This document shows positions 1-64,000 of a stretch of 64,000 bases of DNA, piece by piece. Origin of the DNA: Chryseobacterium gleum (GTDB lineage Bacteria > Bacteroidota > Bacteroidia > Flavobacteriales > Weeksellaceae). The stretch lies in assembly GCF_900636535.1 (NCBI RefSeq), contig NZ_LR134289.1:3489001-3553000 (forward strand), in the 5' to 3' direction. Under the pieces are notes generated by a model. That model searched no databases, was not told where the DNA came from, and saw only the letters and a program-made list of their open reading frames with translations. The position numbers and the translations under genes were made by a program. Within the stretch, counting starts at the first letter, position 1. Each line of letters opens with the position of its first letter.

Positions 1-74
1 CCCCAGAAAAACAGAAATTTTATCTTTTCTTTCTTCTGAAAACGTTCCGTAATATTTTGTAAGGTGTATTTCAT
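1..74 (-). CDS. NADAR-like protein, 5' end only (cut by window edge)
   Basis: The first 24 codons of a minus-strand gene are visible; it starts with the ATG at 74-72 and runs off the left edge. The peptide opens MKYTLQNITERF and reaches a FLFFWG motif. This resembles the start of NADAR (YbiA-like) proteins, N-glycosidases that act on riboflavin intermediates or ADP-ribose-type substrates. A TAAATTTG -7 box (complement of 93-100) lies directly upstream, which fits a start at 74. The neighbouring NUDIX/winged-helix gene supports a place in NAD or ADP-ribose metabolism, because NrtR-type regulators often control NADAR genes. The family call rests on a short N-terminus and gene context, so it is tentative. 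Confidence 0.5.
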   Translation of the reverse strand, partial: MKYTLQNITERFQKKEKIKFLFFW

Positions 75-100
75 GATTGCGTTATTTTGACACAAATTTA
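75..100 (-). promoter_or_regulatory. Promoter/operator of the NADAR-like gene, motif shared with NUDIX gene
   Basis: On the plus strand TTGCGTTAT (77-85), a 4-base gap and ACACAAA (90-96) match, element for element and with identical spacing, the sequence at 1109-1128 ahead of the NUDIX regulator. Read on the minus strand, a -7 box TAAATTTG leads into the shared motif, which covers the transcription start region. A repressor site at this position is the simplest reading. Promoter recognition is firm; the regulator assignment is inferred. Confidence 0.5.
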
Positions 101-404
101 AAAGAATAACATTTTAGTAACCAAATTTATTTGCGTTAATTTTACGCTAATAATTATAATTAATTGATTTTCAAGGATAAAAATTTAATTCCAATCAACG
201 AATATCACAAACTTTGATTACAAATAACACAAATTTGATGTATTTAGGCTAAAGCCAATGGAATGATATGGTATAAAAAAACGGGCTAAAGCCCGTTCCT
301 ATTGAATGTTTTCCATTGATATTTTATACTGTGGCTTCAAGAATGTCATAAATATTAGTGAATATTTGTGCAAAAACAATTGTGTCATTTGTGTTTAAAA
401 CAAT
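101..404. other. Intergenic region between NADAR-like and NUDIX genes
   Basis: This stretch has no gene. It contains the TTGCGTTAATTTTACGCTAA quasi-palindrome at 131-150 and the REP-like nested inverted repeat at 247-300. The rest is AT-rich with no coding signal. The 3' part lies just downstream of the NUDIX stop codon, so the REP-like hairpin could end its transcript. Confidence 0.6.
247..300 (+). repeat. REP-like nested inverted repeat, copy 1
   Basis: The element consists of a short palindrome GGCTAAAGCC with CAATGG attached, a 19-base spacer, and a longer palindrome ACGGGCTAAAGCCCGT (282-297), followed by TCCTATTGAA. A second copy lies in inverse orientation at 58719-58773 with the same two palindromes and the flanking CCTATTGA. 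Such mobile palindromic repeats are common in intergenic DNA of Chryseobacterium-type genomes. Here it sits 3' of the NUDIX gene. Confidence 0.75.
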
Positions 405-1100
405 CTATTTAATTTCGAAATAAAAGCCTTGCTCTTCAAGCTCTTTATATTTTTCCTTATTGAAAGTAAAAAGTTTCCCAGGTCTGCCGCTGCCTTCTTT
501 TTTAACGTTATTGGTTTCGTTTAGCAGCCCGTAGCTCATAATTTTTTTACGAAAGTTTCTTCTGTCGATTTCCTGTCCCACAATAGTTTTATAAAGGTTT
601 TCAAGATCAGAAAAGGGGAATTCTTCGTTGAGAAGATTGAAGCCGATTGGCTGATACTGAATTTTTGTACGAAGTCTTTTTAAAGCTGTATCTATGATTG
701 TTTTGTGGTCGAAAGCCAAAGAAGGGAGTTTATTAATACTGAACCATTGTGCATCTTCAGCATCAGAGTCTGCAAAAAGTTCATGATAAGATGGGTTCAC
801 AAGCCCAAGATAGGCTACAGAAACAACTCTGTTTCTAGGATCGCGACCCAGATTACCAAACGTATACAGTTGTTCCAGAAAATCGGGTCTTATGCCCGCC
901 TCTTCATACAGTTCTCTTTTTACAGCATCATCCACACTTTCATCATCAAGAACAAGTCCGCCTGGCAGCGCCCATCCTCCTTTAAAAGGTTCAATATTTC
1001 TTTTAATCAGAAGGATCTGAAGGTCTTTTTTATCAAAATATCCGAAGATGACGGCATCTACAGCCACTTTTATATCCTGTAATTTTTTTGGAGACTCCAT
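405..1100 (-). CDS. NUDIX hydrolase-type transcriptional regulator (NrtR-like)
   Basis: The protein has an N-terminal NUDIX fold with an intact box GGLVLDDE...RELYEEAGI at about residues 47-70, and a C-terminal winged-helix segment containing a GRPGKL element. That layout is typical of NrtR-like regulators of NAD or sugar metabolism, which bind ADP-ribose-type ligands. An ATG at 1127 would give nine extra residues, but the -7 box TAACTTTG (complement of 1125-1132) overlaps it, so the start at 1100 is chosen. The complete NUDIX box means hydrolase activity cannot be excluded. The divergently placed partner shares its promoter motif with the NADAR-like gene, suggesting joint autoregulated control. 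Confidence 0.8.
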   Translation of the reverse strand: MESPKKLQDIKVAVDAVIFGYFDKKDLQILLIKRNIEPFKGGWALPGGLVLDDESVDDAVKRELYEEAGIRPDFLEQLYTFGNLGRDPRNRVVSVAYLGLVNPSYHELFADSDAEDAQWFSINKLPSLAFDHKTIIDTALKRLRTKIQYQPIGFNLLNEEFPFSDLENLYKTIVGQEIDRRNFRKKIMSYGLLNETNNVKKEGSGRPGKLFTFNKEKYKELEEQGFYFEIK

Positions 1101-1108
1101 AAATTGAT

Positions 1109-1132
1109 TTGCGTTATGAATACACAAAGTTA
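1109..1132 (-). promoter_or_regulatory. Promoter and candidate operator of the NUDIX regulator
   Basis: The minus strand shows TAACTTTG (-7 box, complement of 1125-1132) followed by TGT, four bases and ATAACGCAA, 10 bases before the start codon. The same arrangement precedes the NADAR-like gene at 77-100. The match spans 16 fixed positions with identical spacing and lies where a repressor would block initiation. Confidence 0.5.
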
Positions 1133-1224
1133 CGATTTATGTGCAAGGTAAAAAAATAATCAGGGGTATAATAAAAGTTGCTATCTTTAAGTTATCATTC
1201 TAACCATCTTAAAACTAAACCATT

Positions 1225-1869
1225 ATGAAAAATTTATTATCAATTCTTGTCGCAGCTTTTTTATTAACGGCTTGTGAGAAGGGAAAAACAACAGCAGCCA
1301 CTAGTGCTGATAAAGCCGATTCTACAGCCGCAAAATCCGAATGGAAACCTGTAGATTCTGCAACAGCTATGAAAGCGTGGATGGAGTACTCTACTCCGGG
1401 AGAAATGCATAAAATGCTGGCAAAATCTGACGGAATATGGACAGGAGAAACCACCATGTGGATGGAAAACGGAGGAAAGCCTATGATGAGTAAATCTGAG
1501 ACGACCAATAAAATGATGTATGACGGACGTTATCAGATCAGTAACCATAAAGGCAACTTTATGGGAATGCCTTTCGAAGGAATGAGCATTGTGGGATATG
1601 ACAATTCCAAAAAGAAATTTATCAGTACATGGATCGACAATATGGGAACCGGAATCATGCATGGTGAAGGAGAATGGAATCCTTCAACAAAATCGGTTGA
1701 ATTTAAAGGAAAAATGACAGATCCTTCAAGACCTGGAAAAGATTGTGATTTCAGGGAAGTTTTCACTTTCGTAGATGACAATACCCAAAAGCTGGAAATG
1801 TACGGCCCGGACTCCAAGACAGGAAAAGAGTACAAAACCATGGAAATAAAATATACCCGTAAGAAATAG
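1225..1869 (+). CDS. DUF1579 family lipoprotein
   Basis: A 214-residue protein with a lipoprotein signal peptide: hydrophobic stretch LLSILVAAFLLTAC with the lipobox Cys near residue 17, so it should be membrane-anchored in the periplasm or outer membrane. The mature part follows the DUF1579 pattern: GIWTGETTMWM, a GNFMGMPFEG segment, GYDNSKKKFISTWIDNMGTG and a terminal MEIKYTRK. The family adopts a lipocalin-like barrel and has no established function. The gene stands alone and ends at a strong terminator shared with convergent lepA. Confidence 0.9.
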   Translation: MKNLLSILVAAFLLTACEKGKTTAATSADKADSTAAKSEWKPVDSATAMKAWMEYSTPGEMHKMLAKSDGIWTGETTMWMENGGKPMMSKSETTNKMMYDGRYQISNHKGNFMGMPFEGMSIVGYDNSKKKFISTWIDNMGTGIMHGEGEWNPSTKSVEFKGKMTDPSRPGKDCDFREVFTFVDDNTQKLEMYGPDSKTGKEYKTMEIKYTRKK

Positions 1870-1880
1870 AATCAACAAAA

Positions 1881-1912
1881 AAACCGCTTCATTTTCAGAA
1901 GCGGTTTTTATT
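1881..1912. terminator. Bidirectional terminator between DUF1579 gene and lepA
   Basis: AAACCGCTTC at 1881-1890 pairs with GAAGCGGTTT at 1898-1907 around a 7-base loop. T-rich sequence follows on both strands, so it serves both convergent genes. Confidence 0.85.
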
Positions 1913-1923
1913 TTTATAATGAA

Positions 1924-3720
1924 TTAGTCATTCAGCTTTAATACAGCCATGAACGCTGATTGCGGTACTTCTACTCTACCAATCTGCTTCATTTTCTTTT
2001 TACCTTCTTTCTGCTTTTCCAATAGCTTACGCTTTCTGGAGATATCTCCACCATAACATTTTGCGGTAACGTCTTTTCTTAAGGCTTTAATGGTTTCTCT
2101 TGCAATTACTTTCGTACCCAAGGCAGCCTGAACAGCAATATCAAACTGTTGTCTCGGGATCAGCTCACGAAGTTTTTCACACATTTTTTTACCAATGTGA
2201 TAGGCATTACTGTCATGAATCAAAGATGAAAGTGCATCTACCATATCACCATTGATCAGGATGTCCATTTTTACAAGCTTGGAAGCTCTGAATCCGATTG
2301 GATGATAATCAAATGAAGCATATCCTTTAGAGATTGATTTTAACCTGTCATAGAAATCAAATACTACCTCAGCAAGCGGCATATTGAACACCAATTCCAC
2401 TCTTTCAGAAGTTAAATAGCTTTGGTTAACAATTTCTCCTCTTTTTTCAATACATAAAGTCATTACCGGCCCCACGAAATCAGATTTGGTAATGATAGAA
2501 GCCTTGATAAATGGTTCTTCCACTCTGTCCATTATAGACGGATCCATCATTTCCGAAGGGTTGTTGATCAGAATCGGAACTTCCGGTTCTTTTTTGGAAT
2601 ATCCAAAATAAGATACGTTCGGTACCGTAGTGATCACGTTCATATTAAACTCTCTGTCAAGACGTTCCTGTACGATTTCCATGTGAAGCATTCCCAGGAA
2701 TCCGCAACGGAAACCGAAACCAAGAGCAGCAGAACTTTCCGGTTCGAAAACCAGGGAAGCATCATTAAGTCTTAATTTCTCAAGAGAGAATCTCAGTTCT
2801 TCAAAGTCCTCAGAATCAATTGGGTAAATCCCTGCAAATACCATTGGTTTTACTTCCTCAAATCCATCAATAGGAGCCGCTGCAGGTCTGTCAAAAGAAG
2901 TAATGGTATCTCCTACTTTTACTTCACGGGCATCTTTGATCCCCGACACCAGGTAACCTACATCTCCGCAATGGATTGTTTTCTTAGGAACCTGCTTAAG
3001 TTTTAACGTTCCAACTTCATCAGCTCCATATTCTTTTCCTGTAGCGAAGAATTTGATCTTTTCATTTTTAGTAATGCTTCCGTTCACTACTTTGAAATAC
3101 GCTTCAATACCTCTGAAAGGGTTATAAACAGAGTCGAAGATCAAAGCCTGAAGCGGACCGTCAGGATCTCCTTCCGGTGCAGGAATTCTTTCAACGATCT
3201 GCTCTAAAAGGTTATGAACCCCTTCTCCTGTTTTTCCGGAAACTCTCAGTACATCTTCATAGTCGCACCCTATCAGATTCATAATCTCATCAGTTACTTC
3301 CTCAGGATTGGCAGACGGAAGGTCAATTTTATTGAGAATCGGAATGATTGTCAGATCATTTTCCAGTGCCAGATAGAGGTTACTGATGGTTTGTGCCTGA
3401 ATACTCTGTGCAGCATCTACAATCAGAAGCGCTCCTTCACAGGCAGCAATAGAACGGGAAACTTCATAGGAAAAGTCAACGTGTCCCGGTGTATCAATAA
3501 GGTTTAAAATATATTTTTCTCCTTTATATTCATAATCCATCTGGATAGCGTGCGACTTAATCGTAATCCCACGTTCTTTTTCCAGATCCATATCATCAAG
3601 CGTCTGAGACTGTAATTCTCTTTGGGTAACTGTATTGGTATACTCCAACAGACGGTCTGCCAGGGTACTTTTACCGTGGTCGATATGGGCGATTATGCAA
3701 AAATTTCGTATGTTTTTCAT
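1924..3720 (-). CDS. lepA: Elongation factor 4 (LepA), ribosome back-translocating GTPase
   Basis: The 598-residue length is the family norm. The protein has the translational GTPase motifs AHIDHGKST (G1, residues 10-18), ERGITIK (G2), DTPGH (G3) and NKIDLP (G4), then domain II, EF-G-like III and V domains, and the LepA-specific C-terminus ending in [13 protein letters not shown]. LepA binds ribosomes, remodels stalled or mistranslocated complexes and affects initiation and ribosome biogenesis. It is monocistronic here. A TATCTTTG -7 box lies on the minus strand about 20 bases before the ATG (complement of 3740-3747). Confidence 0.98.
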
Positions 3721-3819
3721 TTAAGAATCTTGTAGTTTGCAAAGATAAAAAAAAGCGAGAGATTATTGTCTTTCATTATCTTATTGTATGAATTTATTTA
3801 ATTTTTACTGCTGAATTTT

Positions 3820-4857
3820 TTATTTTTCAAATATATAACTCCCGGTTAAAGAATCAAGATACACATTGGATTCCATAGTAGATCTGAAACCGACTCCCTG
3901 AACTGCTCCAGCATTGGTATTGGATAAAGAATCAATTGCAGCACCGATTAAAGCTCCTACCAAACCTCCTGCAACTGCTCCAACGAATAAGCCTCCGGTT
4001 TGGGCTGAAGCAAAAAGATTAGTTCTGGAAGAATAAATATAAAAGCCTTTATTATCTTTCTTTATTTCATCAAAGCCCACAGGTGTCGTTTTATAAGCTA
4101 TTCCATTTTCTACATAGCAATATACTTTAGAGAGCGAAGTCTCAAGGCCTTTGTCCATTAACTGCACTACTTTTCCTTTCTTATTTTTTTTGAGGGAATA
4201 CTCAGGATTTGGATTCTGGTTACGAAATTCCTGAAAGTTTGTGTAAATACCTTCCTTTAGAACAGGATTGTTTAATGCTTTATACTCTTTGTTTAAATAC
4301 TCTTCATATCTGTTTATTTCATTTTCAGGAATATAATATCCGGGATTAATATTTGGATAATAAGACGCTTTTATAAACTGGGTAAATATTTCAGAAATCT
4401 GTCCAGACAAAAATATAGAAGGATGTACTGTAATATTCGGGTTACAGACAATTACATTACTATATCTTCCGATAAAATAGTATTTATCATTTCTTTTAAT
4501 AAAGCTGGAAAGTTTAATTCTCGCTTTTGCATAAGTAAATGTACGGTTATTATCCTGTTCTTCATAAACTTTAAGATCTTCCAACATCAGGACAATATCA
4601 TTATTTCCCATTGTTTTATTGTCTTCTCTGAATTTGTTTCCGATCAATCCCTGAAGATCATTAGTTGCAAATTTCAGTTCAACTATATCTTTTTTATCCG
4701 GGATACTTCCAATATTTTTATCTGATCTGTTATCAATAAAAGTAAGTGACTTTGTCAGTCCTTTTCTATCTCTAAGATTATCATTAATCTTAATTATTTC
4801 AGTTTTTTGTGCGGACCATAGAGACGAAAGTAAAAAAAAGAAAAATAATTTTTTCAT
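3820..4857 (-). CDS. Secreted protein of unknown function with glycine-zipper C-terminus
   Basis: I do not recognise a family. The 345-residue product starts with a lysine and phenylalanine-rich signal peptide (cleavage expected after LWSAQ, near residue 17). A long soluble part follows, with many charged beta-type segments. Near residues 285-305 there is a glycine-zipper stretch, GGLFVGAVAGGLVGALIG, of the kind that inserts into or packs against membranes, and then about 40 more residues. The protein is probably periplasmic or outer-membrane associated. It follows the ECF operon on the same strand but is separated from it by a strong hairpin, so it is likely its own unit. Confidence 0.7.
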   Translation of the reverse strand: MKKLFFFFLLSSLWSAQKTEIIKINDNLRDRKGLTKSLTFIDNRSDKNIGSIPDKKDIVELKFATNDLQGLIGNKFREDNKTMGNNDIVLMLEDLKVYEEQDNNRTFTYAKARIKLSSFIKRNDKYYFIGRYSNVIVCNPNITVHPSIFLSGQISEIFTQFIKASYYPNINPGYYIPENEINRYEEYLNKEYKALNNPVLKEGIYTNFQEFRNQNPNPEYSLKKNKKGKVVQLMDKGLETSLSKVYCYVENGIAYKTTPVGFDEIKKDNKGFYIYSSRTNLFASAQTGGLFVGAVAGGLVGALIGAAIDSLSNTNAGAVQGVGFRSTMESNVYLDSLTGSYIFEK

Positions 4858-4899
4858 CTATAAATTTTCGGCAAAAATAGGAATTTGAAGCAAAATTAA

Positions 4900-4931
4900 A
4901 CGGCTCTCACAGAAATATCTGTGAGAGCCGT
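4900..4931 (-). terminator. Perfect 14-bp hairpin ending the ECF sigma operon
   Basis: 4900-4913 and 4918-4931 form an uninterrupted 14-bp stem with an AATA loop, followed on the minus strand by TTTAATTTT. It lies just after the stop of the third gene of the sigma operon. Confidence 0.8.
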
Positions 4932-4953
4932 CCAACATTAAAAAAATAAACTA

Positions 4954-5466
4954 TTATGGGTTTTGTTTTGGTCCTGAAGCATTATTATTGTTTCCATGAG
5001 GTCTTCTTTCATCCATTTTATCCTTCATCATTTTTTCTGATTGAAACAGCTTCAGAACTTTTTGGCAGGGTATCACCTGCTGCATTTTGTCTGCATATTT
5101 TTTTCTGTTATCAAGCAGCTTCTGTCCTACTTCAAAGCTTTGCTGTAGTTTGGCCTTAGCTTCCTCATCCGTTAAGGTTTCCGGATCAAAGTTTGAATTA
5201 AACTGACTTTTTATCTGCTTCTGGCTATCCAGATATTCGTTATACAATTGTGTAAATTCGGCTTTATCTTCCGGATCGACATTCAGATTATCCATGATCA
5301 TATTGTTTCTGAATTTTTTCAGAAGTTCTTTTCTCTCTTCAGGAGAAAGGTTATTGATGACTTCCTTTCTTTGTTTAGGATCCATCTTTTTCCAATCATA
5401 ATCTGTTCTTTGGGCATTTAATCCAAAGCCGTAAATAATCAAAAACGTCAATAATATCTTTTTCAT
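4954..5466 (-). CDS. Secreted helical Spy/CpxP-like protein of the ECF operon
   Basis: A 170-residue secreted protein: signal peptide MKKILLTFLIIYGFGLNAQ, then a highly charged, almost wholly helical body including LSPEERKELLKKFRNNM and a Gln/Lys-rich second half, and a tail rich in Asn, Pro and Gly. Its size, charge and repeated helices recall the periplasmic Spy/CpxP class that senses envelope damage, but no LTxxQ motif is obvious. It lies 6 bases downstream of the anti-sigma-like gene and is the third cistron of the sigma operon. A role as periplasmic sensor or chaperone for that system is inferred. Confidence 0.65.
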   Translation of the reverse strand: MKKILLTFLIIYGFGLNAQRTDYDWKKMDPKQRKEVINNLSPEERKELLKKFRNNMIMDNLNVDPEDKAEFTQLYNEYLDSQKQIKSQFNSNFDPETLTDEEAKAKLQQSFEVGQKLLDNRKKYADKMQQVIPCQKVLKLFQSEKMMKDKMDERRPHGNNNNASGPKQNP

Positions 5467-5472
5467 CTTCTT

Positions 5473-6015
5473 TTAATTATAAATATCCAAATAAACGTCC
5501 TGGGTCGAATTACTTGCTAATTCTGCAATTTCAGAATTAGAAAACGAATCCAGATAGTCATTCATTCGTGTTTCTTCTTTTTTATTTACAGTTTTCACCG
5601 GTTTTGGTGTCTCTGTTGTTTTTTCAGTTTCGTGAACGCTTTTTGAAGCGTACGAATTGTTATTTTTTTGATTTTCAACTGTTTGATTATTATTTTCAAC
5701 AGAAGTTAAATCAGATTTTAAAGTTTCATAGGCGAGTTCACTTTCTGTTTTGGGCTCTCCGTTATTGGCCACATACGTTGTTTTGGAGTTCAGTATTTGT
5801 TCCGTAGAATCGTTATCTGAATTAAAAACAAAAGTTGCTCCAAAGATCAAAGCCAGTGATGCCGCAGCTGCATACATCCAGTTCAGCTTAAAGACAGGTG
5901 CTTTTTTACTTGTCTTTATATCATTCATAACGCTCTCCTGAATATTTTCGAATAAATTTTCAGGAACTGTGTAAATGTTTTTACGTTCTAATTTTTCTAT
6001 GTCGAACTCTTTCAT
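5473..6015 (-). CDS. Anti-sigma-factor-like single-pass membrane protein
   Basis: A 180-residue protein with a cytoplasmic N-terminus of about 45 residues, one transmembrane helix (WMYAAAASLALIFGATFVF, about 46-64), and an Asn/Thr/Lys-rich periplasmic part ending in a conserved-looking ELASNSTQDVYLDIYN tail. It lies between an ECF sigma factor (17-base gap) and a secreted helical protein. That is the standard position for a membrane anti-sigma factor that sequesters its sigma. No zinc-type anti-sigma motif (HxxxCxxC) is present, so the assignment rests on topology and operon position. Confidence 0.7.
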   Translation of the reverse strand: MKEFDIEKLERKNIYTVPENLFENIQESVMNDIKTSKKAPVFKLNWMYAAAASLALIFGATFVFNSDNDSTEQILNSKTTYVANNGEPKTESELAYETLKSDLTSVENNNQTVENQKNNNSYASKSVHETEKTTETPKPVKTVNKKEETRMNDYLDSFSNSEIAELASNSTQDVYLDIYN

Positions 6016-6032
6016 CTTTGTTGGATCAAAAA

Positions 6033-6584
6033 TTATTTTTCGTAATTTTCTTTAATATAATCTTCTATTTTCTGTTTGGCATAATGATAATTCGTTTTCA
6101 AAGTCCCTACCGACATATCTACAATCTTTGATATTTCTTCATAAGGCAAATCATCATAATACCGCATCATAAATACCAGTTTCTGCTTCTCAGGCAGGCT
6201 CTGTATAGCGTTCTGCAGTAAAATCTGTATTTCTTCAGCATCATCATCTGTATTATCTGCTACAAGATTCTGCATGTGATAATCCGGGTCTTCATCAGTT
6301 TTCTGCATCTTTTTCATTTTATTGACCTGCTGTAGTGCCTCGTTGGTAGCAATTCTGTACAACCAGGTATACAGCTGGCTATCATTTTTGAACTGATGAA
6401 AATTCTGATAAGCTTTAATAAAAGTTTCCTGCAAAGTATCCTGTGCAAGATCTCCGTCCACAATAATTCTTCTTATGTGCCAGTACAATCTGCTTTGATA
6501 GGCATCCATCAAGGCACGGACACCTTTATCCTGGGTCCGTGGATTCTGCATCAACGAAATAATTTCCGCGTCCTTAATCTTCAT
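6033..6584 (-). CDS. RNA polymerase ECF-type sigma-70 factor
   Basis: A 183-residue ECF sigma. Region 2 (about residues 20-90) includes the LAQDTLQETFIKAYQ helix and LYTWLYRIATNEAL. Region 4 (about 120-175) has LPEKQKLVFMMRYYDDLPYEEI and SVGTLKTNYHYAKQK, the -35 recognition helix. It directs RNA polymerase to stress or envelope promoters. It is the first gene of a three-gene operon with its putative anti-sigma factor and a secreted partner. A good Bacteroidota promoter precedes it, so basal expression is housekeeping; autoregulation cannot be judged from this sequence. Confidence 0.92.
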   Translation of the reverse strand: MKIKDAEIISLMQNPRTQDKGVRALMDAYQSRLYWHIRRIIVDGDLAQDTLQETFIKAYQNFHQFKNDSQLYTWLYRIATNEALQQVNKMKKMQKTDEDPDYHMQNLVADNTDDDAEEIQILLQNAIQSLPEKQKLVFMMRYYDDLPYEEISKIVDMSVGTLKTNYHYAKQKIEDYIKENYEK

Positions 6585-6610
6585 AAGATGCCTTACATTG
6601 TTTTGGATTA

Positions 6611-6643
6611 CAAAAATAACTGAAAGTTAAATTAATTATTCAA
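6611..6643 (-). promoter_or_regulatory. Housekeeping promoter of the ECF sigma operon
   Basis: On the minus strand, TTG (complement of 6641-6643), a 22-base spacer and TATTTTTG (complement of 6611-6618) fit the Bacteroidota sigma-A consensus. The start codon lies about 27 bases downstream. Confidence 0.55.
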
Positions 6644-6766
6644 TTTTCAATTTAAATATTAAAAATATTATGAGACACTTACGCAATAAACGTGCCTGTA
6701 TTGAAGTACAGGATTTTCACAGTGATCTTCCTTTCCCGGCTCGGCTTAAAATCTTATATTTGTTAT

Positions 6767-7516
6767 ATGCAAATTGTAATTATCGGTTCCGGAAATGTTG
6801 CCTATCATCTGGCAAAAGCTTTCACTTTGAAAGGTATTCCCGTGGCCCAGCTATTTGGGAGGAACGAAAAAGAATTAAGTAAAATTTCCGAAGAATTAAA
6901 CATTCCTTATTCCACAGATCATCTGGAAAAGGCAGATCTTTATATCATCTGTGTAAGTGATCACTCTGTAGAAGAAGTTTCAAAGATCATACCCGGAAAA
7001 GACTTTCTGGTTGCGCATACTTCAGGATCTCTTCCTAAGGAAATTCTTGCCGGCGAATACCGGAAATCCAGTTTCTATCCTTTACAGACCTTTTCAAAAT
7101 CCAAAGAACTTGAATATGAGAAAATTCCGTTTTTTGTAGAGGCTGAAAATGATGAAGACCAAAAACTGTTGTTGGATCTTGCTTCAAAAATTTCAGAAAG
7201 GGTAATGGAAAGTACTCATGAAAAAAGAAAATATATTCATCTGACGGCTGTTTTTGCCTGCAATTTTGTGAATCACCTTTTTTCAAGGGCCAAGGAAATT
7301 TCAGACTCTCAAGAAATTCCGTTTGATTATTTCTTACCGCTGATTGATGAAACGGTTCAGAAAATCCATACAATTGAGCCTAAAGAAGCACAAACCGGAC
7401 CTGCCGTAAGAAATGATGTCAGGATTTTACAGCTGCATGAACAGTTATTAAAGGACGAGAGTCTTGAGATTTATAAAACAATGAATCATTCTATTCAGAA
7501 AATGTATGAGCTATAA
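6767..7516 (+). CDS. Rossmann-fold DUF2520 protein (predicted NADP-dependent oxidoreductase)
   Basis: The start at 6767 is preferred over an upstream ATG at 6692 because the protein then begins directly with the dinucleotide-binding strand MQIVIIGSGNVAYHLAKAF; a TATATTTG box sits just before it. The N-terminal Rossmann domain (about 1-120) is followed by a helical DUF2520 domain resembling 6-phosphogluconate or F420-dependent dehydrogenases. The substrate is unknown. The reading frame overlaps the KdsC-like gene by 11 bases, and with Maf it forms a three-gene operon that is widely conserved in Bacteroidota. Confidence 0.85.
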   Translation: MQIVIIGSGNVAYHLAKAFTLKGIPVAQLFGRNEKELSKISEELNIPYSTDHLEKADLYIICVSDHSVEEVSKIIPGKDFLVAHTSGSLPKEILAGEYRKSSFYPLQTFSKSKELEYEKIPFFVEAENDEDQKLLLDLASKISERVMESTHEKRKYIHLTAVFACNFVNHLFSRAKEISDSQEIPFDYFLPLIDETVQKIHTIEPKEAQTGPAVRNDVRILQLHEQLLKDESLEIYKTMNHSIQKMYEL

Positions 7517-8024
7517 AGAGAAATTAAAAGATATTAAGGCATTTGTATTTGATGTTGACGGAGTTTTCACAGACGGAAGTGTATATCTGCTTCCCGGAGG
7601 AAATATGTGCAGGGTAATGAATGTACTGGATGGTTATGCTGTAGTGAAGGCATTAAAAAATAATTATCTGATTGGTGTTATTACGGGAGGAAATGATGAA
7701 ATGGTAAAACACAGAATCAATTACCTTGGAATTCAGGATTACTATCCGAAATCCCACAACAAAATAGTTGATTTTGAAGATTTTAAGAAAAAATACAATC
7801 TTAAAAATGAGGAAATTCTAACTATGGGTGATGATCTTCCGGATATTCATATTATGGAAAGTTCAGCTATTGCTGCATGCCCTGAAAATGCAGTTCCTGA
7901 GGTAAAAGGAATCTCTGATTATATTTCTCCTAAAAAAGGAGGAACCGGAGCGGTTCGTGACGTGATAGAACAGGTGATGAAAGTTCAGGGTAACTGGCAT
8001 GATGATAATACCCAATCTGTATAA
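7506..8024 (+). CDS. kdsC: KdsC-like HAD phosphatase (3-deoxy-manno-octulosonate-8-P phosphatase family)
   Basis: A 172-residue capless HAD phosphatase of the KdsC class. Motif I is FVFDVDGVFTDG (nucleophile Asp near residue 16), motif II is GVITGGND, and motif IV is GDDLPDIHIM. The GGTGAVRDVIE tail matches the KdsC C-terminus that closes the active site of the neighbouring subunit in the tetramer. KdsC dephosphorylates KDO-8-P during lipopolysaccharide inner-core synthesis. Translation is probably coupled to the upstream DUF2520 gene. Related HAD enzymes of the same size act on other sugar phosphates, so the exact substrate is inferred. Confidence 0.85.
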   Translation: MSYKEKLKDIKAFVFDVDGVFTDGSVYLLPGGNMCRVMNVLDGYAVVKALKNNYLIGVITGGNDEMVKHRINYLGIQDYYPKSHNKIVDFEDFKKKYNLKNEEILTMGDDLPDIHIMESSAIAACPENAVPEVKGISDYISPKKGGTGAVRDVIEQVMKVQGNWHDDNTQSV

Positions 8025-8032
8025 TTAACGGC

Positions 8033-8596
8033 ATGAAATTACTTTTAGCATCACAATCCCCAAGAAGAAAAGAGCTACTTTCCAGTCTTGGTTTTGAATT
8101 TGAAGTTGTCAAAATAGATTGTGAAGAAATACTTCCTCAGCACATTAAAATAGAAGAAGCCGCAGCTTATCTTTCTGATTTAAAATCAGATGCCTTTAGA
8201 AGTCTGGAAGCGGATGAAGTTCTTCTTACTGCCGATACCGTAGTAGCTATTGATCATCAGATTCTTGGTAAGCCTAAAGATGAAGCGGATGCCTTTCAAA
8301 TGCTCCAGAGCCTTTCAGGAAGAACGCATCAGGTGTATACAGGAATTACCATCAAAACTGCCAATCAGTCTTTTACAGAAACCGATGTAGCCGATGTGAC
8401 ACTGGATGTGCTTACAGATGAAGAAATTAACTATTATATTCAAAATTACAAGCCTTTCGATAAAGCGGGAAGCTACGGTATTCAGGAATGGCTTGGAATG
8501 GCAAAGATCACAAGTCTTACAGGAAGTTTTTATACGATTATGGGGCTTCCTACTCATCTCGTTTACAAAATTTTGAAAGAAACCGCATTGATTTAA
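8033..8596 (+). CDS. maf: Maf-like nucleoside triphosphate pyrophosphatase
   Basis: A 187-residue protein of typical family length. The N-terminal LLASQSPRRKELL motif binds the triphosphate, an ADTVV segment carries catalytic acidic residues, and there are GRTHQVYTG and YGIQEW motifs. Maf proteins hydrolyse non-canonical or modified dTTP/UTP to monophosphate and pyrophosphate, limiting misincorporation. It lies 8 bases after kdsC and ends the DUF2520-kdsC-maf operon. Confidence 0.93.
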   Translation: MKLLLASQSPRRKELLSSLGFEFEVVKIDCEEILPQHIKIEEAAAYLSDLKSDAFRSLEADEVLLTADTVVAIDHQILGKPKDEADAFQMLQSLSGRTHQVYTGITIKTANQSFTETDVADVTLDVLTDEEINYYIQNYKPFDKAGSYGIQEWLGMAKITSLTGSFYTIMGLPTHLVYKILKETALI

Positions 8597-8744
8597 AGGT
8601 TTTTCAGGATTCCGGATATCTGTTAAAGAAGAATAAAATATTTCCGCAGGAAATATAAATATTATTCATTATAAAATTTTATTATTTTTACAAAATCATC
8701 AAACTGCTGATAATAAAAAGCAGATTAGCGAGTTATATTGAATA

Positions 8745-11318
8745 ATGAAAAAGAATATATTATTCCTTTTAGTCATATGCCTTGTTGCTTCCTGTGCTAC
8801 CAAAACAAAAAAGCCGGAGCAGCGTTCAAGAGTATTGAAAGGATTTTCCACATATTATAATACTCTTTTTAATGCGAAAGATGCATTAAACAGTGAATTT
8901 ACAACCAGAGACAAAGGACATAAGGATAATTTCTATGCACCTTATATTCCTATTCTGACTTACGAAGAACAGCCTTTGGGAAGTGACCTTGGACAGACTG
9001 AAGCTTTTGCAGAAAATTCTATGAAGATGGCTGAAGTAGCCAACAGACCTTCGGGAAGAGGCAATTCGGGAGTTCCTAATATTCCTGGCGGGCCTCCGGG
9101 AAGCGGACCATCAAGACCTGACGGTGAGGAGAGCAAAGGCGCTACTACCCTTGAAATTGCAGAAGCAAAAGCTTTAAAAGCTATTAATAAATATTCGGTA
9201 ACCAGAAATGGTGAAGAGAAAAACAAACAGATTTTTGATGCCTATATGATCCTTGCCCAGGCAAGAATTTACCGTGGTAAATCCCTGGAAGCACTTGATG
9301 CGCTTAATTATGTCTTTACGCATATGAAAGATGATAAAAGGATTGCACTGGCAAGAATTTATCAGGGGCTTGCTTATGATAAGATCAAGGATTATCACAG
9401 AGCGCATGAAACTTTTGCAAAACTGAAGGGAGACGATATTAATAAAAGCTATGCAAAGCTCCTGAGTATTTACTATTCTGAATCTTTGCTTGATGCAGGA
9501 AAAAAAGAAGAGGCTGCCAGGGAACTTGACAATGCTTTTGAACTGAATAACAACAGAAAACTGAAAAGTAGAATCGCGTATCTGAGAGGCCAGGTTTATG
9601 AAAATCTAAACCAGAATGATAAGGCAAGAGAAAGCTACGCTGCTGCATACAAATATGCCAATGATTTCGAATTTGAAGTAAAATCACAGATTGCAATTGC
9701 CAAAACTTTTAACGGTAAAGGAGACTATGCCGGCGCGAAGAATTATCTGGAAGGAATAAGTAAGAAAGGAACTTATGGTTCCAGAAAGAATGAATTTTAC
9801 TATGCCTTAGGTCTCATGGCTAATAAGGCTGGGAAAAAAGATGAAGCTCAGCAATTCTTCAGAAAATCACTGTTTGAGAAAGTTTCTGATCCCCAGATCC
9901 GTGGACTGACTTATTATGAAATAGGGAAAAACTACCTGGATAAGAATGATTATATCGGGGCAGGAAGTTATTACGATTCCGCATTGGCAGTAATGACTTA
10001 TGAGCCTTCAAAAATCTTATTGAAAGACCAGTCCGAATACATTAAAAAGATTTCCAAAAACTACTATCTGATCAAAAAGAATGACAGTATTCTTTCTCTG
10101 GCAAGAATGGATGATGCTCAGAAGACCGATTATTTCACAAAATATATTGCAAAATTAAAGATCAAAGAAGAAAAGGCGGAACAGGAAAGAAGACGTGCTG
10201 AAAGAAGTAAAGGTTTTGATACTGGAGATTACAGCGCCAATTCTGTTTTTGCCAACAGTGGTAATTCTTTTGAAGATTTTGGGGTAACGACAAAAGGCTT
10301 CTACTTCAGCAATACAGGAACTGTAAGCAAAGGAACTTCTTCATTTAAGCAGATCTGGGGAGACCGTGCTCTTGCTGACAACTGGCGTTCTTCCAAGAAG
10401 ATGGCGTCTATTGAAGATATGAAGAATGAAGCTTTGGGAGTTACTTCAGCACCTAATCCAAGACGTTTTGAGCCTGCTTATTATATCGAACAGATTCCTA
10501 CTGATCAGGGTAAATTATCCCAGTTAAAAAAGGACAGGGATACCGCTTCACTGGGACTTGGTATTATGTATCAGAACTATTTTACTAACACTCCCCTGGC
10601 GACTAAAACGCTTTATGACCTTGTAGATGTAAAGCCGGAAGAAAAGGTAATGTTACAGGCATTGTATGAGATTTTTGCCATGAATTATGAAAAAAATCCT
10701 CAGGCTTCTGAAAGAGCAAAACAAATTCTGTTAGCGGATTATCCTTATACTTCTTATGCCGAGTTTGCAAGAAATCCTAAAAATAAGTCATTTGTAAAAT
10801 CAACTGAAGAAGTTGAAAACGAATATAAAAAGGCATATGCCCTGTTTGAGTCGGAAAAGTTTACGGAAAGTAAAGATGTCATTGATCAGACCATCCAGAA
10901 GTTCCCGAAGGATGCGCTGGTTCCTAAACTCTACCTTTTGAATGCCTTCAATGCCGGGAAATCCAGTGGTAAGGAAGTAATGATTCTTCAGCTTGAACAG
11001 ATTGCCCTGAACTATTCCAAAACACCGGAAGGTGTGAGAGCGAAAGAAATGCTGAATTACCTGAAAAGCGACCTGAGTTTCCAGGCAACGGATAATAAAG
11101 GAAATGCTATTCCTCAGCAGCCATCAGGAGTTCCTGTACAGCCTAATGCCCAGAATACGGGTATTCCACAAATGAATAGCGGGAAAATCCAGAAGCTGGA
11201 CAGTGGCCAGAATCCTAATATGAATAATACGGCTCCGCAATCAAGTCCCGGGCAGCAAAATCCAAAGAAAGCAAACGAAACGAAATCAGGGTCGAAAATA
11301 CCACCAAGACCTCAATAA
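8745..11318 (+). CDS. sprE: Type IX secretion/gliding lipoprotein SprE (PorW)
   Basis: An 857-residue lipoprotein with lipobox LVASC (Cys near residue 17). The N-terminal FSTYYNTLFNAKDAL is the signature of the SprE/PorW family. Tetratricopeptide repeats occupy about residues 150-430, and a second helical repeat region lies near 620-780. The tail is rich in Pro, Gln and Asn. In Flavobacterium johnsoniae SprE, and in Porphyromonas PorW, this outer-membrane-associated periplasmic protein is needed for type IX secretion, and in gliders for SprB export. The other T9SS genes are not in this window. Confidence 0.88.
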   Translation: MKKNILFLLVICLVASCATKTKKPEQRSRVLKGFSTYYNTLFNAKDALNSEFTTRDKGHKDNFYAPYIPILTYEEQPLGSDLGQTEAFAENSMKMAEVANRPSGRGNSGVPNIPGGPPGSGPSRPDGEESKGATTLEIAEAKALKAINKYSVTRNGEEKNKQIFDAYMILAQARIYRGKSLEALDALNYVFTHMKDDKRIALARIYQGLAYDKIKDYHRAHETFAKLKGDDINKSYAKLLSIYYSESLLDAGKKEEAARELDNAFELNNNRKLKSRIAYLRGQVYENLNQNDKARESYAAAYKYANDFEFEVKSQIAIAKTFNGKGDYAGAKNYLEGISKKGTYGSRKNEFYYALGLMANKAGKKDEAQQFFRKSLFEKVSDPQIRGLTYYEIGKNYLDKNDYIGAGSYYDSALAVMTYEPSKILLKDQSEYIKKISKNYYLIKKNDSILSLARMDDAQKTDYFTKYIAKLKIKEEKAEQERRRAERSKGFDTGDYSANSVFANSGNSFEDFGVTTKGFYFSNTGTVSKGTSSFKQIWGDRALADNWRSSKKMASIEDMKNEALGVTSAPNPRRFEPAYYIEQIPTDQGKLSQLKKDRDTASLGLGIMYQNYFTNTPLATKTLYDLVDVKPEEKVMLQALYEIFAMNYEKNPQASERAKQILLADYPYTSYAEFARNPKNKSFVKSTEEVENEYKKAYALFESEKFTESKDVIDQTIQKFPKDALVPKLYLLNAFNAGKSSGKEVMILQLEQIALNYSKTPEGVRAKEMLNYLKSDLSFQATDNKGNAIPQQPSGVPVQPNAQNTGIPQMNSGKIQKLDSGQNPNMNNTAPQSSPGQQNPKKANETKSGSKIPPRPQ

Positions 11319-11323
11319 AATAA

Positions 11324-11350
11324 AAAAGCGAAGATTTATTCTTCGCTTTT
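11324..11350. terminator. Bidirectional terminator between sprE and tsaB
   Basis: 11324-11334 (AAAAGCGAAGA) pairs perfectly with 11340-11350 around a 5-base loop. It overlaps the last codons of tsaB and provides U-tracts on both strands. Confidence 0.8.
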
Positions 11351-12016
11351 CTTTTTCTTTACTCCATGGAAATCTTTGAGATAAAAAGGCTCAAAGTAAG
11401 CCATGTCTTCAAATTCTTTTTGTTCTATCTTTTCCAGTGTCTTTCTGATCAGATATTGTGCAGAAGGATAAACATCTTCTTTAAAAACAGCATCAGGAAG
11501 ATTCAGAATCTCTTTTGCTTTTTTAGCACCATCCCCTACAAACAGAACTTTTTTATCTTTGAATTCTTCAAATGAAGCTTCATCTAAAATCTTAGCTTCT
11601 GTCTCCGATAACTCCTTCCCTGTTTTACCGTCATAAACGGCCGTATAAACCTCCATTCTCCTTGCATCGACTAAAGGCACTATGAGATCGTAGTTATCGC
11701 CTAAAAACGGCTCTATCATGCTTTCAAGAGAATTAACAGCTACAAGAGGGACTTTAAGTCCGTAACAAAATCCTTTTGCCGAAGCAGCACCTATTCTTAA
11801 ACCAGTGTAGGATCCCGGACCTTTTCCTAAAGAAACCGCCTCAATCTCTTTAAGAGAAATACCTGCTCCTTCCAATGCCCATTCAACATAGGTGTGTAAA
11901 CTTTCGGACTGTTTATAATTTTCGGAAACTTCTTCACAAAGGCATAACAGCTTCTCATTATCTGAAACTGCTACTGAACAGTTTTTGGATGATGTTTCCA
12001 GATATAGAATTTTCAT
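11336..12016 (-). CDS. tsaB: tRNA threonylcarbamoyladenosine biosynthesis protein TsaB
   Basis: A 226-residue ASKHA-fold protein. The N-terminal ILYLETSSKNCSVAV strand and the GKGPGSYTGLRIGAASAKG motif are diagnostic of TsaB/YeaZ. TsaB is the non-catalytic partner of TsaD in the complex that attaches threonylcarbamoyl to A37 of ANN-decoding tRNAs; it scaffolds TsaD and TsaE. The C-terminus ends in a Lys-rich KKKKSEE that overlaps the terminator hairpin. It appears to be transcribed alone. Confidence 0.95.
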   Translation of the reverse strand: MKILYLETSSKNCSVAVSDNEKLLCLCEEVSENYKQSESLHTYVEWALEGAGISLKEIEAVSLGKGPGSYTGLRIGAASAKGFCYGLKVPLVAVNSLESMIEPFLGDNYDLIVPLVDARRMEVYTAVYDGKTGKELSETEAKILDEASFEEFKDKKVLFVGDGAKKAKEILNLPDAVFKEDVYPSAQYLIRKTLEKIEQKEFEDMAYFEPFYLKDFHGVKKKKSEE

Positions 12017-12097
12017 TTTTTTCTTTTAAACTAAATTGCAAAATTACAAAAGGCAAACCGCTTTTAATCTTCTGCAAATTTACTCCATTATTTTGGA

Positions 12098-12847
12098 CTA
12101 TTTTCTATAAATCGTTCTGGGTTCAGCCTGTGCACTTGGATAGATCGTCATGTCTGAAATGGTAACATGCTTCGGAGCATTCACACAGTAGGCAATTGAG
12201 TCTGCAATATCTTCCGCTTTCAGAGCCTCATAGCCGGCATACACTGTTGAAGCTCTCTCACTGTCTCCCTTGAATCTTACCAAAGAAAAATCCGTTTCTA
12301 CAGCGCCCGGCTGAATGTTGGTTACTTTAATACCAAATTCAGTAAGCTCCAGTCTCATTCCCTCGGAAATAACATCTACTGCTTTCTTCGTCGCACAGTA
12401 CACTACTCCATTCGCATAGGTTTGTCTTGCTGCTACGGAACTGATGTTTACAATATGACCTAAATTTTTAGTTTTCATTGTTGGAATGATCATTTTGGAA
12501 ACATAGAGTAATCCCTTTACATTTCCGTCTATCATAGAATCCCAGTCATCCGTTTTACCGGCCGATAGCGGATCTAATCCGTGGGCATTCCCTGCATTAT
12601 TGATCAGAACATCAATATCTTTCCAGTTCTCCGGAAGAGAATTGATGGCTGATTCCACTTCATTAAGATTTCTTACATCAAATTTTAAACTAAATATTTC
12701 GGTAAATTGAGAAAGTTCAGTTTTTACAGATTCCAGCACTTCACTTCTCCTTCCGCAAATAATGATTCTGTTTCCTTGTTTTGCAAGAAGTTCGGCAGTG
12801 GCTTTTCCTATACCGGAAGTAGCTCCGGTGATCAATATTGTCTTCAT
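12098..12847 (-). CDS. Short-chain dehydrogenase/reductase (YdfG-like)
   Basis: A 249-residue classical SDR: cofactor motif GATSGIGKATA (residues 7-17), the CGRRS segment typical of NADP preference, NNAG (about 86-89), catalytic Ser in the NISSVAA strand and YCATK (Tyr/Lys pair near 155-159). It is close in pattern to E. coli YdfG, which reduces L-allo-threonine and malonic semialdehyde, but the substrate here is unknown. It ends 11 bases before the tautomerase-like gene begins on the same strand, so the two may be co-transcribed. Confidence 0.88.
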   Translation of the reverse strand: MKTILITGATSGIGKATAELLAKQGNRIIICGRRSEVLESVKTELSQFTEIFSLKFDVRNLNEVESAINSLPENWKDIDVLINNAGNAHGLDPLSAGKTDDWDSMIDGNVKGLLYVSKMIIPTMKTKNLGHIVNISSVAARQTYANGVVYCATKKAVDVISEGMRLELTEFGIKVTNIQPGAVETDFSLVRFKGDSERASTVYAGYEALKAEDIADSIAYCVNAPKHVTISDMTIYPSAQAEPRTIYRK

Positions 12848-12858
12848 ATTTTTATCTC

Positions 12859-13254
12859 TTAAATGATATGCTTTGCTCCCTGTATTCCACCGTTTCCAAA
12901 CGACCAGTCTTCCTGTCCGTTATTCTCAGTTAACACAATAATGATATTATTTTTTGTAATCGTTGTTGATGCTGCTATTTTTTCTGCAATAGAAGCATAT
13001 AATCTTTTTTTCTTTTCGAAATCTCTCCCTTTTCCTGCAGTTATCTGTATAAAGATAATTTCTTTTGTATGTGGGATGTCAAGATAGCTTTGAGGAAATT
13101 TAACCTGGTGTGATTCCAATTCTTCTATAACATGAAAATAATCATCAGCCGGGATATTAAATTCTTCCATAAGAGCCTGATGTACAGAAATAGAAATCTG
13201 ATCTTTCTCTTCGTGTTGCAGCGTTTTAGGCAGGCTAATTCTTACAAAGGGCAT
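12859..13254 (-). CDS. Tautomerase family protein
   Basis: A 131-residue protein beginning MPFVRISLPKT, which after Met removal leaves the N-terminal proline that acts as catalytic base in the tautomerase/MIF superfamily. The ADDYFHVIEELESHQ and FVQITAGKGR-like segments match the longer, two beta-alpha-beta-unit members (YrdN-like). The substrate cannot be told. It precedes the SDR gene in the same direction. Confidence 0.78.
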   Translation of the reverse strand: MPFVRISLPKTLQHEEKDQISISVHQALMEEFNIPADDYFHVIEELESHQVKFPQSYLDIPHTKEIIFIQITAGKGRDFEKKKRLYASIAEKIAASTTITKNNIIIVLTENNGQEDWSFGNGGIQGAKHII

Positions 13255-13296
13255 GTAGTAAATTTTAATTATTTTATACTCAAAGATAATACATAT

Positions 13297-13674
13297 CTAA
13301 TTGGCATCAAACGCCTCAAAAGCGTCTTCAATATGCTCAATTATTAAATTTTTGTTTTCGTCAGGAAGAACGGAAATAATATCAAACCTTACTTCATTAT
13401 CTTTATTAAATTCCTCCATATAATGATTGGCTGCAGAAACAATAGACTTTATCTTTGTTTTGGTGACAGCTTCCTGAGGGAGCATAAAGGCATCTGTGGA
13501 TCTTGCTTTCACCTCCACAACGATAATCTGATTATCTTTTTCAGCAATAACATCAATCTCAGCTTTCTGAAAACGAAAGTTCCTGACCAGGATTTTATAG
13601 CCACATTTCTTAAGATATTCAACAGCTAGATCCTCTGCCATTTTTCCAAAATCGTTATGGTTTGCCATATTCAT
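13297..13674 (-). CDS. YraN family (UPF0102) endonuclease-like protein
   Basis: A 125-residue restriction-endonuclease-fold protein. The core motif runs GYKILVRNFRFQKAEIDVI and then VVEVKAR, giving the D...ExK metal site of the PD-(D/E)XK superfamily. The UPF0102/YraN function is not settled; a role in DNA metabolism or Holliday junction processing is suspected. The start could be the Met at residue 1 or residue 3; both fit. It lies between the tautomerase gene and the LD-carboxypeptidase gene on the minus strand. Confidence 0.88.
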   Translation of the reverse strand: MNMANHNDFGKMAEDLAVEYLKKCGYKILVRNFRFQKAEIDVIAEKDNQIIVVEVKARSTDAFMLPQEAVTKTKIKSIVSAANHYMEEFNKDNEVRFDIISVLPDENKNLIIEHIEDAFEAFDAN

Positions 13675-13709
13675 TATTTAAGAGCCTGGAGATAGGAGAG
13701 TGGTACTAC

Positions 13710-14639
13710 TTAAAAATCTATTCTTACTTTATCATCAACCTTCATCTTAACCTCACTTCCGATAATTAATGGCCTGTTGTCCTTAATATGCCCGTTCGGG
13801 AAGGCAAATACCACAGGGAATTTATATTTTGAAATTCTGTCAGAAATCAGTTTGTAAGCCAGCTCATCAAAGCTTTCTTCATAGCTTGCGTTTTCTTTTT
13901 CATCTCCCATATTGGTCATACCGCCAACAATGAGTCCTTTAATTTTGTTAAAAACTCCTGCCAGTTCCAGACTCATAATCATACGGTCCAGAGCATAAAA
14001 ATTTTCACCAATATCTTCAATAAACAGGATTTTGTCTTTAAAATCAAAAGAATATCTGGTCCCTAGAAGGGCATAGATCAGGGCTAAATTACCTCCAACC
14101 AATTCACCTTTGATATTCCCTTCTTTATTAAATTGATGGGATTTAAGGCTGTATTTAGGCATTTCTCCTTTTAAGATACCGAAAATAAGATCATAGCTTT
14201 CATCCGTAACTCCAAAACTTGATGTTTTGATGGTTTGTCCATGGATAGAAGCGAAACCTTTTTTCAAAAGGTAACTTTGAATTACAGTATTATCTGAATA
14301 ACCGATATACCATTTCGGGTTTTCTGTAAAATTTTTCAGCTTCAGATGCTGAACAAGGTGTTGACATCCATAACCTCCTCTGGAAGCCCATACAGCTCTT
14401 ATTTCTTTGTCATTTAAAGCCCAGTTGATATCTTTAATTCTTTCCTTTTCTGTTCCGGCATAATTGTATCCGTTTGAAAATTTACTGTAAAGATGTTCTC
14501 CCGGAACGGGTTCAAAACCTCTACTTTTAATCATTTCAATCCCTTTTTCCAATTGTGTGGCATCTACGGCTCCTGCAGGGGAAATAACAGCTATTTTGTC
14601 TCCTTTTTTAAGAGACTTCGGAAAGATCATTTTTTTCAT
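13710..14639 (-). CDS. LD-carboxypeptidase (peptidase family S66)
   Basis: A 309-residue serine peptidase of family S66, which removes the terminal D-alanine from murein tetrapeptides in cytoplasmic peptidoglycan recycling. Visible parts are GDKIAVISPAG at the N-terminus, the WASRGGYGC loop, the nucleophile Ser in GYSDNT (near residue 117), the Glu in FIEDIGEN (near 205) and the His of FPNGH near 280. There is no signal peptide, in line with a cytosolic enzyme. The start overlaps the stop of the LysE-type gene by 4 bases, so the two are translationally coupled. Confidence 0.92.
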   Translation of the reverse strand: MKKMIFPKSLKKGDKIAVISPAGAVDATQLEKGIEMIKSRGFEPVPGEHLYSKFSNGYNYAGTEKERIKDINWALNDKEIRAVWASRGGYGCQHLVQHLKLKNFTENPKWYIGYSDNTVIQSYLLKKGFASIHGQTIKTSSFGVTDESYDLIFGILKGEMPKYSLKSHQFNKEGNIKGELVGGNLALIYALLGTRYSFDFKDKILFIEDIGENFYALDRMIMSLELAGVFNKIKGLIVGGMTNMGDEKENASYEESFDELAYKLISDRISKYKFPVVFAFPNGHIKDNRPLIIGSEVKMKVDDKVRIDF

Positions 14640-15322
14640 TTTGTTTTTTGATATTTTACTTCTTTTTTTTCTGCTTCCTCCAGCTGTCTGTCAAACTGGT
14701 TGAACTTTTTAAAACTCTGCAGGAAAATAAAGAAACTGAAGATAATAAGAATACAGCCAACCACTCTTCTGATCTGGTTGGCCAGTTTTTGTGTTAATTT
14801 ATCGTGAAACTGCTTGGCAAGAAATATCTTGGCAAGGTCTATAGATAGGTAAGTGGCCAGCACTATACTGATGTATAAAATAAAACTGCTGGTGTCCGGA
14901 TATTGATTCCTTACGGAAATTACCGTTACCAGCCAGAAAAGGATAACTCCAACATTGAGAAGATTAAAGAAAAAACCATTGAAAAATGTCTTGATATAAT
15001 TCTGGCCAATGATCTTTTCTTCACCAGGCATATGCATTTTGGTCTTGGTAACCAGCATCACAATTCCGTAGATGAAAATAAGAATGGAAGTAATCCTGTA
15101 AAATCCGGGATGCTTGTCTATCAGAGTTACAATATCTGTACTGGCATAGTACGCCGCAACAATGCATAATAAATCTGCCGTAATAACGCCAAGGTCTAAG
15201 GATAGGGCATGTCTGGGCCCTCGGGAAAAGCTGGTTTCAATTAACAGGAAAAAAATAGGTCCTATGAAAACCAGGCTCAGCATAAATCCTAATATGATGG
15301 CAGATAGTACAAGTTCTAGCAT
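14636..15322 (-). CDS. LysE/RhtB family exporter-like membrane protein
   Basis: A 228-residue polytopic protein with about six hydrophobic helices and the LysE-type N-terminal segment LSLVFIGPIFFLLIETSFSRGPRHAL. Members export amino acids or homoserine lactones; the substrate here is unknown. The last 25 residues are charged (EEAEKKEVKYQ) and cytoplasmic. It forms an operon with the LD-carboxypeptidase gene, with overlapping stop and start. The pairing may reflect handling of released amino acids, but that is inference. Confidence 0.85.
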   Translation of the reverse strand: MLELVLSAIILGFMLSLVFIGPIFFLLIETSFSRGPRHALSLDLGVITADLLCIVAAYYASTDIVTLIDKHPGFYRITSILIFIYGIVMLVTKTKMHMPGEEKIIGQNYIKTFFNGFFFNLLNVGVILFWLVTVISVRNQYPDTSSFILYISIVLATYLSIDLAKIFLAKQFHDKLTQKLANQIRRVVGCILIIFSFFIFLQSFKKFNQFDRQLEEAEKKEVKYQKTK

Positions 15323-15540
15323 TAAGTGGTGTTTTAAAATGAATAAAAATTCATTTCGTTTAATACAAAGTTAGACTTTATGATTTAATTATTCAATAAA
15401 GTTGTGATATATCAAGTGGATTTTAATCAGAGTTTAATATAAAAATTTTACGAAATAGGAGAGGAGCAAGAATACACAGTCCAAAATGCGAACAGATCCC
15501 AAAATAATTTTAGCCCATCCTTTACCTCCTTAAAAAAGAA

Positions 15541-15573
15541 AAAGATTGTTCCTTATTAGAATAATCTTTTTGC
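15541..15573 (-). terminator. Terminator downstream of the rnr/membrane-ORF unit
   Basis: 15541-15551 pairs with 15559-15569 (one mismatch) around CTTATTA, with T-rich DNA following. It lies 29 bases after the stop of the frameshifted ORF on the minus strand. Confidence 0.65.
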
Positions 15574-15601
15574 ATTATATTTTTCTGATGATTTATCACA
15601 C

Positions 15602-16113
15602 TTATTTTTCCAGGCAATTTTCATTAAAAACAAACTCAAAGTCTTTTCTGATTTTAAGTCCAAAAATTCCTCGTTCAAAGGTGTAAGTGATCTGATTTTT
15701 AAACAACATTCTTTTATAATCAATGAGAAAACTCCTTGTCATATAAGAATATTCATATGCATTTCCGCTTAAATAGATGTAAGTTGTCTTTCCTTTCTCA
15801 TGGCTGCGTACACTTCCAACCTCTGAAATCATGTTTTTAAAACAGTATGTTTCTTTGGTAGGATTCATTCCTGTAAGATAGTTTATCAAAAAAAAACATT
15901 AATTATCTGTGGAAATGTAACTCCAAAAAAGTAATTCTTCCCTTGTTTATCAATATTAATAATATTCCTTTTGATCAAAATATTACATGTGACTACAAGA
16001 ATGATTATAACAAGTACAAACAGAAAAAAATTGATAACAGTGTTAAAAATAACTGTTATCAATAATATTACGTTTAAAATACTAAATACAATGTATTTAT
16101 CTATTCTCGTCAT
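15602..16113 (-). pseudogene. Membrane protein gene split by a frameshift in a T9 run
   Basis: Two minus-strand frames join here. The first (16113-15886, 75 residues) has two hydrophobic helices and ends TFPQIINVFF-stop inside a homopolymer: nine A on the plus strand at 15888-15896. The second (15889-15602, 95 residues) continues INYLTGMNPTKETY and lacks an ATG at its beginning. One extra base in the run restores a single protein of about 170 residues with a third helix across the junction. The ATG at 16113 overlaps the rnr stop by one base, indicating translational coupling. I do not recognise the family. True mutation, slippage or sequencing error are all possible. Confidence 0.65.
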
Positions 16114-18266
16114 TACTTCACAATCTGGAAATCCAGCTGCTTCTGAATCAGATTGGCTTTCACCACTTTAATCTGAACTTCGTCTCCCAACTGGTATTTA
16201 TTACCATGTCTTACTCCATATACAGCATGTGTTTTGGCGTCAAACATGTACGAATCATCAACAAGATCTCTCAGTTTGATCAGACCTTCGGCTCCGTTTT
16301 CCGGGATTTCAACCCAGAATCCGAATTCTGCCACGCCGGAAATCACACCTTTGAAAGTTTCTCCCAAATGTTTTTCCATGAATTTCACCTGCATGTATTT
16401 GATAGAATCCCTTTCCGCATCTGCGGCCAGTCTTTCCATGGCACTGCAGTGTTTTGCCTTTTCTTCAAGCTCACCTCTGTTTGGAGATTTTCCACCATCC
16501 AGATAATGCTGGAGAAGACGATGGGCCAATAAATCCGGATAACGACGGATAGGAGAGGTGAAGTGACTGTAGTATTCAAATCCTAATCCGTAGTGCCCGA
16601 TAGGTTCTGTAGAATATACCGCTTTACTCATACTTCTCATAGCTAGCGTTTCGATCATATTTTCTTCACCTTTACCTTTTACATCATGAAGAAGCTTATT
16701 CAGAGATTCAGCCACTTTTTTGGTATTGGCAAGATTCATTTTATATCCGAAAGTCGCTACAAAGTCTCTCAGTGATTCCAGTTTTGCAGGATCCGGATCA
16801 TCGTGAACCCTGTAAATAAATGTATTGTTGGTGATTTCACCTTTCCTTGTCAGCGATACGAATTCCGATACTTTTTTGTTGGCTAAAAGCATGAATTCTT
16901 CGATCAGGTGATTGGAATCTTTACTTATTTTAAAATAAACCCCAACCGGTTCATTATTTTCATCCAGGTTAAATCTTACTTCACTTCTGTCGAAAGTAAT
17001 AGCCCCTTTTCTGATACGTTCATTACGCATGATTTTTGCCAGCTTATCAAGCGTATTGATCTCTTCCGCCAGATCTCCCTTTCCGGTTTCTATACGTTCC
17101 TGAGCTTCTTCATAGGTAAATCTTCTGTCTGAGTGGATCACTGTTCTTCCAAACCACTGTTTCTGGATTTCCGCTTGATCATTCAGTTCAAAGACTGCTG
17201 AAAAAGTATATTTATCTTCGTTTGGACGCAGGGAACAGACATCATTGCTCAATACTTCAGGAAGCATCGGTACCACCCTGTCAACAAGATATACCGAAGT
17301 AGCTCTCTGATAGGCTTCATCATCAAGAATAGTCCCGGGAACCACATAATGAGATACATCTGCAATATGCACCCCGATTTCCCAGTTTCCGTTTTCCAGT
17401 TTTCTTATAGATAAGGCATCATCAAAATCCTTGGCATCTTTAGGGTCAATGGTAAAAGTGCATATTTTACGCATATCCCAACGCTTCGCCACCTCTTCGT
17501 CAGTAATGCTTCTGTCAATTTTATCTGCATCAGCTTCCACTTCCTGTGGAAATTCATACGGTAAACCATATTCTGCAAGGATAGAGTGGATCTCTGTTTC
17601 ATGCTCACCCGGAGCACCCAGTACCTGGATAATTTCACCTTCAGGATTTTTATCCCCTGGTTTCCACTCTGTCATTTTTACGATCACCTTATCTCCGTCT
17701 TCCGCATTATTGAATTTGGTCTTCGGAATAAAAATATCCGTATTGATTGATTTCTTATCACAAACAACAAACCCGAAATCTTTGTGAGCCACCTTCTGAA
17801 ATGTCCCTACAAATTCTGTTCTGTTACGTTCCAAAACTTCAAGAACTGAGCCTTCCAGCTTCTTTCCTTTATAATGATAAGTTATAATAAGAACCTTGTC
17901 TCCCTGCAGTGCATCCTTCACATTTTTGGCATGAATGAAGATATCATCTTCCATTCCTTCCACACTTACGTAGGCATTTCCGCTTTGGTTGAAGTCAATA
18001 ATTCCGGTTAATGTTCCTGCTATTTTCAGGTTAACAATATATTTCCCGCGCTCCACTTCTTTGATCTTTTCAGATGCCTGAAGTTTATGCAATGCCTGGA
18101 TAACAAGTTCCCTTTGTCTCGGATTTTTGTAATCTATACCATCAGCGATTTGTTTATAATTATAAATTTTGGATGAATTTGCATTCATAAAACGGAGGAT
18201 CAGTCTTCCGATCTCCATCAGTTTTAAATCATTTTTATGACTTATATATTTTCTTTTTTTTGGCAT
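16113..18266 (-). CDS. rnr: Ribonuclease R, 3'-5' exoribonuclease
   Basis: A 717-residue RNase II/R-family enzyme. A basic N-terminus with a winged-helix-like segment (about 20-70) is followed by cold-shock domains (about 75-240), the RNB catalytic domain (about 260-580) with DPKDAKDFDDALS carrying the metal-binding aspartates, and a C-terminal S1 domain (about 630-715). RNase R degrades structured RNA and takes part in rRNA quality control and trans-translation. The stop overlaps the start of a downstream membrane ORF. No strong promoter consensus is evident in the 340 bases upstream. Confidence 0.96.
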   Translation of the reverse strand: MPKKRKYISHKNDLKLMEIGRLILRFMNANSSKIYNYKQIADGIDYKNPRQRELVIQALHKLQASEKIKEVERGKYIVNLKIAGTLTGIIDFNQSGNAYVSVEGMEDDIFIHAKNVKDALQGDKVLIITYHYKGKKLEGSVLEVLERNRTEFVGTFQKVAHKDFGFVVCDKKSINTDIFIPKTKFNNAEDGDKVIVKMTEWKPGDKNPEGEIIQVLGAPGEHETEIHSILAEYGLPYEFPQEVEADADKIDRSITDEEVAKRWDMRKICTFTIDPKDAKDFDDALSIRKLENGNWEIGVHIADVSHYVVPGTILDDEAYQRATSVYLVDRVVPMLPEVLSNDVCSLRPNEDKYTFSAVFELNDQAEIQKQWFGRTVIHSDRRFTYEEAQERIETGKGDLAEEINTLDKLAKIMRNERIRKGAITFDRSEVRFNLDENNEPVGVYFKISKDSNHLIEEFMLLANKKVSEFVSLTRKGEITNNTFIYRVHDDPDPAKLESLRDFVATFGYKMNLANTKKVAESLNKLLHDVKGKGEENMIETLAMRSMSKAVYSTEPIGHYGLGFEYYSHFTSPIRRYPDLLAHRLLQHYLDGGKSPNRGELEEKAKHCSAMERLAADAERDSIKYMQVKFMEKHLGETFKGVISGVAEFGFWVEIPENGAEGLIKLRDLVDDSYMFDAKTHAVYGVRHGNKYQLGDEVQIKVVKANLIQKQLDFQIVK

Positions 18267-18603
18267 GTTAATTTTCTTTTTTAAATGTTTGGTTTTATCT
18301 CAATTCAAATAAAACCTTTTTCTAAATCTTCCTTTATTCCTTATATAAGGTTATTCAATTTCATCATAGATTCTTTCCGTATATCATCAGAAATTATCTT
18401 TCGGTTTGCTAACAACGGGAGCTTTAGTTTTGTATAAATTTAATACAATTCTGGAGAAGAAAAGAGAAAAACCTTCTGTTAAATATGTTTCCAATATAAA
18501 AAAGGCTTTAGAGAATAATAGAGTGTTATTTCTATTGGACACTGCAAATGTACGAATAAAAAATAAATAAGGCTTGTAAATGATTTACAAGCCTTATTAT
18601 ATA
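18267..18603. other. Intergenic region upstream of rnr
   Basis: There is no coding signal. It contains the rpiB terminator at 18566-18598 and, presumably, the rnr promoter. The remainder is low-complexity AT-rich DNA. Confidence 0.6.
18566..18598 (-). terminator. Terminator of rpiB
   Basis: A perfect 15-bp stem (18566-18580 with 18584-18598) and a 3-base loop, six bases after the rpiB stop on the minus strand, with A/T-rich flanks. Confidence 0.85.
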
Positions 18604-19038
18604 TTAGCAAAATGCAATTTTATCAACTCTGTTCTGGTGTCTTCCGCCTTCAAAGTCTGTAGAAAGAAATTTATCTACAATTTCAATGGCCAGTTCCTTT
18701 GATATAAATCTCGCCGGTATCGAAATCATGTTGGCATCATTATGCTGTCTTGCCAGCGTTGCAATCTCCGGCATCCAGCAAAGTGCACATCTAATTTTCT
18801 GATGTTTGTTGGCAGTGATCTGAACTCCGTTTCCGCTTCCACAGAACAAAATTCCCAGTTCATTTTCTCCGTTTTCCACAGAAGTTGCGGCAGGGTGTAC
18901 AAAGTCCGGATAATCCACACTGTTTGTGGAAAACGTTCCAAAATCCTGAACTTCAAAATGTTCTGAAAGGTAGTTTTTAACAATCTCCTTATATTCATAG
19001 CCTGCATGGTCCGCTGCAACAGCAATTTTTCTTTTCAT
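18604..19038 (-). CDS. rpiB: Ribose-5-phosphate isomerase B
   Basis: A 144-residue protein of the RpiB/LacAB fold. Motifs are AADHAGYEYKEIV at the N-terminus (Asp and His contact the phosphate sugar), SVDYPDFVHP, and FCGSGNGVQITANKHQKIRC, which holds the anion-binding loop. The active-site Cys occurs in CALCW. It interconverts ribose-5-phosphate and ribulose-5-phosphate in the pentose phosphate pathway. It is monocistronic, ended by the 15-bp hairpin, and divergent from pgk across a 644-base spacer. Confidence 0.95.
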   Translation of the reverse strand: MKRKIAVAADHAGYEYKEIVKNYLSEHFEVQDFGTFSTNSVDYPDFVHPAATSVENGENELGILFCGSGNGVQITANKHQKIRCALCWMPEIATLARQHNDANMISIPARFISKELAIEIVDKFLSTDFEGGRHQNRVDKIAFC

Positions 19039-19135
19039 AATACTCTTATTAAGCTTTTTTAGATTCTATTTCCTTACAAAGGTAAGAATAATAACAATTC
19101 GTGTTAGTAAACCGGGAGTTAATTGTGAAAAGGTC

Positions 19136-19322
19136 TGTGAATAACTGTGGAAAACTTTTATCAACTTTCTATTTTTAAAGATCAATTTATTTCGTAATAG
19201 AAAACGTTTCCGCAAAATTTAACCACAACTTTCCAGATGTTTTCTTCAGCTATCCCCAGTCTTTTCCATAATAAAATAACTAAGAATGGCATCATTTCAA
19301 AGTTATCAACATTTGTTAATAA
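19136..19322. promoter_or_regulatory. Cluster of DnaA-box-like 9-mers (candidate origin or DnaA regulatory region)
   Basis: TGTGAATAA at 19136-19144 is an exact complement of TTATTCACA. TGTGGAAAA at 19146-19154 (complement TTTTCCACA) has one mismatch. TTATCAACA at 19303-19311 and TGTTAATAA at 19314-19322 form a head-to-head pair, each with one mismatch. Perfect parS sites lie 3.8 and 5.8 kb away. These observations suit an origin-proximal DnaA-binding region, but box statistics in AT-rich DNA are weak and no dnaA gene is in the window. Confidence 0.35.
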
Positions 19323-19541
19323 GTGTGTGAAACAGCGGGTTTACAAGGATTTATATTGTGAGTTAAATATGAATTGAATAAAAGTTGAGTGTTACCAACT
19401 TTTAGCCTGAAACTTATCCCCGAAACTAACAACACTCAACAACAACTACATTATTCTTTTTTTTAAAAGAGAAAAAATTGTTGATTAATGGGTGATTGGG
19501 TTCGGGGAAAGTTTTTGAAAACTTTTATTTTAATCAAAGTG

Positions 19542-19568
19542 TTGAAAAAGTTTAAAACCTTACATTTG
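19542..19568 (+). promoter_or_regulatory. Promoter of pgk
   Basis: TACATTTG at 19561-19568 is a perfect Bacteroidota -7 box. A TTG lies at 19542-19544, giving a 16-base spacer that is slightly short. The leader to the pgk ATG is about 110 bases. Confidence 0.45.
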
Positions 19569-19682
19569 TGAAACAAAAATTCAGTGAAATTTATGAAATT
19601 GCTCTTGCGAGATTTTACCGGAAGCTAGAACGGATTTTGAGCACGGCGGTTTCATAAGGCTTAGAAAAAAATAAATCTATTT

Positions 19683-20873
19683 ATGAAAACAATCAATGAT
19701 CTTAATTTTAAAGATAAGAAGGCTCTGGTAAGAGTGGACTTCAATGTTCCGCAGGATGATCAACTGAAAGTGACAGACAATACAAGAATTGTTGCTGTAA
19801 AACCTACAGTGGATAAGATCCTTAATGATGGTGGTTCTGTCATCTTAATTACCCACCTGGGAAGACCAAAGGGTGAGGTTAAAGATGAATTTTCTCTTAA
19901 ACATATAGTAGGCGAAGTTTCCAATGTCTTAGGACGTGAAGTAAAGTTTGTTGATGAATGTATCGGTGAAAAAGCAGAGCAGGCTGCAGCTGAACTGAAA
20001 CCAGGAGAGATCTTGTTGCTGGAAAATGTACGTTTTCATAATGAAGAAGAGAAAGGTGATGCTGCTTTTGCAGAGAAACTTGCTAAGCTTGGAGATGCTT
20101 ATGTAAATGATGCATTTGGTACTGCACACAGGGCTCATGCTTCCACAGCAGTAATTGCACAGTATTTTCCATCAACTAAATATTTCGGTTTACTGATGGC
20201 TAAGGAGCTTCAGGCAATCGATAAAGTATTAAAAAGTGGTGAAAGACCGGTTACAGCTATTTTAGGAGGATCTAAAGTTTCAACTAAAATTACCATTATA
20301 GAAAATATACTTCCGGCAGTAGACAATCTGATCATTGGAGGAGGTATGGCATTTACCTTTATTAAGGCTCTTGGAGGAAAAATCGGAAATTCTCTTGTTG
20401 AAGAAGACAAGCTTCCTTTAGCTCTAGAGATTTTGGGTAAAGCTAAGGAGCATAAAGTGAAAGTTTATCTTCCGTCTGATACAATTATTGCTGAAAGTTT
20501 TAGTAATGATGCGGAAAGAAAAGAAGCTGATATCTATGCAATTCCTGAAGGATGGATGGGACTTGATGCAGGGCACAAATCTAGAGATCAGTTCAATGAT
20601 GTATTGTTAAATTCAAGAACTATTCTTTGGAATGGACCAATTGGAGTTTTCGAGATGTCAAACTTTGCGGGTGGAACTGTTGCCTTAGGTGATAGTATTG
20701 CTGAAGCAACTAAGCTTGGTGCCTTCTCTTTAGTTGGAGGTGGGGACAGTGTTGCATTCGTTAAGCAATTTGGGTATGCTGATAAAGTAAGTTATGTTTC
20801 TACTGGAGGCGGAGCAATGCTTGAAAGTCTTGAAGGGCTAGAGTTACCAGGTGTAGCTGCAATCAACAATTAA
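19683..20873 (+). CDS. pgk: Phosphoglycerate kinase
   Basis: A 396-residue glycolytic enzyme converting 1,3-bisphosphoglycerate and ADP to 3-phosphoglycerate and ATP. The substrate-binding motif RVDFNVP lies at residues 17-23, then [19 protein letters not shown], the hinge and nucleotide region [19 protein letters not shown] and WNGPIGVFE, and the C-terminal GGGDSV loop. It is monocistronic, with its own promoter and a strong terminator. Confidence 0.98.
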
Positions 20874-20895
20874 TACAAAATAAAATAAATATTTT

Positions 20896-20927
20896 AAAGC
20901 CTGCTAATTATATTAGCAGGCTTTTTT
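20896..20927 (+). terminator. Terminator of pgk
   Basis: A perfect 13-bp stem (20896-20908 with 20912-20924), a TAT loop and a run of seven T residues. Confidence 0.92.
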
Positions 20928-22153
20928 TATCTCCGTAACCTGAAGAAAATCCTTTATTCATCGGTAATTCTAATGTATTTTAGATATAACTTATGGTTAT
21001 ATAAAGACATTTTTATTTCTTTATCAATTATTTGTGTTCTATTGAAATTTCTTTGTCTGTATTTTTCTCTGTAATTCTGTAATTTCAAAAATTTCTTCCT
21101 GTTGTTTATTGGCTTTTTTTGAAAATATATGGCTCGATTTTCACCAGAGTGTTGTCAATGAAAGATCCATTTTTTAGAAACATTTATTATGCTTTCATTG
21201 CGATTTTTTTCTGGTATATGCTCTAGGGTGAGATTAGCCTGATCAATTATTGTAAAGGATCAACTTTGATTCCTGATTTTATAATCCATAACCTTAAACA
21301 GAGCAATTCTTTATTTGTTTCTGGAAATAATTTAAATGTATTTCTTATAAGTAATTTATATTTATTTTATTTCATATATGTGTGAGTATGTTGTATTATA
21401 TTGATTATCAATTAATAAACCTATTTTTATTTAATTTATTTTAATTTTTATATAGTATTAAGTAATTTAAAATGAATAGGTTATAAAGTTATTTATCTAA
21501 TTTGCAGTAAGAATGAATTCTAAAACAAATGTTGAGATATTTTAGTATTGACTTTTTATTTTGATAGTACTTTCAAATTGCTTCTACTGATTTTTAGGTT
21601 TTGATCTGCAATTTTATTTTGAAAGATTTCCAGCATGATCATTTTTCTTTATATTTAAAATGAATCCGGAATAAGATGTTAGGCTCTGCTTAAAAATTCA
21701 GATAAGGGAGTAGGGGAGCTTTATATTTTATTTGTCTTATATCTCCGGTTATTTTCTATTGGACACAGATATAAAGATAGAGGATATTTGCCTGTCTGGC
21801 AATTTTCATTAGGTATACTGAAAAATCGCCTTTCATTAATGTAGCAAAAATTGCATTTCTATATTCAAATGAGTTATTTTACATTATTATATTTTTTATT
21901 GGAAATTATCCTTGTTTTTGTACGAATTCAAATTGTAAAAACCATTTTTTTTGTTTTTTTTTGACTTTTTGAGACTGTATTAAATTTACAGGTAGTAAAG
22001 TCAAATCTGAATACGTTTACAAAAGAATTGTTTTTTGAATTTTTAAAATGGAGTAGGGGAGAGCCTTACTAAATTTCAATGGAGAGTTCAATGAACCAAA
22101 ATTATTTTAGTTAAGACTTCAAGAACCAAAAAAATGAGCTTACATAAAAATTA
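20928..22153. other. Long gene-free, very AT-rich region
   Basis: More than 1.2 kb holds no credible reading frame on either strand. The composition is more AT-rich than the surroundings, with long T tracts (for example 21945-21965). The 11-mer GAGTAGGGGAG occurs twice (21708-21718 and 22051-22061). I see no tRNA, no clear transposase remnant and no inverted-repeat ends. Its position between pgk and the parS-flanked mnmG makes an unwinding region of a replication origin, or a decayed gene, possible. Confidence 0.5.
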
Positions 22154-22190
22154 AAAACTCAGAGATTTTTCCCCTGAGTTTTATTTTTTA
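22154..22190. terminator. Bidirectional-type terminator of the methyltransferase gene
   Basis: AAAACTCAG (22154-22162) pairs with CTGAGTTTT (22174-22182) around an 11-base loop, with T-rich runs on both strands. It lies about 60 bases after the stop of the minus-strand methyltransferase gene. Confidence 0.7.
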
Positions 22191-22240
22191 ATCAAAAACG
22201 CTGAAAAATGACCTTCATAAATGGGTCAAAAATCGATTTT

Positions 22241-23062
22241 CTATCTTTTTTCGATAATGTATATCAAACTAGAAAATTCGTTCGAAAATAACGCCTTTAC
22301 GTTGGAAATCGTTCCGTAGATCACTGCTTTTAGCCAAAATAGGGGTGATTTTTTGTATTTTTCGCTCAGCATGGAGATGTAGTAGGAGTCAAGAACTAAA
22401 GGTTTTATTTTTCTTAATTTCCAGTCGCGGTTTTTTGAAATTAAATTTTCCATTCCATTTTTTGAGAAGTGATAGATGTGCCTCGGCACATCATAAGCAG
22501 CCCAGTATTCTTTATAATGTTTTGCATCATATGAAGTAGGGTTGGGAACAGCGATAACAAGAAGTCCTTTTTCTTTTAATTTGGTATGAAAAATATTCAG
22601 CATCTCGTTCTGGTTCTCAATATGCTCAAATACATGCCATAGTGTAATAGCATCCAGGCTGTTTTCTTCAATCTTATTAATGTCATCCACAATGGAAGCT
22701 TTGGTTATTTTTCCCTGTGCAGCTTTTCTTGCATCCGCATCCGGTTCAAAACCGAAAGTCTCAAAATCATTTTCAATATATTTTACAAATTCTCCGGCTC
22801 CGCATCCGTAATCCAGAACATTTGAACCTTTTTTGATTCTGTCTACCAGTATGTTTTTTTTGTACTGAAGATTGAAAGACTGAAGAAACTTGTAGAGTTT
22901 TTCTTTTAAGCTTCCGGAATCCTGGTGATGAGAAATGTAATCTTCGCTTTCATAATATCTTGAAATGTCAGATGGAATAGGGGAGGTTTTGAAGACTCCT
23001 TTTGTTTCTGTTTCTTTAATTTCAAATATTTCCTGTGAAAGAAAATGATCTTTTATTTTCAT
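22241..23062 (-). CDS. Class I SAM-dependent methyltransferase
   Basis: A 273-residue Methyltransf_23-type protein. An N-terminal extension of about 80 residues precedes the SAM-binding motif VLDYGCGAGEFVKYI (about 86-100), an acidic motif II (ETFGFEPDADA), and LWHVFEHIENQNEML. The substrate is unknown; the C-terminal region suits modification of a cell-envelope sugar or quinone-like molecule, but nothing here decides it. It follows mnmG on the minus strand, with a parS site between them. Confidence 0.85.
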   Translation of the reverse strand: MKIKDHFLSQEIFEIKETETKGVFKTSPIPSDISRYYESEDYISHHQDSGSLKEKLYKFLQSFNLQYKKNILVDRIKKGSNVLDYGCGAGEFVKYIENDFETFGFEPDADARKAAQGKITKASIVDDINKIEENSLDAITLWHVFEHIENQNEMLNIFHTKLKEKGLLVIAVPNPTSYDAKHYKEYWAAYDVPRHIYHFSKNGMENLISKNRDWKLRKIKPLVLDSYYISMLSEKYKKSPLFWLKAVIYGTISNVKALFSNEFSSLIYIIEKR

Positions 23063-23154
23063 TGAAGTAAATATCTTTTATATGATAAAAAAATTAAGAT
23101 ATTCATAAGTCTTTTATGCTTGTAAATACCTTAATTTTTGTTTTTATTTTTTGA

Positions 23155-23170
23155 TGTTTCACGTGAAACA
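23155..23170. promoter_or_regulatory. parS site 1 (ParB/Spo0J binding)
   Basis: TGTTTCACGTGAAACA is a perfect 16-bp palindrome identical to the chromosomal parS consensus bound by ParB. It lies just after the mnmG stop codon. Chromosomal parS sites cluster near the replication origin and nucleate ParB-CTP clamps for chromosome segregation. Confidence 0.9.
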
Positions 23171-23175
23171 TTTTT

Positions 23176-25038
23176 TTAACGTCCCAGATATACTAATAGA
23201 ACATTGATATCGGCTGGAGAAACTCCACTTATTCTTCCAGCTTGTGCAATTGTTTTTGGACGTACATTAGACATCTTCTGTTTAGCTTCTGCAGAAAGGC
23301 TTGAAAGTTTGCTATAATCAAAGTCTTCAGGAATTTTAATATTTTCCAAACGATTTAATTTAGCAACATTTTCTTTTTCTTTCTCAATATATCCTTTGTA
23401 TTTGATATTAATCTCTGCCTGCTCTCTGACTTCATCGCTATATTGCTCAGAAACTTCTTTAATGAAATCAATTTCATCCAGTTTTTCTAATGTCATATTA
23501 GGTCTGGTAAGGATTTGAGCTGCTCTGTAAGCCTGATCTACTGGACTGCTTTCAATAGATTCCAGAACTGGGTTGATAATACCTGGTTTTAAAGAAGTTT
23601 CGCGAAGAAACTCTTCAAGTGATTGGCTTTCAGATACTTTAGTTTCTACACGTCTTAATCTGTCTTCTTTTGCCAATCCAAGATTGAACGCCTTTTCTGT
23701 TAAACGGATATCTGCGTTATCCTGTCTGAGTAGAAGTCTGTATTCGGCACGTGAAGTAAACATTCTGTAAGGTTCTTCAGTTCCTTTTGTAATCAAATCG
23801 TCAATCAAAACTCCGATATACGCTTCATCCCGGTTCAGGATAAATTCATCTTTTTCGTGAACTTTATTGTGAGCATTAATTCCTGCAATTAAACCTTGAC
23901 CGGCTGCTTCTTCATATCCGGTTGTTCCGTTGATCTGACCTGCGAAATATAAATTATCGATTATTTTCGTCTCAAGTGTGTGCTTTAATTGGGTAGGAGG
24001 GAAGTAATCATATTCAATAGCATAACCAGGGCGGAAAACTTTTACGTTTTCAAATCCCGGAATGTGTTTCATTGCTTTGATCTGTACATCCTCCGGAAGA
24101 GAAGAGCTGAATCCATTGACGTAGATTTCAACAGTTTTCCATCCTTCCGGCTCTACGAAAAGCTGGTGTCTGTTTCTCTCTGCAAAACGGTTAATTTTAT
24201 CTTCTATACTTGGGCAATATCTTGGACCTAAGCTTTGGATTGTACCGTTGAACATTGGACTTCTGTCGAAGCCTTCTCTTAAAATGTCGTGTACTGTTTC
24301 GTTAGTATATACAATATGGCAGCTTAATTGTTTTGTCAGTTTCGGTGTATCGAGATAGCTGAACTTTTGAGGATTTTGATCTCCTTTCTGTTCTTCCATT
24401 TTTGAATAATCCAGACTTCTTCCGTCCACTCTCGGTGGAGTACCGGTTTTCATTCTTCCTGCTTCGAAACCTAAAGTGACCAATTGTTCTGTAATTCCAA
24501 AAGCTCTTGGTTCACCCATTCTTCCTCCGCCTAATTGTTTATCTCCGACGTGAATTAAACCGTTAAGAAAAGTTCCGTTGGTAAGAACTACAGATCTTCC
24601 TTTGATTTCAATTCCTAAAGAGGTAACCACTCCGGTTACTTTATTATTTTCAATAATCAGTTGCTTCACCATATCCTGAAAGAAATCAAGATTAGGAGTA
24701 TTCTCTAATGCCAGTCTCCATTCTTCGGCGAAAAGCATTCTATCATTCTGGGTTCTCGGAGACCACATCGCAGGACCTTTTGAAAGATTCAGCATCTTGA
24801 ATTGGATAGCAGATTTGTCTGCCACAATTCCGGAATATCCTCCCATCGCATCAATCTCTCTTACGATCTGTCCTTTTGCGATTCCGCCCATTGCCGGGTT
24901 GCAGCTCATCTGTCCGATGGTCTGCATATTCATTGTAATAAGTAAAGTTTTAGAACCGAGGTTGGCTGCTGCTGCTGCTGCTTCACAACCTGCGTGTCCG
25001 GCACCTACTACTATTACATCATATATTTCTGAAATCAT
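23176..25038 (-). CDS. mnmG: tRNA uridine-5-carboxymethylaminomethyl synthase MnmG (GidA)
   Basis: A 620-residue FAD enzyme. The Rossmann motif VVGAGHAGCEAAAAAANLG (residues 9-27), SCNPAMGGIAKG, GTFLNGLIHVG, the central TGTPPRVDG, FAGQINGTTGYEEAAGQG and the C-terminal helical domain are all present. With MnmE it installs the cmnm5 group on U34 of certain tRNAs. MnmE is not in the window. In many bacteria mnmG lies beside the replication origin; here it is framed by two parS sites, one 6 bases past its stop and one about 46 bases before its start. Confidence 0.98.
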   Translation of the reverse strand: MISEIYDVIVVGAGHAGCEAAAAAANLGSKTLLITMNMQTIGQMSCNPAMGGIAKGQIVREIDAMGGYSGIVADKSAIQFKMLNLSKGPAMWSPRTQNDRMLFAEEWRLALENTPNLDFFQDMVKQLIIENNKVTGVVTSLGIEIKGRSVVLTNGTFLNGLIHVGDKQLGGGRMGEPRAFGITEQLVTLGFEAGRMKTGTPPRVDGRSLDYSKMEEQKGDQNPQKFSYLDTPKLTKQLSCHIVYTNETVHDILREGFDRSPMFNGTIQSLGPRYCPSIEDKINRFAERNRHQLFVEPEGWKTVEIYVNGFSSSLPEDVQIKAMKHIPGFENVKVFRPGYAIEYDYFPPTQLKHTLETKIIDNLYFAGQINGTTGYEEAAGQGLIAGINAHNKVHEKDEFILNRDEAYIGVLIDDLITKGTEEPYRMFTSRAEYRLLLRQDNADIRLTEKAFNLGLAKEDRLRRVETKVSESQSLEEFLRETSLKPGIINPVLESIESSPVDQAYRAAQILTRPNMTLEKLDEIDFIKEVSEQYSDEVREQAEINIKYKGYIEKEKENVAKLNRLENIKIPEDFDYSKLSSLSAEAKQKMSNVRPKTIAQAGRISGVSPADINVLLVYLGR

Positions 25039-25084
25039 TTTTATCTCGCTTGTTTTAAGCTTTAAACCTTATCTTTATAACCAA

Positions 25085-25100
25085 TGTTTCACGTGAAACA
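25085..25100. promoter_or_regulatory. parS site 2 (ParB/Spo0J binding)
   Basis: A second perfect TGTTTCACGTGAAACA palindrome, upstream of the mnmG start and about 1.93 kb from the first. Two identical 16-mers of this type within 2 kb cannot be chance. Confidence 0.9.
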
Positions 25101-25185
25101 TTTTTGGAGAATGCACTCTAGGTAAATGTATATTGTTGCTAGAATAGAGTACTTTAGATATGGGACTTTAAGTGATTGTTCAATT

Positions 25186-25605
25186 TTAAAACTTTAAATT
25201 CCTGTATTTATCCAGGTACAGATCTTCCATTCTCCGCATCTCTTTTTCTTCCTCTTCCGTCTTGTCTTTGTAGCCTGCCAGATGTAAAATTCCGTGGGCT
25301 AAAACCCTTCTTAATTCTTCTTCATAATCTCGGGAAAGGGTAGAGGCGTTATCAGAAATGCGCTGCAAAGATACGAAAATCTCAGCGCTTATTGTCTTCC
25401 CTTTTACATAATCAAAAGTGATGATGTCTGTATAATAATCATGCTGTAAATAATCCTGATTGATCTTAAGAAGATATTCATCATCACAAAAAATGTAATT
25501 GATTTCTCCTAGTTTTTTTCCTTCTGAAAGAATAAGGTCTTCCAGCCATTTTTTGTAATCTGTACTTACTGACTCCGGTAAGTTTTCGTAAAAGAACTGT
25601 ATCAT
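25186..25605 (-). CDS. ybeY: Endoribonuclease YbeY (rRNA maturation factor)
   Basis: A 139-residue metalloprotein that acts in 16S rRNA 3' maturation and 70S ribosome quality control. The signature HGILHLAGYKD lies near residues 108-118. The usual motif is HGxLHLxGYDH; here the third metal-binding His is replaced by Asp, a change I believe is usual among Bacteroidota homologues. The LRRVLAH helix and the RRMEDLYLDKY tail agree with the family. The gene lies 4 bases downstream of the patatin-like gene. Confidence 0.93.
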   Translation of the reverse strand: MIQFFYENLPESVSTDYKKWLEDLILSEGKKLGEINYIFCDDEYLLKINQDYLQHDYYTDIITFDYVKGKTISAEIFVSLQRISDNASTLSRDYEEELRRVLAHGILHLAGYKDKTEEEEKEMRRMEDLYLDKYRNLKF

Positions 25606-25609
25606 TTTT

Positions 25610-27769
25610 TTAAAACCAGTGTCCTAAAATAACACTGAATATACCTTTTTGGTTGTTTTTAAGTGAGTGGCTGAAGTTGACTTTTATCTGCCCGAAAGGA
25701 GATTTGTAACCCGCCGTTATTCCCAGTGAGCTATAATTTACTTTAACTGCATCTTCAAACTTGATATCGTTTGATAGGTTAGCAAAGCTGAAATTTCCAC
25801 TGATAAAATAGTTTTTATTGAATTTAAACTGGATATCATTAGAGGCCAGTATAACATTATTTGTATAAAGCTGGGCGAAATAAAACCCTCCGAAGCTTTT
25901 GAAATTAATCAGATTCTGTTCAAAAATTCCACCTAATCTGTATTGATAATAAATGGGAAGATTTTCACCAATGGTAACTCCTCCAAATAAATTCAGACGG
26001 TAACTGAACTGTTTGCCAAGCGGAATATTAAGTCTTAGATCAGCTTTAATCTGAATAATTCTTTTGTCTACCTCGGACTTTAAAAGGTCTACTACTTTTC
26101 CTTCTGCAGCAAAATAAACCCCTTTTGTTGGAAATTCTTTATCATCCTGAGTGTCTGTTTTGATAAAAATATAAGGGTTTAAAAAACGACTGTAGCGTTG
26201 GTTTTCACCATTTGGGTTTTCTGCTTTAAAGTAGTCGTGGCTGATACCGCCTCCGATCGCGAATTTATCTTTCCATACAGACTGTATATAAGCTTCATTT
26301 CTGAGCCATTCCCAGCGGTCTATATTGTAATTATCCACATTCTTAATATCAAAGCTCATTCCCGATGAATAGAGCCCAAATCCGGGGATATATCCGTTAT
26401 CTATAAAATAATTCAGGTAGTACCTCAGGCGGTCTCCTACAACAACGTCCAGGGAAAGATTTGAATTTTTAAATAAAAGTCTTTTTGCAGAGTAATTTAA
26501 TAAAAGTCCGGTCTTGAAAACTTCATCATAATGCAGACCGAATTTTAAAAAATGGCGGGCATCATCTTCTGTAACATAAAGCTTCAGATAATTGGCATCA
26601 TTTTCCTGAACAATATCATAGTTAATAAAACGGTAGTTGTTTGTAGCAACAAGCTTATCTATCATTTTATTGATACTTCCATAGGTCTGCAGAGAGGGGA
26701 GACGCAGTCCCATTTTACCAAGTGTATAGTTTTTTCCGTAGATTTTACTTCCTTCAATAGAAATGCTGTCTATCTTATATACGTTGGAATAAATTGGGTT
26801 TACGCGCTGTCTGAGACGGTCAAAAGGCCGCTTTGGAAGTTGGTCAAGTATCTGGGTATATTTCAGCCCTTCCACATAGCCGCTGTCCAGAATTTTCTTT
26901 TTATCATCATAGCTTGTGGCAGACATTCCTTTCAGATTGGGTTTGATATTGATGTCTGTATATTTATACTGTCTTCTGGTATCTTTTTTTATTCCGAAAT
27001 CGATAACCTGATTGAGAATAGCTATAATATTGTTTAAATCCTCTCTTTTTGAAAGATCCTGATTAAGGTCCACACCAATGACGATATCAATTCCTTTGTC
27101 CTTTAAAGGCTTTGAAGGATAGTTTACCGTCATAGCTCCGTCAATATAAATACTGTCGCCAATCTTTACAGGATCCATTAAAGAAGGAAAGGCCGAACTT
27201 GCCATGATAGACTGTACAAGATCTCCTTTTTCAAAGATCTGCATATTCCCGCTTTCAAGATTGGTGGCAACACATAAAAAAGGAATGGGCATTTTAGAGA
27301 AATCTTCGATATTGGAAACATTTTTAAAAAGTTCTTTAAGAAGGTAAACATTTCTCTGGCCGGTGCTGATGGAAGAAGGAAGAGTGATTTTCCCGTTTTT
27401 AAGCGGAATGGATAAAAGATATTTATCTACTGATTTGTTGAAAAAGCTGGCTTCCTGCCGTGATTTCGGGTCCATAATCAAAGAATAGAAATCTGTATCC
27501 ATGACAATTTTTTCTATTTCTTTTCCGGAGTATCCTGCGGCATACAATCCTCCTACAATGGCCCCCATACTTGTTCCTGCTATATAATCCACTTTCACTC
27601 CCAACGAATCCAATACTTTGAGAACTCCGACATGTGAAAAACCTTTGGCTCCGCCACCGGCAAGGGAAAGCCCGATCTTTGGATTCTTAGGAATTACCAG
27701 ATCTTTTTTTACCTGAGAATGGATCAATAACAGTGGGAATATGAAAAGCAGAATCAGGAGTTTTCTCAT
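25610..27769 (-). CDS. Patatin-like phospholipase with C-terminal outer-membrane barrel (PlpD-type)
   Basis: A 719-residue protein with a signal peptide and an N-terminal patatin domain: oxyanion loop GGGAKGFSH (about 38-46), nucleophile Ser in GTSMG (about 65-69) and the catalytic Asp in DGA near 210. A linker with a POTRA-like segment (about 330-400) and a surface-antigen/BamA-type 16-strand barrel (about 410-719) follow, ending in a terminal aromatic (HWF). Such two-part proteins belong to the type Vd/PlpD autotransporter class of lipid-cleaving enzymes, here retained or surface-exposed at the outer membrane. It lies between murF-alr and ybeY on one strand, with very short gaps. Confidence 0.93.
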   Translation of the reverse strand: MRKLLILLFIFPLLLIHSQVKKDLVIPKNPKIGLSLAGGGAKGFSHVGVLKVLDSLGVKVDYIAGTSMGAIVGGLYAAGYSGKEIEKIVMDTDFYSLIMDPKSRQEASFFNKSVDKYLLSIPLKNGKITLPSSISTGQRNVYLLKELFKNVSNIEDFSKMPIPFLCVATNLESGNMQIFEKGDLVQSIMASSAFPSLMDPVKIGDSIYIDGAMTVNYPSKPLKDKGIDIVIGVDLNQDLSKREDLNNIIAILNQVIDFGIKKDTRRQYKYTDINIKPNLKGMSATSYDDKKKILDSGYVEGLKYTQILDQLPKRPFDRLRQRVNPIYSNVYKIDSISIEGSKIYGKNYTLGKMGLRLPSLQTYGSINKMIDKLVATNNYRFINYDIVQENDANYLKLYVTEDDARHFLKFGLHYDEVFKTGLLLNYSAKRLLFKNSNLSLDVVVGDRLRYYLNYFIDNGYIPGFGLYSSGMSFDIKNVDNYNIDRWEWLRNEAYIQSVWKDKFAIGGGISHDYFKAENPNGENQRYSRFLNPYIFIKTDTQDDKEFPTKGVYFAAEGKVVDLLKSEVDKRIIQIKADLRLNIPLGKQFSYRLNLFGGVTIGENLPIYYQYRLGGIFEQNLINFKSFGGFYFAQLYTNNVILASNDIQFKFNKNYFISGNFSFANLSNDIKFEDAVKVNYSSLGITAGYKSPFGQIKVNFSHSLKNNQKGIFSVILGHWF

Positions 27770-27772
27770 AAG

Positions 27773-30220
27773 TTAGTCTTTTATATAGATCCGTTTCACC
27801 CGGGGTGAAATGGAGGTTAATACTTCATAGGTTATCGTTTTGCAGTATCCTGCGAATTCTTTTAAACTTGGGTGTGCATTAAAAACAGTTACCGTATCAC
27901 CTTCTTTTACATTCGGAATATGATCTACATTTATCATCATCATATCCATACAGATATTTCCAACGATAGGTGCCAGTGTTTTGTTAACACCAACATTTCC
28001 TACCTGATTTCCTATCAGCCTTGGAATTCCGTCTGCATATCCTACGGGAATAGTTGCGATTCTGGTAGGATGATCTGTCTTATATCTTCTGCTGTAACCT
28101 ACAGATTCTCCGTTTTCCACAGTTGATATCTGTGAAATTACGGTTTTAAAGCTTACGACGGACCGCAATTGCTTCTGAATTTCAGGATCTGCTGATTCTC
28201 CCAGCATACCAATACCGATTCTCACCATATCATGTTGATGATCTTTATAGCTGGTAATTCCTGCTGAATTCAGGATGTGGCGGATAGAAGTGTAACCCAG
28301 TTTTTCAATAAGGTAACTTGAATTTTTCTCAAAAACCTCCAGTTGTTTCAAAGTAAATTCTTTTTCTTCAGGCATATCAGAAGAAGATAAATGGCTGAAC
28401 ATACTTTGGACCTTTACATTTTTGTGGCTTAAAGTTTCGCTTAACTGATCCAGCTCAAAATCTTTAAAACCAAGACGGTGCATTCCTGTTTCCAGTTTAA
28501 TATGGATAGGATATTTTTTATCATATCCTGATTTCTGAACGGCTTCATAAAATAATTCCAATACCCTGAAGCTGTAAATTTCGGGCTCAAGATTATACTC
28601 TATGATAGTCTGATAACTGTGCTGCTCAGGATTCATTACAATAATAGGAGTGGTAATTCCTTTCTTTCTCAGCTCTACACCTTCATCGGCATAAGCAACA
28701 CCTAGGTAATCTATATGATGATGCTGAAGAAATTCTGATACTTCGAAACTTCCCAATCCGTAGGCATTCGCTTTTACCATTGCCATCATTTTAGTTCCTG
28801 GTTTCAGCAATGATTTATGATAATTGATGTTATGAAGTATAGCATTAAGATTTACTTCCAGGACCGTATCATGCTTTCTGAGTTCGAGGATATCTTTAAG
28901 TTTTTCGATCTCGAATTTTCTTGCACCTTTCAGCAGAATGATCTGATTTTCTATTTCAGTAAGATGTTTACTTTCAATGAGCTCTTTAGTATCAATAAAA
29001 GTATAGGTTTTAGCTTTAAATAATTCACTGAATTTTGAAATTTCATTACCGATCAGGAATACAGAATCAAAATTCTGATCGTTCACCAATTCTGCTACTT
29101 CTTCATATAATTCTTTGGCATTGGTGCTTACTCCTACGATGTCTGTCAGAACCAGAGATTTTTTTGCTTTATTATATTCATTCAAAAACTGAAGGGCAGT
29201 CTTCAAAGAATCGAGGTCAAGGTTGAAAGAATCATTGATGACAATATTGCCTTTATTTCCTTCAATGGCTTCAAGCCTCATTTCGACGGCCTTTAAAAGG
29301 TTGATTTTTTCGACGATCTTTTTATTTTCGATATTCAGTTCCTTGAGAACAGTGATAAGCGCCATAGCATTGGTTAACGTCGCTTCGTCTCTCTGGTGGG
29401 CCGGAAAACTGATTTCTTCGCCAAAATATTCAACAATGATATTTTCATCTTTAGAAATATTGCTTTTGATGAAAACCTGATTCTCTTTTTTGAAACCGTA
29501 AGCAATTAATTTTTTATCAGAATAGGAATTTTTGATTTTTTGATCAACCAAATCATTGTCGCCATTGTAAATGATCACCTCAGAATTTTTAAAAAGTCTG
29601 ATTTTTTCATCAATCAATTCTTCCTCGGAAGAAAAGTTGGCAGCATGGGCAGTTCCAATATGGGTAAGCAATCCGATCTGAGGATGGAAAATATTTTCAA
29701 GCTTTTCCATTTCGTGCGGTTTTGAGATTCCTACTTCAAAAATACCCAACTGATGAGAATCATTGATCTGAAGTAGAGATAATGGCAACCCGATCTGGGA
29801 ATTGAAACTCTTTGGACTTTTTACCGTAGGAAATTCATTCCAAAGACATTGATACAACCATTCTTTTAAAATGGTCTTTCCATTACTTCCTGTAATTCCG
29901 ATAGATTGTAAGTGAGAATTTTCGAAATGATATTTTGCTAATTTCTGAAGAAACGCTACGGAATTTTCAACAATGATCCAGGTTATATTTTCAAACTCAG
30001 GATAATGATGCTCAGAAATAATGACCTTAATACCCCTGTCCATTGCAGATTCAATAAATTTTTCCCCGGAATTCTTATGAGTATTAATTGCGATAAAAGC
30101 TGTATTCTTGATAGAATAAATAATCCTGCTGTCATACGCTATATTTTTGATCAATAAATTTCCGTCTCCAATGATCTGTGCATTGGTGATCTCTGCAATG
30201 TGTTGTACTGTATAGTTCAT
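27773..30220 (-). CDS. murF-alr: Bifunctional MurF ligase / alanine racemase fusion
   Basis: An 815-residue fusion. The N-terminal half is a Mur ligase with P-loop GITGSNGKT (about 108-116), resembling MurF, which adds D-Ala-D-Ala to UDP-MurNAc-tripeptide. The C-terminal half from about residue 455 is a PLP alanine racemase: AMVKANAYGLG with the PLP Lys near 482, a GYSRRY catalytic Tyr segment, VGYADGIPR and ICMDMMMI. It produces D-alanine and uses it in the wall. This fusion is known across Bacteroidota. In the ligase half several Mur contacts look relaxed (ATP-binding motif intact), so full MurF activity is inferred, and a separate murF may exist elsewhere. Confidence 0.9.
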   Translation of the reverse strand: MNYTVQHIAEITNAQIIGDGNLLIKNIAYDSRIIYSIKNTAFIAINTHKNSGEKFIESAMDRGIKVIISEHHYPEFENITWIIVENSVAFLQKLAKYHFENSHLQSIGITGSNGKTILKEWLYQCLWNEFPTVKSPKSFNSQIGLPLSLLQINDSHQLGIFEVGISKPHEMEKLENIFHPQIGLLTHIGTAHAANFSSEEELIDEKIRLFKNSEVIIYNGDNDLVDQKIKNSYSDKKLIAYGFKKENQVFIKSNISKDENIIVEYFGEEISFPAHQRDEATLTNAMALITVLKELNIENKKIVEKINLLKAVEMRLEAIEGNKGNIVINDSFNLDLDSLKTALQFLNEYNKAKKSLVLTDIVGVSTNAKELYEEVAELVNDQNFDSVFLIGNEISKFSELFKAKTYTFIDTKELIESKHLTEIENQIILLKGARKFEIEKLKDILELRKHDTVLEVNLNAILHNINYHKSLLKPGTKMMAMVKANAYGLGSFEVSEFLQHHHIDYLGVAYADEGVELRKKGITTPIIVMNPEQHSYQTIIEYNLEPEIYSFRVLELFYEAVQKSGYDKKYPIHIKLETGMHRLGFKDFELDQLSETLSHKNVKVQSMFSHLSSSDMPEEKEFTLKQLEVFEKNSSYLIEKLGYTSIRHILNSAGITSYKDHQHDMVRIGIGMLGESADPEIQKQLRSVVSFKTVISQISTVENGESVGYSRRYKTDHPTRIATIPVGYADGIPRLIGNQVGNVGVNKTLAPIVGNICMDMMMINVDHIPNVKEGDTVTVFNAHPSLKEFAGYCKTITYEVLTSISPRVKRIYIKD

Positions 30221-30421
30221 TGGTACCCTTTCTGCTTTATTTTGAGCGAAATCGCAAAAAGGTAAAATAGTAAAAGGGCTAAGATTTATAACATCATCCG
30301 GTTTTTTTCCTTTTTTAATATTTTACAGAGCTTTTTCGCTTTTCATTTTATATTAAGTTAAATATATTTCTTATGGCTTTAGCAACAGCTGATTGATAAT
30401 GCAGCAGCTTTACCTTTCCAG

Positions 30422-31009
30422 TTATTTTCTTTTTGAAAGTACTTCGTCAATAAAAACACGGCGGCTTACTGCTTCATAGCTTTCTGTTTCTCCCAATTCT
30501 ACCAGATTATCTCCCTGGGAAATTCTCATGGAATAGTTGGCGAGATTACCCGTTCTCTTACAAATAGCATGCACTTTTGTAACATATTCGGCAGTAGCCA
30601 TCAGATTAGGCATAGGCCCGAACGGACGGCCCAGAAAATCCATATCCAGACCTGCAATAACTACTCTGATACCGCTATTCGCCAGCTGATTGGCAATATC
30701 AACAATGCTTTCATCGAAAAACTGAGCTTCATCAATTCCTACAACATCACAATTGGATGCCAGCAGAAGAATTTCATTTGGATTCTCTACTGCAGTGCTG
30801 CGGATTTTGTTCTGGTTATGGGAAACTACATCCTCTTCAGAATACCGTACATCCAGCTTCGGTTTAAAAATTTCCACATTCTGTCCTGCCATTTCTGCTC
30901 TTCGCAATCTGCGGATAAGTTCCTCTGTTTTACCGGAAAACATAGAGCCGCAAATCACTTCCATCCAACCGCTTTGTTTGGAATGATTAATTGTATTTTC
31001 TAAAAACAT
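30422..31009 (-). CDS. tdk: Thymidine kinase, type II
   Basis: A 195-residue protein: P-loop GSMFSGKTEELIRRLRRA (residues 22-39), DEAQFF lid motif with catalytic Glu near 94, and the lasso segment NLANYSMRI. It phosphorylates thymidine to dTMP in the salvage pathway. The structural zinc site is largely absent: the usual CxxC is CKRT here and the C-terminal CRxC/H position reads SRRV. The enzyme is otherwise complete. It is divergent from the acidic-repeat gene. Confidence 0.95.
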   Translation of the reverse strand: MFLENTINHSKQSGWMEVICGSMFSGKTEELIRRLRRAEMAGQNVEIFKPKLDVRYSEEDVVSHNQNKIRSTAVENPNEILLLASNCDVVGIDEAQFFDESIVDIANQLANSGIRVVIAGLDMDFLGRPFGPMPNLMATAEYVTKVHAICKRTGNLANYSMRISQGDNLVELGETESYEAVSRRVFIDEVLSKRK

Positions 31010-31070
31010 TTGTTAAATTAGCCGTATATTTTTAACATCAAAAGTAAGCAATTTTAATAAGAATCTTATT

Positions 31071-32537
31071 ATGCAGAATATCCAAGATTTAAAGGAAAAG
31101 ATTTTTTTTGAATCCATGAATATCATTGATAATCTGGACAAAATAAGTCACATAGACGAATTACTTTCTAAGCAAGATCTTGTGGATGAGCTTGCTAACA
31201 GGATTTCTTTTTTGAAACTGCTGGAAAAAAATATTGAATACTTCGTAGCAGACAATCCGGTGCAGAATCCGGACAGTCAATACGTCTCTTTTGCTTCAGG
31301 GGAAGCAGAACATCATGATACAAATGAAGTGACGGAAGAGGAAGCTATTTTCAATAATGAACTCAACGAAATTGACGAGAATGAAATTTTCCCAGATGCA
31401 TCTGAAGAAGAAGCCGTTTTCAATAGTCAGCTGAATGAAATTGTTGAAAACGAATTCCATGAAAATATTGTAAGCTTTGTAGAAGAAAGTTACACTGAAA
31501 ATACTGAGGAACAGACTTCTGATCACGAAATACAAGAAGAAACGGTGTCTGATGATCCGTTGAATGAAATTGATGAAGAAGAAATATCAGCAGAAGAAAG
31601 AGCTGTTCTGAACTTTGTAGATGAAGATAAAATTCTCGCACATTCCACACCGGATTCGGATGAAGATCTTAATGAAGACCTGTATTACCATGAAGTAACA
31701 GAAGAAGAAGCGATTTTCAATAATCAGCTTAATGAGATTGAAGACGAAGAGGAAATTTCTGAACAGGAATCAAAAAAAGAGATTGATTCTGCAATTGTAA
31801 ATGATACCAAACCACAAATATCGGAAACAATTCCAAGTATTTTTGACAGTGAAACACTGGAAGACGAAATACTGATCGAAGAAAATGAAGAACAATTTGT
31901 AGCTTCAAATGTTTCGATAGAGCAGGGAGAGATGGCTTCAGAAACTTCCAATGTGGAAAATATTCTGAGTGAGATAAAAAATGATCATTCAGCAGAAGAA
32001 ACAAAAGAAGAAAGCATCCTTGCTGAAGTGTATGACCGGAGAAAAATTGTTGAAATTGACAAACCTGTTCGCGAAGAAACAGATAAAAATCCTTCTGATG
32101 AAAGCTTCGAAAATTTAGAAGAATACCATCGGGAGAAAAAAATAAAATTAGCCAATATCAAAGGAATGAAGGCTGTTCAGTCGCTTTTTGATGACGACCA
32201 CCTGGAAAGAGACCTTCCTAAAGAAGAAAAACCGGCTCCGGCTGTGAAAGAAGACACGGGAAGTATTCTGAAATCCAATATTCCAACCAACTTCATGGAA
32301 GCAGACAAACTGAAACCTGAATTTAAGCTGGATCTTAATGACAGGCTTGCCTTCACGAAGATGCTTTTTGAAGGAAGCCAGGCAGATCTGAATGATACGG
32401 TATACCAGCTGAATCAGTTCAGAACACTGGATGAAGCCAAAGAATATCTGAGCGATCTGTACTATGAAAGAAAATGGAATAAAGTGGATGAATATGCTCA
32501 GAGGCTTTGGATATTGGTGGAAAATAAATTCTTATAA
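31071..32537 (+). CDS. Acidic repeat protein of unknown function
   Basis: The 488-residue product is strongly acidic. An N-terminal helical segment (about 1-70) is followed by a Glu/Asn-rich middle in which the unit EEEAIFNNQLNEI recurs (near residues 88, 113 and 210, with a degenerate copy in between). The conserved-looking C-terminal domain (about 425-488) runs FKLDLNDRLAFTKMLF and ends RLWILVENKFL. No enzymatic motif is present. The middle is probably disordered. It precedes rsmI by two bases, hinting at co-expression. I do not know a function. Confidence 0.75.
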   Translation: MQNIQDLKEKIFFESMNIIDNLDKISHIDELLSKQDLVDELANRISFLKLLEKNIEYFVADNPVQNPDSQYVSFASGEAEHHDTNEVTEEEAIFNNELNEIDENEIFPDASEEEAVFNSQLNEIVENEFHENIVSFVEESYTENTEEQTSDHEIQEETVSDDPLNEIDEEEISAEERAVLNFVDEDKILAHSTPDSDEDLNEDLYYHEVTEEEAIFNNQLNEIEDEEEISEQESKKEIDSAIVNDTKPQISETIPSIFDSETLEDEILIEENEEQFVASNVSIEQGEMASETSNVENILSEIKNDHSAEETKEESILAEVYDRRKIVEIDKPVREETDKNPSDESFENLEEYHREKKIKLANIKGMKAVQSLFDDDHLERDLPKEEKPAPAVKEDTGSILKSNIPTNFMEADKLKPEFKLDLNDRLAFTKMLFEGSQADLNDTVYQLNQFRTLDEAKEYLSDLYYERKWNKVDEYAQRLWILVENKFL

Positions 32538-32539
32538 TT

Positions 32540-33214
32540 TTGAGCGGAATCCTATATTTTGTTCCCACACCCGTCGGGAACCTTGAAGATATGACCTTCA
32601 GGGCAGTAAATGTCCTGAAAGAAGTTGATTATATTTTATGTGAAGATACCAGAACTTCCGGTGTTCTTTTAAAACATTTTGAGATCTCCAAGCCTTTAAA
32701 ATCTTATCATTTGCATAATGAGCACCAGGCAACGGAAAAAGTGATTGCTGACCTTAAAAACGGCCAGAATATCGCTATTGTTACCGATGCGGGAACTCCC
32801 GGTATTTCGGATCCCGGATATCTGCTGGCAAAAGCGGGTGCAGACAACAATATTGAAATGATCTGCCTTCCCGGAGCAACAGCTTTGATTCCTGCTCTTG
32901 TCGTTTCAGGACTTCCTAATAATGAATTTCTATTCGCAGGTTTTCTGCCTCAGAAAAAAGGAAGACAAACCAAACTGAAGCAGCTTGCTGAGGAAAAAAA
33001 GACCATTGTTCTTTACGAAAGTCCCCATAAGATCAACACTACTCTGGAGCAGATTAAGGAGTTCTTTGGAGAAGAAACCAAAGTAAGCTTAAGCCGTGAG
33101 ATTTCCAAGAAATTTGAAGAAACCAAACGTGGGACAATCAATGAATTAATTGAGTTTTCCAAGAGTAAAACTTTAAAAGGAGAGATTGTTCTTATTGTCA
33201 ATAATTCTATTTAA
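32540..33214 (+). CDS. rsmI: 16S rRNA 2'-O-ribose C1402 methyltransferase RsmI
   Basis: A 224-residue tetrapyrrole-methylase-fold enzyme. The N-terminal LYFVPTPVGNLEDMT, CEDTRTSGVLLKHF, VTDAGTPGISDPGY and LPGATALIPALVVSGL segments are the SAM-binding loops of RsmI (YraL). It methylates the ribose of C1402 in 16S rRNA. The first codon is TTG at 32540, two bases after the stop of the upstream acidic gene; no in-frame ATG precedes the conserved LYFVPTPVGN. This is a probable non-ATG start in a translationally coupled gene. Confidence 0.94.
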   Translation: MSGILYFVPTPVGNLEDMTFRAVNVLKEVDYILCEDTRTSGVLLKHFEISKPLKSYHLHNEHQATEKVIADLKNGQNIAIVTDAGTPGISDPGYLLAKAGADNNIEMICLPGATALIPALVVSGLPNNEFLFAGFLPQKKGRQTKLKQLAEEKKTIVLYESPHKINTTLEQIKEFFGEETKVSLSREISKKFEETKRGTINELIEFSKSKTLKGEIVLIVNNSI

Positions 33215-33220
33215 TTTTCC

Positions 33221-34732
33221 TTGAAAAAATTAGTTTTTGTATTATGTTCTGTAGTCTGTACAGCACAGACTAATCAATATATGAAAGTCATCCTGTCGAA
33301 AAAAACAGGAAAAGAGGTAAGTTCTTATTCTGAAGGATACGGAACAGCCTACGATCCCAGATCTAAAAAACAGAGCATTATTGATTCTTTGGGCAATATT
33401 ACATTTGAATCTCCTTTCAGGGGAAATGTTTTTCACATTTTCAAAAACCGTTTTATCCTGAATTCTGAAGAAGGAAACAGCCGAAAATCAGCAGTTATTG
33501 ATGAAAAAGGAAATGAGATTATTCCATTAGACAATCAGGAATTTAATACGCCGTGGTGGAGCAGGGAGCGGATTATTTCATCAAAACAGAATGCAGAAGC
33601 TGTTTTTGATTTTAACGGAAAACAAATTATTCCTTATTCGGAAAAGATCCGTTTTTCAGGCAAGAACAGGTTTTTTGTTTTAAAAGATAATAAGTGGTTC
33701 CTGTATGATCTCAACGGAAAGCAGCTAAGTACCAGGGAATTTAAAGAAGATTACAATTTTGAAGAGGATAAAGCACTCATCATTAATGAAGATGGTGAAA
33801 GCGAAATCATTGGAAGCAATGGGCAGACCTTACATATATTTTCTCAACAGGTGATCAGCATCAGCGCTTATCCCTATCTGATTACAAAGAATAAAAACAC
33901 AGGTAAATATGGTTTGATTGATACAGACGGAAATACCATTGCTGAAGAAATTTTTAATGATATCACTCCTGAATATTTCGGACGAAGGGAATATATATAC
34001 TTCAGTAAAAATGGTAAAACAACTGTTTTCAGTAAGAAAGACAGGAAGCTGTATCCTCTGCCTTATCAATATCTGAATCCTTTACCGGATCATTATTTCA
34101 GTGCTTACAATGAAAAGACAAAGAAATATGGTGTTATAGACCTCGGGGGAAGGGTTATTTTCCCTCAGGAATATGATTTCATCAGAAGTTTTACCATTTC
34201 CGGGAAAGACTTTATTTACCTTAAAAAAGGAAGTGAAGAGAAATTTCTTGATAAAGATCTTAAGAATATTGTGGGAGATGAAGTTCATATTTTTGGTTTC
34301 TATCCTGATAACCTTATTATTGGAAAAGAAGGGAAGTATTACAGATTTTCAGTGACGGATCAGTCATTGATCGCACTAAAAAATGTAACTGAAATAAAGA
34401 ATGAGGATGTTGAATATTTTAATCCTCTTAACCAGTATTCCAAACCTTTGGTTTGCAGGAATAATGATAATCTTTATGGTATTCTGGATGGGAAAGGAAC
34501 AGAAATTGTACCCTTTGTTTACGAAGATATTATAACGTTCGGGAATGCTGAAAATGAGATTGTAGTGAAAAAAGAAGGAAAATTCGGAGTTTCCAATTTC
34601 CAGAATGAGCCTCTGAAAGAAATTGTGTATGATAAATATTTCTGGCAGAAAGAGGTGTTGAAGCTGGACCAAAACAAAAAAACTGATTTTATCTATTTCA
34701 CCAGGTTTAAAAACAATTCCACTCAACTTTAG
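33221..34732 (+). CDS. Secreted WG-repeat protein
   Basis: A 503-residue protein with signal peptide MKKLVFVLCSVVCTAQ and several WG/KWG-type repeats, each with a pattern such as KYGVIDLGGRVIFPQEYD or YGILDGKGTEIVPFVYED. WG repeats form beta-propeller-like or beta-sheet arrays and occur in secreted and surface proteins of Bacteroidota; the function is not established. The start codon is TTG at 33221, 6 bases after rsmI, and directly followed by the signal peptide, so it is probably the true start. Together with the acidic protein and rsmI it forms one operon. Confidence 0.82.
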   Translation: MKKLVFVLCSVVCTAQTNQYMKVILSKKTGKEVSSYSEGYGTAYDPRSKKQSIIDSLGNITFESPFRGNVFHIFKNRFILNSEEGNSRKSAVIDEKGNEIIPLDNQEFNTPWWSRERIISSKQNAEAVFDFNGKQIIPYSEKIRFSGKNRFFVLKDNKWFLYDLNGKQLSTREFKEDYNFEEDKALIINEDGESEIIGSNGQTLHIFSQQVISISAYPYLITKNKNTGKYGLIDTDGNTIAEEIFNDITPEYFGRREYIYFSKNGKTTVFSKKDRKLYPLPYQYLNPLPDHYFSAYNEKTKKYGVIDLGGRVIFPQEYDFIRSFTISGKDFIYLKKGSEEKFLDKDLKNIVGDEVHIFGFYPDNLIIGKEGKYYRFSVTDQSLIALKNVTEIKNEDVEYFNPLNQYSKPLVCRNNDNLYGILDGKGTEIVPFVYEDIITFGNAENEIVVKKEGKFGVSNFQNEPLKEIVYDKYFWQKEVLKLDQNKKTDFIYFTRFKNNSTQL

Positions 34733-34787
34733 TAAAATATCAAAATAATCATCAAAAAAAGATGAGTATTTTGACAATTTGAATGGG

Positions 34788-34876
34788 TTGAATAACATTT
34801 TATAATATCTTTGCAAACCGTTTAATTCCGGAAAGGAATTGTAGAGACTACAAGAGTCAGCTGTCACAAGCTGAAT
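34788..34876 (+). promoter_or_regulatory. fabG promoter and leader with three tandem perfect hairpins
   Basis: A -7 box TATCTTTG (34806-34813) has TTG candidates upstream (34779 or 34788). The leader then shows three adjacent stem-loops: 34824-34840 (6-bp stem, GGAAA loop), 34841-34851 (4-bp stem, AGA loop) and 34857-34874 (6-bp stem, GTCACA loop). They end about 33 bases before the fabG start. I cannot match them to a named riboswitch. Confidence 0.5.
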
Positions 34877-34907
34877 GAGTTATAAAAGAAAATAATTGTC
34901 AATAGAT

Positions 34908-35651
34908 ATGAAAATATTAGAAGGAAAAGTAGCACTAATTACCGGAGCTACAAGAGGAATCGGTAAAGGGATTGCTGAAATGTTTGCTCAGCAGGGAGCA
35001 AAAGTAGCATTTACCTACGCCGGCTCTGTAGACAAAGCAAAAGAATTAGAAGCAGCTTTAAGTTCTGTAACCCAAATTAAAGGATATCAGTCTGACGCAT
35101 CAGATTATGATGCAGCTCAGAAATTGGTGGAGGAAGTAATGGCAGAGTTCGGGCAGATTGATATTTTGGTAAACAATGCAGGGATTACAAAAGATAACCT
35201 GTTATTGAGAATGTCCAAAGAAGATTGGGATAAAGTTATCAAAGTAAATTTAGATTCAGTTTTCAACCTTACAAAAGCGGTTATCAAGCCGATGATGAAA
35301 GCAAGATCAGGATCTATCATCAATATGACTTCTGTAGTAGGAGTGAAAGGGAATGCCGGACAAGCCAATTATGCAGCTTCTAAAGCAGGGGTTATCGGGT
35401 TTACAAAATCTGTGGCGCTGGAATTAGGATCAAGAAATATCAGATGTAATGCTATTGCTCCTGGATTTATTGAAACGGAAATGACGGCTGTTCTGGATGA
35501 AAAAACAGTTCAGGGGTGGAGAGAAGAAATTCCGATGAAGAGAGGAGGACAGCCTGCAGATATCGCCAATGCATGTGTATTCTTAGGCAGCGAAATGTCA
35601 GCATACATTACCGGACAGACCTTAAACGTTGACGGTGGAATGTTAACTTAG
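34908..35651 (+). CDS. fabG: 3-oxoacyl-ACP reductase FabG
   Basis: From the ATG at 34908 the product is 247 residues. A TTG four codons earlier is also possible, but the ATG directly precedes the first strand MKILEGKVALITGAT. Motifs are GATRGIGKGIAEMFA (NADPH binding), NNAGIT, SVVGVKGNAGQANYAASKAG with the Ser-Tyr-Lys triad, and the C-terminal YITGQTLNVDGGM typical of FabG. It reduces 3-ketoacyl-ACP in each cycle of fatty-acid elongation. A DUF6056 membrane gene follows after 3 bases. Confidence 0.93.
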   Translation: MKILEGKVALITGATRGIGKGIAEMFAQQGAKVAFTYAGSVDKAKELEAALSSVTQIKGYQSDASDYDAAQKLVEEVMAEFGQIDILVNNAGITKDNLLLRMSKEDWDKVIKVNLDSVFNLTKAVIKPMMKARSGSIINMTSVVGVKGNAGQANYAASKAGVIGFTKSVALELGSRNIRCNAIAPGFIETEMTAVLDEKTVQGWREEIPMKRGGQPADIANACVFLGSEMSAYITGQTLNVDGGMLT

Positions 35652-35654
35652 GAA

Positions 35655-36974
35655 ATGAAAAAAGTACAGAATATAATAGTATTCTTGTCAGTTTTACTAT
35701 TCATCGGTCTGACGTACATTAGTTTTTTTAATGTATATCAGACCGATGATTATTTCTGGTCCTATACTACCAGAAAGTTTGGATTGCTGCAAAGCTTTAC
35801 AGATACCTATACACAATGGGGCGGAAGGTATTTCGGATATTCCATCAATATGTTTAACCCTGTCTTTTACGACAGCAATAATATTGTCCCGAAAATATAT
35901 CCTGTCTTGTTAATCCTTTCCTTTATTGGAGTTTCAGCATTAAACTTTAAAGAGTATTTCAACTATTCTCTGAAGGAATCCGTTAAAAAAGGATTTCTTT
36001 TGTTTTTCTTTTATACAGTCCTTCTGGTAAGCTTACCGGAGCATTACTTCTGGATTACGGGGTCCAATGTTTATTTTGTTCCTGTTATTCTATCCGGGAT
36101 TTTACTTTATTTTTTCAAAAAATATGAAGATACAGACAGGAAGATATGGTTGTATCTTTCAGCCTTGCTGATCATTATTCTGATGGGATCTAATGAGATT
36201 CTGGGATTAATTCTTGAAGGTCTTTTATTAGTAGCCTGTTATCAGAAACGCAATAAAGAAAGCCTGATTCTGGCATTGCTGGGAACCGTATTTCTGCTTG
36301 TTTGTTTTCTTGCACCCGGAAATTTCAACAGAATGGGCGAAGTGGAAAGCGGAATTGTTAAATGGTTGAAAAGAGCTGCTCTTTTTGGGGCAGATACTGT
36401 ATATGTAGTATTTAAGGTTATTCTTATACTGCCATTATTTATAAAGGTTTTTGAAGAAGAACTTAAAAAGATTGCTGATAAGGTTACATATAGGCAAGCT
36501 GTTTTATTCTGGTCAGTTTCATTGATTCCTTTGTTATTTACAAGCTATATTCTCACCTCGGTTGCAAGACAGTTTGAAAGTATCCTTTTTTATTTTCTGC
36601 TTAGTTTTTCCCTGTTATTATATTTCAAATGGGAAAAGGTCAAAAAGCTCTGGTGGCTTTCCCTACTCATTGTATTCCTTCCGGAGCTCAAAATTTTCCC
36701 CGAAAAATATTCTTACTTTAATATTGATTTTAATAATGAAAATATAATAATGGAAGTTCTGAATACAGATCTGAAAGAATATGAAAGAGAAATGAACCAA
36801 AGAACAGATACCATCAGTAGCTCTCCTAAAGACTCAGTTGTGGTGGATAAGATAAAGGAGGTTCCGAGGATTTTATATATGGATGAAATGGCTTCTGTAA
36901 AAGAACAGGAGACTTACGTAAATGATCAGCTTCAGAAATATTTCAATAAAAAATACATCAGAACGAAAGAATAA
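35655..36974 (+). CDS. DUF6056-like polytopic membrane protein
   Basis: A 439-residue protein with about 9-11 hydrophobic helices. After the first helix (about residues 7-27) comes YQTDDYFWS and WGGRYFGYSIN, the conserved motif of DUF6056/GT-C-like proteins, where the acidic pair sits at the position of the catalytic Asp of GT-C glycosyltransferases. The C-terminal 80 residues are soluble. A role in envelope or glycolipid sugar transfer is possible but unproven. The coding sequence near residues 16-32 holds a 20-bp imperfect inverted repeat. The gene sits 3 bases after fabG. Confidence 0.7.
   Translation: MKKVQNIIVFLSVLLFIGLTYISFFNVYQTDDYFWSYTTRKFGLLQSFTDTYTQWGGRYFGYSINMFNPVFYDSNNIVPKIYPVLLILSFIGVSALNFKEYFNYSLKESVKKGFLLFFFYTVLLVSLPEHYFWITGSNVYFVPVILSGILLYFFKKYEDTDRKIWLYLSALLIIILMGSNEILGLILEGLLLVACYQKRNKESLILALLGTVFLLVCFLAPGNFNRMGEVESGIVKWLKRAALFGADTVYVVFKVILILPLFIKVFEEELKKIADKVTYRQAVLFWSVSLIPLLFTSYILTSVARQFESILFYFLLSFSLLLYFKWEKVKKLWWLSLLIVFLPELKIFPEKYSYFNIDFNNENIIMEVLNTDLKEYEREMNQRTDTISSSPKDSVVVDKIKEVPRILYMDEMASVKEQETYVNDQLQKYFNKKYIRTKE
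35701..35749 (+). repeat. Long inverted repeat inside the DUF6056 coding region
   Basis: 35701-35720 and 35730-35749 are complementary at 18 of 20 positions around a 9-base loop (AGTTTTTTT). The hairpin lies 46 bases into the coding sequence and would be stable in mRNA. It does not end in a U-run, so it is not a standard terminator. Confidence 0.75.
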
Positions 36975-37016
36975 ACAAAGGCTTTAGATCATAATTCTAA
37001 AGCCTTTGTTTTTTTA
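36974..37016. terminator. Bidirectional terminator between DUF6056 gene and guaC
   Basis: AACAAAGGCTTTAGA and its complement TCTAAAGCCTTTGTT form a 15-bp stem with a 7-base loop at about 36974-37010, followed by a T run. Both convergent genes end here. Confidence 0.88.
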
Positions 37017-38054
37017 ATCTTTGAAAACCTGATTTTCCTGTTCCTGAACCCTTATAAAAGTAGTTCTCTTGGAAAGCTCTTTCAGTTTCGAAGCCCCTAC
37101 GTAAGTACATGTAGACCGGACACCTCCTAAAATATCCTTTACTGTTTCAGAAACCGGACCTTTATAAGCTACTTTCACTGTTTTTCCTTCAGAAGCACGG
37201 TATTCTGCAACACCTCCGGAATGCTTATCCATTGCTGTTTTAGAGCTCATTCCATAGAAAAGGCGGTATTTTTTACCGTTTTCTTCAATCATTTCTCCAC
37301 CGCTTTCATCATGTCCGGCAAACATTCCTCCCAGCATTACGAAATCTGCACCGCCACCGAATGCTTTTGCAACATCACCGGGAACTTTGCAGCCTCCGTC
37401 GGCAATGATATGTCCTCCTAGGCCGTGTGCGGCATCAGCACATTCAATAATTGCAGAAAGCTGAGGATATCCCACTCCGGTTTTTACTCTGGTAGTACAT
37501 ACGGATCCCGGGCCAATACCTACTTTTATGATATCTGCTCCTACCAGAAGAAGCTCTTCCACCATTTCTCCGGTAACCACATTTCCTGCGATAATAATTT
37601 TATCCGGAAAATTTGCCCTTGCTTTCTTCACAAATTCAACGAAATGCTCAGAATACCCATTGGCTACATCTATACAGAGAAACTCAATTTTTGGATGCTT
37701 TTCGAGGATCTGTCTTATTTTTTCTTCATCAGCCTTTCCTGTTCCTGTACTTAAGGCAATATACTGGTGGATACTTTCAGGCTGGCTATTGAGAAACCGG
37801 CTCCATTCATCAGGAGTATAATGTTTGTGAACAGCAGTAATAATTTTTTCTTTGGCCAGTTCTACTGCCATTTCAAAAGTCCCTACCGTATCCATGTTAG
37901 CGGCAATTACCGGAACTCCCGTCCACTTTTTCTTTGTATGCTTAAAGGTAAATTCTCTTTGGAGATCAACTTCCGAACGGGATTTTAAAGTAGAACGCTT
38001 AGGGCGGAACATTACATCCTTGAACCCCAGTTTTATGTCATATTCTATACGCAT
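37014..38054 (-). CDS. guaC: GMP reductase
   Basis: A 346-residue IMPDH/GMPR-family barrel of the GuaC type, without CBS domains. The N-terminal [18 protein letters not shown], the AANMDTVGT segment, the catalytic loop [17 protein letters not shown] (catalytic Cys near 186) and the C-terminal YRASEGKTV agree with GuaC. It reduces GMP to IMP with NADPH, joining guanine and adenine nucleotide pools. The gene is monocistronic and divergent from the Lgt-like operon. Confidence 0.95.
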
Positions 38055-38115
38055 TTTGTAATTATTTGTCAGAATAAAGGTAGTGAATAATATGAAATAG
38101 TGTATTTTTGAAATA

Positions 38116-38871
38116 ATGGATTTTCCTGTAACCTTTCATATTTTCGGCAAAACAATCCTTGCGCATCCGCTTTTTGAGGCTGCCGGGATGTTTTTGGGCA
38201 TGAGATATTATTTTTATCTGAAACGTAAGTCCAAGGAAAAACTTTCTTTCAATACTTCTGCTGCGGTTTTAATAGGTGCTACTGCCGGAGCTTTGATAGG
38301 TTCCAAGCTGATCGGTAATCTTGAAAATCCTTATACATTATTTGAAAATTTTTCTATCAGAAAGTTCTGGTCAAATAATACCATCGTCGGAGGGCTGGCT
38401 TTTGGCTTATTGGGTGTAGAGCTGGCAAAAAAGATAGTACATCATAAAGAAAGTACGGGAGATCTTATTGTTTTTCCCCTGATGCTGGCCATGATTATAG
38501 GCAGAATAGGGTGCTTTCTTACCGGTATTGGTGAAGAAACATATGGTATTCCTACTGATTCTGTTTTTGGTATGCATTTGGGGGACCAATATCTCAGGCA
38601 TCCTGTTGCTTTGTATGAAATAGCCTTTTTAATCTTTCTTTGGATAGGATTGAAGTATATTCAGAATCGTAAGAAATACCCTTCTGGTTTTATTTTTCAG
38701 CTGTTTATGATTAGTTATTTTACATTCAGATTCTTTTTGGATTTTATAAAACCAAAGGTAGAAATCCTGGGAAATATGGGGACTATTCAATGGGTCTGTA
38801 TCTGTGTAATTATTTACTACATTTATAAAATTAAAAATACCGGATCTTTATATTTAAAATATTCAAGATGA
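38116..38871 (+). CDS. Lgt-like (prolipoprotein diacylglyceryl transferase family) membrane protein
   Basis: A 251-residue protein with about seven hydrophobic helices. It keeps two Lgt hallmarks: GRIGCFLTG near residues 128-136 and RHPVALYE near 160-167 (Lgt GRxGNFxNxE and RHPxQLYE). It is shorter than true Lgt and I do not see the YDxxYYxxHP-type His motif of the first half. It may transfer a diacylglyceryl or related group to an acceptor other than a lipoprotein, or bind phospholipid without transferring. It starts an operon with a small membrane protein (4-base overlap) and a Tes-like radical SAM enzyme. A -7-like TATTTTTG lies at 38103-38110, immediately before the ATG. Confidence 0.8.
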
Positions 38872-39104
38872 AAACATTAACTATTTTAGAAGGCAATATC
38901 AATCTGGCTGGAGTAGTGGTAGTGATTGTTGGCGCAATTATTTTGGCTGCACTGGTTCTTTCCCTCATTGTCACAGTTATTACAAAACTTATTTACGAAA
39001 GAAAGGGAGACCGGAAATTTACCAAAAAACAATTTATCCAGACCATGCTTATATCCCTTCTGATCTGTGGGCTGATCAGCGGTTACATTTGCGGAGGACT
39101 TTAA
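38868..39104 (+). CDS. Small two-helix membrane protein of the Lgt-like/radical SAM operon
   Basis: A 78-residue protein with two hydrophobic helices (about 14-40 and 55-75) joined by a basic loop (YERKGDRKFTKKQ). Its ATG overlaps the Lgt-like stop by 4 bases and its stop is 10 bases before the radical SAM gene, so the three are translationally linked. I do not recognise a family. Its position suggests a membrane subunit or docking partner for the flanking enzymes. Confidence 0.72.
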   Translation: MKTLTILEGNINLAGVVVVIVGAIILAALVLSLIVTVITKLIYERKGDRKFTKKQFIQTMLISLLICGLISGYICGGL

Positions 39105-39114
39105 AAAATTTGCT

Positions 39115-40518
39115 ATGCCAGTAAGAAATTATACCTATTACGATTATACCATCAGTCTTTGCCCGGAATGTCTTAAAAGGGTAGGAGCCAAAATCATTAT
39201 TGAGGATGAAACTGTTTTTATGACCAAAAGATGTCCGGATCATGGATTTTTCAAAACAAAAATAGCTTCTGATGTACATTATTATAAAAATATAAGAAAC
39301 TATAATAAAGCCTCGGAAATGCCTCTTCATTTCGGAACCGATGTGGAATATGGCTGTCCTTATGATTGTGGATTATGTGTTGACCATGAACAGCACAGCT
39401 GTCTTTCTATTGTAGAAGTTACAGACCGTTGTAATCTGACTTGTCCTACATGCTATGCGATGTCTTCACCACATTATGGAAGTCACAGAAGCCTGGAAGA
39501 AATTGAGGCCATGTTTGATGTTATTGTAAAAAATGAAGGGGAACCGGACGTCGTGCAGATCAGTGGAGGGGAACCTACCATTCATCCGGAATTTTTCAAA
39601 ATTATGGATATTGCCAAGTCAAAACCGATCAAACATCTCATGCTGAATACCAACGGAATCAGAATAGCCAATGATCCGGGATTTGCTGAACAATTGGCAA
39701 CGTATGCTCCTGAGTTTGAAATATACCTTCAGTTTGATTCATTTAAACCTGAAGTTCTGGAAGATTTCAGAGGGAAGGATCTTACTGCAGTCAGAATGAA
39801 GGCACTGGAAAAACTCAATGAACTTAATCTTTCTACCACACTGGTGATTGTCCTTCAAAAAGGTAAAAATATTGATGAAATAGGAAAAATTATAGAATTT
39901 GCCCTGAAACAGAAATGTGTAAGAGGAATTACCTTCCAGCCTGTTGAAATTGCCGGAAGAAACCGGGAAGATTCTGCCCATGAAAAAATTACCTTAACGG
40001 AGGTAAGACAGGAAATTATCAATCAGTTTCCGTTATTAAATCCTGATGATATTATTCCTGTTCCTTGTAACCCGGATGCTCTTGCTATGGGATATATCTT
40101 AAAACTTCAGGGCGAAACAATTCCTTTAACCCGATACATCAATCCTGCCGATCTTCTGAATAATGAATCAAGGAATACCATTGTTTACGAACAGGATAAG
40201 GGATTGCATATGCAGCTGCTGGATATATTCAGTACCGGAATTTCCGTAGATAAAGTTCAGCCTAAAGTCAATCAGTTACTGTGCTGTCTGCCTGAAGTCT
40301 GTGCTCCGGATCTTGACTATGATAACCTATTCAGAATAATTATCATGAACTTTATGGATGCTCATGATTTTGATGTAAGAGCTGTGAAGAAGTCATGTGT
40401 ACATATTGTCAATAAAGATCTGAAGTTAATCCCTTTTGAAACGATGAACCTTTTTTACAGGGATGAGAAAAAGGCTTATCTGGAAGAGCTCAGAAAAGAA
40501 GATAAAGTATTATTTTAA
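39115..40518 (+). CDS. Radical SAM enzyme of the tetraether lipid synthase (Tes)-like family
   Basis: A 467-residue protein. The N-terminal zinc-ribbon-like part has CPEC (Cys16, Cys19) and CPDHG (near 40), then CPYDCGLC (near 81-88), before the radical SAM cluster motif CNLTCPTC (Cys105, 109, 112) and SGGEPTIHPEF. A C-terminal region follows, with a CCLPEVC cluster near 390. This is the layout of archaeal Tes and its bacterial relatives, which use several Fe-S clusters to activate inert lipid chains. The gene follows an Lgt-like and a small membrane protein in one operon, so a membrane lipid or lipid-modified product is likely. The bacterial reaction in Bacteroidota is, to my knowledge, not described. 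Confidence 0.82.
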   Translation: MPVRNYTYYDYTISLCPECLKRVGAKIIIEDETVFMTKRCPDHGFFKTKIASDVHYYKNIRNYNKASEMPLHFGTDVEYGCPYDCGLCVDHEQHSCLSIVEVTDRCNLTCPTCYAMSSPHYGSHRSLEEIEAMFDVIVKNEGEPDVVQISGGEPTIHPEFFKIMDIAKSKPIKHLMLNTNGIRIANDPGFAEQLATYAPEFEIYLQFDSFKPEVLEDFRGKDLTAVRMKALEKLNELNLSTTLVIVLQKGKNIDEIGKIIEFALKQKCVRGITFQPVEIAGRNREDSAHEKITLTEVRQEIINQFPLLNPDDIIPVPCNPDALAMGYILKLQGETIPLTRYINPADLLNNESRNTIVYEQDKGLHMQLLDIFSTGISVDKVQPKVNQLLCCLPEVCAPDLDYDNLFRIIIMNFMDAHDFDVRAVKKSCVHIVNKDLKLIPFETMNLFYRDEKKAYLEELRKEDKVLF

Positions 40519-40530
40519 TAATATAAAAAC

Positions 40531-40557
40531 AAAGCGTGAAATCTGATTTCACGCTTT
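40531..40557. terminator. Bidirectional terminator between radical SAM gene and surE
   Basis: AAAGCGTGAAAT (40531-40542) pairs with ATTTCACGCTTT (40546-40557) around CTG. A perfect 12-bp stem shared by the convergent genes. Confidence 0.9.
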
Positions 40558-40571
40558 TATTATTTCTTTGG

Positions 40572-41360
40572 TTATTTTACCTCTTTTACATTTTCAAAAG
40601 TCATCACCTCTTCCAGCGTTTTCATGTATTCATATGCTGTAAGGTCAAACTTTACCGGAACAATCGAAATATATCCGTTAGCCAATGCCGTTTCGTCAGC
40701 ATCCTCAGAATCATCCATATTGTTGAAATATCCGGTTAGCCAGTAATATTTTTTACCATGAGGATTAATTCTCTCATCGAAGCTTTCTTCCCATTTTGCA
40801 TGCGCCTGTTTACAGACTTTTACGCCTTTTATTTCTTCCGCCGGGAGTTTTGGAATATTGACATTCAGTACAATTCCTTTTGGCATTGGGTTTTCCAGAG
40901 TTCTTCTTACGATATTCTGAATAAATTCTTTAGCCTGGGTAAAATCTGCTTCCCAGCTGAAATCAAGTAATGAAAATCCGATCGCAGGAATCCCTTCCAC
41001 ACCAGCTTCTACTGCAGCAGACATGGTTCCTGAATAGATTACATTAATAGAAGAGTTTGCACCATGATTGATTCCTGAAACAACAATATCAGGTCTTCTT
41101 TTCAGAATTTTATCAAGAGCCATTTTTACACAGTCTACAGGAGTTCCGCTGCATGAAAAATCAGTTTGAGGACCTTCCAGATTAACTTCCTCGTAGCTTA
41201 GGGTAGAATTAATGGTAATAGCGTGGCCTTTTCCACTTTGAGGAGAGTTGGGTGCTACAACAACTACTTCTCCGATTTCGTTCATAAAACTTACTAGATT
41301 TCTGATACCGGGAGCTGTAATTCCATCATCATTAGTCACCAGGATAAGTGGTCTTTCCAT
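40572..41360 (-). CDS. surE: 5'/3'-nucleotidase SurE
   Basis: A 262-residue enzyme. The N-terminal ILVTNDDGITAPGI carries the metal-binding DD pair. The NSPQSGKGHAIT, GTPVDCVKMAL and SGINHGANSSINVIYSGTM segments are SurE active-site elements. It dephosphorylates nucleoside monophosphates, and in other bacteria short polyphosphate, under stress. It is monocistronic and ends at a bidirectional terminator. Confidence 0.96.
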   Translation of the reverse strand: MERPLILVTNDDGITAPGIRNLVSFMNEIGEVVVVAPNSPQSGKGHAITINSTLSYEEVNLEGPQTDFSCSGTPVDCVKMALDKILKRRPDIVVSGINHGANSSINVIYSGTMSAAVEAGVEGIPAIGFSLLDFSWEADFTQAKEFIQNIVRRTLENPMPKGIVLNVNIPKLPAEEIKGVKVCKQAHAKWEESFDERINPHGKKYYWLTGYFNNMDDSEDADETALANGYISIVPVKFDLTAYEYMKTLEEVMTFENVKEVK

Positions 41361-41727
41361 AAATTATCTTTAATTTTTTTGTTCAAATAGTATTGTGAGT
41401 CTGTTCATTTTCAGAATGGAACAGAAAGATTTTCAACACATCAAATGTAGGTAAAAATAAGACGCGATAAAACAGCAGATGAAGTATTGATTTCTTTACA
41501 ATCAAAATTGAGTTTCATCTTTTTTGAATACAAAAGAAGATTGGAAACGAATATTATTGGTAAAATACAATGTTCAGAAAAAGTAATAAAATAAATAATT
41601 ACTTTGAAAAAGACAGAATTTTTTAAGTTGATCTTAAAAATTTACAGATGCATTTCCAGCAGGAGTCTGTTTTGAATTCTGTGGAAAAGCACCTGTAAAG
41701 ATGTTTTGTTAAGTGATTTGCAAAGAA
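41361..41727. other. Intergenic region upstream of surE
   Basis: I see no gene. A weak hairpin, CTGTTC...GAACAG, lies near 41401-41424. The region presumably holds the surE promoter and the 3' end of the small membrane-protein transcript. No distinct repeat or RNA gene is visible. Confidence 0.5.
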
Positions 41728-42238
<511 letters not shown>

Positions 42239-44368
42239 ATGTGGAAAAATTTCAAACTGAATAAATTTTTACTCCTGATTCCATTAACCAGTCTAATGTT
42301 TTGTTTCAACTCGCCAAAGAATGACGATGAAAAGATGCAGACAATAATGGTGAGCGTAAAAAACACACTTTCTTATCTGCATTACAGCCCGAAAACGATC
42401 AATGATGCCTATTCGAAGGACGTTTATAAGCATTATTTCGAATTGGTAGACCCGGCCAAAAGATATTTCCTGCAATCTGATATGGACGAATTCAGCAAGC
42501 ATGAAACAAAGCTTGATGATTATATAGGACAAGGTGATCTGACATTTTACAAACTTACTATCGACAGATTATACCAGAGAGTGGATGAAATCGATAAAAT
42601 CACACAGGATATCTTCAGTAAACCGATCAATCTTCAGGAAGATGAAACCCTTACCCTTGAGCCAAAACTGAAAAAAGTACCTGCCAACAAACAGGAACAG
42701 TATAACGAGTGGAAAAAATTCATCAAATACAATATCCTTCAGGAAGTTGAATCGATGAACAGTAAGGAAGAAGCGCAGAAAGAAAAGAAAGATTCTGTTC
42801 AGAAATTCAAACTGAAAGATACCATCAAACTGAAGGTGCTTACTCAGGACGAAAAGATCAAAAAAGCTACAGATGAAGTAAAAGATCTTGTAAAAGATAC
42901 CTTTACCAGATTCAAAAAGAGAAAGAAAATGGATTGGTTTACGGTGTATATGAATGCATATACAGAAGTATTTGATCCACATACCAATTACTATTCTCCA
43001 AAAGATAAAGAAGACTTTGATACCCAGTTTACCGGAAAAGTAATCGGTATCGGGGCATTGATTCAGGAGAAAAAAGGAAACCTTTACCTGGGAGCTCTTA
43101 CTATTGGTGCACCGGCATGGAAGTCTAAACAGCTTTCAGAAGGTGATAAAATCCTGAAAGTAAGATCCAAACCGAAGGAAGATGCAGTAAATGTTGTAGG
43201 AATGCTTTCTGATGAGGCAGTAAGGCTGATCAGAGGAGAAAAAGGAACTCCGGTAACCTTAACGGTTCAGAAAAAAGATGGTACCATTAAAGATGTAACC
43301 ATGATCCGTGAGGAGGTTGCTATTGAGGATACTTTTGCAAGAAGTATTGTTGTTAATGCTCCGAACGGTAAAAAATATGGTTTCATCAACCTTCCAAGCT
43401 TTAATGCAGATTTTGAAAATGCAAAAGGAAGAAATGCTTCTGATGACATTAAGAATGAGATTGTTAAGCTTAAGGCGCAGAATATTGAAGGAATCATTCT
43501 TGACCTTAGAAATAATGGTGGAGGATCTTTAACTGAAGTAGGAGATATTATGGGCCTTTTCATGGAAGCTGGTCCTTATGTTCAGGTAAAAGATGGAAAC
43601 GGAAAAATACAGACGCTTAAAAATAAAAATGAAACGCCTATCTGGACTGGTCCGCTGGTAATCATGCAAAACGAACTTTCCGCATCCGCTTCAGAAATCC
43701 TTGCTGGAGTAATGCAGGATTACGGAAGAGCAATGATCATCGGGTCTCCTCAGTCTTTCGGAAAAGGAACCGTTCAGACTTTTGTTGATCTGAACAGATT
43801 CCTGAATACAGAGGATGATTTCGGGTCCTTAAAACTGACCATCCAGAAATTCTACAGAATTACAGGAGAATCTACCCAGAGAAAAGGAATTGTATCTGAC
43901 ATTCAGATGAAAGATTTCTTTACTTACGCTGAGGTAGGAGAGCGATATGATGATTATGCATTGGCATGGGATAAAATTTCCCCTACAAAATTCCAGAAAC
44001 TGAACTATTTCAATATTCAGGCCCTGGAAAAAGCAAGTGCTGACAGAATGGCTAAAAACAGCAATTATCAGTTGTTATTAGAATCTGCTCAATGGAGAGA
44101 AAAACTGGATAAAGAAGAGAACATTACGCTGAATATAACGAAGTTCAACGAACTGATGAAAAACAGAAAATCTCAGATCGAAAAGTTCAAGGCTTTGACA
44201 AAATTTGAGAACGGACTCCAGTTTATCATGTATCCAAGTGAGATTGAAAGAGAGAAAAAAGATGAAGCATTCAAGAAAAAATCTGAAATGTGGATCAAGA
44301 ATCTGAAAAAAGATCTTTACCTGCAGGAAGCAATGAATATTGTATCAGATATGGGAGCTAAATCCTAA
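42239..44368 (+). CDS. prc: Carboxy-terminal (tail-specific) processing protease
   Basis: A 709-residue periplasmic protease of family S41. A hydrophobic N-terminus (signal/lipobox-like LTSLMFCFN) and a helical N-terminal domain (about 30-240) are followed by a PDZ domain (about 250-340), then the S41 core with catalytic Ser in SASASEIL (near 483) and Lys in FGKGTVQT (near 508), and a DUF3340-like C-terminal helical domain. It degrades or trims proteins with non-polar C-termini and turns over peptidoglycan endopeptidases. It is monocistronic, with a strong terminator. Confidence 0.95.
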   Translation: MWKNFKLNKFLLLIPLTSLMFCFNSPKNDDEKMQTIMVSVKNTLSYLHYSPKTINDAYSKDVYKHYFELVDPAKRYFLQSDMDEFSKHETKLDDYIGQGDLTFYKLTIDRLYQRVDEIDKITQDIFSKPINLQEDETLTLEPKLKKVPANKQEQYNEWKKFIKYNILQEVESMNSKEEAQKEKKDSVQKFKLKDTIKLKVLTQDEKIKKATDEVKDLVKDTFTRFKKRKKMDWFTVYMNAYTEVFDPHTNYYSPKDKEDFDTQFTGKVIGIGALIQEKKGNLYLGALTIGAPAWKSKQLSEGDKILKVRSKPKEDAVNVVGMLSDEAVRLIRGEKGTPVTLTVQKKDGTIKDVTMIREEVAIEDTFARSIVVNAPNGKKYGFINLPSFNADFENAKGRNASDDIKNEIVKLKAQNIEGIILDLRNNGGGSLTEVGDIMGLFMEAGPYVQVKDGNGKIQTLKNKNETPIWTGPLVIMQNELSASASEILAGVMQDYGRAMIIGSPQSFGKGTVQTFVDLNRFLNTEDDFGSLKLTIQKFYRITGESTQRKGIVSDIQMKDFFTYAEVGERYDDYALAWDKISPTKFQKLNYFNIQALEKASADRMAKNSNYQLLLESAQWREKLDKEENITLNITKFNELMKNRKSQIEKFKALTKFENGLQFIMYPSEIEREKKDEAFKKKSEMWIKNLKKDLYLQEAMNIVSDMGAKS

Positions 44369-44373
44369 ACATA

Positions 44374-44408
44374 AAAAAACCGCTAATCTTTTTGATTAGC
44401 GGTTTTTT
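44374..44408. terminator. Bidirectional terminator between prc and sodC
   Basis: AACCGCTAATC (44378-44388) pairs with GATTAGCGGTT (44394-44404), the stem extended by A/T pairs, with a TTTTT loop and U-tracts on both sides. It serves the convergent prc and sodC genes. Confidence 0.9.
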
Positions 44409-44423
44409 ATTGAATAAAGTAAA

Positions 44424-44927
44424 TTATTTAATTTCTACACATCCCACTCTTCCTCCTGCATTTCCTGTAGGCTGAGTATGGAAGTCATCTGCTGCTGCGT
44501 GTACAATAAGGCCTTTACCGATAATGTTTTTAGACTCATCTGTACAGCCTAAGCACCATTTATCTGTTTTGAAAGTCAATGTTGCAGTCCCGTTCTGATC
44601 AGCAACCAGGTTTCCTATATCTCCCATATGGAAATGTTCAGCTCCCCATTTACCATGATCATTCTTGGAAGGATTCCAGTGTCCGCCCGCAGAGGTTCCG
44701 TCTGCTGCAGAGCAGTCTCCTTTTTCGTGAATGTGTACGGCATGAATTCCGGGAGTAAGGTTGGTAACATCCAGCTTCATCGTTACCTCATTTCCGTTTT
44801 GGGTAAACTTTGCTGTTCCTCCTGTCTGTGTTCCGCTTTTGGCATTTATAGAGTACGTTTTTGTAGTTCCGCATGATGCAGCTAAAAATGCACACCCTGC
44901 CAGTAATGCTAATGTTTGTACTTTCAT
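44424..44927 (-). CDS. sodC: Cu-Zn superoxide dismutase, lipoprotein
   Basis: The start at 44927 gives 167 residues with a lipobox-type signal peptide (LALLAGCAFLAASC). An upstream start adds 17 unneeded residues. Metal ligands appear in HAVHIHEKGDC, GGHWNPSKNDHGKWGAEHFHMGD and LIVHAAADDFHTQ, and the conserved disulfide Cys pair is present. It dismutates superoxide in the periplasm or on the outer membrane. The gene converges on prc. Confidence 0.95.
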   Translation of the reverse strand: MKVQTLALLAGCAFLAASCGTTKTYSINAKSGTQTGGTAKFTQNGNEVTMKLDVTNLTPGIHAVHIHEKGDCSAADGTSAGGHWNPSKNDHGKWGAEHFHMGDIGNLVADQNGTATLTFKTDKWCLGCTDESKNIIGKGLIVHAAADDFHTQPTGNAGGRVGCVEIK

Positions 44928-45141
44928 TTTTAAATGATTTAAAGTGATTTTACTATAAAAATAAAAAAGATTTTCCAATGCGCTTTATGATTCCGGGCTT
45001 TTTTCAAAAGATGCTGCGTATTACAGCTTTATTCCTTCTCTTTCAATCCCGGTTCATACAACTTATGATCAGATTGTTAACGGCTTTAAAAACAGCCCGG
45101 AAAAAGCTTATTTTTAACGTTGAATTATTATAGGCATAAAA

Positions 45142-45789
45142 ATGGTCATTCTGTACACCTTTATCAGTGAAGAAAAGCATCAGGCTCTTCTGGACAGATA
45201 TCTGTCCGGTTTTTCTCCGGAAACTCAACAGGCAATCCTGAAATACAGAAGATGGCAGGATGCGCAGCTTTCTTTATTGGGAAAAGTTCTTTTACAATAC
45301 GGATTGAAATCTTATTATAATATCGCTGATATAGAAGTGGGTATTCTTCCCAACAAAAAACCTTATCTGAAAGGCCAGCAACTTCATTTTAATATATCGC
45401 ATTCCAAAGATCTGGTTGCCTGTGCTATTGCAGAATATCCTTTGGGAATAGATGTGGAATTCAATGATCCGAAGATCAGTTATCAGGATTATATATTTCA
45501 GATGACAGCAAGAGAACTTCTTGAAATTCAAAATACTGAGGATAAAATAAAAGGATTTTTCACCTATTGGACTAGAAAGGAGGCTGTAATCAAAGCGCAT
45601 GGAGCCGGAATGATGATTCCCTTGGAATCTTTCGAAATAGCCAATAACGAATGTGTTATTGAAGGGGAAAAGTTCTTTACTAGAGAGATTTTTATTCATG
45701 AAGGCTACCACGGATATATTGCCTCTTCAGATCCGGAAATTAAAAGAGCTGTCCCTCTCTTTAAACATTGGGAAGAAGCTGTTTTATAA
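45142..45789 (+). CDS. 4'-phosphopantetheinyl transferase superfamily protein (Sfp-like)
   Basis: A 215-residue Sfp-type transferase in two pseudo-repeats. The Mg-binding PLGIDVEFND motif lies near residues 108-117 and the WTRKEAVIKAHGAGM motif near 148-162. KPYLKGQQLHFNISHSKDLVACAI is the conserved WP-like N-half motif. It transfers phosphopantetheine from CoA to carrier proteins of fatty-acid or non-ribosomal-type pathways. No carrier-protein cluster is nearby, so it may be general purpose. It stands upstream of the regulon described next. Confidence 0.88.
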   Translation: MVILYTFISEEKHQALLDRYLSGFSPETQQAILKYRRWQDAQLSLLGKVLLQYGLKSYYNIADIEVGILPNKKPYLKGQQLHFNISHSKDLVACAIAEYPLGIDVEFNDPKISYQDYIFQMTARELLEIQNTEDKIKGFFTYWTRKEAVIKAHGAGMMIPLESFEIANNECVIEGEKFFTREIFIHEGYHGYIASSDPEIKRAVPLFKHWEEAVL

Positions 45790-45856
45790 CTGATGATGCA
45801 GAAATTTCTGAGAATAGCAATAACAGACAAACAAATTTGTATCCCGGTTCATTAAT

Positions 45857-45929
45857 TACCATTCGGTAGCAAAAGAATGCCTTTCGGTAACAATTTTTTT
45901 ACAGAAAGGCATTTACTGTGCTATTTTTG
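45857..45929 (+). promoter_or_regulatory. LytTR-type direct-repeat promoter A (TonB receptor)
   Basis: TTCGGTA at 45862-45868 within ACCATTCGGTA, and TTCGGTA at 45883-45889 within GCCTTTCGGTAA, start exactly 21 bases apart. A perfect -7 box TATTTTTG lies at 45922-45929, 39 bases after the start of the second half-site core. No TTG occupies the -33 position at usual spacing, as expected for an activator-dependent promoter. The ACC(A/G)TTCGGTA half-site resembles the AlgR-type LytTR box (CCGTTCGTC). Confidence 0.7.
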
Positions 45930-45947
45930 ATCCAGAAAACAATAAAA

Positions 45948-48194
45948 ATGAAAACACAAGGACAAAACATACTGGTTCTTTTTTTCCTGATCGCTTCCAT
46001 CATGGGATATTCTCAGGTGAAAATATCGGGGAAAGTTTCCTTCAAAAACAAAGGAGTCGCTGAAGTAAATGTAACACTTAAAGATACTTACGACGGGACA
46101 ACCACTGATGCACAAGGTAATTTTACATTTGAAACTTCAGAAAAAGGAGCTCATATCATTACTTTTACCCATCCGAAATATGAAAACGTAGAAAGACCAG
46201 TCTCTATTGAAAATCAGGATGTCTCTTTGAATGTCGACCTTAAAGAACAAATCAGCGAAATTGATGCCGTTGTCGTTTCTGCCGGATCTATTGAAGCCAG
46301 CGATAAGAAAAGAGCAACAGCACTGCTTACTCCCATTGATATTTATACCACAGCAGGAGCGGATGGACAGATTTCTTCAGCACTGACTTATCTTCCCGGT
46401 GTACAAAAAGTGGGAGGAACGGAAGGTCTTTTCATCAGAGGAGGTACAGGAACGGAGTCTAAAATTTTTATGGATGGAAGTCTTATCAACAATTATTTTT
46501 CCAATTCGGTTCCGGGAATTGCAGGAAGAGATCAGTTCAATACCTCTCTTTTTAAAGGAAATATATTTTCAAGTGGTGGTTATTCTGCGCTGTACGGCCA
46601 AGCCCTTTCAGGAGCATTGATGCTGGAAAGTGTGGATCTTCCGGATGAAACTTCTTATAATGTTGGGATTTCACCTATTTTCCTGAATGCCGGATTTCAG
46701 AAGCTGTCAGACAATAAAAACTATTCCTACGGAGCTACAGCAGGGTATTCCCTTTTAAGCCTTATGCAGAAAGTTTTTAATTTTAATACAGATTTTGTTG
46801 AAGCGCCACAAGGTTTTAACGGAGACCTGAATTTCAGATTTAAAACCAAATCAGGAGGATTTTTTAAATATTACGGAATGTTCAATTCCAATAGAATGGG
46901 TGTGAAGTCGGAAAGTCTTGAACCCGGTTCCGATTTCAGCCTGGTAAAGCTTAATGGCAAAAACACTTTTCATAATCTGTCTTTTAAACAAAAATTTGGA
47001 AAATATCTGCTGAATGTGGGTGGTTCTTACTCTTATAACAGATCAGATCTTCATTTTTCTACAGAAACCAATGATGTTGAGTCCAACAGGAGCCAGCTTC
47101 TGACTGATGGAAATTACCTGAATTTTAAAGCAGTTCTTGAAAGAAAAATCAACAGAATCAGTGCGGTAAGGGGAGGTTTTGAACTTAATAATACCGATGA
47201 AAATCTGAATTTTGAGGCCGTAAATAAGCATTATAAAGATTTGATCTCATCAGCATTTGTTGAAACAGATCTTGGCTTCAGCAATGCTTTGTCAGCGAAA
47301 ATTGGAGTAAGAACAGAACATTCATCATTTTTAGGAAAAAGCAATATTGCACCACGTTTTGCAATTGCATACCGTCTGGCAAAAGACTGGACCACTTCGT
47401 TAGCTTACGGACTTTTTTATCAGAATCCGGAAAGTAAATACATCAATGGCCCTGCAAATCTTGGTTTCCAGAAATCTCAGCATTATATCTTTCAGGTTCA
47501 GAGAGCATCAGAAGGCAGAACATTACGTTTTGAAGCGTTTTACAAAAAATATGATCAGTTGATCAAAACCTTCAATATTACCCAGGATAAAGAGCAGAAT
47601 CAGCAGATCCAGACTGCATTGAACAATAATGGATACGGATATGCAAAAGGACTGGAGTTTTTCTGGAGAGATAATAAGAAAACATTTGAAAATATTGATT
47701 ACTGGATCAGTTATTCGTATCTGGATTCAAAAAGAGATTTCCTGAATTATCCTGTGAGCCTGCAGCCAGGTTTTGCTGCAGAACATACACTTTCAGCAGT
47801 GGCAAAAAGATTTATTCCGGAATGGAAATTAGGGGTAAACCTGTCTTATACCTATGCAAAAGGCCGTCCTTATTATGATATTGCCTCTACATTTAAAAAT
47901 GGAGAAGCCGTAAATTTTATCCGAAATGAAGGCAGATTAAAAGATTACAACGCATTGAATTTCAGTATCAATTATCTTCCGAATATTGGTAAAAAGGATG
48001 CGAAATCTTTTCCTGTATTTGTACTGAGTATCAGTAATATTTTAGGATCAAAAAATGTATATGGCTATAATTTTTCAGCAAATGGTTCCAGAAGCTCTGC
48101 AATTGTGCCACCGGTCAATACTTTTGTATTCATAGGAGCATTCATAAGCTTCGGAGTAGACAAAACGGACGATGCCATCAATAATAATTTATAA
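45948..48194 (+). CDS. TonB-dependent receptor with carboxypeptidase-like N-terminal domain
   Basis: The ATG at 45948 gives 748 residues, starting in front of the signal peptide (NILVLFFLIASIMGYSQ). The ATG 10 codons upstream lies within the -7 box and is rejected. Residues about 22-100 form a CarboxypepD_reg-like domain (VKISGKVSFKNKGVAEVNVTL, TTTDAQGNFTFETSEKG). The plug domain follows (about 125-225, YLPGVQKVGGTEGLFIRGGTG), and then the 22-strand barrel to the C-terminus. The substrate is unknown; the locus has no SusD partner. A 219-residue secreted protein follows 49 bases later, and LytTR-type promoter A precedes the gene. Confidence 0.93.
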   Translation: MKTQGQNILVLFFLIASIMGYSQVKISGKVSFKNKGVAEVNVTLKDTYDGTTTDAQGNFTFETSEKGAHIITFTHPKYENVERPVSIENQDVSLNVDLKEQISEIDAVVVSAGSIEASDKKRATALLTPIDIYTTAGADGQISSALTYLPGVQKVGGTEGLFIRGGTGTESKIFMDGSLINNYFSNSVPGIAGRDQFNTSLFKGNIFSSGGYSALYGQALSGALMLESVDLPDETSYNVGISPIFLNAGFQKLSDNKNYSYGATAGYSLLSLMQKVFNFNTDFVEAPQGFNGDLNFRFKTKSGGFFKYYGMFNSNRMGVKSESLEPGSDFSLVKLNGKNTFHNLSFKQKFGKYLLNVGGSYSYNRSDLHFSTETNDVESNRSQLLTDGNYLNFKAVLERKINRISAVRGGFELNNTDENLNFEAVNKHYKDLISSAFVETDLGFSNALSAKIGVRTEHSSFLGKSNIAPRFAIAYRLAKDWTTSLAYGLFYQNPESKYINGPANLGFQKSQHYIFQVQRASEGRTLRFEAFYKKYDQLIKTFNITQDKEQNQQIQTALNNNGYGYAKGLEFFWRDNKKTFENIDYWISYSYLDSKRDFLNYPVSLQPGFAAEHTLSAVAKRFIPEWKLGVNLSYTYAKGRPYYDIASTFKNGEAVNFIRNEGRLKDYNALNFSINYLPNIGKKDAKSFPVFVLSISNILGSKNVYGYNFSANGSRSSAIVPPVNTFVFIGAFISFGVDKTDDAINNNL

Positions 48195-48243
48195 AAACAT
48201 AACTTAGAACCCATAAACATCACTAACTTTTAAAATTTGAATC

Positions 48244-48903
48244 ATGAAAAAATACCTTTTAAGCTTTGCTTTAGCTTTTATGAGTCTAACTGCTTTTGCA
48301 CAGGCAGATTACGACAAAATAATGTCTGACAAAATCGCCAGAATTGAAACCTGTAAAACACCGGAAGATTTCCAGGCTCTGTCTAACGACTTCCAGAGAA
48401 TAGGAAGCAAAGAAAGTACGAGATGGCTTCCGGCATACTACGCAGCTTTTTCTTTAATTCAGAAAGGAAGAGTCCTGATGAGAGAGGGTAAAATGCAGGA
48501 GCTTGATGTTATCGCTGATCAGGCGGAGAAACATCTTTCAATGGCTCAGAATCTTGCCGGAACTGATAATGCGGAAATTCATCTGCTGAGAAAAATGTCT
48601 TATTCCCTGAGAATGATGGTAAATCCTGCACAGCGTTATATGACAGACGGAGCAAGAGCTGCTGAAGAGCTTAATGTTGCAGAGAAATTAGATCCTTCCA
48701 ATCCAAGAATTGCGCTGATCAAGGCAGAAGATACTTATTTTACTCCTGAACAGTACGGGGGAAGCAAAACGAAAGGACTGGAAATGTTTAAAGATGCTCA
48801 GGCAAAATTTAAAGCCTACAAACCCAAAACAGCTTTAGATCCTAACTGGGGAAAAGCTGAAGCAGATTATTTCCTGAGCTTGCCTGCAGAAAAAGCAAAA
48901 TAG
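48244..48903 (+). CDS. Secreted helical protein of unknown function
   Basis: A 219-residue protein with signal peptide MKKYLLSFALAFMSLTAFA and an entirely helical mature part with TPR-like spacing (KMQELDVIADQAEKHLSMAQ, AARAAEELNVAEKLDPSNPRIALIKAE). The PEQYGGSKTKGLEMF segment near residues 175-190 looks conserved. I do not recognise a family beyond this. It probably acts in the periplasm, alongside the TonB-dependent receptor encoded immediately upstream. It is the last gene before a terminator, so receptor and secreted protein form one output unit. Confidence 0.78.
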   Translation: MKKYLLSFALAFMSLTAFAQADYDKIMSDKIARIETCKTPEDFQALSNDFQRIGSKESTRWLPAYYAAFSLIQKGRVLMREGKMQELDVIADQAEKHLSMAQNLAGTDNAEIHLLRKMSYSLRMMVNPAQRYMTDGARAAEELNVAEKLDPSNPRIALIKAEDTYFTPEQYGGSKTKGLEMFKDAQAKFKAYKPKTALDPNWGKAEADYFLSLPAEKAK

Positions 48904-48927
48904 TTTTCTTTTTTTACGTAAAAAATC

Positions 48928-48955
48928 AACCTTCATTCGTGAAGGTTTTTTTATA
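48928..48955 (+). terminator. Terminator of the TonB receptor unit
   Basis: AACCTTCA and TGAAGGTT pair around a TTCG tetraloop (48928-48947), followed by T7. Confidence 0.88.
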
Positions 48956-49025
48956 CCATTCAGAAAAGAAAATCAGCCCTTCGGTAAGAATTAATTTTTG
49001 ATACCTTTAATAAAAACTAATTTTG
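48954..49025 (+). promoter_or_regulatory. LytTR-type direct-repeat promoter B (kinase operon)
   Basis: ACCATTCAG, with its TTC at 48959-48961, and CCCTTCGGTAA, with its TTC at 48980-48982, are spaced 21 bases apart. TAATTTTG at 49018-49025 is a perfect -7 box, 38 bases after the second core, followed by AGTCAAGAAAACA. The same elements appear at sites A and C. Confidence 0.7.
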
Positions 49026-49042
49026 AGTCAAGAAAACAGATC

Positions 49043-50374
49043 ATGAAGCGTAAATACCTTACCACATTACTTTGGACTTCGTTAGGAACCACATTGTTTT
49101 TCTTTTTATTTTTTAATGATGAAAAGACATTCCGGACCTTTTTGATCACGCTGCTCCTGTCAACAATGTATTCTTTTGTCCTGGGATTTGGAAACGGATT
49201 TATCAATGAATTTCTCAATAAAAAATTTCCCTGGTCAGAAGCTACCCGCACAAGGGCTGTCTTAAGTATTGTTTCTATTATCATCGGAAACTTTATTCTG
49301 GTCTATTTCTGTAATTATATGAACTATGTTGTCATTCAGAAAACAGCCACTGCAGAAGAGTTTTTTTCATCAAAATATGGAGTTACCAATTGGTTTATGA
49401 TCAATATTGCTCTGCTGATCTCTGCTTTTCTGCATGCGAAAAGTTTTATGGAGGAGCTGAAGAAGACTTCCAGAAAAGAAGTGGTGGAACAGAAGCTTAT
49501 TGCCAAATCTGCCAATGCGCAGTTTGAGAGTTTAAAGAATCAGCTGGATCCTCATTTTCTTTTTAATTCATTGAATGTTTTGAGCTCCCTGATTGATGAA
49601 AATCCACGACAGGCACAGAAATTTACTGCTTCAATGTCAAAGATTTACCGGTATGTACTTGAACAGAAAGATAAAGAGATGGTGACGGTGGAAGATGAAA
49701 TAGAATTTGCAAAAACCTATTGTGAGCTTTTAAAAACCAGATTTGAAGACAGTGTGGATTTTAGTTTTGATGTTCCCAGGGAAGATTATCAGAAATATGT
49801 GGTTCCGCTTTCTCTACAGCTGCTGTTGGAAAACTGTATCAAACATAATTTTGCGACATCATCAAAACCACTTACTATTAGAATTTTTTCAGACGGAAAT
49901 ACCCTTTGCATTGAAAACAATCTCCAGGTAAGAGAGCAGATCAAAGAAAGTTCCGGGATTGGTCTTGCCAATATTGTACAACGCTATTCTCTGCTTACAG
50001 AACGGAATGTCTTTATAGAAAAGTCTGAGGATCATTTTAAAGTAAAGCTTCCGATGCTTTTAGTTAAGCCACAAGTTTCCAATGAAGAACCTGAAGAAGA
50101 AGCTGCTGCTTATAAAAGGGCTCAAAAGAGGGTTAGGGAAATGAAAAAGTTTTATTCCAGCCTGATTACGTACTGTATTATTATTCCTTTTTTATTCTTT
50201 GTCAATCTTTTTACAAGTAAAGGGGAGTATTGGTTTTGGTATCCGGCATTAGTGTGGGGAATGGTTTTGGCTTTCAGAGCTTTCAAGATTTTCGGAATCG
50301 GGGAGTCCTGGCAGGAAAAGAAGATCAGAGAAATTATGAATCAACAAAAGAACAGAAGCAATGGAAAAATTTGA
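49043..50374 (+). CDS. LytS-type histidine kinase with C-terminal 2TM domain
   Basis: The ATG at 49043 gives 443 residues; a TTG 15 codons upstream would lie across the promoter and is rejected. Four N-terminal helices (about 5-25, 30-48, 75-95, 112-130) precede the His_kinase domain. There QFESLKNQLDPHFLFNSLN carries the phospho-acceptor His near residue 171. LLLENCIKHN (N box, about 260-270) and SSGIGLANI (G box, about 303) form the ATPase. A C-terminal 2TM domain (about 355-440) repeats the pattern of the three free 2TM proteins downstream. It phosphorylates a LytTR regulator in other systems; the gene 1.7 kb downstream is the likely partner. Confidence 0.92.
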   Translation: MKRKYLTTLLWTSLGTTLFFFLFFNDEKTFRTFLITLLLSTMYSFVLGFGNGFINEFLNKKFPWSEATRTRAVLSIVSIIIGNFILVYFCNYMNYVVIQKTATAEEFFSSKYGVTNWFMINIALLISAFLHAKSFMEELKKTSRKEVVEQKLIAKSANAQFESLKNQLDPHFLFNSLNVLSSLIDENPRQAQKFTASMSKIYRYVLEQKDKEMVTVEDEIEFAKTYCELLKTRFEDSVDFSFDVPREDYQKYVVPLSLQLLLENCIKHNFATSSKPLTIRIFSDGNTLCIENNLQVREQIKESSGIGLANIVQRYSLLTERNVFIEKSEDHFKVKLPMLLVKPQVSNEEPEEEAAAYKRAQKRVREMKKFYSSLITYCIIIPFLFFVNLFTSKGEYWFWYPALVWGMVLAFRAFKIFGIGESWQEKKIREIMNQQKNRSNGKI

Positions 50375-50666
50375 TGAAAATGATATTCACTATCAGCAGG
50401 CAAAAAAGCAGGTGGAACAACTTACCGGGTTTTATGGACATTTATTCGTTTATGTGGCAGTAAACATCATTATTGTCTTTTATAATATTTCACATCTGGA
50501 ACCGGGAGAAAGTTATTTTCAGTTTAAGAATTTCTTCACTGCCATTTTTTGGGGGATCGGACTTCTGGTTCATGCACTTTCCGTTTTCTTGCCAAAAATC
50601 GGTGCTGTAAAAAAGTGGGAGGAAGATAAAATCCGTGAAATAATTGATAAGAAAAAAGATCATTAA
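50361..50666 (+). CDS. 2TM-domain membrane protein 1
   Basis: A 101-residue protein whose ATG lies inside the kinase stop region (14-base overlap), so translation is coupled. It has the 2TM family pattern: a basic or acidic first helix (AKKQVEQLTGFYGHLFVY), two hydrophobic helices (about 22-45 and 55-75), then a charged terminus (KKWEEDKIREIIDKKK). The family is limited to Bacteroidota and its function is unknown. Similarity to the kinase's own C-terminal domain suggests interaction with it. Confidence 0.88.
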   Translation: MEKFDENDIHYQQAKKQVEQLTGFYGHLFVYVAVNIIIVFYNISHLEPGESYFQFKNFFTAIFWGIGLLVHALSVFLPKIGAVKKWEEDKIREIIDKKKDH

Positions 50667-50720
50667 AAAACAGAACACTATGTGATTCATTTGAAAATTA
50701 ACCTTAAAAACCTAACGGAA

Positions 50721-51290
50721 ATGAATACTTTATCCATTCTATTTTATATTTCAATGACAGCCTGGTTTCTTACAGAGATATTGTATAAAAACATGCTGAA
50801 ATCCGGTAAAGAAGACAAAAAAGATAAGGACAGATCTACTCTTAATATCTTATGGCTGGCCATTCCTTTTTCCATCATGAGTTCAGTAATCCTATCCTAT
50901 AATACCCGTTTGCCGATCATTAAAGACAACTGGATTCTTTACCTTGGTGAGTTTTTCATTCTTGCCGGGATTATTTTCAGGTACATTATTATCAGGTCTC
51001 TGGGAAAATACTTTACAGTAGATGTTACCATCAGACAGGACCATAAAATCAAAAAAGAGGGTTTTTATAGATATCTGAGGCATCCTTCCTATGCTTTTTC
51101 CCTGCTAACATCACTTGGACTTGGCTTGTATCTCAATAACTGGCTTTCATTACTCTTTGCTTTTGTGCCTCCTTTTTTAGCTTTTGCCTACAGGATTAAA
51201 ATTGAAGAACAGGCTCTGGTGGAGCAGTTTGGAGAAGAATATATCGCTTACAGAAAAAGTACTAAAAAGCTGATCCCTTTTATCTATTAA
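50721..51290 (+). CDS. Isoprenylcysteine carboxyl methyltransferase-like membrane protein
   Basis: The ATG at 50721 gives 189 residues; a GTG 13 codons upstream is a weaker option. It has about five hydrophobic helices, then the ICMT/PEMT motif GFYRYLRHPSYAFSLLTSLG (about 122-141) and the C-terminal EEQALVEQFGEEYIAYRKST. These proteins are SAM-dependent methyltransferases on lipids or unknown membrane substrates in bacteria. It lies between 2TM protein 1 and promoter C, so it should be co-expressed with the kinase. What it methylates here is unknown. Confidence 0.86.
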   Translation: MNTLSILFYISMTAWFLTEILYKNMLKSGKEDKKDKDRSTLNILWLAIPFSIMSSVILSYNTRLPIIKDNWILYLGEFFILAGIIFRYIIIRSLGKYFTVDVTIRQDHKIKKEGFYRYLRHPSYAFSLLTSLGLGLYLNNWLSLLFAFVPPFLAFAYRIKIEEQALVEQFGEEYIAYRKSTKKLIPFIY

Positions 51291-51301
51291 GTTGAAGTTC
51301 T

Positions 51302-51374
51302 TACCATTCAGGTATCATTTTCTACCGTTCGGTAATATAAAATTGATAGGAGGCTTTTTTCTGAACTACCTTTG
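51302..51374 (+). promoter_or_regulatory. LytTR-type direct-repeat promoter C (2TM/regulator operon)
   Basis: TACCATTCAGGTA (TTC at 51307) and TACCGTTCGGTAA (TTC at 51328) are 21 bases apart. The perfect -7 box TACCTTTG (51367-51374) is 39 bases after the second core and is followed by ACTCAAGAAAAAAACA, like the ATCCAGAAAACA and AGTCAAGAAAACA at A and B. Confidence 0.75.
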
Positions 51375-51414
51375 ACTCAAGAAAAAAACAAATTAACCTT
51401 TAAAACAAAACATT

Positions 51415-51711
51415 ATGGAGATTTTACCTGATAAAGAAACAATTGCTTACAGAAAAGCAACAAGAAGAGTAAAAGAATTGAAAGAGTTTTATGGAAATCT
51501 TACTTCTTACTGTCTTGTAATTCCCTTTTTAGCTGTACTGAATATTCTTACCGCTCCCGGATATTTATGGTTTTTATGGCCTGCATTGGGCTGGGGAATC
51601 GGACTTGCATTTCATGCCGTTAATGTATATGGAATTGGTAAAGAATGGGAAGAAAGGAAAATAAAAGAACTGATGGATAAAGAAGAAAAGCCAAAAATAA
51701 AAACATTTTAA
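51415..51711 (+). CDS. 2TM-domain membrane protein 2
   Basis: A 98-residue protein almost superimposable on the kinase C-terminus: YRKATRRVKELKEFYGNL, then two helices (SYCLVIPFLAVLNIL and WPALGWGIGLAFHAVNVYG), then EWEERKIKELMDKE. The conserved PALxWGxxLAxxA core within the second helix identifies the 2TM family. It is the first gene after promoter C. Confidence 0.9.
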   Translation: MEILPDKETIAYRKATRRVKELKEFYGNLTSYCLVIPFLAVLNILTAPGYLWFLWPALGWGIGLAFHAVNVYGIGKEWEERKIKELMDKEEKPKIKTF

Positions 51712-51740
51712 CCTATAATAACTAAAAAAATTATACAATC

Positions 51741-52016
51741 ATGGATTATCAAACTGCGTACACAAGAACTCAAAACATTAAAAAATTCTACAGAAGTATT
51801 TTTATATTTGCGGTAGTTGCTGTCCTTATTGCTCCAGACGATATTTTTGATGAAAAAACGATCAGAATTCAATTATTCGACAGATATGCTATACTTGGAA
51901 TATGGGGACTTATCCTTCTTGTAAAAGCCTTAAAGCTGTTTCTTTTTGATTCCGAATGGGAAAGGGAAATGATTGAAAAAGAACTCAGAAAAGAGAAAAA
52001 GCCGATAGACTATTAA
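51741..52016 (+). CDS. 2TM-domain membrane protein 3
   Basis: A 91-residue protein with the same two-helix layout (TQNIKKFYRSIFIFAVV and RYAILGIWGLILLVKALKLF) and a basic tail (EWEREMIEKELRKEKKP). It is more diverged than 2TM protein 2 and has an acidic loop between the helices (DDIFDEKTIRIQ). It is 29 bases after its paralogue and about 60 bases before the LytTR regulator, in one operon. Confidence 0.86.
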   Translation: MDYQTAYTRTQNIKKFYRSIFIFAVVAVLIAPDDIFDEKTIRIQLFDRYAILGIWGLILLVKALKLFLFDSEWEREMIEKELRKEKKPIDY

Positions 52017-52076
52017 AATATCTGCGCTTTTGTCTACCTTTATTTCCCAAAATCTGAAAACCAAAAGTAAAGCTCA

Positions 52077-52820
52077 ATGATCAAAACTGTCATTATAGAA
52101 GACGAAAAACCGGCTTCAAGGAAATTAGAAAGAATGCTGGGTAACTTTCCTGAAATTGAAATAGTTGCTAAAATAGAATCAGTAGAAGAAGGAGTTGCCT
52201 GGTTTTCTGAAAACGAACATCCCCAGCTGATTTTCTCCGATATTGTTTTAGGAGACGGTCTCTCTTTTGATATCTTTGAAAAGGTACCTACCAAAGGTTT
52301 CATCATTTATACGACAGCTTTTGACCAGTACACGCTGAAAGCATTTAAACTGAACAGCATTGATTATCTATTAAAGCCCATCCTTGATGAAGATCTGGAA
52401 GGCGCTGTAGAGAAGTTCAAATCATTCATTCCTGCCAGTGATACCAATGCTTCTCAGGATATCAAACAGCTGATCAGGAAGGAAAAATCAACGCTTTCCA
52501 GAGTTCTGGTTAAAATAGGTTATAACCTTAAAATTATACAGACTCACGAAATAAGCTGTTTTTTCAGTGAGAACAAAATCGTTTACCTTCAGACAGAAGA
52601 CCGTACTTATCCATCAGATTTTACACTTGATGAGCTGGAAGACGTCCTGGATGAAAAAAAGTTTTTCCGTGTCAACAGGCAGTTTATTATCAGTTCAGAT
52701 TATATCAAAAACATTCACACTTCACCTTATTATAAAGTGGATCTGGATTTTCAGCCGGAAGATGAAATTACAGTTAGCAGAGACCGGGTGAAAGACTTTA
52801 AGGATTGGCTGGTCAGCTGA
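52077..52820 (+). CDS. LytTR-family response regulator
   Basis: A 247-residue regulator. The receiver domain (about 1-120) has the acidic pair in VIIEDEKPASRKLE, the phospho-acceptor Asp55 in FSDIVLG, the switch Thr/Ser in YTTAFDQYTL and the conserved Lys in YLLKPI. The LytTR DNA-binding domain (about 140-245) follows, with FRVNRQFIISSDYIKNI. LytTR regulators bind direct repeats as dimers and usually pair with LytS-type kinases; the kinase is encoded in this locus. Three direct-repeat promoters in the same region are its predicted targets, one of them its own. Confidence 0.93.
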   Translation: MIKTVIIEDEKPASRKLERMLGNFPEIEIVAKIESVEEGVAWFSENEHPQLIFSDIVLGDGLSFDIFEKVPTKGFIIYTTAFDQYTLKAFKLNSIDYLLKPILDEDLEGAVEKFKSFIPASDTNASQDIKQLIRKEKSTLSRVLVKIGYNLKIIQTHEISCFFSENKIVYLQTEDRTYPSDFTLDELEDVLDEKKFFRVNRQFIISSDYIKNIHTSPYYKVDLDFQPEDEITVSRDRVKDFKDWLVS

Positions 52821-52847
52821 TAAAAATTAACACAAAAAACAAACGCC

Positions 52848-52901
52848 ATGGATCTTATATTATTGATTTTTAAACTGTTTCTTTCTATTTTTTATCCCTA
52901 A
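52848..52901 (+). CDS. Possible 17-residue hydrophobic peptide
   Basis: A short frame, ATG to TAA, encodes MDLILLIFKLFLSIFYP, 27 bases after the regulator stop and ending before the convergent hydrolase gene. It would make one membrane-spanning helix. Bacteroidota genes lack ribosome-binding signals, so the start cannot be judged from the sequence. It may be a real tiny gene or chance. Confidence 0.22.
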   Translation: MDLILLIFKLFLSIFYP

Positions 52902-52914
52902 AAAAGGAGAATGA

Positions 52915-54141
52915 TCAACTGCCATAGAAATCGCTGGCAGATTTTATAAAATGGTGAAAGGCATCTGTAACTTCCTTCTTGTGCTTATAGCTAAGAGGAA
53001 AAGGAACCATATGGGAATATTCGTACGGAAAATCTTTGATTTCAATATCAACATTGATATTCCTGTAACCTCCCTGCAGCGTATTTAGGGCTTCCATTGG
53101 AGGAGCAACACTATCTTTCTCCAGTACATAAGCTTTGATTTGTGTCTGGATTTCCTGAATTCTTTCTTCCCTTTCTTTCTGAAAATAATTATAACGGAGC
53201 ATCTTTTTAAACCAGCTTTCCTGTGGATGTAATGCTTCGGTCTGATAATGTTTAAGCCGGGAATCTGATTTAAAATCCGAGCTTAGAAGCTCCGTAAAAA
53301 CAGACTGCATTTTGACGGTTGCTTGGGTATCCATAATGTATTTGGATATGGGAAACATCCGGTCGATCGTCATTCCACCGCAAAAGCAGAAAACTTTCGA
53401 TTCGGAAAAGTAATGATCAGGATCAGCCATTTTGATGATCATGGAAAGGAAAGATCCTATAGAATACCCGAATAAATCTAATTTTGCATCCTGGGAAATA
53501 CTTTTTAAGTGGCCGTTTTTGATATCTTTTACCACTTCGGTAATATCAGAATAGGTTTGAAGGCCGGACCAGAACATCCTTTGAGGATGAGCCTCCAGAC
53601 GGGAACTTATGGCAGCATTTACATAAGAATAATTCATATTTTCAGGATACTTTTTCTTCCTGAAACGTACTACTTCCATCATGTGATGGCGATCGCTCCA
53701 GATAGGCTCTGCACGGTTCATATGAAAAGCGATAGGGAAAAGTATAATGGCTTTTTTCGTCCTTTGAGCCAGTTCATAAGCCCACGGAAGATACTTGTCC
53801 CATTTCTTCTCATTCAGGCCATGAAAGAAAAAAATGCATCCATCAGCTTTTTCAATATCTGCGCTCTTCAGAATGTAATATTCAAACCGTTTGTTGCATT
53901 CAATCTCAAAATCTTTGATGTCTACTGTAGGATGATGATAAAGAAGATATCCTTTTTCATTGATTTCCAGAGACTGCTGATGTTTATTGCAATGCTGATG
54001 TTCCGAACCGTACAGAAGGTCAGAAACTTTAGACTCAAAAGGAACTGATTCAATGGTTACATTCAGCTCCTTTATTTCAATTGTGCTTTTTCCTGAATCA
54101 AAATGACTCTTCAATACTTCATACAATTCACAATATTCCAT
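52915..54141 (-). CDS. Alpha/beta hydrolase of the DUF6051 type
   Basis: A 408-residue cytoplasmic protein. A CIFFFHGLNEKKWDKYLPWAYELA segment (about 103-126) is the oxyanion-hole strand and loop of alpha/beta hydrolases, and LDLFGYSIGSFLSM (about 225-238) is the nucleophile elbow with Ser in GYSIG. A C-terminal catalytic His probably lies in PYEYSHMVPFP near 380. There is no signal peptide. The substrate is unknown and the gene is not in an obvious operon. Confidence 0.75.
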   Translation of the reverse strand: MEYCELYEVLKSHFDSGKSTIEIKELNVTIESVPFESKVSDLLYGSEHQHCNKHQQSLEINEKGYLLYHHPTVDIKDFEIECNKRFEYYILKSADIEKADGCIFFFHGLNEKKWDKYLPWAYELAQRTKKAIILFPIAFHMNRAEPIWSDRHHMMEVVRFRKKKYPENMNYSYVNAAISSRLEAHPQRMFWSGLQTYSDITEVVKDIKNGHLKSISQDAKLDLFGYSIGSFLSMIIKMADPDHYFSESKVFCFCGGMTIDRMFPISKYIMDTQATVKMQSVFTELLSSDFKSDSRLKHYQTEALHPQESWFKKMLRYNYFQKEREERIQEIQTQIKAYVLEKDSVAPPMEALNTLQGGYRNINVDIEIKDFPYEYSHMVPFPLSYKHKKEVTDAFHHFIKSASDFYGS

Positions 54142-54296
54142 AACGGTGCCATTGAGGGGTTCATAATTTATGAACTATCAAGTTAAAGAATTATTGCAGC
54201 AATCTGTTGGTTTTGAATGATTAAATGTATTCCAGGCATAAGAGAATATAATGTAAGCCAACATGTAGCACCATTTTGTAGATCTGTATGTCTTAA

Positions 54297-55193
54297 CTAT
54301 CTGTAATCAATCCTGTTGGATTCTGTATCTTCAAGTTGTTTTACAATAGATTCCGGAATCTCATCACTGTCAATCGGAAAACTGATAGAGTCGGAAATAA
54401 AATTTTTTCTGTCTGCTTTTCTGAAAATTTCAAACAATGCAATCGGCTCCTGGTTGAAGCTTATACAAGTACTTATAAAGTGGATTTCGTGGAGTTTATA
54501 GTCCGGGTTCTTAAGTTTCTCTTTAATATCTTTTATCCTTGAAATAAAATGCCTCTGGCGGATAAAGGTATTGCTGTTCATGATGATGAAAACATAATCT
54601 GAGTAGGCGGTCACTTTTCCAAAATATTTATGGTGATCACCGCCGCTTCTCTCAATAAAATATTCTCCCGTAGTTTCCGACTTATAAATTTCCATCGCAG
54701 AACGCCATATACGGTCTTCTTTCGCCATCAAAGGATTATCAGGCAGATTTCGGTTATAAGAATACCAGCAGCCCACCAAACGGTCTAATAGTGCTATATT
54801 CAGATTGACATTGTTCATTTCAATTCTCAGGTCATTAAAATTGAATGATTCCGTATTGGAATTAATGAAATCTATATAATTAGAATAACCCAGCACTTTG
54901 ACGATAAGGCTGAGTTTGGCAAGATTTGGTCTGCTCAGAACAGCATTTTCATTCTGTCTGAATTTTTTCAGCTTATTGATAATCAGATGCTCATACAGAT
55001 AATTTGTTCCCAGAAGATCAGGTTCTTTTTTTATCTTCTTTTCAGAATGATCACTTACAATCAGATCGTTCAGCTCAGCACTTATATAAGACCATTCAGT
55101 TTTGGTAACATCTTCCCAATTGTTTTTCTTTAAAAACTGCCGGCTTAGGAAATTCATAAGCTTTTCGAGATGCAGAATATCTTCCTTTTTCAT
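54297..55193 (-). CDS. Protein of unknown function
   Basis: A 298-residue protein with no recognised family. The N-terminal 120 residues are helical and charged, with a KVLGYSNYIDFINS segment near 105. The C-terminal part (about 130-298) is richer in beta strands and aromatic residues (GCWYSYNRN, YFGKVTAYSDYVFIIMNS, IHFISTCISF). There is no signal peptide or transmembrane segment, so it is probably cytoplasmic. It follows the DUF6051 gene in the map but is transcribed toward it with a 155-base gap. I cannot assign a function. Confidence 0.6.
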   Translation of the reverse strand: MKKEDILHLEKLMNFLSRQFLKKNNWEDVTKTEWSYISAELNDLIVSDHSEKKIKKEPDLLGTNYLYEHLIINKLKKFRQNENAVLSRPNLAKLSLIVKVLGYSNYIDFINSNTESFNFNDLRIEMNNVNLNIALLDRLVGCWYSYNRNLPDNPLMAKEDRIWRSAMEIYKSETTGEYFIERSGGDHHKYFGKVTAYSDYVFIIMNSNTFIRQRHFISRIKDIKEKLKNPDYKLHEIHFISTCISFNQEPIALFEIFRKADRKNFISDSISFPIDSDEIPESIVKQLEDTESNRIDYR

Positions 55194-55306
55194 CGGTTAA
55201 TTTTATAAGACTAATTTAAGATTTTTATCAAACCAAAAAAGATTTATGAAAGACTTTTATATTGTGTAATCCATTGATATTTGAATAGAAAACAAATAGT
55301 AAAACA

Positions 55307-56029
55307 ATGGAAACAAAAGTGATAGTAAAAGACGAATCTCTTTGGAAACGGATACAGGAGTTTTCTCTGGATGCTCCCGGCGTTGATTTTCCTTTCTCAA
55401 AAAAGCTGGCAAAAGAGGAAAACTGGAGCCCTGATTTTGTAAGAAAGGCGATAGAAGAATATAAAAAGTTTGTTTACCTCTGTTGTATTCTTCCCAACGG
55501 GGCTTCTCCCAGTAAAATTGTAGATAAGGTATGGCATATGCATCTGATCTATACCCGGAACTATTGGGAAGAATTTTGCCGGAATATTCTGAAAAAACCA
55601 CTTCATCATCACCCATCCAACGGAGGAATTGCAGAAAGAGAAAAACATAAAAACTGGTTTGAAGATACTTTGGCAGCCTACAGGAAAGTATTTCAGCAGG
55701 AAGCTCCCGAAGAAATCTGGAAAATGCCGGAGAAGAAATCTAATGTGAAGTCCTGGATAAAAAAGATTACTTCCTTTGCTCCGGCTTTCATTTTATTGAT
55801 GCTGTTCTCATGCACTGAAGGCAATGGATTTACAGGCTTACTCATAACAGGAGTTGTATTTGCAGTTATTTTCATTTTGGGAGTGGTTGTATCTGTCATC
55901 GGAGATCATGAAGCATCAGACCCCGATGGAAAAAAGAAAGCAGATAATGATGGAGGAAGCTGCGGCGGATCAAGCTGTGGTGGTGGCTGTGGAGGAGGCT
56001 GCGGCGGTTGTGGTGGTTGTGGCGGATAA
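55307..56029 (+). CDS. GRDP-like protein with Cys/Gly-rich tail
   Basis: A 240-residue protein. The N-terminal half (about 35-130) has the glycine-rich-domain-protein signature, with VDKVWHMHLIYTRNYWEEFC and a helical EEYKKFVYLCC segment. Two hydrophobic helices lie near 150-170 and 180-205, and the last 25 residues are glycine and cysteine only, with six Cys in a GGxC-type repeat. That tail could bind metal or be modified. Such layouts occur near TIGR04222-type membrane proteins. A small membrane gene follows 11 bases later. Confidence 0.78.
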   Translation: METKVIVKDESLWKRIQEFSLDAPGVDFPFSKKLAKEENWSPDFVRKAIEEYKKFVYLCCILPNGASPSKIVDKVWHMHLIYTRNYWEEFCRNILKKPLHHHPSNGGIAEREKHKNWFEDTLAAYRKVFQQEAPEEIWKMPEKKSNVKSWIKKITSFAPAFILLMLFSCTEGNGFTGLLITGVVFAVIFILGVVVSVIGDHEASDPDGKKKADNDGGSCGGSSCGGGCGGGCGGCGGCGG

Positions 56030-56040
56030 AACTAATGATT

Positions 56041-56391
56041 ATGAAAAAGATCATCATACACTCAGTTTCTGTTGCGATCAGCCTCATATGGCTTTGGACA
56101 ACCTATCAGACATTTAATCCTGTCGCGCTTAAAGGACCCGATTTCCTTAAGTTCTACATTTTACTGATTCTTGGTTTCTATACCTCGACTTTTATACTCA
56201 ATTCTTTTAGAGAAAAGATTTCAGAAGTGACATTTTATTTTAACGGCTTTATTTTTTTATTGGGAATCATAAAGCTGATAAGAGGAGTTGTATTGGAAAA
56301 ACCTGTTGGATTTCTGGTTATGATTTTAATAGCAGAATGCATTGTTACATTGGTTTTTATGTCAATTCATTTTAATAAAAAGATTAAATAA
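56041..56391 (+). CDS. Four-helix membrane protein following the GRDP-like gene
   Basis: The ATG at 56041 gives 116 residues; the longer frame would overlap the tail of the preceding gene. It has about four hydrophobic helices and few charged residues (KKIIIHSVSVAISLIWLWTT start). No family is recognised. It lies 11 bases after the GRDP-like gene, so the pair may be functionally linked. Confidence 0.72.
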   Translation: MKKIIIHSVSVAISLIWLWTTYQTFNPVALKGPDFLKFYILLILGFYTSTFILNSFREKISEVTFYFNGFIFLLGIIKLIRGVVLEKPVGFLVMILIAECIVTLVFMSIHFNKKIK

Positions 56392-56408
56392 AAATTTATA
56401 AAAAACAA

Positions 56409-56435
56409 ACCCGAAACTAATGTTCCGGGCTTTAT
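56409..56435. terminator. Terminator between the GRDP-like operon and the 68-residue gene
   Basis: CCCGAAAC and GTTCCGGG pair with one mismatch around TAAT, between convergent genes, followed by T-rich DNA. Confidence 0.6.
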
Positions 56436-56450
56436 TATGTAGGGTTGATA

Positions 56451-56657
56451 TTAAATACCTTTCTTTTCATTGGTCGGTTGGTGTCCATATTTCCGGACCA
56501 TAACGGAAGTCAGAATTACCAGCATTAAGGCCAGCGTGATACTTGATTTTTCCGGATGTACAATGGCCTGATAAAGATTATAACCAAAAACTGCAGATAC
56601 AAGAGTAATCAGGATATTGTTTGCATAAGCATACTGATTTTTTGAAGATGTTTTCAT
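56451..56657 (-). CDS. Small two-helix membrane protein
   Basis: A 68-residue protein with two hydrophobic helices (NNILITLVSAVFGYNLYQAI and SITLALMLVILTSVMVR) and charged ends. No family is recognised; it lacks the 2TM-family core found at 50-52 kb. It is monocistronic and converges on the GRDP-like operon. Confidence 0.68.
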   Translation of the reverse strand: MKTSSKNQYAYANNILITLVSAVFGYNLYQAIVHPEKSSITLALMLVILTSVMVRKYGHQPTNEKKGI

Positions 56658-56795
56658 AGTAGTATTTTTTATTGTTATTTACTGAGTAAGTACGATAACT
56701 TAAAAAACGTTACAGAAAAATTTTAAAAATCATTTTCTTTTAAAATACTTAAAACCTCTTCATTAAGGAACTTGCGCCCCGAAATTCAAAAAACC

Positions 56796-57983
56796 TTAAG
56801 AGATCACCCCGCTGCCGATGAGCTCTTCATCAATATACCATGATGCAAACTGACCTTCAGCAATAGCAGACTGTAGCTCATCAAACTCAATGTAAAAGGC
56901 ATTTTCAAACTGATATAAAGTTGCTTTCTGCAAAGGCTGTCTGTAGCGGAATCTGGCCATTACTTCCATAGATTCTCCATTCTGAAGTTTCATATCCTCA
57001 CGTACCCAGTGCAGCTCTGAATTATCAATTTTCAATGCTTTTTTATGGAGACCCGGGAAATGGCTTCCTTCTCCTACGAAAAGGATATTGTTTTCCATGT
57101 CTCTGGAGATGATAAAACAGCTTTCTTTGTGTCCGCCTATGCCAAGCCCCTTGCTTTGTCCGATCGTGAAAAACTGGGCTCCCTGATGTTTTCCGATAAC
57201 TTTTCCGTCGGATTTTTTATAATTGATTTTTCTGGATAAATATTCCAGCTCTTCTTCTTTAGAGGAAAATTCAGGTTTTTCTTCTGAAAAAAGAGGAGAA
57301 TCTTTGAAAATTTCTACAATTTCGCCTTCATTAGGTTTCAATTGCTGCTGCAAAAACTGTGGAAGACTTACTTTTCCAATAAAGCATAATCCCTGAGAAT
57401 CTTTTTTATCTGCTGTTACCAGCCCGATTTCTTTCGCAATTTCTCTTACCTGCGGCTTTGTAAGCTCTCCGATAGGGAAGAGCGCTTTTGAAAGCTGATC
57501 CTGGCTCAGCTGGCAAAGGAAATAAGACTGATCCTTATTATTGTCTTTCCCTGCAAGAAGATGAAAAATTTCTTTACCGTTTTCATCAAAAGTGGACGTT
57601 ACCCTTGCGTAATGTCCTGTTGCAACCTTATCTGCACCCAAAGACATTGCGGTCTTCATAAAAACATCGAATTTTACTTCTCTGTTACACAATACATCAG
57701 GGTTGGGAGTTCTGCCTTTTTCGTACTCGGCAAACATATAATCAACGATACGTTCTTTGTAAAGTTCACTCATGTCTATCACCTGGAAAGGAATTCCAAG
57801 CTTTTGTGCCACCATAAGGGCATCATTACTGTCCTCAATCCAGGGACATTCATCTTCTAATGTTACGGAAGCATCGTTCCAGTTTCTCATGAATAAAGCC
57901 ACTACTTCATGGCCCTGCTGCTGCAGCAAATAAGCTGTAACACTAGAATCTACGCCTCCGGAGAGGCCTACTACTATTTTCAT
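56796..57983 (-). CDS. mnmA: tRNA 2-thiouridine(34) synthase MnmA
   Basis: A 395-residue enzyme. The N-terminal PP-loop [15 protein letters not shown], the CNREVKFD loop with catalytic Cys near 105, the GLCFIGK loop with the second Cys near 200, and the C-terminal barrel ([16 protein letters not shown]) are all present. It adds sulfur to U34 of tRNAs for Glu, Gln and Lys. It is monocistronic. The organism also carries mnmG in this window, which acts on the same position. Confidence 0.97.
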
Positions 57984-58173
57984 TGTATTTCAATTTTACG
58001 AAACTCTTAACGGGAGTTCTTAGTTTGATGCGGCAAAAATACAACTAATAAAGTCGTAAAAAAACCATAATTTTAAACATTGATAAAAACGATAGTAATC
58101 AGAATTATTATCTAACCGGCTTATAATGTATGCCGGATGAATAAAATATCATCAAACAAATATATATCTAAAT

Positions 58174-58701
58174 ATGAAAAAGTTTATTATTTCTGTGATG
58201 CTGATAGGATCAGGATCAGTATTTTCCCAGGTTTCTGTAGGTGCACCGGTACAGGAAAACAGTAAATGGACCTTCGGAGGAGGCATCGGGGTAGGATTTG
58301 GAAGTAACAGTGCTTTTAACCTTTCTGCCTCACCCAGAGTGGGTTACAGGCTCACTGATGATCTGGAAGGAGGAGTAGTGGGAACCGTTTCCTGGCAGAC
58401 TTCCGATTACTATAAATCAACAATGTTCGGGGTAGGTCCTTTTGTCAATTATTATTTTGCGAGATCATTTTATCTAGGAGCCAACTATCAACATTATTTC
58501 ATTGATTATAAGGACAAATATTACGACTACAAATATAACACGGAAGAAAATGCATTGTATCTGGGAGGAGGATATATGCAGCGGATCGGAAATAATTCTT
58601 TTATGCAGCTGGGATTAATGTATAATGTACTCTGGAAGCAAAATTCCAGTGTGTTTTCAAGTGGCCTGGTTCCGACTATCGGTTTTGTGGTGGGGCTTTA
58701 A
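58174..58701 (+). CDS. Outer membrane beta-barrel protein
   Basis: A 175-residue protein with signal peptide MKKFIISVMLIGSGSVFSQ. The body has alternating hydrophobic and polar strands rich in aromatics and Gly (SPRVGYRL, YYFARSFYLGANYQHYF, YLGGGYMQRIG, FMQLGLMYNVLW, PTIGFVVGL), as in the small 8-strand OmpA/OmpW-like barrels. The function is unknown. It stands alone between mnmA and clpC. Confidence 0.85.
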   Translation: MKKFIISVMLIGSGSVFSQVSVGAPVQENSKWTFGGGIGVGFGSNSAFNLSASPRVGYRLTDDLEGGVVGTVSWQTSDYYKSTMFGVGPFVNYYFARSFYLGANYQHYFIDYKDKYYDYKYNTEENALYLGGGYMQRIGNNSFMQLGLMYNVLWKQNSSVFSSGLVPTIGFVVGL

Positions 58702-58718
58702 TACCTGATGTATCAATA

Positions 58719-58773
58719 GGGACGGGCTTTAGCCCGTTCAGTACAATATTCAAAATACCATTGGCTTTAGCCA
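58719..58773 (-). repeat. REP-like nested inverted repeat, copy 2
   Basis: Palindrome ACGGGCTTTAGCCCGT (58722-58737), a 20-base spacer and CCATTGGCTTTAGCC. This is the inverse of copy 1 at 247-300 with the same two palindromes, the same CAATGG edge and the same CCTATTGA flank. It lies 3' of the outer-membrane barrel gene. Confidence 0.75.
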
Positions 58774-58788
58774 AAATTGATAAAAACA

Positions 58789-58820
58789 AAAAGCATCGGA
58801 AAATATTCCCGATGCTTTTC
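58789..58820. terminator. Bidirectional terminator between the barrel gene and clpC
   Basis: AAAGCATCGG and CCGATGCTTT pair around about 9 bases (58790-58818). It lies 27 bases after the clpC stop on the minus strand and downstream of the barrel gene. Confidence 0.85.
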
Positions 58821-58846
58821 TATTGAATTAAATTATTTATTTTTCA

Positions 58847-61396
58847 TTAAGACTGAGAAGATTTCTCAGCGGCTGATTTCTTTGCTTTCTGCGTCTTTCC
58901 AATCAGTCCGTCTTTAGCCTCGTTAAGGTCAAGAACTACGGTTTCTCCTTCAGATAATTGCTTGTTTACCAGCATTTCTGCCAATAAGTCTTCAATGTAT
59001 TTCTGGATCGCACGTTTCAATGGTCTTGCACCGAAATCCTTATCCCATCCTTTTTCAGAAATAAAGTCTTTCGCTTCGTTTGTAAGCTCTACTTTATATC
59101 CTAATTTTTCAAGTCTGCCGTACAATTTGTTCAGTTCAATATCAATGATTTTCTTGATGTCATCCTGTACAAGAGAGTTGAAGATAATGATATCATCAAT
59201 TCTGTTTAAGAACTCAGGAGCAAACGCCTTTTTAAGGGCATTTTCAATGGTGCTTCTCGCTCTTGTATCTGAAGTTGACTTTTTAGCAGATGTTCCGAAT
59301 CCTACACCATCTCCGAAATCTTTAAGATCTCTGGTTCCGATATTGGATGTAAGGATGATAATCGTATTTCTGAAATCGATTTTTCTTCCTAAACTATCTG
59401 TAACGTGACCTTCATCAAGAATCTGTAACAGGATATTGAATACATCCGGGTGAGCTTTTTCAATCTCATCCAAAAGAACTACAGCATAAGGTTTTCTTCT
59501 GACAGCCTCGGTTAACTGGCCGCCTTCTTCGTATCCTACATATCCCGGAGGAGCACCTACCAGTCTTGACACCGCGAATTTTTCCATGTATTCACTCATG
59601 TCAATTCTGATCAAGGCTTCGTCAGAATCAAATAACTCTCTTGCCATTACTTTAGCCAGCTCGGTCTTACCAACCCCGGTTGTACCAAGGAAAATAAAGG
59701 TACCAATAGGACGGTTCGGATCTTTAAGCCCGGCTCTGTTTCTCTGGATTGCTTTTACAACCTTTTTCACAGCGTCTTCCTGACCGATTACTTTACCGTT
59801 CAGTTTATCATCCATCTGTGCTAATTTGTCAAGCTCGTTCTTACCAACTTTGGTTACAGGAACTCCACTCATCATAGAAACCACTTCTGCTACATTTTCT
59901 TCCGTTACGGTTTCTTTTTTCTCTTTTACATCTTTGTCCCATTTTTCCTGAGCAGAATTCAGTTCCATCTGAAGACGTTCTTCTTCATCTTTCAGCTTTC
60001 TTGCTTCCAGGTAATCCTGAGCTTTTACTGCTTTCTGTTTCAGTTCTTTGATCTCTTCGATTTTCTTTTCAAAATCAATGATTTCAGTAGGAACTTTCAT
60101 GTTTTTGATATAAACACGGGATCCTGCTTCGTCCATCGCATCAATCGCTTTATCCGGTAAGAAACGGTCCGTAATATATCTCGATGTCAGATTGACACAG
60201 GCTGCAATGGCTTCCGGAGTATAAATTACATTATGATGCTCTTCATACTTATCTTTGATCTGGTTCAGAATCTGAATGGTTTCATCAATGGAAGTAGGTT
60301 CCACCATTACTTTCTGGAATCTTCTTTCCAGAGCTCCGTCTTTTTCAATATACTGACGGTATTCATCCAGAGTGGTTGCCCCGATGCATTGAATTTCACC
60401 TCTTGCCAAAGCTGGCTTGAACATATTGGAAGCATCTAAACTTCCGGTAGAACTTCCAGCTCCCACAATGGTGTGAAGCTCATCAATAAATAAGATGACA
60501 TCTCTGTTTTTTTCCAGTTCCGTCATAATCGCCTTCATTCTTTCCTCAAACTGACCACGGTATTTAGTTCCGGCAACCAAACTTGCCAGATCCAAAGTGA
60601 TCACACGTTTTCCGTAAAGAACTCTGGACACTTTTTTCTGTTGAATTCTTAATGCCAACCCTTCAGCGATAGCAGATTTACCAACTCCCGGCTCTCCGAT
60701 AAGAAGAGGGTTGTTTTTCTTTCTGCGGGATAAGATCTGAGAAACTCTCTCAATTTCTTTCTCACGCCCGATCACTGGGTCCAGCTTTCCGTCTCTTGCC
60801 AAAGAAGTAAGGTCTCTACCAAAGTTATCCAATGTAGGTGTTTTACTTTTTGCAGAACCTAGATTTCCTGTAGGCTTTCTCATTTGCTCAAATTCTTCTC
60901 TCTCATCATCATCATCGTAAGCGCTCATCTGTGGAGATTGGCCTGAATTTTTAAGCATAGTCTGGTACTCTCTTGAAACTCCCTCATAGTCGATGTCATA
61001 AGCTCCCAGAATATTTGAAGTAGGATCCTCATATTTATAAAGAATACCTAAAAGCAGGTGAACGGTATTAATTTCATTGCTTTTATATTGACGGCATTCT
61101 AACTCTGCACGTTTAATGGCATGATCTGCCATCTTGGTGAAAGAAATATTGGTAACCTCTTCAGAAATAGGATTAAGACTTGCTGTATTTAAAGTTTCAA
61201 TTTTTCTTCTGATTTGTGTTAAATCCGCATTAAGGTTTTGAAGGATTTCTTTTGCAGAGTTTTCCGTTTTTATAATACCTAAAAGTAGATGTTCTGTATT
61301 AAGAAATTCACTTTTCAGCCTTTTAGCTTCGCTTTTGCTTTGTTTGAACACCTGGCTCAAACCTTGTGAAAACTTATAATCCATAATATATCTCAT
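58847..61396 (-). CDS. clpC: Clp protease ATP-binding subunit ClpC
   Basis: An 849-residue Hsp100 protein. N-domain repeats (FLNTEHLLLGIIKTE near 27-42 and INTVHLLLGILYKYE near 105-120), AAA-1 with GEPGVGKS (Walker A) and LFIDELHTIVGAG, a middle region with the KDEEERLQMELNSAQEKW coiled coil and UVR-like motif, then AAA-2 with GTTGVGKT and VVLLDEIEKAHPDVFNILLQ. It unfolds substrates for ClpP, with adaptors. The start may be Met1 or Met5; the MDYKFSQ start is closer to the usual N-terminus. Monocistronic. Confidence 0.96.
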   Translation of the reverse strand: MRYIMDYKFSQGLSQVFKQSKSEAKRLKSEFLNTEHLLLGIIKTENSAKEILQNLNADLTQIRRKIETLNTASLNPISEEVTNISFTKMADHAIKRAELECRQYKSNEINTVHLLLGILYKYEDPTSNILGAYDIDYEGVSREYQTMLKNSGQSPQMSAYDDDDEREEFEQMRKPTGNLGSAKSKTPTLDNFGRDLTSLARDGKLDPVIGREKEIERVSQILSRRKKNNPLLIGEPGVGKSAIAEGLALRIQQKKVSRVLYGKRVITLDLASLVAGTKYRGQFEERMKAIMTELEKNRDVILFIDELHTIVGAGSSTGSLDASNMFKPALARGEIQCIGATTLDEYRQYIEKDGALERRFQKVMVEPTSIDETIQILNQIKDKYEEHHNVIYTPEAIAACVNLTSRYITDRFLPDKAIDAMDEAGSRVYIKNMKVPTEIIDFEKKIEEIKELKQKAVKAQDYLEARKLKDEEERLQMELNSAQEKWDKDVKEKKETVTEENVAEVVSMMSGVPVTKVGKNELDKLAQMDDKLNGKVIGQEDAVKKVVKAIQRNRAGLKDPNRPIGTFIFLGTTGVGKTELAKVMARELFDSDEALIRIDMSEYMEKFAVSRLVGAPPGYVGYEEGGQLTEAVRRKPYAVVLLDEIEKAHPDVFNILLQILDEGHVTDSLGRKIDFRNTIIILTSNIGTRDLKDFGDGVGFGTSAKKSTSDTRARSTIENALKKAFAPEFLNRIDDIIIFNSLVQDDIKKIIDIELNKLYGRLEKLGYKVELTNEAKDFISEKGWDKDFGARPLKRAIQKYIEDLLAEMLVNKQLSEGETVVLDLNEAKDGLIGKTQKAKKSAAEKSSQS

Positions 61397-61534
61397 TAGA
61401 ACAAAGGCAACATTACCTTTTATTCATTATCTAAATTACAAATATTTTACCAAAAATCAATTAATGACTTTATGGCAGAAAAAAATTTATTATCTTATTG
61501 AAAATGATTAAGTTTGTATCCTTAAATTTTCCCC

Positions 61535-61762
61535 ATGAATCCTGAACTTACGACTTACATCGGCTATTCTGCTTCTCTTTTTATCGTATTGAGTTTCATA
61601 CTGAAAGATGTAAGAAAAATCAGAATTGTCAATATGATTGGCTGCATTTGTTTTGTCATTTATGGCTTCTTCAGCGGACCGCTCTGGCCGGTTATCATTC
61701 CAAACGGATTAATCTGCTTCATACAGATCTATCATTTAATACTAGGTAAGAAGAGTTCATGA
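61535..61762 (+). CDS. Small membrane protein of the YgjV/SemiSWEET-like type
   Basis: A 75-residue protein with three hydrophobic helices (YIGYSASLFIVLSFIL, IVNMIGCICFVIYGFFSG, VIIPNGLICFIQIYHL) and a short KDVRKIR loop. The pattern of three helices with a conserved Asn in the last recalls small YgjV-type or SemiSWEET-like proteins. The family call is tentative. It overlaps the next gene by 4 bases and starts the glycosyltransferase operon. Confidence 0.65.
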   Translation: MNPELTTYIGYSASLFIVLSFILKDVRKIRIVNMIGCICFVIYGFFSGPLWPVIIPNGLICFIQIYHLILGKKSS

Positions 61763-62856
61763 GGAAAAAAATAATTACTTCGGCCTTTAGTAACCTGTAT
61801 ACGGATCAGAGGATCGAAAAGGTGTGCAAAACCCTTTTTGATAACGGATATTCCATAGATCTTATCGGGAATGACTGGCAAGGGAATGAAAAAATGGAGC
61901 GTCCATATCCATTTTCAAGGATTGCTCTGAAATCCAAAAGTCTGAAGACTGCTTATTTTGAATTCAACTGGAAATTATATAAAGAACTGAAGAAAAAAGC
62001 GGACAAAGATACTATTCTTCATGCCAATGACATTGATGCACTTCTGCCAAATTATCTCATTTCCAGAAAAATGAATATTCCTTTGGTCTTTGACAGTCAT
62101 GAAATTTTCACGGAAATGCCATCGGTTCAGAACCGGTTTTCGCAGAAATTCTGGAGAGTGCTTGAAAGAAAGCTGGTTCCTCACATGAATCTTATGATGA
62201 CAGAAAGTGAAAGCTATGCTGAATGGTTTCATGAACAATATAATGTCAATCCGGTAGTGGTAAGAAATATTCCGAGAAAAATTCTTTCTGCTCCTGAAAT
62301 TTCTGAAAATCATCCTAAAATTATTTTGTACCAGGGAGCGATTAATCAATCCAGAGGAATAGAAAAAATGATTTTGGCGATGCATCACATTAAAGATGCT
62401 GTTCTGAAAATAGCGGGTGATGGTCCGAAAAAGAAAAATTATGAAGAACTTGTCATCAGGGAAAAACTTCAGGATAAAGTATTTTTTCTTGGCAAACTGA
62501 AGCCGGAAAATCTCAGAGAGATAACCAAAACTGCTGATGTGGGGTTTAGCCTCGAAGAGAATAACGGAGTAAGCTACTATTATTCACTTCCCAATAAGGT
62601 TTGTGATTATATCCAGTCGAGAGTGCCGCTTGTGATGATTAATTTCCCGGAAATGCAAAGGATAAAAAATCAGTTTGATGTAGGAGAAATTGTTCCTGAT
62701 CATCAGCCTGAGACCATTGAAAAAGCGATAAATCTTGTCCTTCAGAGAGGAAGACTACATTATCAGAGTGAGCTGAATAAGGCCGCAGACGTTTTTTGCT
62801 GGGAGAATGAAGAGACAAAAATCCTGCAGCTTTTTGAAAAAGCATCCCGGCAATAA
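61759..62856 (+). CDS. Group 1 glycosyltransferase (GT4-like)
   Basis: A 365-residue two-domain enzyme. The N-terminal domain has LYTDQRIEKVCKTL and a DSHEIFTEMP segment in the acceptor side. The C-terminal nucleotide-sugar domain has IILYQGAINQSRGIEKMI and LKIAGDGPKKKNY, and the ADVGFSLEENNGVSYYYSLPNK motif matches the GT4 donor pocket. It probably makes an envelope polysaccharide or glycolipid; donor and acceptor are unknown. Confidence 0.85.
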   Translation: MRKKIITSAFSNLYTDQRIEKVCKTLFDNGYSIDLIGNDWQGNEKMERPYPFSRIALKSKSLKTAYFEFNWKLYKELKKKADKDTILHANDIDALLPNYLISRKMNIPLVFDSHEIFTEMPSVQNRFSQKFWRVLERKLVPHMNLMMTESESYAEWFHEQYNVNPVVVRNIPRKILSAPEISENHPKIILYQGAINQSRGIEKMILAMHHIKDAVLKIAGDGPKKKNYEELVIREKLQDKVFFLGKLKPENLREITKTADVGFSLEENNGVSYYYSLPNKVCDYIQSRVPLVMINFPEMQRIKNQFDVGEIVPDHQPETIEKAINLVLQRGRLHYQSELNKAADVFCWENEETKILQLFEKASRQ

Positions 62857-62899
62857 ATTTTACAAAATTGGTTATCTTTGCACAAGAAATTGATTTAAA

Positions 62900-63319
62900 A
62901 TGACCATTAAAGAAAAACAGCAGGAAATAATCGACGAATTCGCTTTTCTTGAAGACTGGGAGCAAAAGTATGAGTACATCATTGATCTTGGAAAAGAACT
63001 GAAAGGCTTACCGGAAGACAGAAAAACGGAGGAAAACCTGATTAAGGGCTGTCAGAGCAAAGTTTGGATTGATGCCGAATTCAAAGATGGGAAACTTTTC
63101 TTTAATGCAGATTCTGATGGTATTTTACCAAAAGGAATTGTCTCGCTTTTAGTAAGTATTTACAGTGGGCATTCCACTCAGGAAATCCTGGATTCTGATT
63201 TTGATTTTATTGCAGAAATAGGGTTACAGGAATTTCTTTCTCCTTCCAGAGCCAACGGACTGATGGCGATGACGAAGCAGATTAAGTTTTATGCAGTTGC
63301 TTACCAACTGAAATCATAA
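62900..63319 (+). CDS. sufE: SufE family sulfur acceptor protein
   Basis: A 139-residue protein. The motif LIKGCQSKVWIDAEF carries the catalytic Cys that takes persulfide from SufS (near residue 51), and EEIIDEFAFLEDWEQKYEYIIDLGKEL-type helices open the fold. SufE serves the SUF iron-sulfur assembly machine. It lies 43 bases after the glycosyltransferase and 2 bases before the next gene, a curious neighbourhood since other suf genes are not in the window. Confidence 0.93.
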   Translation: MTIKEKQQEIIDEFAFLEDWEQKYEYIIDLGKELKGLPEDRKTEENLIKGCQSKVWIDAEFKDGKLFFNADSDGILPKGIVSLLVSIYSGHSTQEILDSDFDFIAEIGLQEFLSPSRANGLMAMTKQIKFYAVAYQLKS

Positions 63320-63321
63320 CG

Positions 63322-64000
63322 GTGACCAGAATTTTAGCATATCGTTTTTCCGCATTCGGAGATGTGGCAATGACTGTACCTGTTTTCAGAGAATTTCTGG
63401 AGCAGAATCCAGATGTGGAAATTATTATGGTTTCCAGGAAAAATTTTGAGGCTTTGTTCGCAGGAATTCCTAATGTAACTTTTAAAGGAATTGATCTGGA
63501 TGATTACAAAGGATTTTTTGGATTGAGAAAACTCAGTAATGAACTGATCCGTGAGTTTAATCCGGACTGTATTGCTAACCTCCATGATGTAATCCGGACC
63601 AAGGTTTTAGACAGAATATACAGAAGAAAAGGGTTTAAGGTCTTCAAAATTGATAAAGGTAAGGAAGAGAAAGAGCATCTTACGGATGTCTGGAATCTGG
63701 AAAAGGTACAGCTGAAAAAAACGGTGGAACGTTATGCTGATGTTTTTCGAGATATGGGATTCAAAGTAGAGCTTTCACATCAGCTCAGACCTATTTCAAT
63801 GAATAAATCAGGGATCGGTTTTGCTCCTTTTGCCCAGCATAAGGGAAAAATGCTTCCTCTGGAAAAATCATATGAGCTGGCCAGGATTCTCGCCAGAAAA
63901 CATACTGTGTATTTCTTTGGAGGTGGTAAAAAAGAAACAGAAACTCTTGAAAGATGGGAAAGTGAGATCCCAAATACCAAAAACCTCTCCGGAAAATTAA
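63322..64000 (+). CDS. Glycosyltransferase family 9 protein, 3' end missing
   Basis: An open reading frame from the GTG at 63322 to the window end, 226 codons with no stop. It begins TRILAYRFSAFGDVAMTVPV, the GT9 (heptosyltransferase-like) N-terminal loop. It later has NLHDVIRTKVLDRIY, KEHLTDVWNLEKV, SGIGFAPFAQHKGKMLPLE and YFFGGGKKETE, the donor-binding half. GT9 enzymes add heptose or related sugars to lipopolysaccharide core. The gene is 2 bases after sufE and is the last of the operon visible here. Confidence 0.82.
   Translation, partial: MTRILAYRFSAFGDVAMTVPVFREFLEQNPDVEIIMVSRKNFEALFAGIPNVTFKGIDLDDYKGFFGLRKLSNELIREFNPDCIANLHDVIRTKVLDRIYRRKGFKVFKIDKGKEEKEHLTDVWNLEKVQLKKTVERYADVFRDMGFKVELSHQLRPISMNKSGIGFAPFAQHKGKMLPLEKSYELARILARKHTVYFFGGGKKETETLERWESEIPNTKNLSGKL

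Follow-up and report, generated by a model that had tools for sequence, protein, structure and literature searches.

Several regulators of the AgrA, VirR, PlnC/PlnD, and SilA type are autoregulated, and a PF06580-type kinase with a receiver-LytTR regulator makes up both Escherichia coli BtsS/BtsR and Staphylococcus LytS/LytR. According to excerpts of two papers (PMC2766830, PMC4064291), LytTR target sites are 9-bp repeats with 12 bp between them, and the sites of AgrA, VirR, PlnC/PlnD, and SilA lie upstream of a promoter with their repeats 21 bp apart from start to start. At algD, AlgR has a further site near -45 that points the opposite way (excerpt of PMC4064291).

The locus described here lies in the window, that is, the whole 64,000-nucleotide stretch of DNA that was analyzed, which comes from a Chryseobacterium-like bacterium. 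The general type of switch, a LytTR regulator at a paired repeat, is already known. Two direct repeats of ~9 bp separated by ~12 bp stand at three promoters of the locus, with the same 21-bp start-to-start distance and the same position upstream of the promoter as in the AgrA, VirR, PlnC/PlnD, and SilA sites. Its regulator consists of a receiver and a LytTR domain and has a PF06580-type kinase as its partner, like BtsR and LytR. However, the regulator is not an equivalog of either protein because its scores are under the NCBIfam cut-offs (104.3 bits versus 246 for BtsR and 104.9 bits versus 375 for LytR). Differences from the AgrA, VirR, PlnC/PlnD, and SilA type were also apparent. First, the promoters are of the TAnnTTTG-type -7 class. 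Second, the outputs would be a TonB receptor and secreted proteins. Third, the kinase is fused to a 2TM domain and is accompanied by several 2TM proteins. Finally, one box would govern three separate operons. In a literature search, largely at the level of listings, we saw no account of a regulon of this kind, in which a 2TM-fused kinase is combined with free 2TM proteins. In the portion of PMC10197871 consulted, the LytTR and kinase genes mutated in Flavobacterium johnsoniae have neighboring locus numbers, unlike those here, and the portion of PMC11237479 consulted mentions 2TM and LytTR in other contexts.

Results

The same paired repeat precedes three operons

The genes of the cluster, with one terminator-like element, are as follows.

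45948..48194, + strand: TonB-dependent receptor with a CarbopepD_reg_2 N-terminal domain and a Plug domain (domain search; the Plug match of 23.8 bits is just below the 23.9 cut-off)
48244..48903, + strand: SEC219 (a label coined here), with a signal-like N terminus (signal peptide judged by eye)
48928..48952, + strand: hairpin and T run resembling a terminator, where the receptor operon ends and immediately ahead of box B (pattern match only)
49043..50374, + strand: histidine kinase (PF06580, 89.4 bits, over the cut-off) with a C-terminal 2TM domain (PF13239)
50361..50666, + strand: 2TM protein 1
50721..51290, + strand: ICMT/PEMT-type membrane methyltransferase-like protein, the third gene after promoter B
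51415..51711, + strand: 2TM protein 2
51741..52016, + strand: 2TM protein 3
52077..52820, + strand: LytTR response regulator (receiver PF00072, 35.0 bits; LytTR PF04397, 73.5 bits; both over the cut-off), with D55, judged from the sequence, as the likely phosphorylation site

Three regions of this cluster carry the paired element and its promoter.

45858..45889, + strand: paired half-site A, receptor promoter (11-mers ACCATTCGGTA at 45858 and GCCTTTCGGTA at 45879)
45900..45913, - strand: inverted copy of the second half-site of A, TACAGAAAGGCATT, 21 bp further on and overlapping the -33 region
45922..45929, + strand: -7 box of promoter A, TATTTTTG
48955..48986, + strand: paired half-site B, kinase promoter (ACCATTCAGAA at 48955 and GCCCTTCGGTA at 48976)
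49018..49025, + strand: -7 box of promoter B, TAATTTTG
51303..51334, + strand: paired half-site C, 2TM/regulator promoter (ACCATTCAGGT at 51303 and ACCGTTCGGTA at 51324)
51367..51374, + strand: -7 box of promoter C, TACCTTTG

The original prediction had placed one paired element, with starts 21 bases apart and a fixed distance to the -7 box, at all three promoters, and this observation is real. In the window sequence, the half-site starts at A, B, and C are 21 apart, exact to the base, and TAnnTTTG begins 42 to 43 bases past the start of the second half-site (the cores given earlier, 45862 and so on, correspond to base 5 onward of the 11-mers). The second half-site of C shares the core CCGTTCG with the Pseudomonas AlgR box CCGTTCGTC. 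The absence of TTG at -33, also noted originally, stands for a spacer of 19, which is the usual -33 place, but a conserved TTG is found about 2 bp off that place at two of the promoters, with a spacer of 21 at C (76/80 relatives) and of 17 at B (41/70 relatives); promoter A has no such TTG. Likewise, the proposed common initial transcribed sequence is clearly shared by B and C (CAAGAAAA), but the likeness is loose at A and in other genera, so that this feature adds little. The terminator-like pattern seen before box B occurs at 4 sites in the region, compared to a mean of 5.1 in shuffled sequence.

The exact pair is confined to the cluster

A search of the genome with a degenerate pattern of the pair gave 3 exact matches, all of which fall in this cluster; no site differed from the pattern at one position, 3 differed at two, and 49 at three. 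Since the reversed pattern gave 37 matches at up to 3 mismatches, only the exact class is informative in the genome. A stricter-derived pattern found 3 matches in this genome compared to 0 for its reversal. The spacing was also specific in the window, as scanned with a matrix from the genus that includes the window's own sites: above 25 bits there were 3 pairs at spacing 21 and 0 at each of 28 other spacings between 12 and 40, and above 20 bits there were 4 at spacing 21 and 1 at spacing 14. The additional pair at spacing 21 (position 55070, 20.1 bits) was rejected as a fourth site; it lies inside a coding region, with no TAnnTTTG in the stretch examined.

The pair and its spacing are conserved in relatives

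Orthologous promoters from relatives of the genus were scored at spacings 11 to 40 with a matrix built solely from the six half-sites of the window, with some rows dropped and with related species counted as they are, i.e., as non-independent observations. Spacing 21 scored highest upstream of 73/77 receptor genes, 68/79 kinase genes, and 79/80 genes for 2TM protein 2 (the regulator operon), and it was not favored upstream of six other genes in these relatives. TAnnTTTG was found 42 to 43 bases past the second half-site start in 222 of the 226 accepted sites of this spacing. In 11 of 79 kinase rows spacing 21 was not favored, so that the kinase operon is not under this control in every relative.

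The box tracks the regulator across the family

With a fixed pattern, 148 genomes of the family gave 128 matches compared to 5 for the reversed pattern. Most of them (113/128) lie near this regulator or before receptor or SEC219 genes, including cases where the genes are unlinked. Of the 110 genomes with this regulator, 70 contained the box (the other 40 having no strict-pattern match), compared to 2 of the 38 without it. In 3 of the 20 genera examined, with regulator identities of 49 to 53%, there was no site. Among 20 examined stretches with sites outside the regulator's own operons, the downstream genes encode the receptor and/or SEC219 in 13 and a secreted alpha/beta hydrolase in 7, and 29 of their 30 sites have TAnnTTTG at 42 to 43, compared to 0.17% of background positions. 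The spacer sequence changes from genus to genus, but the sites are retained.

In another family of the order, a variant of the box is found repeatedly next to orthologs. The variant pattern, which was designed after inspecting loci from that family, gave 18 matches versus 0 reversed; 12 of the 18 are upstream of the regulator and within 8 kb of it (5 of these 12 in newly covered loci), and 6 are elsewhere. An exact TAnnTTTG at 38 to 47 was found at 3/7 main-pattern sites and 3/7 variant sites in this family.

Discussion

A probable self-regulating switch

The related genomes indicate that the box is probably the binding site of the adjoining two-component regulator, which would make this a real, probably self-regulating switch for an outer-membrane receptor. 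The comparative predictions of the autoregulated regulon proposed originally were borne out: the exact box is restricted to the cluster in its own genome, is kept at most orthologous promoters, goes with this regulator and not with LytTR genes generally, and precedes receptor or SEC219 genes elsewhere in the genome. The regulator operon and the kinase operon are each preceded by a box that relatives have retained, which is the arrangement expected of autoregulation. We consider it likely, judging from these comparisons, that the regulator (52077 to 52820) binds the boxes and activates its own, the kinase, and the receptor operons. The 2TM-fused kinase (49043 to 50374) would sense a signal at the membrane, leading to phosphorylation of the regulator. 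Two regulator monomers may then bind the half-sites (consensus RCVRYTCRGTA), which are arranged head to tail at a distance of 21 bp and cover about -76 to -66 and -55 to -45. From this position immediately ahead of the housekeeping-sigma -7 promoter, the monomers would activate it. Positive feedback would act on the kinase and regulator operons. The TonB receptor and SEC219 would be the outputs, joined in one related genus by the secreted alpha/beta hydrolase.

A different possibility, which appears unlikely, is that the regulator binds the boxes but mainly represses, or has a dual role, for instance by way of the third, inverted copy that overlies the -33 region at the receptor promoter. This copy, ~21 bp beyond the second half-site and overlapping the place of the -33 element, is found in many relatives, with at least 9 of 14 positions matching in 47/76 receptor promoters and with arms that covary at one position. 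However, a third copy above 5 bits was found in 0/70 kinase promoters and 0/80 promoters of 2TM protein 2, and the two direct repeats are situated entirely upstream of the promoter with a constant distance to the -7 box, as activation would predict.

It is less probable still that another LytTR paralog, or several, binds the boxes and that the adjoining regulator is not the cognate one. The genome has about 14 to 16 LytTR genes, so that cross-binding could occur, and LytTR half-sites resemble each other. However, this regulator is the only LytTR gene detected (E value of 1e-5) in 20 genomes, and a pattern match occurs in 11 of these (near the regulator in 9, ahead of the unlinked receptor in 1, and elsewhere in 1). 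Of the 29 genomes whose LytTR genes do not include this regulator, 2 have a match, and neither match is close to a known target. On this basis, the idea of a general LytTR box recognized by any paralog was rejected. Finally, we give almost no credence to the view that the repeats arose by chance or are residual similarity of duplicated promoter DNA with no regulatory role. The short leader sequence common to two of the three promoters may be cited for it, but the sites persist across genera despite spacer change and also stand before unlinked target genes, and genome rarity, the reversed control (128 matches versus 5), and the window spacing scan speak against chance.

The 2TM proteins and the receptor

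Activation by the adjoining regulator would place an uncharacterized cluster, kept in many genera of one family and recognizable in a second family of the order, in a regulon that is defined by a DNA code open to testing. One two-component system would thereby be tied to the 2TM domain (PF13239), a TonB receptor, and an uncharacterized protein family. A tentative further idea, somewhat doubtful at present, is that the free 2TM proteins, which have the same membrane domain as the kinase and would be co-induced with it, may pair with its 2TM domain and set the gain of the circuit, by either feedback inhibition or signal relay. If so, PF13239 proteins would be dedicated adaptors of a LytTR system that is widespread in the order and governs an outer-membrane receptor.

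SEC219 had no Pfam match. SEC219 and the receptor each have at least 120 homologs. Those listed for SEC219 went by no names other than hypothetical protein or tetratricopeptide repeat protein (the latter used by a few sources), and those listed for the receptor were named only TonB-dependent receptor, carboxypeptidase-like regulatory domain protein, or outer membrane cobalamin receptor. Among solved structures, a search with the receptor gave no match, a search with the regulator gave seven receiver-type, LytTR-type, or designed chains, and a search with the kinase gave one histidine kinase. The DPHFLFN residues of the kinase (169 to 175) are invariant across 28 aligned sequences, including that of the window.

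Organization of the cluster and its paired boxes

Judged from sequence conservation, the cluster is a real, well-conserved LytTR regulon, and it is probably self-activating, as the original prediction held. It is located in a 5.6-Mb genome consisting of a single contig (window at G000:C1:3489001-3553000), the nearest named relatives of which are Chryseobacterium; the regulator is 97% identical to that of C. flavum and 98% identical to that of C. cucumeris. The features are listed below, where 2TM refers to the PF13239 domain and SEC219 is our label for a protein with a signal-like N-terminus.

Features of the cluster (window coordinates)
45948-48194, TonB receptor
48244-48903, SEC219
48928-48947, terminator-like hairpin (pattern search; such sites are no commoner in the region than in shuffles)
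49043-50374, PF06580 histidine kinase with a C-terminal 2TM domain (kinase-2TM)
50361-50666, 2TM1
50721-51290, ICMT-like gene
51415-51711, 2TM2
51741-52016, 2TM3
52077-52820, LytTR regulator

The genome has four 2TM matches (E ≤ 0.001), and all of them fall in the cluster, one being fused to the kinase; the 2TM-bearing genomes of the family have one to five matches each. A 408-residue open reading frame on the minus strand (52915-54141) is convergent to the regulator gene.

The receptor, the kinase, and the 2TM2-2TM3-regulator operon had been predicted to share two half-sites starting 21 bp apart and a -7 box (TAnnTTTG), and all three paired boxes and -7 boxes were found in the window sequence at the places proposed. 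In the whole genome, a degenerate version of the pair matched exactly at three places and nowhere with just one mismatch; with up to three mismatches, there were 55 matches compared to 37 for the reversed pattern. When the window was scored with a matrix from the genus, pairs above 25 bits occurred three times at spacing 21 and at none of 28 other spacings.

Conservation within the genus

The genus set comprised the best 80 loci of 140 regulator relatives (Chryseobacterium and one Weeksellaceae metagenome-assembled genome), with genes placed by tblastn. Using a matrix from the window's six half-sites alone, spacings of 11 to 40, and the window as one row, the best spacing was 21 upstream of the receptor in 74 of 78 raw rows, the kinase in 69 of 81, and 2TM2 in 79 of 80. 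Without the artefact rows (receptor row L064, at a contig edge, and kinase rows L046 and L075, which matched a 2TM protein and no kinase), these values were 73/77, 68/79, and 79/80, respectively. Among the controls, spacing 21 was best in 10 of 80 2TM1 upstream regions, at low score, and it was absent from the leading spacings upstream of SEC219, the ICMT-like gene, 2TM3, the regulator, and the phosphopantetheinyl transferase gene in the genus loci. Pairs scoring over 12 bits, whatever their spacing, were present upstream of the receptor, kinase, and 2TM2 in 75/78, 70/81, and 80/80 cases, compared to 13/78 for SEC219, 8/74 for the ICMT-like gene, 5/78 for 2TM3, 4/81 for the regulator, 3/80 for 2TM1, and 0/18 for the phosphopantetheinyl transferase.

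At spacing 21, 226 sites were accepted (score of at least 10, at most 140 bases from the start), namely, 76 for the receptor, 70 for the kinase, and 80 for 2TM2, the window's three included. Their half-site consensus was RCVRYTCRGTA, and four positions were invariant or nearly so among the 452 half-sites: position 2 (C in 450), 6 (T in 452), 7 (C in 451), and 9 (G in 451). TAnnTTTG was found 42 or 43 bases from the start of the second half-site in 75/76 receptor, 67/70 kinase, and 80/80 2TM2 sites. According to PMC9723704, the -7 box occupies -12 to -5, which would put one half-site near -76 to -66 and the other near -55 to -45.

Distribution and probable targets in the family

The regulator was detected in 110 of 148 family genomes (E ≤ 1e-60). 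With one locus per genus, the best-scoring pair had spacing 21 in 17 of 20 genera; regulators of the other three showed 49 to 53% identity. All 19 pattern sites in these loci had TAnnTTT at 42 to 43 bases, 12 of them with the final G. A fixed pattern, RCVNTTCRG-N12-RCVNTTCRGT, matched 128 times (including the window's three), with 72 of the 148 genomes represented, compared to 5 times for its reverse. Of the 128 matches, 67 were upstream of the regulator at a distance of no more than 8 kb, 32 were upstream of SEC219 by no more than 3.5 kb (counted as a receptor-SEC219 unit, the receptor being verified in the fetched stretches only), 14 immediately preceded SEC219, and 15 were at other places. 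Eight of the last group fall in fetched stretches, and the other seven are about the number expected from the reversed control.

Twenty stretches away from the regulator's operons were fetched, and 29 of their 30 sites had TAnnTTTG at 42 to 43 bases, compared to a background of 69 in 40,204 positions. Receptor and/or SEC219 genes lay downstream in 13 stretches, although in one (L219) the receptor match was a remnant only. In the remaining seven, all from one genus (g9), the gene downstream encodes a secreted protein of 264 residues or one resembling it; that of L210 is an alpha/beta hydrolase by Pfam, and the others were recognized by like N-termini. In these loci (L206, L209, L210, L213, L215, L218, and L220), the secreted protein gene is distant from the regulator and has the same box and -7 distance. 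In 25 of the 84 genomes with both, regulator and SEC219 were separated by over 20 kb or lay on different contigs. In several genera (loci L161, L164, L167, L207, L212, and L221), there is a paired box for SEC219 itself in addition to the one of the receptor gene, so that SEC219 looks like a separate target there.

Association of the box with the regulator

The box was present in 70 of 110 family genomes with the regulator and in 2 of 38 without it (P = 6e-11, a value inflated by shared ancestry). LytTR genes occur in 139 of the 148 genomes, so that 29 hold other LytTR genes only; of these, two had a box match. In 20 regulator-bearing genomes, a single LytTR gene was detected (E of 1e-5), and 11 had a match: nine near the regulator, one before an unlinked receptor (genome G075, locus L224), and one elsewhere (G001). 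SEC219 (E ≤ 1e-30) was found in 88 genomes, 84 with the regulator, and 2TM matches (E ≤ 1e-5) in 107, 101 with the regulator, shared ancestry again inflating P values.

In an order-wide sample, 64 of 196 genomes had the regulator (E ≤ 1e-50). Twenty loci were fetched, 18 from a family that we take to be Flavobacteriaceae, and genes for the receptor, SEC219, and kinase-2TM, along with several 2TM genes, often adjoined the regulator. A half-site core pair lay within 700 bases upstream in 8 of 13 SEC219-bearing loci, every time at spacing 21, and in 1 of 10 receptor-bearing loci. A variant pattern gave 18 matches in 14 of the 196 genomes, all 14 with the regulator, compared to none for its reverse. 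In the fetched loci, exact TAnnTTTG was at the expected place in three of seven main-pattern and three of seven variant sites. The -7 evidence is weaker outside the family; this leaves the likelihood of the regulon as it was, since the main sequence evidence is that from genus and family.

Comparison with known systems

The half-site fits, in register, WMMGTTNRK, reportedly the LytTR consensus of Nikolskaya and Galperin. According to PMC2766830 and PMC4064291, LytTR regulators bind two 9-bp repeats with a 12-bp gap, the geometry of the present boxes. The regulon is ordinary in kind and new in its members; no description of it was found in the mostly open-access literature covered on LytTR sites, the 2TM domain, Chryseobacterium/Flavobacterium, and TonB receptor binding sites.

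An inverted copy in the receptor promoter

In the window, the second receptor half-site has an inverted repeat (45879-45913, offset 21 bp). An inverted copy about 21 bp past the second half-site matched at 9 or more of 14 bases in 47 of 76 relatives' receptor promoters, and in 41 of these 47, the variable T/C position agreed between the arms. By matrix, the copy exceeded 5 bits in 22 of 76 promoters, with offset 21 in 21 of them. This element could serve as a third binding site, or else as an operator for some other protein. In several species, the TTC core of the copy has changed, which argues against a strict third half-site.
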